From NCBI GenBank assembly GCA_017431395.1, contig JAFRLD010000023.1, positions 1 through 18,671 of the forward strand: a DNA stretch of 18,671 bases, read 5' to 3'. The DNA is from Bacillota bacterium (lineage in GTDB: Bacteria > Bacillota > Clostridia > Peptostreptococcales > Anaerovoracaceae). Each line of letters begins with the position of its first letter. Position 1 is the stretch's first letter. The translations under genes were made by a program, and so were the position numbers. Shown here piece by piece: positions 1 to 18,671 of the stretch. The notes under the pieces were generated by a model. It made no database searches, was not told where the DNA came from, and saw only the letters and a program-made list of their open reading frames with translations.

Positions 1-52
1 GAAATGCTGTAGACCCGCGGCATGGCGATGATGCAGAGAGTGCCCTCATGAA

Positions 53-604
53 TCAGACCGGCGCTTTCCCAGGGAAGCTGACCGGCTCATAGTCGGTGAG
101 GGGAGCGAGAAAACCATGCTGCTGCAGCGCTTCTTGTATGAGATCCAGGATCTCCTCGCTGGGAGCAGCTACGGTATGGTAATGATATCCCGAGGTCGTG
201 TTCTTTAGCAGGCTGGAGCGTCCCTCAGAGACCCCCTGCAGAAATTTCTGCACATCCAGTCTGGAACCGATGTTAAGATCCGCCCGGATCACCCCGTAGA
301 CGCGGTGATAGACGAAGACGTCCCGGACGTAGCCGCCCAGATCCACGAAGAGGTTCAGCTCTTCGGCGGTCTGCTCATCAGAGTGGACGGACTTGAAGAC
401 GCGGGTCTTCTCTCTGGGCTCGATCAGAAGGTATCCGCTGGAGGTGGCCTGGATATTCTTGCCCTGGGCGCGGAGCAGCGCCACATCCTGCACGATGACC
501 TGCCGGCTGACGCCATATCTTCCGGCAAGCGCACTGGCAGAGAGTGGGGCCTCTTCCTGCTTCAGATCCTGTATGATGTTTTCCCTTCGTTCATTTCCTT
601 TCAA
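53..604 (-). CDS. niaR: NiaR-type niacin-responsive transcriptional repressor (HTH + 3H domain)
   Basis: This 183-residue cytosolic DNA-binding protein represses NAD biosynthesis and niacin uptake genes when nicotinic acid is present. Residues 1-60 form a winged helix-turn-helix, with the recognition region around GVSRQVIVQDVALLR. Residues ~70-170 form the 3H domain, named for its conserved histidines. Seen here are His74, Glu82, His141 and His143; their spacing matches the metal-binding His/Glu/His/His set known from Thermotoga NiaR (TM1602). The start is TTG at 604-602, overlapping the nadC stop as TTGA. No in-frame ATG lies nearby, and an AAGGAG sits 8 nt upstream. It is the last gene of nadB-nadC-niaR, so it would be auto-controlled through the operator upstream of nadB. 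Family assignment is firm; the effector is inferred from the family. Confidence 0.93.
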   Translation of the reverse strand: MKGNERRENIIQDLKQEEAPLSASALAGRYGVSRQVIVQDVALLRAQGKNIQATSSGYLLIEPREKTRVFKSVHSDEQTAEELNLFVDLGGYVRDVFVYHRVYGVIRADLNIGSRLDVQKFLQGVSEGRSSLLKNTTSGYHYHTVAAPSEEILDLIQEALQQHGFLAPLTDYEPVSFPGKAPV

Positions 605-1467
605 AAGGCAGTCTCCTTCGGGTGCAGGTTCTTAAGTGATACGTCGAGGATCGGCGCGGAGTGGGTCAGCGCGCCGCTTGAAATATAGTCTACGTCCAGA
701 TCGGCGATCTGGGGAATGCGCTCTGCGGTCACATTTCCGGAGATCTCGATCTCAGCCCTTCCATCTATGATGCGGATGGCTTCCTGCATCGTCTCCCGGT
801 CCATGTTGTCCAGCATGATGATATCCGCCCCGGCTTCCACGGCCTCGCGGACCATGTCCGTAGTCTCCGTTTCGACTTCGATCTTGCGGACGAAGGGCGC
901 GTATTCCCGGGCAGCCTCGATCGCGGCTTTCACGCCGCCGGCAGCGCCGATGTGGTTATCCTTCAGCATGACGCCGTCGGAGAGATTATATCTGTGATTG
1001 TATCCGCATCCGATGCGGACTGCGTACTTCTCGAAGATCCGGTTGTTCGGTGTGGTCTTGCGGGTATCCAGGAGTTTGATCCCGGAACCTTCCAGCAGAT
1101 CCGCCGCCGCCCTGGTGACAGTAGCTACGCCGCTCATGCGCTGCAGATAATTCAGAGCCGTCCGTTCTCCGGTCAGGATCACCCGCATATCGCCGGTGAC
1201 GGTCGCCAGATGCTGTCCGTAGGAAACACGGTCGCCTTCGTTCACGTCAAAGGTCACGACCGTATCCGGATCCAGCAGCTGGAATACCCGGGCGAAGACC
1301 GGAAGGCCGCAGATGACTCCGTCCTGTTTGCAGAGAAGATCTGCCTGCCCTGTCTTTTTCTCAGGAAGCACACAATTTGTCGAAACGTCTTCACTGGTGA
1401 CGTCTTCCCGCAGAGCGCTGAGGATCAGCGGATCCGCGTTAAGGAGCATTGTGATAGGGTCGAGCAT
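601..1467 (-). CDS. nadC: Quinolinate phosphoribosyltransferase (decarboxylating)
   Basis: NadC converts quinolinate and PRPP to nicotinate mononucleotide, CO2 and pyrophosphate, the third step of de novo NAD synthesis in the cytosol. The 288 residues match the usual family length. Visible family motifs are ERTALNYLQRMSG (101-113, PRPP/quinolinate site), DTRKTTP (134-140), NHRYNLSDGVMLKDNH (157-172), and the C-terminal barrel strands EISGNV (241-246) and YISSGALTHSAP (261-272). The start chosen is ATG at 1467, two bases after the nadB TAA, with GGGAGG about 10 nt upstream. The frame is also open further upstream inside nadB, but that extension (to 1521) lies before the conserved N-terminus and has no better ribosome site. 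The gene ends by overlapping niaR. Assignment is very secure. Confidence 0.97.
   Translation of the reverse strand: MLDPITMLLNADPLILSALREDVTSEDVSTNCVLPEKKTGQADLLCKQDGVICGLPVFARVFQLLDPDTVVTFDVNEGDRVSYGQHLATVTGDMRVILTGERTALNYLQRMSGVATVTRAAADLLEGSGIKLLDTRKTTPNNRIFEKYAVRIGCGYNHRYNLSDGVMLKDNHIGAAGGVKAAIEAAREYAPFVRKIEVETETTDMVREAVEAGADIIMLDNMDRETMQEAIRIIDGRAEIEISGNVTAERIPQIADLDVDYISSGALTHSAPILDVSLKNLHPKETAF
613..618 (-). promoter_or_regulatory. Ribosome binding site that decides the TTG start of niaR
   Basis: On the minus strand AAGGAG lies inside the last codons of nadC, 8 nt before the TTG codon at 604-602. This is the main reason for accepting a TTG start. The TTGA stop/start overlap suggests that niaR translation is coupled to nadC. 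Confidence 0.7.
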
Positions 1468-1469
1468 GA

Positions 1470-2801
1470 TTATTCCATCCTCCCTTCTGAAGAAACCTTC
1501 GCTTCCTCTTCCATGATCCATTCCGCCTGATCGATCGCCTTCATGACCAGTTCGTTGCTGAGCCTTCCGTATTCTTCGGCATCCGCGTACTTTTCGAAGC
1601 GGACCTTTTTGAACAGCTCAGGGTTTCGCTGGATGGAATTGTAGCGCAGGATGACATCCGTGGTGGCCCTTCCTGCGAACACGAGGCTCTCCAGGAGGGA
1701 ATTGCTCGCCAGACGGTTCCTGCCGTGCACGCCGTTGCATGCGGTCTCGCCGATGGCATACAGCTGCTTCATGGAGGTGGCGCTGTCGGAGTTGACCTTG
1801 ATGCCGCCCATGAAATAGTGCTGGGCCGGAACGACCGGGATGCATTCCGTCTCCGGATCATACCCGTGCTCCCTGCAGTAGGCGACGATGTTCGGGAAGT
1901 GACTGAGCAGTTCCTCCTTCGGAATGGGGCGCAGGTCCTCCCAGACATGATCCGTCCCGTCCTTTTCCATCTGTGCCAGAATGGCTTTCGTAACGACGTC
2001 ACGGGGCTGGAGTTCGTCCACGAACCGCTCCATATTCTTATCTAACAACAGGGCCCCTTCCCCGCGGACGGATTCTGAAATGAGGAACGACCGCTCCTCT
2101 TCATTCTCCGTATAGAACGTGGTGGGGTGGATCTGGATATAATTGATGTTTTCCAGCTGGATGTTGTGGCGGATGGCAATGGCCAGAGCGTCGCCGGTCA
2201 GATGACGGAAGTTCGTCGAGTGGCGATACAGACCGCCAATGCCGCCGCAGGCCAGGAAGGTGACGCCGGCTTCAATGGTCTGAAGGCTGCCATCTTTCAT
2301 ACGGAGCACCGCGCCATAGCAGGTGTTCCTTTCTTCGATCAGGTCGATCATGGTCGTGTACTCGAGAAGCTGGATATTGGGCCGCTCTTTGGCACGCTCC
2401 AGCAGTTTGCTGGTGATCTCCTTGCCGGTGATGTCTTCATGGAACAGGATGCGCTTCTCGGAATGGGCGCCTTCTCTGGTGAAGGCAAGGCTTCCGTCGG
2501 CTTCCCGCTCGAAGTCAACGCCGTAGCTGATCAGGTCGGCGATCACTCTCTGGGATTCCCGGATCATGATCTCCACCGATTCACGGTTGTTTTCATAGTG
2601 GCCGGCCTTCATCGTGTCCTGAAAGTAGTTCTCGAAATCCTTCTCGTCCCGGAGCATACAGATGCCTCCCTGGGCGAGAAAAGAATCGCTGCTTTCGAGG
2701 TCCGCCTTGGTGATAATGGTGACCTGTTTGTCGGCGGGAAGGTGCAGGGCCGCATACAGGCCGGAGCATCCGCTGCCAACGATCAGAATATCTGTTTTCA
2801 T
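1470..2801 (-). CDS. nadB: L-aspartate oxidase, short form
   Basis: NadB is an FAD enzyme that oxidises L-aspartate to iminoaspartate for NadA. In anaerobes fumarate is the likely electron acceptor rather than O2. The N-terminus carries the dinucleotide motif GSGCSG, followed by SDSFLAQGGI, the active-site strand IHPTTFY, SVRGEGALLLD, RDVV and the C-terminal FAD signature YAIGETACNGVHGRNRLASN. The start at ATG 2801 places the FAD motif within the first dozen residues and has AAAGGA upstream; a longer reading to 2882 would run through the operator and -35 region and is rejected. At 443 residues it is about 90 shorter than E. coli or B. subtilis NadB and seems to lack most of the C-terminal helical domain. 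All catalytic motifs are present, so I read it as a compact clostridial form, not a broken gene. It is first in nadB-nadC-niaR. Confidence 0.95.
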   Translation of the reverse strand: MKTDILIVGSGCSGLYAALHLPADKQVTIITKADLESSDSFLAQGGICMLRDEKDFENYFQDTMKAGHYENNRESVEIMIRESQRVIADLISYGVDFEREADGSLAFTREGAHSEKRILFHEDITGKEITSKLLERAKERPNIQLLEYTTMIDLIEERNTCYGAVLRMKDGSLQTIEAGVTFLACGGIGGLYRHSTNFRHLTGDALAIAIRHNIQLENINYIQIHPTTFYTENEEERSFLISESVRGEGALLLDKNMERFVDELQPRDVVTKAILAQMEKDGTDHVWEDLRPIPKEELLSHFPNIVAYCREHGYDPETECIPVVPAQHYFMGGIKVNSDSATSMKQLYAIGETACNGVHGRNRLASNSLLESLVFAGRATTDVILRYNSIQRNPELFKKVRFEKYADAEEYGRLSNELVMKAIDQAEWIMEEEAKVSSEGRME

Positions 2802-2853
2802 GTAAAGATTCCTTTCTGAAGGCGCCGAAAGCGCCATAAATGGGTTCGACTGA

Positions 2854-2882
2854 AATGTAACATATATAGAGGTACGTGTCAA
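2854..2882 (-). promoter_or_regulatory. Promoter of nadB-nadC-niaR
   Basis: On the minus strand, TTGACA (2882-2877) is followed after exactly 17 nt by TACATT (2859-2854), about 53 bases before the nadB start. The -35 box lies inside the 2874-2889 palindrome, so a repressor bound there would block RNA polymerase. No experimental start is known. Confidence 0.7.
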
Positions 2883-2889
2883 GACACCT
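2874..2889. promoter_or_regulatory. Candidate NiaR operator between nadB and nadA
   Basis: The 16-bp sequence ACGTGTCAAGACACCT is an imperfect palindrome: the arms A-GTGTC / GACAC-T pair, with one mismatched arm position and a central AA. It overlaps the nadB -35 box and ends 15 bp upstream of the nadA -35 box. From memory, NiaR sites in Bacillota are palindromes built around TGTC/GACA, which fits. The niaR gene in the same regulon supports the assignment, but I have not aligned it to a motif collection. Confidence 0.65.
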
Positions 2890-2903
2890 GTGTAGATATC
2901 ATC

Positions 2904-2931
2904 TTGACATATGGCCAGCCTTTGCTAAAAT
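2904..2931 (+). promoter_or_regulatory. Promoter of nadA
   Basis: TTGACA (2904-2909), 16-nt spacer, then TAAAAT (2926-2931) preceded by TGC, giving an extended -10 (TGCTAAAAT). The nadA start lies about 46 bases downstream. The NiaR-like palindrome sits just upstream of the -35 box. Confidence 0.7.
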
Positions 2932-2977
2932 AAAAAACGAGGATTTTTACTTCAACATGCGAAATAAGGGAGAACAT

Positions 2978-3895
2978 ATGAATAAGAAGGAACTTCAGGA
3001 AGAAATATTACGTTTGAAAAAAGAGAAGGATATCTGCATTCTGGCGCACGCTTATCAGGATCATGAGCTGTGGGAAGTGGCCGACTACATGGGCGACTCC
3101 TTCGGCCTGAGCCTGCAGGCCCAGAAGGCGCAGCAGCAGAACGTGATCATGTGCGGCGTCCGGTTCATGGCGGAGACGGTCAAGACACTTGCGCCTGATA
3201 AGAGGGTGTGGATCGCTAATGAGCGAGCGGGCTGCCCTATGGCGGATCAGATGGATCGCGAGGATGTGCTCCGGCTGAAGGAGCGGTATCCGGACTATAC
3301 GGTCTGCGCTTACATCAATACCACAGCAGACCTGAAGCGGGCGGTGGATGTGGTCGTCACGTCCTCTTCGGCGATGAAGATCATAGGACAGCTGCCGGAT
3401 GAGAAGATCCTGTTCATTCCGGACCGGAATCTGGGCGGCTGGATCGCGAAGCAGATGCCGGAGAAGACCTTCGCTTTCTTCGATGGCGGATGTCCATCCC
3501 ATATGAAGATCACGCCGGAAGACGTGGAACGGGCCCGCAGAGAGTACCCGGAGGCGCAGATCCTTGTCCATCCGGAATGTGTAGCTGCCGTGGCGGAAGG
3601 CGCCGATTACGTCGGGAGCACCACCGGCATCATGAAGTACGCGAAGGAGAGCGAAGGCTCCCAGTTCATCATCGGTACCGAAAACAGCATCGTGGAGCAC
3701 CTGCGCATCGAATGCCCGGACAAGCAGTTCGCGGCCCTGTCCCCTCTGTGCGTCTGCCCAAACATGCGCATGACCACACTGGAGGATCTCTACGGCTGCA
3801 TCATGGGAACGGCAGGGGAGGAGATCCTGCTCTCACCGCAGGAGATCGAGGAGTCCAGAAGACCCATCGACCGGATGATCGAGCTGGGCGGCTGA
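2978..3895 (+). CDS. nadA: Quinolinate synthase A ([4Fe-4S] enzyme)
   Basis: NadA condenses iminoaspartate with dihydroxyacetone phosphate to quinolinate, using an oxygen-sensitive [4Fe-4S] cluster. The 305-residue length is that of the compact NadA type. The three expected cluster ligands are seen: Cys110 (TVCAYINTTA), Cys201 (VHPECVAAVA) and Cys260 (CPNMRMTT). Other family signatures are AHAYQDHE near the N-terminus, VTSSSA, FIPDRNLG and GSTTGIM. The start ATG at 2978 has AAGGGAGA about 6 nt upstream. The frame is open back to 2876, but that extension runs through the promoter and is rejected. Transcribed divergently from nadB, with which it forms the enzyme pair; a hairpin terminator follows about 40 bases after the stop. 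Confidence 0.97.
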   Translation: MNKKELQEEILRLKKEKDICILAHAYQDHELWEVADYMGDSFGLSLQAQKAQQQNVIMCGVRFMAETVKTLAPDKRVWIANERAGCPMADQMDREDVLRLKERYPDYTVCAYINTTADLKRAVDVVVTSSSAMKIIGQLPDEKILFIPDRNLGGWIAKQMPEKTFAFFDGGCPSHMKITPEDVERARREYPEAQILVHPECVAAVAEGADYVGSTTGIMKYAKESEGSQFIIGTENSIVEHLRIECPDKQFAALSPLCVCPNMRMTTLEDLYGCIMGTAGEEILLSPQEIEESRRPIDRMIELGG

Positions 3896-3936
3896 TCCCA
3901 TGCAGACCCATGAGAGCATAGAGCTCAAAAAAGAAG

Positions 3937-3970
3937 AATGACGGGGAGCCTGTCCCCGCCATTTTTGTTT
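3937..3970. terminator. Hairpin terminator between nadA and the large exported protein gene, probably bidirectional
   Basis: The arms AATGaCGGGGA (3937-3947) and TCCCCGcCATT (3953-3963) pair with one internal mismatch around a 5-nt loop. On the plus strand the stem runs into TTTTTGTTT, ending nadA transcripts. On the minus strand it is followed by a T-rich run (the complement of the A-rich stretch 3927-3936), so it can also end the leftward transcript whose coding region stops at 3981. Confidence 0.85.
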
Positions 3971-3980
3971 GCCGGATCTG

Positions 3981-6900
3981 TTACCGGACCCGTACGGTCT
4001 TCGCCTTGCTCCATGGGGAGTATAAGGTCTTCCCGCCGGTTTTCATGTAAGTGCGGATGCGCACATAGTATTTTTTCTTCTTCAGCTTGGTGATCTTCGC
4101 CGAGGTCTTCTTGTATCCCTTGACCTTTATCTTTTTGCTGCCAGACTTGAAGTTCCCCTTCGTGCTGTATTGAATCTCATATCCGGTGATGCGGGCCTTC
4201 GGCATCTTAGAAGATTGTTTCCTCCATTTCACCGTGAAGGATCCCTTGCCCTTTTTCAGTTTGGCCAGAGAAGTGCCCATCGGGACGATCCTTAATGTGG
4301 CCTTGGCCGTTCCGATAAGGTCGCCCTGAAGCTCCGCGCGGACCGTATATGCCCCGACGTTTTTGCGGCCGGCAGGCAATGTGATCTCATACTGGGAAGG
4401 ATCGAGGACCACACCGTTGTTCGTTACCGTGACGGAAGGCGTCCGGACCTTGCCGTTCCAGACGTAGCTCGCCCTGTTCAGTTTGACCGTCGCTTTCACT
4501 ACAGGTATGATGTCGGTCTTATCAAGGCCGCAGGTATCGCAGACGTAGACTTTTAACCCTGTTTCATCTTTCGAGGCGCGCCGCACTAGCGTGCCTTCAT
4601 CCCATGCGTGATCCTCGGTGGCCGGCAGGATATCCGTCTTCGTGTCGCCGCAGGTCCTGCAGGTGAACGTTTTGAGACCGGTATGGGAGCACGTGGCTTC
4701 CTTCAGCAGCGTGCCTTCATCCCAGTTATGGCCGGCCGCTTCGATAAGCACGGACTCCGTTTCACCGCACAGGCCGCAGGTATGCTCCCGGCTGCCGCTT
4801 TCGGTGCAGGTCTCCTGCTTAGTCACATTCCATTCGCCCCAGGCGTGTGCCAGCGGATCGATCTGGGTCTCGTATTTGATCGCAACACCACACCTCTCGC
4901 AGACTGATTTGATCTCGCCCGGCGCAGAGCAGGTGGCTTCGACCGTCACTTCCGGCTCGCCCCATACATGGTCTGCGGTATTCGCGCAGGCCCCTTCATG
5001 GACCTCGATCCTGGCCGTTCTGGTCGCCCCGCATCTGTCGCAGGTGAACGTGATGATGCCGTCCTCGTCTGTGGTCGCTTCCTTCGTGATCACGCCGGTA
5101 TCCCAGTCATGGTCATAACTTTCGAAGGTCCTGGTCTCTTTGTGGGAAGCATCGTTTCGGCAGACCCTTTCTTCGGTCCCGCCTACCGTACAGGTCGCGT
5201 CTTTAGTAACGGTCCAGTCGCCCCAGTTATGGGCGCCCGCATCCGGCGGAAGCGTGACGTCCGCCTTATCTACCTCGTGCCGGCCTGCAGCGTCGGTGAA
5301 GCATTTGCCGCACTTCGTGCACTTGTAGTAGGCGACATTGCCCTCCTCGGTGCAGCTGGGAGAGGCCGCCTCCACATGTTTCATCTTATGCTCGTGGACC
5401 GCCCCGCGGAGCATGGCAATGGCTTCTTCCGCTGCCATGAGGTTCTCCAGCGCATCCTCCCGGACCTTGGCCTTTTGTGCCTTGGTCATGGAGTCGTACT
5501 CCCAGCGGAGGTCTTCGATGCCGAGTTCGAGTTCATCGGTCAGCGTATCCGCACTGATGTTTTCGGGCACCAGTGCAGCCATACGATCAGACAGGTCGTC
5601 CGCCTTGGCTTGATCTGCTACATCCCTATGGAGCTGTTTGATATGGGCCTCAGCGTCCTTCAGTTTCTGCAGGTTTGCGACCAGCCTTTGCGCGTCCTTA
5701 GGCAGTGCGTCGTATGCGGCCCGCGCGGCGGCTACGGCAGCCTCGTATTCTGCAAAGGCTGGACTGTCCAGCCCAATATCTTCCGGATAAGCCGAAAGCC
5801 CGTCGATCGCGCTGAGCACTTCCAGAAGCGCTGGATCCGCCCCGTACTGCAGCTCGCTGTCATGATAGAGGACGTCTTCGATCAGCCCCTCGATCTTCGC
5901 ACATTCTTCCTTGCCGACGAGCCGCCTCTGATAATCCGTCAAGGCTGCGAAATTGTCCCGCAGCTCCATTACCCGGTCATGGTATTCGCTTGTGATGTCA
6001 TCCAGGGAGGCAGGCTTCGAAGCCAGAAGCTCGTTCGCGAAGGCGACGATATTCTCGGCGATCCGCTGGTCTTTCGTTTTGCCGTTTGGAACCGCGGTCA
6101 CCTGATCCATATAGCACCACTGGTGATACCACCATGCGCTTGAATAGTATCTGTAGTAATAAGTGCTGCAGGGACGGAGCTCATAGGTGTACTTCTCCCC
6201 GTTGACGACATCCGTATCCGTCCATTCATAAGAGGTGCGGTCCGCAGGGAAGGTGGCCACGACGCCATAGTTGTTTCCCCAGGTCCTGAGGACCTGATAG
6301 TAGGTCGCCTCAGACTCATCGCTGTTCAGTTTCGTGCGTTTGTTCCACTTCAGTGTGATCTGCCCATCGCCTTCGGTCACATCCGGCTTGATCCGCCCCG
6401 GAGGATATTTCTCATGTTTGATCTGGGACTCCGTCGGCCAGGTGAATTCGATATAGTCGCTCGGAGCGCCCCAGTCCCTGCCCACGGTCCTGGACGGGAT
6501 CGCGCGGACGCGCAGGCGGAGCTTCTGGCCGCCGAACTGGGTGATCATACCGGAGACCTCGTCCGAATAGGAGTATTTGTTCCAGCTCGTGATCACGGCG
6601 CCGGTGGACATTCCGAAGGATTCGTCCAGATCCATACCGTTCCAGTAATCGGTCTCAGGGTCCTTATCGATCGTCTGGTATTCCAGCCGGTAATACGCGG
6701 GAAGGCCGCCGGAGGCAGGCGGGGTCCAGGAAAGGATCACGTCGCCCTTGTCATTTTTCACGGCCAGGTCTTTCGGGGCCTCCAGATCTGCGTCCAGCGT
6801 GGAAAGGCTGGCAGCCTGCGGATCGCTCTTGTGGACCTTGCCGCCAGAGTCGACCGCGGAGACATAGTATTCATAGGTCACGCCGACGGACAGGCCCTCA

Positions 6901-9755
6901 TCCGTGAAGGTATACCTGTCGTCATCAGAGTCGTATGCGCAGCCGGAGGAAGGGTCCGGGGCGCCCGGAGCCACCGTCAGGATCTTTTCCCATGGACTCG
7001 CATCGGCTCTGCGCCAGAGCTGATATTCGCTCGCGCTATCCGCTTCTCCGCCAAAAAGCCCAGCCCATGTGAGCTTCACGGAATCCGTGCCTGCCGTTTC
7101 CGCCTTGAGGGCATGGACGCTTGTGATCACTGTGCTGACCGGAGCGGAGGAAGCCTGTCCCTTCGTGTTGACTGCGGTGACGATCACTTCATAGGTATCG
7201 CCGGCATCGAAGTTATGAAGAATAAGGTAGGTTTGCTGTTCCCCTCCGACATTGACCGTAATAGTGTCTGTAAGCGTATCATTTAAGTTGGTAAGTGCCA
7301 CATCGTAGTGGTCCACAGCTCCGCCGGAGACCGGGGCGCTCCAGGAGACACAGAGCCGGCCCGACAGGGACAGGGGATTATACTGGTTCTGTGTCCACTC
7401 CGTTCTGAGAGAGACGTTTTCGGGAGCGCCGGGCTCGGAATCATCCGTATCGAATGGCAGCAGGCCAGTCTCTGAAGAGGTGTATTCCAGGACTTCCGAT
7501 GGCTCGCTGTAGCCGACCTCGTTATAGGCGACGATCCAGATCCGGTGCGGGTTCAGCTCCTGGTGCTCCGCGTCGCCATCATTGTGTTCTGCTGAGAAAT
7601 CATATATCGTAAAGGTGTTCACATCTCCCTTGGTGCACCAGTATCTGCCGGCTGCGGCTTCCCCGGCTTCACGCTTCGGATTGCCCCAGGACAGGTTATG
7701 GTCCCATTCGTGCGTGTTGTAGACCCCTCCATCGGTCCGGTAGATCACATAGCCTTCCGGGGTCCCGCCGTCTTTCGAAGGTTCCCACATGAGCTTCAGC
7801 CAGTTGCTGTCCTCATAGCCGAGCACCCGCCCGGTGAGCTTCGGTTTGCCGGGGGCCTTGTCGAAGGAATCCGGGTCCGGATCGGAGGTATCCCGCACGA
7901 ATCTGCGTACGTTGCTCGTGACGGTACAAGCCGGGAATTCACGGCTGGTCCATGTGACCGTATAGTCATAGGTTCCATCGCGGCCCGGATCATCCGTATA
8001 TTCAAGCTCTTTGTTCGGGGAAGTCCAGGACTTCAGCAGTCTGCCATCCCGGTAGAGCCGGTAGGTGCCATCCTTATAGGCGCCCCAACTTAACAAGGCG
8101 GCTTCGCCATCCGCCGTGCGGAAGCTCAGCGTCAGAGGAGCGCCTCCGGGAGCGCTTTCCCAGTCGCCCTCATCTGCGGCGACCGTGACAAATACAGGTT
8201 CGGATTCCCGTCCGTCCGATGAGACGCTGACGATCTTGTAGGAATAGACTTTGCCCTTCTTGACCCCGGTATCCATTTCTTTGCCTTCGGGCGTCGTGGT
8301 AAGATCCACTTTCTTATAGTCCGAATCCGGTGCGTCCGGAGCTTTTCGCCACACCTTCAGATGGGCTACGCCATACCCTCCCATCTCGAAGTAGAAGCCG
8401 GTGTATTTGGCGAGGATCTTGTCGGTTTCTTCATCATGGACTTCCTCTGTCGTATAGAAGATATGATAGTCCGTGATCGCTACATCCTTCTCATCCTCCT
8501 GCCAGGCAGTGTCTTTGTTGCTCGGCAGGCTCTCGGTCCCGTCCGGTGCGACGGCGGTGACCCAAAAGGTATAAGGAACATCGCTCTCCGCAGGGTAGAC
8601 GACGGTGTTCCAGGAGTAATTGATCGTATCATTATAGCCTTCGCCCGTGCTGTAGGCCTTTTGCTGGACCTGCTTGACGAGCCGGCCGTTCTGGTAGACG
8701 TTAAAATGGTCCACCTCGCCCTCACCGCTTGGGTTCTGCGGCTCATATGAAGTATCGAGGGGATCGTCCCGGCCGCCTTTTTCGTCCCAGAGCCAGCTGA
8801 AGGAGATGCCAGCTTCCGTCCCATTAAAGGAGAGCCAGTAGGGAGCCGCCGGCTTCTTTCGCAGGCTGGCTTTAGGGGTCGCCGAAACGGACCTGCTCGG
8901 ATTGCCGGAGTACTGGGTGAGATAGGTTCCGGAGATCACGATATAGGAGTAGGTCTTGCCGTTCTCCGCATAGTAGTCCGCATAGACGGTGTCTCTGAAC
9001 CCGCCTTCCTCGTCCCAGCTGTTAACGCTTTTGGTATTGACTTTGTCCAGAAACACATATTCGTCGAGGTCCGGCCTGGCCGGTGCCTCATCCGTTCCGT
9101 TCCTCCGGTAGACAGAGAAAGAAGTGCAGCCTGCAGGAGCGGTCCAGGAAACTTCCGCATAGCCATTTCCAGCCTTTGCGGTAACGCCGGTGGCGGCCGG
9201 TTCAAATTGCGGGTTGCTCCCCTTAAGGGTGATGGAGACAGGGATCTTCAGAAGATACCCGTTGCCGGACGGGGCCTGCACGCATTTGTAGACTCCGCCA
9301 TTCGCGTTCACTTTGTTGTCAAGAGGGACATAGACGATCGCCGTGTACTTGCCGGCAGAAAGATAGGCCGCATCGAAGCTCACGGTGAAGGTCACATATT
9401 TGTAATATGACTGATTGACGATGTCGCTGCAGGAAAAGGTGCCGCCCGCCGGCTTGCTATCCGCGGTATAGATCCCGTCGTAATAGAAGGTGTGGTTCTT
9501 TTCGAACTGGATCGCCATCCGGTAGGAAACGATGTACCTGTCATCGTTCTCTGTCAGCTTGGAGAGGTCCACCGTCCCCAAGCTGATGGAATCCTTCTGC
9601 GTGACCGTGTTGGAGCCGCTCGAGATCTTTCCGACGGTGGCTTTTTCCGTTGCAGCACTTACAGGGTCGGTCGAAAACCCTGCAGCCAGGACCAGTCCCG
9701 CCAGCAGCAGGCAGACGAAAACGAAGGCGCTGAGGCCATGACGTTTTTTCAGCAT
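3981..9755 (-). CDS. Very large exported modular surface protein (FN3 domains, helical repeats, CxxCG repeats, Ig-like domain)
   Basis: A 1924-residue exported protein of unknown ligand. Residues 1-35 are a signal peptide: MLKKRH, a hydrophobic stretch, and likely cleavage near VSAA. Residues ~37-185 look like a beta-rich N-terminal domain. Residues ~186-1222 hold about nine FN3-like domains of roughly 100-130 residues, recognisable by repeated strands such as VSWTAP...SVYRR, LSWTPP...YRLEY, LKWNKR...YQVLR and AY/TAV...YS-type ends. Residues ~1224-1460 are alpha-helical repeats, ~1460-1748 are seven CxxCG repeats, ~1750-1820 an Ig-like domain (NRASYVWNGK...NVGAYTVRAEL), and ~1828-1924 a very Lys-rich final FN3 domain. 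I see no LPXTG, SLH or transmembrane anchor. The start has GGGGAGG 9 nt upstream. It lies 56 bases after the fumarase beta gene, with no visible terminator or clear promoter in between. Role likely adhesion or surface scaffold, by inference. Confidence 0.85.
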   Translation of the reverse strand: MLKKRHGLSAFVFVCLLLAGLVLAAGFSTDPVSAATEKATVGKISSGSNTVTQKDSISLGTVDLSKLTENDDRYIVSYRMAIQFEKNHTFYYDGIYTADSKPAGGTFSCSDIVNQSYYKYVTFTVSFDAAYLSAGKYTAIVYVPLDNKVNANGGVYKCVQAPSGNGYLLKIPVSITLKGSNPQFEPAATGVTAKAGNGYAEVSWTAPAGCTSFSVYRRNGTDEAPARPDLDEYVFLDKVNTKSVNSWDEEGGFRDTVYADYYAENGKTYSYIVISGTYLTQYSGNPSRSVSATPKASLRKKPAAPYWLSFNGTEAGISFSWLWDEKGGRDDPLDTSYEPQNPSGEGEVDHFNVYQNGRLVKQVQQKAYSTGEGYNDTINYSWNTVVYPAESDVPYTFWVTAVAPDGTESLPSNKDTAWQEDEKDVAITDYHIFYTTEEVHDEETDKILAKYTGFYFEMGGYGVAHLKVWRKAPDAPDSDYKKVDLTTTPEGKEMDTGVKKGKVYSYKIVSVSSDGRESEPVFVTVAADEGDWESAPGGAPLTLSFRTADGEAALLSWGAYKDGTYRLYRDGRLLKSWTSPNKELEYTDDPGRDGTYDYTVTWTSREFPACTVTSNVRRFVRDTSDPDPDSFDKAPGKPKLTGRVLGYEDSNWLKLMWEPSKDGGTPEGYVIYRTDGGVYNTHEWDHNLSWGNPKREAGEAAAGRYWCTKGDVNTFTIYDFSAEHNDGDAEHQELNPHRIWIVAYNEVGYSEPSEVLEYTSSETGLLPFDTDDSEPGAPENVSLRTEWTQNQYNPLSLSGRLCVSWSAPVSGGAVDHYDVALTNLNDTLTDTITVNVGGEQQTYLILHNFDAGDTYEVIVTAVNTKGQASSAPVSTVITSVHALKAETAGTDSVKLTWAGLFGGEADSASEYQLWRRADASPWEKILTVAPGAPDPSSGCAYDSDDDRYTFTDEGLSVGVTYEYYVSAVDSGGKVHKSDPQAASLSTLDADLEAPKDLAVKNDKGDVILSWTPPASGGLPAYYRLEYQTIDKDPETDYWNGMDLDESFGMSTGAVITSWNKYSYSDEVSGMITQFGGQKLRLRVRAIPSRTVGRDWGAPSDYIEFTWPTESQIKHEKYPPGRIKPDVTEGDGQITLKWNKRTKLNSDESEATYYQVLRTWGNNYGVVATFPADRTSYEWTDTDVVNGEKYTYELRPCSTYYYRYYSSAWWYHQWCYMDQVTAVPNGKTKDQRIAENIVAFANELLASKPASLDDITSEYHDRVMELRDNFAALTDYQRRLVGKEECAKIEGLIEDVLYHDSELQYGADPALLEVLSAIDGLSAYPEDIGLDSPAFAEYEAAVAAARAAYDALPKDAQRLVANLQKLKDAEAHIKQLHRDVADQAKADDLSDRMAALVPENISADTLTDELELGIEDLRWEYDSMTKAQKAKVREDALENLMAAEEAIAMLRGAVHEHKMKHVEAASPSCTEEGNVAYYKCTKCGKCFTDAAGRHEVDKADVTLPPDAGAHNWGDWTVTKDATCTVGGTEERVCRNDASHKETRTFESYDHDWDTGVITKEATTDEDGIITFTCDRCGATRTARIEVHEGACANTADHVWGEPEVTVEATCSAPGEIKSVCERCGVAIKYETQIDPLAHAWGEWNVTKQETCTESGSREHTCGLCGETESVLIEAAGHNWDEGTLLKEATCSHTGLKTFTCRTCGDTKTDILPATEDHAWDEGTLVRRASKDETGLKVYVCDTCGLDKTDIIPVVKATVKLNRASYVWNGKVRTPSVTVTNNGVVLDPSQYEITLPAGRKNVGAYTVRAELQGDLIGTAKATLRIVPMGTSLAKLKKGKGSFTVKWRKQSSKMPKARITGYEIQYSTKGNFKSGSKKIKVKGYKKTSAKITKLKKKKYYVRIRTYMKTGGKTLYSPWSKAKTVRVR
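4500..5400 (-). repeat. Seven tandem Cys-rich (CxxCG ... HxW) repeats within the large exported protein
   Basis: Seven units of about 40 residues follow the pattern HxW-(D/G)-E/W-G-T/V-x-K-E/D-AT-C-x5-G-x4-T-C-x2-CG. The CxxCG is clear in six units (KCTKCG, TCDRCG, VCERCG, TCGLCG, TCRTCG, VCDTCG). One unit reads CRNDASH instead, keeping a Cys and ending in His. At DNA level the 17-mer agcgtgccttcatccca occurs at 4588-4604 and again at 4708-4724, exactly 120 bases apart, so the array grew by tandem duplication. The pairs of Cys and His suggest small zinc-ribbon-like or disulfide-held modules; which of these is not visible. Confidence 0.85.
5375..6085 (-). repeat. Three alpha-helical repeats within the large exported protein
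   Basis: Residues ~1224-1460 contain three degenerate helical units of about 70-80 residues. Each ends in a helix-turn-helix pattern: FAALTDYQRRLVG...AKIEGLI, YDALPKDAQRLVA...KDAEAHI and YDSMTKAQKAKV...MAAEEAI. The common core is (Y/F)-x-x-(L/M)-T/P-x-x-Q-(R/K)-x-x-V followed by an AE/IE-containing helix. Similar helical spacers are common in long wall proteins of Bacillota. They probably act as a rod between the FN3 array and the Cys-rich repeats. I do not assign a family name. Confidence 0.65.
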
Positions 9756-9811
9756 AGATATACACCTCCCCGTAGCATCAAAAGGATGTGATTTGTGAGA
9801 GCTCCGCAGAC

Positions 9812-10363
9812 CTACTTCGAGAGATAGGCAGCGCGTCCCTCCTCATAAAGGTTCCCGCCGGCGGTATCCAGCACGATGGTCACCGGAAAATCTTCCACAT
9901 AAAGACGTCGGACCGCTTCCGCGCCCAGATCCTCGAAGGCGATCACTTCCGCAGATTTCACGGACTGGGCCATGACCGCAGCGGCGCCGCCAATGGCAGC
10001 CGCATAGACCGCGCCGTTTCTGAGGGCGGCATCTTTGACCTCTGCGGACCGCTGTCCCTTGCCGATCATCATGAGCTGGCCCAGATCGAGCATGACAGGG
10101 GCATAAGGGTCCATACGGTAACTCGTCGTCGGCCCGGCGGACCCGATGGGATAACCCGGCTTCGGCGGGGTCGGTCCCGCGTAATATACGATAGAATTCT
10201 TTATTTCAAAGGGCAGCTCTTCGCCCCGCTTGATCATCTCTACGATGCGCTGATGCGCTGCGTCCCGGGCGGTATAGATCGTTCCGGTGATCAGCACCTG
10301 GTCCCCTGCCCGAAAAGCGCTCACTTTTTCCTTGGTAAAAGGCTCTGTCAATCTGTATTCCAT
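9812..10363 (-). CDS. Class I fumarase / tartrate dehydratase family, beta subunit
   Basis: This 183-residue protein is the small (beta) subunit of the two-subunit, iron-sulfur hydro-lyase that interconverts fumarate and malate. It corresponds to the C-terminal half of E. coli FumA. Conserved stretches are DQVLITGTIYTARDAAHQR (20-38), NSIVYYAGPTPP (56-67), PIGSAGPTTSYRMDPY (72-87), the GKG loop (101-103) and GGAAAVMAQS (125-134). The ATG overlaps the alpha-subunit stop by one base (TAATG), so the two are translationally coupled in about equal amounts. Sequence alone does not separate fumarase from L(+)-tartrate or mesaconate-type hydro-lyases of this family; fumarase is the commonest role. 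Confidence 0.92.
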   Translation of the reverse strand: MEYRLTEPFTKEKVSAFRAGDQVLITGTIYTARDAAHQRIVEMIKRGEELPFEIKNSIVYYAGPTPPKPGYPIGSAGPTTSYRMDPYAPVMLDLGQLMMIGKGQRSAEVKDAALRNGAVYAAAIGGAAAVMAQSVKSAEVIAFEDLGAEAVRRLYVEDFPVTIVLDTAGGNLYEEGRAAYLSK

Positions 10364-11205
10364 TACAGGATCACCTCCTTGTGGCGGCTGACGTGGCAGT
10401 TGATATTCACCGCGACCGGCATACCAGCGATGTGGGTCGGCATGGTCAGGATATTCACCTTCAGCGCCGTGGTTTTGCCGCCGAAGCCCTGGGGCCCGAT
10501 GCCAAGGGCATTGATCTTCTCTAGGAGCCGGTCCTCCATCTCAGCGTAGTAGGGATCCGGATGGCTCTGATCCAGCGGTACGAGCAGGGCTTTCTTCGCG
10601 AGGAGGGGAGCCTTGTGAAAATTCCCGCCGATCCCAACGCCGACCACGACCGGGGGACATGGGTTCGCGCCGGCGGATTCGCAGACGGAGACGACGAAAT
10701 CCTCGACGCCTTCCTGTCCCGCAGCCGGCGGAAGCATCCGGATCCGGCTCATGTTCTCGGAGCCGAACCCCTTAGGGGCAAGGATGATCTTCACCTGATC
10801 TCCGGGAACGATCTCCACATTGATGTCCGCGGGCGTATTGTCTCCCGTATTGCCGCGGCGGATCGGGTCCTTCACGATAGCCTTTCGCAGATATCCGTCG
10901 GTGTAGCCCCTGCGCACGCCTTCGTTCACGGCATCCTCAAGGTATCCCCCGGTAAGGTGCACGTCCTGGCCGAGCTCGATAAATACGCAGGCCATGCCCG
11001 TGTCCTGGCAGAGGGGGAATACGCCTTCGCCGGCGATCTCGATATTGTGTTTTATGATGTCCAGTACGTCCTTCGCGACCGGCCAGTCTTCCTCCGCGTA
11101 CCTTCTCTCGATGCAGGCCTCTGTTACAGGATCGAGGTGGTGGTTCGTCTCGATGCAAAGGCTGGCCACAGCATCGGTTATGCTGCTGACATTCAGTTCT
11201 CTCAT
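10363..11205 (-). CDS. Class I fumarase / tartrate dehydratase family, alpha subunit
   Basis: This 280-residue alpha subunit carries the [4Fe-4S] cluster of an oxygen-sensitive hydro-lyase. The three expected ligands are Cys66 (PLCQDTG), Cys183 (ANPCPP) and Cys270 (NINCHVSRH). Also present are RRGNTGDNTPADI (116-128), PKGFGSENMSR (144-154) and the glycine-rich VGVGIGGNF (188-196). The length matches split alpha subunits. The start ATG at 11205 has GGAGAG about 5 nt upstream. It is first in a two-gene unit with the beta subunit and is transcribed away from iorA across a shared 180-base regulatory region. Malate/fumarate turnover is the expected reaction; tartrate dehydration is the main alternative. 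Confidence 0.94.
   Translation of the reverse strand: MRELNVSSITDAVASLCIETNHHLDPVTEACIERRYAEEDWPVAKDVLDIIKHNIEIAGEGVFPLCQDTGMACVFIELGQDVHLTGGYLEDAVNEGVRRGYTDGYLRKAIVKDPIRRGNTGDNTPADINVEIVPGDQVKIILAPKGFGSENMSRIRMLPPAAGQEGVEDFVVSVCESAGANPCPPVVVGVGIGGNFHKAPLLAKKALLVPLDQSHPDPYYAEMEDRLLEKINALGIGPQGFGGKTTALKVNILTMPTHIAGMPVAVNINCHVSRHKEVIL
10368..10380 (-). promoter_or_regulatory. Unusually perfect Shine-Dalgarno site for the beta subunit
   Basis: On the minus strand this is AAGGAGGTGATCC, a 13-nt perfect complement of the usual bacterial 16S rRNA 3' end (GGATCACCTCCTT, as read here on the plus strand). It lies within the final codons of the alpha subunit and ends 4 nt before the beta ATG; the AAGGAGG core is 10 nt from it. 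Confidence 0.8.
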
Positions 11206-11246
11206 AATGCTCTCCGTTATCGCTTACAAAGTATCTTATATAAATA

Positions 11247-11274
11247 ATGATAAACGTTTTTTAGCTTTAATCAA
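11247..11274 (-). promoter_or_regulatory. Possible promoter of the fumarase genes
   Basis: On the minus strand TTGATT (11274-11269), 16-nt spacer, TATCAT (11252-11247), about 40 bases before the alpha-subunit start. The region is AT-rich and other pairings are possible. An AAACGTTT palindrome (11252-11259) lies in the spacer next to the -10 box. Confidence 0.4.
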
Positions 11275-11315
11275 GACGTTTGGCGCATAAATATTCAGGA
11301 GATAATCCAGTCCTA

Positions 11316-11343
11316 TTGACACATTTCGTGAGAATGTTAAAAT
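11316..11343 (+). promoter_or_regulatory. Promoter of the ior operon
   Basis: TTGACA (11316-11321), 16-nt spacer, TAAAAT (11338-11343) with TGT just before it, making an extended -10. Expected transcription start is near 11350. This excludes an iorA start at 11351 and fits the GTG at 11390. Confidence 0.75.
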
Positions 11344-11389
11344 CTAAACGTTGAATATTAAACTGATGAAGGAAGTGAAGGTAAATAAC

Positions 11390-13285
11390 GTGGAATGGAT
11401 GACAACAAAGAATGAACCGGGCAAGACTTACCTGATGCAGGGTAATGAAGCAATTGTCCGGGGTGCGCTGGAAGGCGGGGTGCATTTCGCATCATCCTAT
11501 CCGGGCTCACCATCGTCTCAGGTCCTTGGGATGCTGGGGCATATTGCGGAGGATCAGGGCTTCCGTGCGGAGTGGTCAACGAACGAGACCACCGCGCTGC
11601 AGTCCTGCATGGGAGCGTCCTTCGCGAACGGCAGAGCGATCTGCATCGTTAAGCAGAACGGCCTGCTGTTCCATGGGGATACGATCCACTGCGGAGCGCT
11701 GGGCGGCATCAAGGGCGGTCTGGTCATCGTCAGCTCGGACGATCCGGATTCCCATTCGAGCACTAACGAATTCGACTCAAGACATATGGCGGTTTCCGCC
11801 AATATTCCGATGCTGGAGCCGGCAAGCGTACAGGAGACCAAGGATATGATCCCGTACGCATTCGAGCTGTCAGAGGAGCTCGGGCAGATGGTCCTGGTGA
11901 GAGTGACCACGAGGATCTGCCACGGCAGAGGCAGCGTCACCCTCGGAGAGATCCCTGAGAGAAGGCCGTTCACACCGATCGGTCTCTGGGACCGGATGGT
12001 CGGTATCAACTGGCTCCATGGATTCCTGCTGGAGAAGCTCGAAAGAGCGAGGGAAGCCTTCGAAGTGAGCCCGTTCAACCACTATACGGGCAAGGAGGGG
12101 GCAGAGAAGCTGATCATCACCGGCGGAACCGGCATGAAGTATGTTCAGGAAGCGCTCGAAGAGTTCGGCAAGGAGGACGAAGTAGGCGTTCTCAGCCTCG
12201 GCTGTCTGTGGCCGCTTCCGGAGAAATTCATCCTCAAATATCTGTCGAAAGCATCGAAGGCATTGATCGTCGAAGAAGTCGATCCGTTCCTCGAGGAGCA
12301 TATCTCAGCGATCGCGGGCAAGGCCAAACTCAGCGTGGACATTCAGGGCAGGGCAGACCTGATCCCATCCATCGGAGAACTCAATCCGGAGGTCGTGTTC
12401 AAGGCTGTGGGAGAATTTCTGGGTGAAGAACTCCCGTCGAAGCCGGTTTGCGGCGGCGAGGGCTGCCCGGCGATCGAAGGTGTCAATATCCCTGCCAGAG
12501 AGCTGACATTCTGCGCAGGCTGTCCTCACAGAGCTTCCTTCTTTATCCTCAAGCAGGCGCTCAGAATGGAAGGGCATAAGGGCGTCGTGATGGGCGACAT
12601 CGGCTGCTATACCATGGCAGGCCAGAGAGCCGGCCAGTATGGCTATCACTTCATGAGCTGCATGGGCTCAGGAATCAGTGCGGCAGAAGGCCTCGGCCAG
12701 CTGACGAGCTACGGGTTCGATCAGCCGGTGGTCAGCCTTTGCGGAGACTCGACCTTCTTCCACTCGGTCGTCCCCGGACTCATTAACGCCAAAATGAATG
12801 AAGCGAATATCCTTCACATCGTTCTGGACAACTCGGCGACGGCTATGACCGGATTCCAGCCGCACCCGGGGACTGGGCAGACCGCGATGGGATTTGAGAC
12901 CGAGAAGATCTCGATCCAGGCGCTCTGCGAATCCCTCGGATGCAGGGTCTGGAAGGCCGATCCGTTCGATGTCGAAAATACGAAGAACCTGATCTGTGAG
13001 CTGATCGGGATGAAGGGTCTGAAGGTACTGATCCTGGAACAGCCGTGCGCGACCCTGGCGGCCAAGACCAGAAAGAAAAAGAAAGTCTGGGTCGATACCG
13101 ATATCTGCCGAGGCGCGAACTGCGGGTGCGACGGATACTGCAGCAGAGTCTGGGGATGCCCGGGCAACATCTGGGATTTCGAGAAGGACTGTGCGGCGAT
13201 CGATGAGGTCGTCTGCGTAGGATGCGGCGCTTGTGCCAGCATTTGCCCGTCAGGGGCGATCAAAGTGGAAGGAGGCGATGAGTGA
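11390..13285 (+). CDS. iorA: Indolepyruvate:ferredoxin oxidoreductase, alpha subunit (TPP and Fe-S)
   Basis: IorA with IorB oxidatively decarboxylates aryl pyruvates (from Trp, Phe, Tyr transamination) to aryl-acetyl-CoA and reduces ferredoxin. It has about 631 residues. The N-terminal pyrimidine-binding part shows QGNEAIVRGALEGG and SSYPGSPSSQV. The TPP-binding core is GDIGCYTMAG, then CGDSTFFHSVVPGL and HIVLDNSATAMTG. The C-terminal ferredoxin-like tail (~567-631) holds ten Cys: an odd CRGANCGCDGYCSRVWGCP, then the standard CVGCGACASICP. Start chosen: GTG at 11390 with GAAGG 8 nt upstream; ATG at 11399 is possible, and earlier TTG/ATG codons lack a ribosome site or precede the expected transcript start. 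The stop overlaps the iorB ATG (TGATG). Family is secure; the exact 2-oxoacid is inferred. Confidence 0.93.
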   Translation: MEWMTTKNEPGKTYLMQGNEAIVRGALEGGVHFASSYPGSPSSQVLGMLGHIAEDQGFRAEWSTNETTALQSCMGASFANGRAICIVKQNGLLFHGDTIHCGALGGIKGGLVIVSSDDPDSHSSTNEFDSRHMAVSANIPMLEPASVQETKDMIPYAFELSEELGQMVLVRVTTRICHGRGSVTLGEIPERRPFTPIGLWDRMVGINWLHGFLLEKLERAREAFEVSPFNHYTGKEGAEKLIITGGTGMKYVQEALEEFGKEDEVGVLSLGCLWPLPEKFILKYLSKASKALIVEEVDPFLEEHISAIAGKAKLSVDIQGRADLIPSIGELNPEVVFKAVGEFLGEELPSKPVCGGEGCPAIEGVNIPARELTFCAGCPHRASFFILKQALRMEGHKGVVMGDIGCYTMAGQRAGQYGYHFMSCMGSGISAAEGLGQLTSYGFDQPVVSLCGDSTFFHSVVPGLINAKMNEANILHIVLDNSATAMTGFQPHPGTGQTAMGFETEKISIQALCESLGCRVWKADPFDVENTKNLICELIGMKGLKVLILEQPCATLAAKTRKKKKVWVDTDICRGANCGCDGYCSRVWGCPGNIWDFEKDCAAIDEVVCVGCGACASICPSGAIKVEGGDE

Positions 13286-13893
13286 TGAGGACCAATGTAG
13301 TGATCTGCGGGATCGGCGGACAGGGAAACATTCTGGCCTCCGGCCTCATGGGCTCCGCCCTGGTAGAGATGGGATACAAGGTAGCTGTAGGAGAGACCTA
13401 TGGCGCATCCCAGAGAGGCGGCTCGGTCATGAGCCACCTGAGAGTATCTGATGATGTGGAGCGTGGCGTGCTCATTCCGCATGGCAAGGCGGATGTCGTG
13501 GTCGCGTTCGAGCCGGTGGAGGCGCTCAGGATCCTTCGTGTTTACGGCAATCCGGACACTAAGGTGATCTATGATACACGTCCGGCATATCCGCTGGGAG
13601 TCCTGATCGGAGAGGATGAATATCCGTCCATCGAGGCGATCGATGCGGAGATCAACGCCCGCAGCAGCATAAGCTATCCGCTGCCCGCGACCGAGATGGC
13701 TATGGAAGCCGGAAACGCCAAGGTAGCCAATATCCTCATGATGGGCGCCCTGGCAGCACTGGATGAGATGCCGCTTGAGCCGGATGACTTCTTCAAGGTT
13801 CTGGAGCAGAACTTCCACGGAGGTGCTTTAGAGCTGAACAAGAAAGTGTTCATGACAGGATACAGATGGATCAAGGAAGGAGGGGCGAAATAA
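13285..13893 (+). CDS. iorB: Indolepyruvate:ferredoxin oxidoreductase, beta subunit
   Basis: This 202-residue gamma-type domain protein is the partner of IorA in the cytosolic 2-oxoacid:ferredoxin oxidoreductase. Seen are the nucleotide/CoA-side loop ICGIGGQGNILASGLMG near the N-terminus, the family signature ETYGASQRGGSVMSHLR (~38-54), DVVVAFEP, and GNAKVANILMMGAL near residues 147-160. All are as in known IorB. The ATG at 13285 shares its A with the iorA TGA and has GGAGG 9 nt upstream; the GTG one codon earlier is less likely. Its TAA overlaps the next gene's ATG by one base. Equimolar, coupled expression with IorA is expected. Confidence 0.95.
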   Translation: MRTNVVICGIGGQGNILASGLMGSALVEMGYKVAVGETYGASQRGGSVMSHLRVSDDVERGVLIPHGKADVVVAFEPVEALRILRVYGNPDTKVIYDTRPAYPLGVLIGEDEYPSIEAIDAEINARSSISYPLPATEMAMEAGNAKVANILMMGALAALDEMPLEPDDFFKVLEQNFHGGALELNKKVFMTGYRWIKEGGAK

Positions 13894-14159
13894 TGACGGA
13901 TATGATCAAACAGAAGTGCAGATTTTCGCACCCCCTGCGCAGGACCTTCTATGAGGCGGAGATCCCCGTATCCATGACCTTTAAGGAGATCGAAGAAAAA
14001 CTGATCGAGGAAGGTTTCATTGACTGGAAGGTAGGCGGATACCAGTTTATCTATGAGGATCATATGTGCAAGCTGGCAGCGCCGCTCTCGGATTACATTC
14101 CTGAAGGAGTGGAATGTATGGAGATCAGAATCCACGGACTCCTGATCGTTTTGACATAG
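13893..14159 (+). CDS. Small protein with ubiquitin-like (beta-grasp) pattern, unknown function
   Basis: An 88-residue cytosolic protein with no family I can name securely. The layout resembles ubiquitin-like folds, especially YukD/EsaB: a strand with EAEIPVSMTF (~21-30), a helix EIEEKLIEEGF (~32-42), strands YQFIYEDHMCKLAAPLSDY (~50-68), then IPEGVECMEIRIHG (~69-82). The 'L-x-D-Y-x-I-x-x-G-x-x-(I/L)-x-I' ending is the usual ubiquitin-like pattern. There is no C-terminal Gly-Gly; it ends LLIVLT, so a thiol- or isopeptide-forming carrier is unlikely unless processed. The ATG at 13893 overlaps the iorB TAA, with AAGGAGG upstream; only 13 bases separate it from the next gene. That position points to a partner or regulator of the oxidoreductase or of the FrhB-like protein. 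Gene call is firm; the fold is inference. Confidence 0.8.
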   Translation: MTDMIKQKCRFSHPLRRTFYEAEIPVSMTFKEIEEKLIEEGFIDWKVGGYQFIYEDHMCKLAAPLSDYIPEGVECMEIRIHGLLIVLT

Positions 14160-14172
14160 AAGGAGGCGCGTG

Positions 14173-15219
14173 ATGTACAGTATATTTGAAATTGAACGAA
14201 AAGTGGTCGACGCCGGTATCTGCACGAACTGCGGCGCATGCCAGGGAATGTGCCCTTACTGGAAGTCGCATGAAGGACGCACCTTCGTAGATTATGACTG
14301 TGACCGCAAGGAAGGTCGCTGCAAATATTTCTGCCCGAGAATGCCGGCGGATCTTGATGCTCTGCGGGAGAAACTCTTCGGCAGTGACGGATGTGAGATC
14401 ATTCCGGAGATCGGTCCTTTCCGGGCACTCTATCTGAGCCGTGCGGCGGATCCCGAGATCCGGAAGAACGCCCAGCACGGCGGCACGATGACAGCGCTCG
14501 TGGAGTTCGCTCTGGCAGAAGGTTTCATTGACGCCGCGGTCCTTTCGAAGGCCGGGAAGGCGGATGGAACTCTTGATCCGGCCGGTTTCCTTGCGACGAG
14601 TCCGGCGGATGTCAGAAGCTGCGGCGGATCGAGCTTCCAGATCCCTCCGACGCTGGCGGTGCTGAACGAAGCTCTCGCAGCGGATGAGTATAAGAAGATC
14701 GGTGTCGTCGGCACCCCCTGCAAGGCGCTCGCTGTTGCCAAGATGAAAGCGAAGCCTTATGCGGACAACGACAACCATGCGGACAATATCGGTATGGTGT
14801 TCGGCCTGTTCTGCGGATGGGGGCTCGACTGGAAAGGCCTGGCCGCTTTAGGTGATGCCGGACATGTGGACATCCTTCCGAGCAAATACCATCGCATGGA
14901 CATGGATGACCGGCAGGTGGATCTCGATGAGGTCCTGCCGCTCGTCAGGAATGCATGCAAATACTGCGACGACATGACTGCGGAATTCGCAGACCTGTCC
15001 GTCGGCGGAGCCAGAAGCTCCGAAGGCTGGGATGTGGACCAGGGCTGGAACCAGCTTATCGTCCGTACCGAGAAGGGACAGAAACTCGTCGATCTTGCCC
15101 GCGAGAAGGGCGTGCTCGAGTTCCGGGAGTTTGGCGATGAGGAAGCGGCAGCGGCCGCCATGGACAAGCTCATGAGAGCATCTGCGTCGAAGAGAGCTAA
15201 GGCGCTCAGCATTGAATAA
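14173..15219 (+). CDS. FrhB/FdhB-type iron-sulfur flavoprotein (coenzyme F420 hydrogenase beta-subunit family)
   Basis: A 348-residue cytosolic electron-transfer protein. Residues 17-27 hold a ferredoxin-type CTNCGACQGMC, followed by CP; further Cys lie at 43, 50 and 54 (CKYFCP). HGGTMTALVEFALAEGFIDAAV (from ~102) is the family's flavin-binding stretch. GTPCKA (180-185) and NACKYCDDMTAEFADLSVGG (260-279) are the family's C-terminal Cys motifs. In methanogens the family passes electrons between Fe-S clusters, FAD and F420. In Bacillota, which mostly lack F420, relatives serve as ferredoxin-linked reductases of varied substrates. The ATG at 14173 has AAGGAGG 6 nt upstream, 13 bases after the preceding gene. 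Placement after iorAB suggests it takes electrons from IOR-reduced ferredoxin, by inference. Confidence 0.85.
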   Translation: MYSIFEIERKVVDAGICTNCGACQGMCPYWKSHEGRTFVDYDCDRKEGRCKYFCPRMPADLDALREKLFGSDGCEIIPEIGPFRALYLSRAADPEIRKNAQHGGTMTALVEFALAEGFIDAAVLSKAGKADGTLDPAGFLATSPADVRSCGGSSFQIPPTLAVLNEALAADEYKKIGVVGTPCKALAVAKMKAKPYADNDNHADNIGMVFGLFCGWGLDWKGLAALGDAGHVDILPSKYHRMDMDDRQVDLDEVLPLVRNACKYCDDMTAEFADLSVGGARSSEGWDVDQGWNQLIVRTEKGQKLVDLAREKGVLEFREFGDEEAAAAAMDKLMRASASKRAKALSIE

Positions 15220-15251
15220 AACTGAATAACAAAACTAAATAAAGAGGAAAC

Positions 15252-16391
15252 ATGAACGGAAACGATATCAGCAGAGATCAATGGATGCTGAAGGGACCCC
15301 TCGCAAGCAAAGGTTATGACTGGTGGTGGCATTCGTTTACGGCAGAGAAGGAGGGGACCGGAGAGCGGAAACCATTTTATGTGGAGTTTTTCACATGCAA
15401 TCCGGCGCATGCGCAGGATGAACCGATTATCGTATGGAACGATAAGGAGAAACAGGCTCAGGGGATACTCCCGTCCTATCTCATGGTGAATGCAGGTTAC
15501 TGGGGCGAGGAGCACGGACAGCTGCACAGGTTCTTTTCGCTTAAAGACGCGGAGATCCCGGACAGCGTGCCGTATTCCGTCAAAGCAGGCGACTGCTTCT
15601 GCTCCGAACGTTATACAGAGGGAAGCATCTCCGTTTCGGAGGAAGAGGCGGAAGCACATCCGGAATGGATGTGTGACGCCGGAGAGTTCACATGGAAGCT
15701 TAAGATCTACAAGGACATCGCTTTTAATGTGGGATACGGGGCGAGCCAGCCTTTGCGAAAACTCAATGCGTTCGAGATGTTCTGGCATGCCGAGGGCATG
15801 AAATCCCTGTTCGAGGGGGAAGTCATCCTGAACGGTGAGAGGTACCTCGTCCGGCCGGAGAGCTGCAACGGTTATGCGGATAAAAACTGGGGCGGCGATT
15901 TCACGAGCCCGTGGGTATGGCTGTCATCCAACAACCTGACCAGCGCCCTTACCGGGAAGAAACTGACGAACAGCGTGTTCAATATCGGTGGCGGCCGGCC
16001 GAAGGTGGGCCCCGTTGCCCTGGAGCGCAAGCTGCTCGGCGGGATCTATTACGAGGGAACATTCTATGAGTTCAATTTCTCTAAATTCTGGACGCTCTCC
16101 AGGACGGAGTTCGATTGCCGGGAGACCGGGGACGAGATCATCTGGCATGTGATCCAGACGACGCGGACAGCGAAACTGGACACGCAGATCCACTGCCTCA
16201 AGAAGGAGATGCTCAATATCAATTACGAGTCCCCCGACGGACACAAACGCCACGGCCGTCTCTGGAACGGCGGCACGGGCCAAGGCGTCCTGAAACTTTA
16301 CCGGCGCGGTGCTTCCGGCAAGGAAACGCTGATCGATGAGATCATTGCCGAGGAGATCGGATGCGAGTACGGAGAGTATACGACGGAATAG
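15252..16391 (+). CDS. Tocopherol cyclase / CrtC / AttH-like lipocalin-fold protein
   Basis: A 379-residue cytosolic protein with no signal peptide and many Trp and Tyr. The N-terminal KGYDWWWHSFTAE (~20-32) and the central NGYADKNWGGDFTSPWVWLSS (~206-226, split here as NGYADKNWGG and DFTSPWVWLSS) match the conserved core of the tocopherol cyclase/CrtC/AttH group. These are two-lobed lipocalin-like barrels that cyclise, hydrate or otherwise act on hydrophobic substrates. Length is typical of the family. The ATG has AGAGGA about 4 nt upstream. It follows the FrhB-like gene by 32 bases with no terminator and is the last gene before a strong hairpin, so it belongs to the ior transcript. Substrate is unknown; tocopherol itself is not expected in an anaerobe. 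Confidence 0.75.
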   Translation: MNGNDISRDQWMLKGPLASKGYDWWWHSFTAEKEGTGERKPFYVEFFTCNPAHAQDEPIIVWNDKEKQAQGILPSYLMVNAGYWGEEHGQLHRFFSLKDAEIPDSVPYSVKAGDCFCSERYTEGSISVSEEEAEAHPEWMCDAGEFTWKLKIYKDIAFNVGYGASQPLRKLNAFEMFWHAEGMKSLFEGEVILNGERYLVRPESCNGYADKNWGGDFTSPWVWLSSNNLTSALTGKKLTNSVFNIGGGRPKVGPVALERKLLGGIYYEGTFYEFNFSKFWTLSRTEFDCRETGDEIIWHVIQTTRTAKLDTQIHCLKKEMLNINYESPDGHKRHGRLWNGGTGQGVLKLYRRGASGKETLIDEIIAEEIGCEYGEYTTE

Positions 16392-16410
16392 AAACTATAA
16401 TAACAAATAA

Positions 16411-16437
16411 GGGCGCCCCCTGAGAGGGGCGCCTTTT
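16411..16437 (+). terminator. Strong rho-independent terminator of the ior operon
   Basis: GGCGCCCC (16412-16419) pairs perfectly with GGGGCGCC (16426-16433) around a 6-nt loop and runs into TTTT, then GAGTTT. It lies 20 bases after the last operon gene. On the minus strand it is followed by CTTATTTGTTATT, so it may also stop the convergent nucleotidase transcript. Confidence 0.9.
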
Positions 16438-16495
16438 GAGTTTGCCATAATCGTGACGGCCATTACACCATTACCGCCGCTGCCGCCTGCGATCG

Positions 16496-18544
16496 TTACC
16501 GGACGCGGACTCTCGCGGTACGGGTAACGGTTTTTTTCTTGCAGTATTTGTTCCCGGCTGCGGTGGTCCGGATCCGGATCTTGTAAGTGCCTTTTTTCGT
16601 TCCCTTCTTCACGGAGACCTTGCCGGTCTTCGCGTTCAGGCGAAGCTGCGGGGAGCCGGAGACTTTCTTGTATGTGACCTTGCCTTCGGCATTCTTCACC
16701 TTCAGGGAGGAGAGCTTCAGGGAAGCTTTTTTCAGTTTCTTCGCTTTGACCGTTTTTGTCACGGCTTTGACGGACATCGGGTTGGGGGCCTTGCGAGGAT
16801 CTCCGGTCACGATCTCGATCCTGCCCGCCGGTTTCTCATACTGCGTATCGACGGTCCCTCCAAGGACTTCGGTGATGTAATTCTCCACGACCTGTTCGTC
16901 GATCTCGCCGGTATCGATCCGTTTCGCACCGGCCAGCGCAGAGTAGGTGTCACCGCCATCGGCAACGAAGCTGTTGGTGATGAGCAGGTAGGTGTCCGTA
17001 GGTGAGAACGGTTTGCCATTGATGCTTTTTATCGTGACCCTGCGGATGTATTTCGGCCCATAGTATTCCGAGTTGGGATAGGTCTTGCTCCTCGGATAAT
17101 ACGCATACCTGGTGTCGATCTTGTATTCGATCCCGGACATCTGCGGGAAGCCCGCGTCCGGTGTCGGGGTGTCCTGCGTGGAAGCCTCCAGGGCTTCCAG
17201 AAGCTGCTTCCCAGTCACATAGAGGCCCTGGACCTGATTGTCAAAAGGCATCACCGACAGGACCGCCATGCGGGTGAAATCCCCTTTAGGGATCCCGGCG
17301 CGCAGCGCACCTCCGTTGGTGTGGCCTACGACGTGGTCTGCGGGGACATCTAAGGAACTTTCATTTTTTAAGGCGTACCAGCGGCAAGCGTCGGTCACCA
17401 TATCCCCGAGGTTCGTCTCTCCGTCACGGTTACCGTTGGGCTCAGAGGAGCCGGCGGCTTTGGCCGCCGCGGCATCGCGAAATCCGTTTAGGTCCACCAG
17501 GGAGGTCCCCGCCTTCTGGCCATAGCGCTCCTCGACCTCAGCTATGATATGATCCGATACGGCCTTGACCTCCGCATTGGAGTAGGAGCTATCGGTGATC
17601 TGATACAGCTGCCAGCCGTCGATCTTCTTCGAAGCCTCATCGATGACCACCATGCCGATGTTGGCGAACTGCGTTCCGGTGGACAGGATCGGATCTGCGT
17701 CAGGGTCATACGTTACGATCGGCTGGCCGTCTTTGAATCCGGTCATGACCGTATGGGAGTGCCCGTCCAGAAGCAGGTCTGCCCCGTCTCCCTTCACCGC
17801 GTCCCAGAGATCGACGGACCGGTAGGGAGCAGATCCGGGATCCACACCAAGATGCGTGAGTCCAAGCACGATGTCTGCGCCATTCTGTTTCAGGTCCTTA
17901 ATGTCCTCCGCGGCCTGATCAAAGATCTTCGGATGGGTCGCATCATCCAGGAATTCGAGGCCTGCCACATGTTCGGGAGAGGTTTTCGTCTTCGTTTCCG
18001 GTGTATCGACACCGAAGAATCCGATCTTCACGCCATCATTTTCGATATAAGTGGTTTTCTTGACGATGGAAGCGCCGCTGCCATCCAGGATGCTGTCACA
18101 GATGACCTCGGGCTTCAGATCTGCCAGATACTCTTCTAACTGCGGCCAGCAATAATCGAAGTCATGATTCCCGATGGTTATGATATCGTATTCGGCTGCG
18201 TTCATCAGGGTTATGGCTGACCTGCCTTTGCAATAGCTGACGTATACATTGCCCTGGAGGAAGTCGCCGCTGTCGACCAGGAATACGTCCGCCCCGCGGG
18301 ACCTAAGCTCATCGCGCAGACCGGCCATGCACCGGTAGCCATCCACCGCTCCATGGACATCATTAGATTGCAGGATCACCGTTTTTCCCGCATAGTTCTC
18401 CGCCAGCCCGTCATCGATGGCGTATGCAAAAGCTGGCCAGCCGATGGCTGCAGCCGCCAGGATGAGGAGGACGACCAGAACGGGCAGAAATGCCGGGGTT
18501 GTGGTCGGGGCAGCTCCCGGGTAGGTGTGTTTGTTCGTTCCCAT
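16496..18544 (-). CDS. Exported 5'-nucleotidase / 2',3'-cyclic phosphodiesterase (UshA family) with basic Ig-like tail
   Basis: A 682-residue exported metallophosphoesterase that likely releases phosphate and nucleosides from external nucleotides. Residues ~19-42 are a hydrophobic signal sequence, possibly cleaved after AFAYA. The calcineurin-like domain shows SNDVHGAVDG (DxH at 62-64), VDSGDFLQG (90-98), TIGNHDFDY (123-131), GLTHLG and LDGHSHT, the full metal-ligand set. The C-terminal 5'-nucleotidase domain follows: NLGDMVTDACRW, HTNGGALRAGIPKGDF, FDNQVQGLYVTGKQL and TNSFVADGGDTYSAL. The last ~90 residues are a Lys/Arg-rich Ig-like domain ending ARVRVR. Start chosen is ATG at 18544, with AAAGGAG 8 nt upstream; the upstream TTG at 18571 has no ribosome site. 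Convergent with the ior operon. The exact substrate is not visible. Confidence 0.93.
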   Translation of the reverse strand: MGTNKHTYPGAAPTTTPAFLPVLVVLLILAAAAIGWPAFAYAIDDGLAENYAGKTVILQSNDVHGAVDGYRCMAGLRDELRSRGADVFLVDSGDFLQGNVYVSYCKGRSAITLMNAAEYDIITIGNHDFDYCWPQLEEYLADLKPEVICDSILDGSGASIVKKTTYIENDGVKIGFFGVDTPETKTKTSPEHVAGLEFLDDATHPKIFDQAAEDIKDLKQNGADIVLGLTHLGVDPGSAPYRSVDLWDAVKGDGADLLLDGHSHTVMTGFKDGQPIVTYDPDADPILSTGTQFANIGMVVIDEASKKIDGWQLYQITDSSYSNAEVKAVSDHIIAEVEERYGQKAGTSLVDLNGFRDAAAAKAAGSSEPNGNRDGETNLGDMVTDACRWYALKNESSLDVPADHVVGHTNGGALRAGIPKGDFTRMAVLSVMPFDNQVQGLYVTGKQLLEALEASTQDTPTPDAGFPQMSGIEYKIDTRYAYYPRSKTYPNSEYYGPKYIRRVTIKSINGKPFSPTDTYLLITNSFVADGGDTYSALAGAKRIDTGEIDEQVVENYITEVLGGTVDTQYEKPAGRIEIVTGDPRKAPNPMSVKAVTKTVKAKKLKKASLKLSSLKVKNAEGKVTYKKVSGSPQLRLNAKTGKVSVKKGTKKGTYKIRIRTTAAGNKYCKKKTVTRTARVRVR

Positions 18545-18580
18545 GGGATCATCTCCTTTGAACAGTTCCAAGTTTCGTAC

Positions 18581-18589
18581 ATTATATCA
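18581..18589 (-). promoter_or_regulatory. Extended -10 promoter of the nucleotidase gene
   Basis: The minus strand reads TGATATAAT: a perfect TATAAT with the TGn extension, about 37 bases before the ATG. No good TTGACA is present at the right distance, as is usual for extended -10 promoters. Confidence 0.6.
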
Positions 18590-18671
18590 TAGGATTAAAG
18601 CAGGCGATATACAGGAATCTTATATCCTGGCGCGTCTTACAGTCCATATCAAGGTCTACGAGAACGGTATC

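Follow-up and report, generated by a model that had tools for sequence, protein, structure and literature searches.

The window, i.e., the whole stretch of 18,671 nucleotides analysed here, contains five open reading frames on the plus strand between positions 11390 and 16391, and on re-reading of the sequence they were located as in the preliminary description, with exactly the overlaps and gaps that it gave. The iorA-type gene (11390–13285) encodes the large subunit of a TPP-dependent 2-oxoacid:acceptor oxidoreductase with a C-terminal Fe-S domain, assigned from Pfam and NCBIfam models and a clade signature. It shares one base (13285) with the iorB-type gene (13285–13893), whose product is a POR gamma-domain subunit (PF01558, 116.7 bits, and synteny); the latter, in turn, shares one base (13893) with ubl (13893–14159), which codes for an 88-aa protein, Ubl, with a predicted ubiquitin fold. 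After a gap of 13 bases follows the frhB-like gene (14173–15219, ATG at 14173), which combines an N-terminal ferredoxin domain with an FAD/[4Fe-4S] domain of the F420-reductase type. The fifth gene (15252–16391), a member of the tocopherol-cyclase family, is separated from frhB by 32 bases.

The start of iorA is the conserved GTG at 11390, not the TTG at 11351. It is preceded by the leader AAGGAAGTGAA, which, small differences aside, is present in the 14 related loci displayed; both the leader and the N-terminal start of IorA (EWMTTKNEPGK) are common to relatives from the same genus. The region had been described as having one promoter and one strong terminator. A promoter-like site, TTGACA-16-TAAAAT, is indeed present at 11316–11343 on the plus strand and agrees with the consensus at 11 of 12 positions, but such sites occur in the region at chance level (4 found, 4.8 expected), so that the promoter is good by match, not by count, and is weakly supported. 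The putative terminator is a GC-rich hairpin (16412–16433) between convergent genes and is possibly bidirectional. Its score applies to the minus strand alone, the plus-strand sequence 3' of the hairpin being TTTTGAGTTT, and terminator-like sites are likewise no more frequent than expected by chance (6 found, 6.4 expected).

Family models bear out the domain readings proposed for the IorA, IorB, FrhB-like and tocopherol-cyclase proteins. Domains of the POR/IOR superfamily, namely PF02775 (TPP), PF01855 (POR_N) and PF01558 (POR gamma), score above their cut-offs. In the equivalog comparison with TIGR03336/TIGR03334, IorA reaches 539.3 bits against a cut-off of 650.9, and IorB 163.1 bits against 205.8. 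As both proteins remain below the cut-offs of all displayed IOR models, "indolepyruvate" has to be understood as a family label rather than as a demonstrated substrate; the IOR-type build that had been proposed stands. The two subunits resemble the indolepyruvate:ferredoxin oxidoreductase IorAB in domain build but differ from it in their scores, in a changed first Fe-S motif, in the sequence YPGSPS, and in having ubl and frhB as partners.

An ordinary IorA with 35–40% identity is also encoded in the genus, at 61 places, one of them in the window's own genome. The operon-type IorA (at least 84% identity) was found in 17 of 49 genomes of the genus, 15 of which have ubl; in the remaining two, the gene extends up to the end of the contig. 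At the 16 ordinary iorAB loci examined of the 61, with flanks of mostly about 1.5 kb, neither ubl nor frhB was found. In a tree of 52 proteins, all 36 operon-type IorA rows form one side of a branch with support 100/100. These 36 proteins carry CxxxxCGCxxxCSRVWGCP and YPGSPS, neither of which is seen in the 16 paralogs, all having YPGTPS instead. The operon-type IorA is a separate clade tied to the four-gene unit iorA-iorB-ubl-frhB, and its changed cluster region is a candidate docking place for the partner proteins.

Within the set of 49 genomes of the host genus, ubl is present in 16, and 15 loci besides the window were fetched. The order iorA-iorB-ubl-frhB is retained in 13 of the 15, the other two being cut by contig ends. 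A wider scan, with one genome per species and an FrhB alignment, yielded 39 relatives; since it required two exact, conserved FrhB peptides, it could detect only loci that keep frhB and missed more distant ones. In 37 of the 39 loci the four genes, each complete or partial, follow one another as in the window; the other two are again cut by contig ends. The two sets share genomes, several loci of the scan repeating same-genus ones, and therefore the counts of 13 and 37 are not additive. A separate FrhB search at E 1e-30 among 148 genomes of the order matched the window alone.

The identity of IorA falls to 55–61% in contigs of Oscillibacter, Dysosmobacter, other Clostridia and one labelled Lachnospiraceae; two loci (L076 and L080) hold only partial iorA, and the 71% of the L076 fragment is excluded from this range. 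Adjacent genes overlap or are mostly at most 20 bases apart, with a maximum of 29, as measured where both ends were readable and with start codons chosen by a script. Among ten listed loci the flanking genes vary between groups, hence the four-gene unit stands by itself. Pairwise identities of the proteins correlate strongly (r 0.95–0.98, 36 rows), as shared descent alone would predict. Four genes and not five form the conserved unit: the neighbourhood comparison across Clostridia suggested in the preliminary description finds iorA-iorB-ubl-frhB in distant genomes, but not the cyclase-like gene beside them. Gene order conserved in this way points to a functional link, rather than demonstrating contact between the proteins. 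Strain records with Oscillibacter in their titles, presumably from cultured organisms, bear the four-gene set as well.

The ubiquitin-like fold suggested earlier for the small protein is supported by structure prediction. The model has the beta-beta-alpha-beta-beta-beta order and matches ubiquitin structurally, so that Ubl is predicted to adopt the beta-grasp fold. The Ubl profile matches single ubiquitin weakly (best E 0.23), and the value of 2.7e-12 against poly-ubiquitin chains is a sum over repeats; therefore, the fold is the basis of the assignment. No family match was obtained in Pfam or PHROGs. Across 38 rows, residues Y50, Y68 and P70 are invariant, whereas C59 is conserved in 37. The C-terminal Gly-Gly is absent from the window's protein and from all 38 loci in which the C-terminus of Ubl is present, which speaks against a conjugated or sulfur-carrying protein of the ThiS, MoaD or ubiquitin kind.

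A closer parallel is provided by TmoB of toluene monooxygenase, RnfH and YukD, which are single-domain ubiquitin-like proteins encoded, as here, in the operon of a redox complex or an export machine, although the operon partners differ and the protein described here has no Pfam family. An adaptor or assembly role has been proposed for proteins of this type (PMC1779556, PMC1949818). The solved structures of TmoB, RnfH and YukD are not among the 50 fold-search matches listed, which has no bearing on the relationship. Relatives of Ubl in other families were sought with the profile in samples of 198, 291, 391 and 299 genomes, a search of low sensitivity with no Oscillibacter-like carrier among its matches. 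Three weak matches turned out to be other proteins once the reading frames were read, presumably AbiEi-like by eye, and further ones, covering 25–48 positions at E 0.0015–0.01, were taken as chance.

The FrhB-like protein belongs to the FrhB/FdhB family by both its N- and C-terminal domains (PF04422 and PF04432). The ligands of the internal cluster, C183, C214, C262 and C265, are conserved in 40 of 40 sequences, and the N-terminal ferredoxin domain contains seven Cys. By both sequence and fold, the best match is 8riu_B, the F420-reducing zeta subunit of a CO dehydrogenase from an ethanotroph. The equivalog model of F420-reducing FrhB (TIGR03289) gives 128 bits against a cut-off of 331.5, and the F420-contact motifs IGKGK and GSVGS are altered, one Lys of the F420 turn being kept. 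The structural model is of low confidence N-terminally, where block means are 47–70; residues 1–60 are the presumed docking part. FrhB subunits of the zeta type with a ferredoxin domain are described as docking directly on the partner enzyme (PMC11493965). The N-terminal ferredoxin domain is that of a docking subunit, and therefore the free ferredoxin by which IorAB had been proposed to feed the flavoprotein may be unnecessary; the proposed redox module of IorAB, the FrhB-like flavoprotein and a small co-occurring partner is retained.

We favour, with a probability of roughly 0.6, the reading that IorA, IorB, Ubl and the FrhB-like protein would form one all-in-one complex, in which Ubl would be the adaptor, electrons would pass to an acceptor other than F420, and the cyclase-like gene would have no part. 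Judging from their family, the IorAB-type subunits would carry out the TPP- and CoA-dependent decarboxylation of a 2-oxo acid. Electrons would then run from the Fe-S clusters of IorA to the ferredoxin domain of the FrhB-like subunit, to its own [4Fe-4S] cluster and on to FAD, a path suggested by homology with the ethanotroph zeta subunit (8riu_B), and FAD would hand them to a soluble acceptor, probably not coenzyme F420. Ubl may be, comparably to TmoB, a structural adaptor by which the FrhB module is fitted to the special IorA, rather than a conjugated or sulfur-carrying ubiquitin.

FrhB modules on other oxidoreductases have been solved structurally (including those in PMC11493965). The CO dehydrogenase (8RIU, zeta) and the formylmethanofuran dehydrogenase (8RJA, FwdI) of Ca. 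Ethanoperedens likewise join an Fe-S oxidoreductase to a ferredoxin-FrhB subunit, but they have another oxidoreductase core and use F420 as the acceptor, and the accessible text of their description makes no mention of a ubiquitin-fold subunit. In ANME-1, the FrhB paralog FrhB6 is encoded in gene clusters with pyruvate:ferredoxin oxidoreductase, and the pair is proposed to work oxidatively, reducing F420 (PMC9012536). These are F420-using archaea, the pyruvate enzyme is not of the IOR type, and the part of the account available to us does not mention a ubiquitin-like protein. Thus, as far as these accounts go, the link between a 2-oxoacid oxidoreductase and an FrhB paralog is already known, and so are ubiquitin-like subunits of redox machines (TmoB, RnfH). 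No published account of the combination iorA-iorB-ubl-frhB was found in the open-access literature searched, in agreement with the preliminary description, which knew of no described system with this gene set. If the proposal is correct, bacteria that seemingly do not make F420 would have a 2-oxoacid oxidoreductase equipped with an FrhB-type flavin outlet, the ubiquitin fold would gain a new job as one of the subunits of an anaerobic redox enzyme, and the electron bookkeeping for 2-oxo acids in gut and rumen Clostridia would change. As Oscillibacter strain records bear the set, the proposal is open to laboratory testing.

Among the alternatives, the one that survives best, though we consider it rather unlikely, is that the FrhB-like protein acts on its own, reducing an organic substrate at the expense of ferredoxin, and IorAB merely supplies reduced ferredoxin within the same pathway. 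The chlorophyll reductases HCAR and BciB, which would be the precedents, are FrhB-like FAD/Fe-S proteins too, and BciB, in the descriptions accessible, receives its electrons from ferredoxin. A separate reductase is difficult to reconcile with the closest sequence and fold matches (8riu, 8rja), which sit on their electron source, and with the co-occurrence of Ubl and the special IorA with the FrhB-like protein. To our knowledge, neither HCAR nor BciB has a 2-oxoacid oxidoreductase or a ubiquitin-like partner.

It is less probable still that the enzyme works in the opposite direction, with electrons entering at FrhB and IorAB carboxylating an acyl-CoA, so that the resulting 2-oxo acid could serve amino acid synthesis. 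Reactions of the IOR type can in principle proceed either way, carboxylations that form 2-oxo acids are known in rumen and gut settings, and the record titles of many relatives indicate rumen or gut as the source. Against this, a donor at the flavin level would be expected to lack the reducing power for making 2-oxo acids unless additional energy is supplied; a comparable argument has been made for F420H2 and pyruvate oxidoreductase (PMC9012536).

Use of F420 itself, either imported or produced by a pathway that escaped notice, would make the complex an F420-dependent 2-oxoacid oxidoreductase, which we regard as improbable. Its attractions are the FrhB family membership and a published report of F420 genes in some Firmicutes (PMC8498797). 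In addition, a CofE-like protein (PF01996) is encoded in 38 of the 49 genomes of the genus, including 18/18 operon bearers compared with 20/31 others (Fisher p 0.004, with kinship ignored). The other biosynthetic genes tell against it: CofH scores above the cut-off in 0/20 operon-bearing genomes and CofD in 0/24, compared with 3/14 controls in each case, although several genomes are incomplete, the window's own being 79% complete. Matches to CofH below the cut-off occur in 18 of the 20 genomes, but E. coli and other controls have them too, and they were hence taken as other radical SAM proteins; those to CofD occur in 7 of the 24. The changed contact loops of the FrhB-like protein also disfavour F420. 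F420 is thus unlikely as the carrier in these hosts, yet possible, given the CofE-like protein and the reports from Firmicutes, and the retained Lys of the F420 turn together with the CofE-like protein of all operon bearers leaves the same room for a relative of F420. The long shot in this direction would be reduction of a soluble hydride carrier distinct from both F420 and ferredoxin, perhaps a hitherto undescribed flavin-like compound glutamylated with the CofE-like ligase, with Ubl gating or docking the transfer. Were it true, gut Clostridia would have a new electron-carrier economy.

The fifth gene encodes a protein that matches PF14249 (Tocopherol_cycl) with 36.7 bits, above the gathering cut-off of 26.6. 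By tblastn, the gene is beside the unit in none of the 15 same-genus loci (14 with sequence behind frhB, one ending before frhB) and in none of the 39 scanned loci (31 with at least 1.5 kb behind frhB), and on these grounds it was rejected as a part of the system. The five-gene module of the preliminary description, with the cyclase-like enzyme making the product, draws on the gap of just 32 bases and the lack of a scored terminator-like site in between, and is largely contradicted, hence scarcely credible, given these loci, the four genomes that have both the unit and the cyclase-like gene on different contigs, and the abundance of the tocopherol-cyclase family in its own right (3827 proteins). 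Seven of 36 other genomes of the genus searched contain the cyclase-like gene, and in the stretches fetched there none of iorA, iorB, ubl and frhB accompanies it; of these seven contigs, three are shorter than 4.5 kb. The gene seems to be a local neighbour of the conserved unit and may, in the genome of the window, be co-transcribed with frhB.

The gene directly upstream of iorA differs among relatives. In several members of the same genus, it encodes a radical SAM protein of approximately 196 aa, as read in two of the fetched loci, L027 and L030; the L030 protein (L030:4619–5209; equivalent place in L027) matches PF04055. The positions of weak CofH matches suggest that six further same-genus relatives carry a putative radical SAM gene at this place. 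No such gene precedes iorA in the window, where fumarase genes are found instead. In genus genome G069, fumAB is located downstream of frhB (L089:1848–3232), i.e., on the opposite side of the iorA-iorB-ubl-frhB unit from that seen in the window, and hence the fumarase pair remains nearby while the order is altered. In locus L085, on a contig labelled Lachnospiraceae, the region just upstream of the unit (L085:1254–5215) contains an apparent molybdopterin-type oxidoreductase and a TorD-like chaperone, as judged from the ORFs by eye.

Downstream of frhB, the window contains a gene of the PF14249 family (15252–16391, plus strand). The family, whose members are approximately 380 aa long, is highly abundant (3827 protein matches), several matches carrying names from Clostridia, Lachnospiraceae, and Butyrivibrio; we know of no function for it. 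The window gene may belong with the 5'-nucleotidase side, since in genus genome G031 (locus L043) a 5'-nucleotidase fragment, resembling the next gene after the PF14249 gene in the window, lies approximately 8 kb from the PF14249 gene.

A CofE-like protein (PF01996; e.g., L142:484–1854, on contig C199 of G000) was found in 38 of the 49 genus genomes, including all operon bearers (18/18). Among the operon-bearing genomes searched for CofH (20) and CofD (24), the other F420 biosynthesis markers, no match to either reached the cut-off.

Elsewhere in the window, a cluster for NAD synthesis (53–3895) comprises NadA and quinolinate phosphoribosyltransferase, whose assignments come from Pfam, as well as a 3H-domain regulator; its FAD protein is taken as NadB, and nadA is divergent from the rest. 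On the minus strand, positions 3981–9755 encode a 1924-aa protein with fibronectin III domains, in whose second half a series of repeats bearing cysteine pairs was noted by eye.
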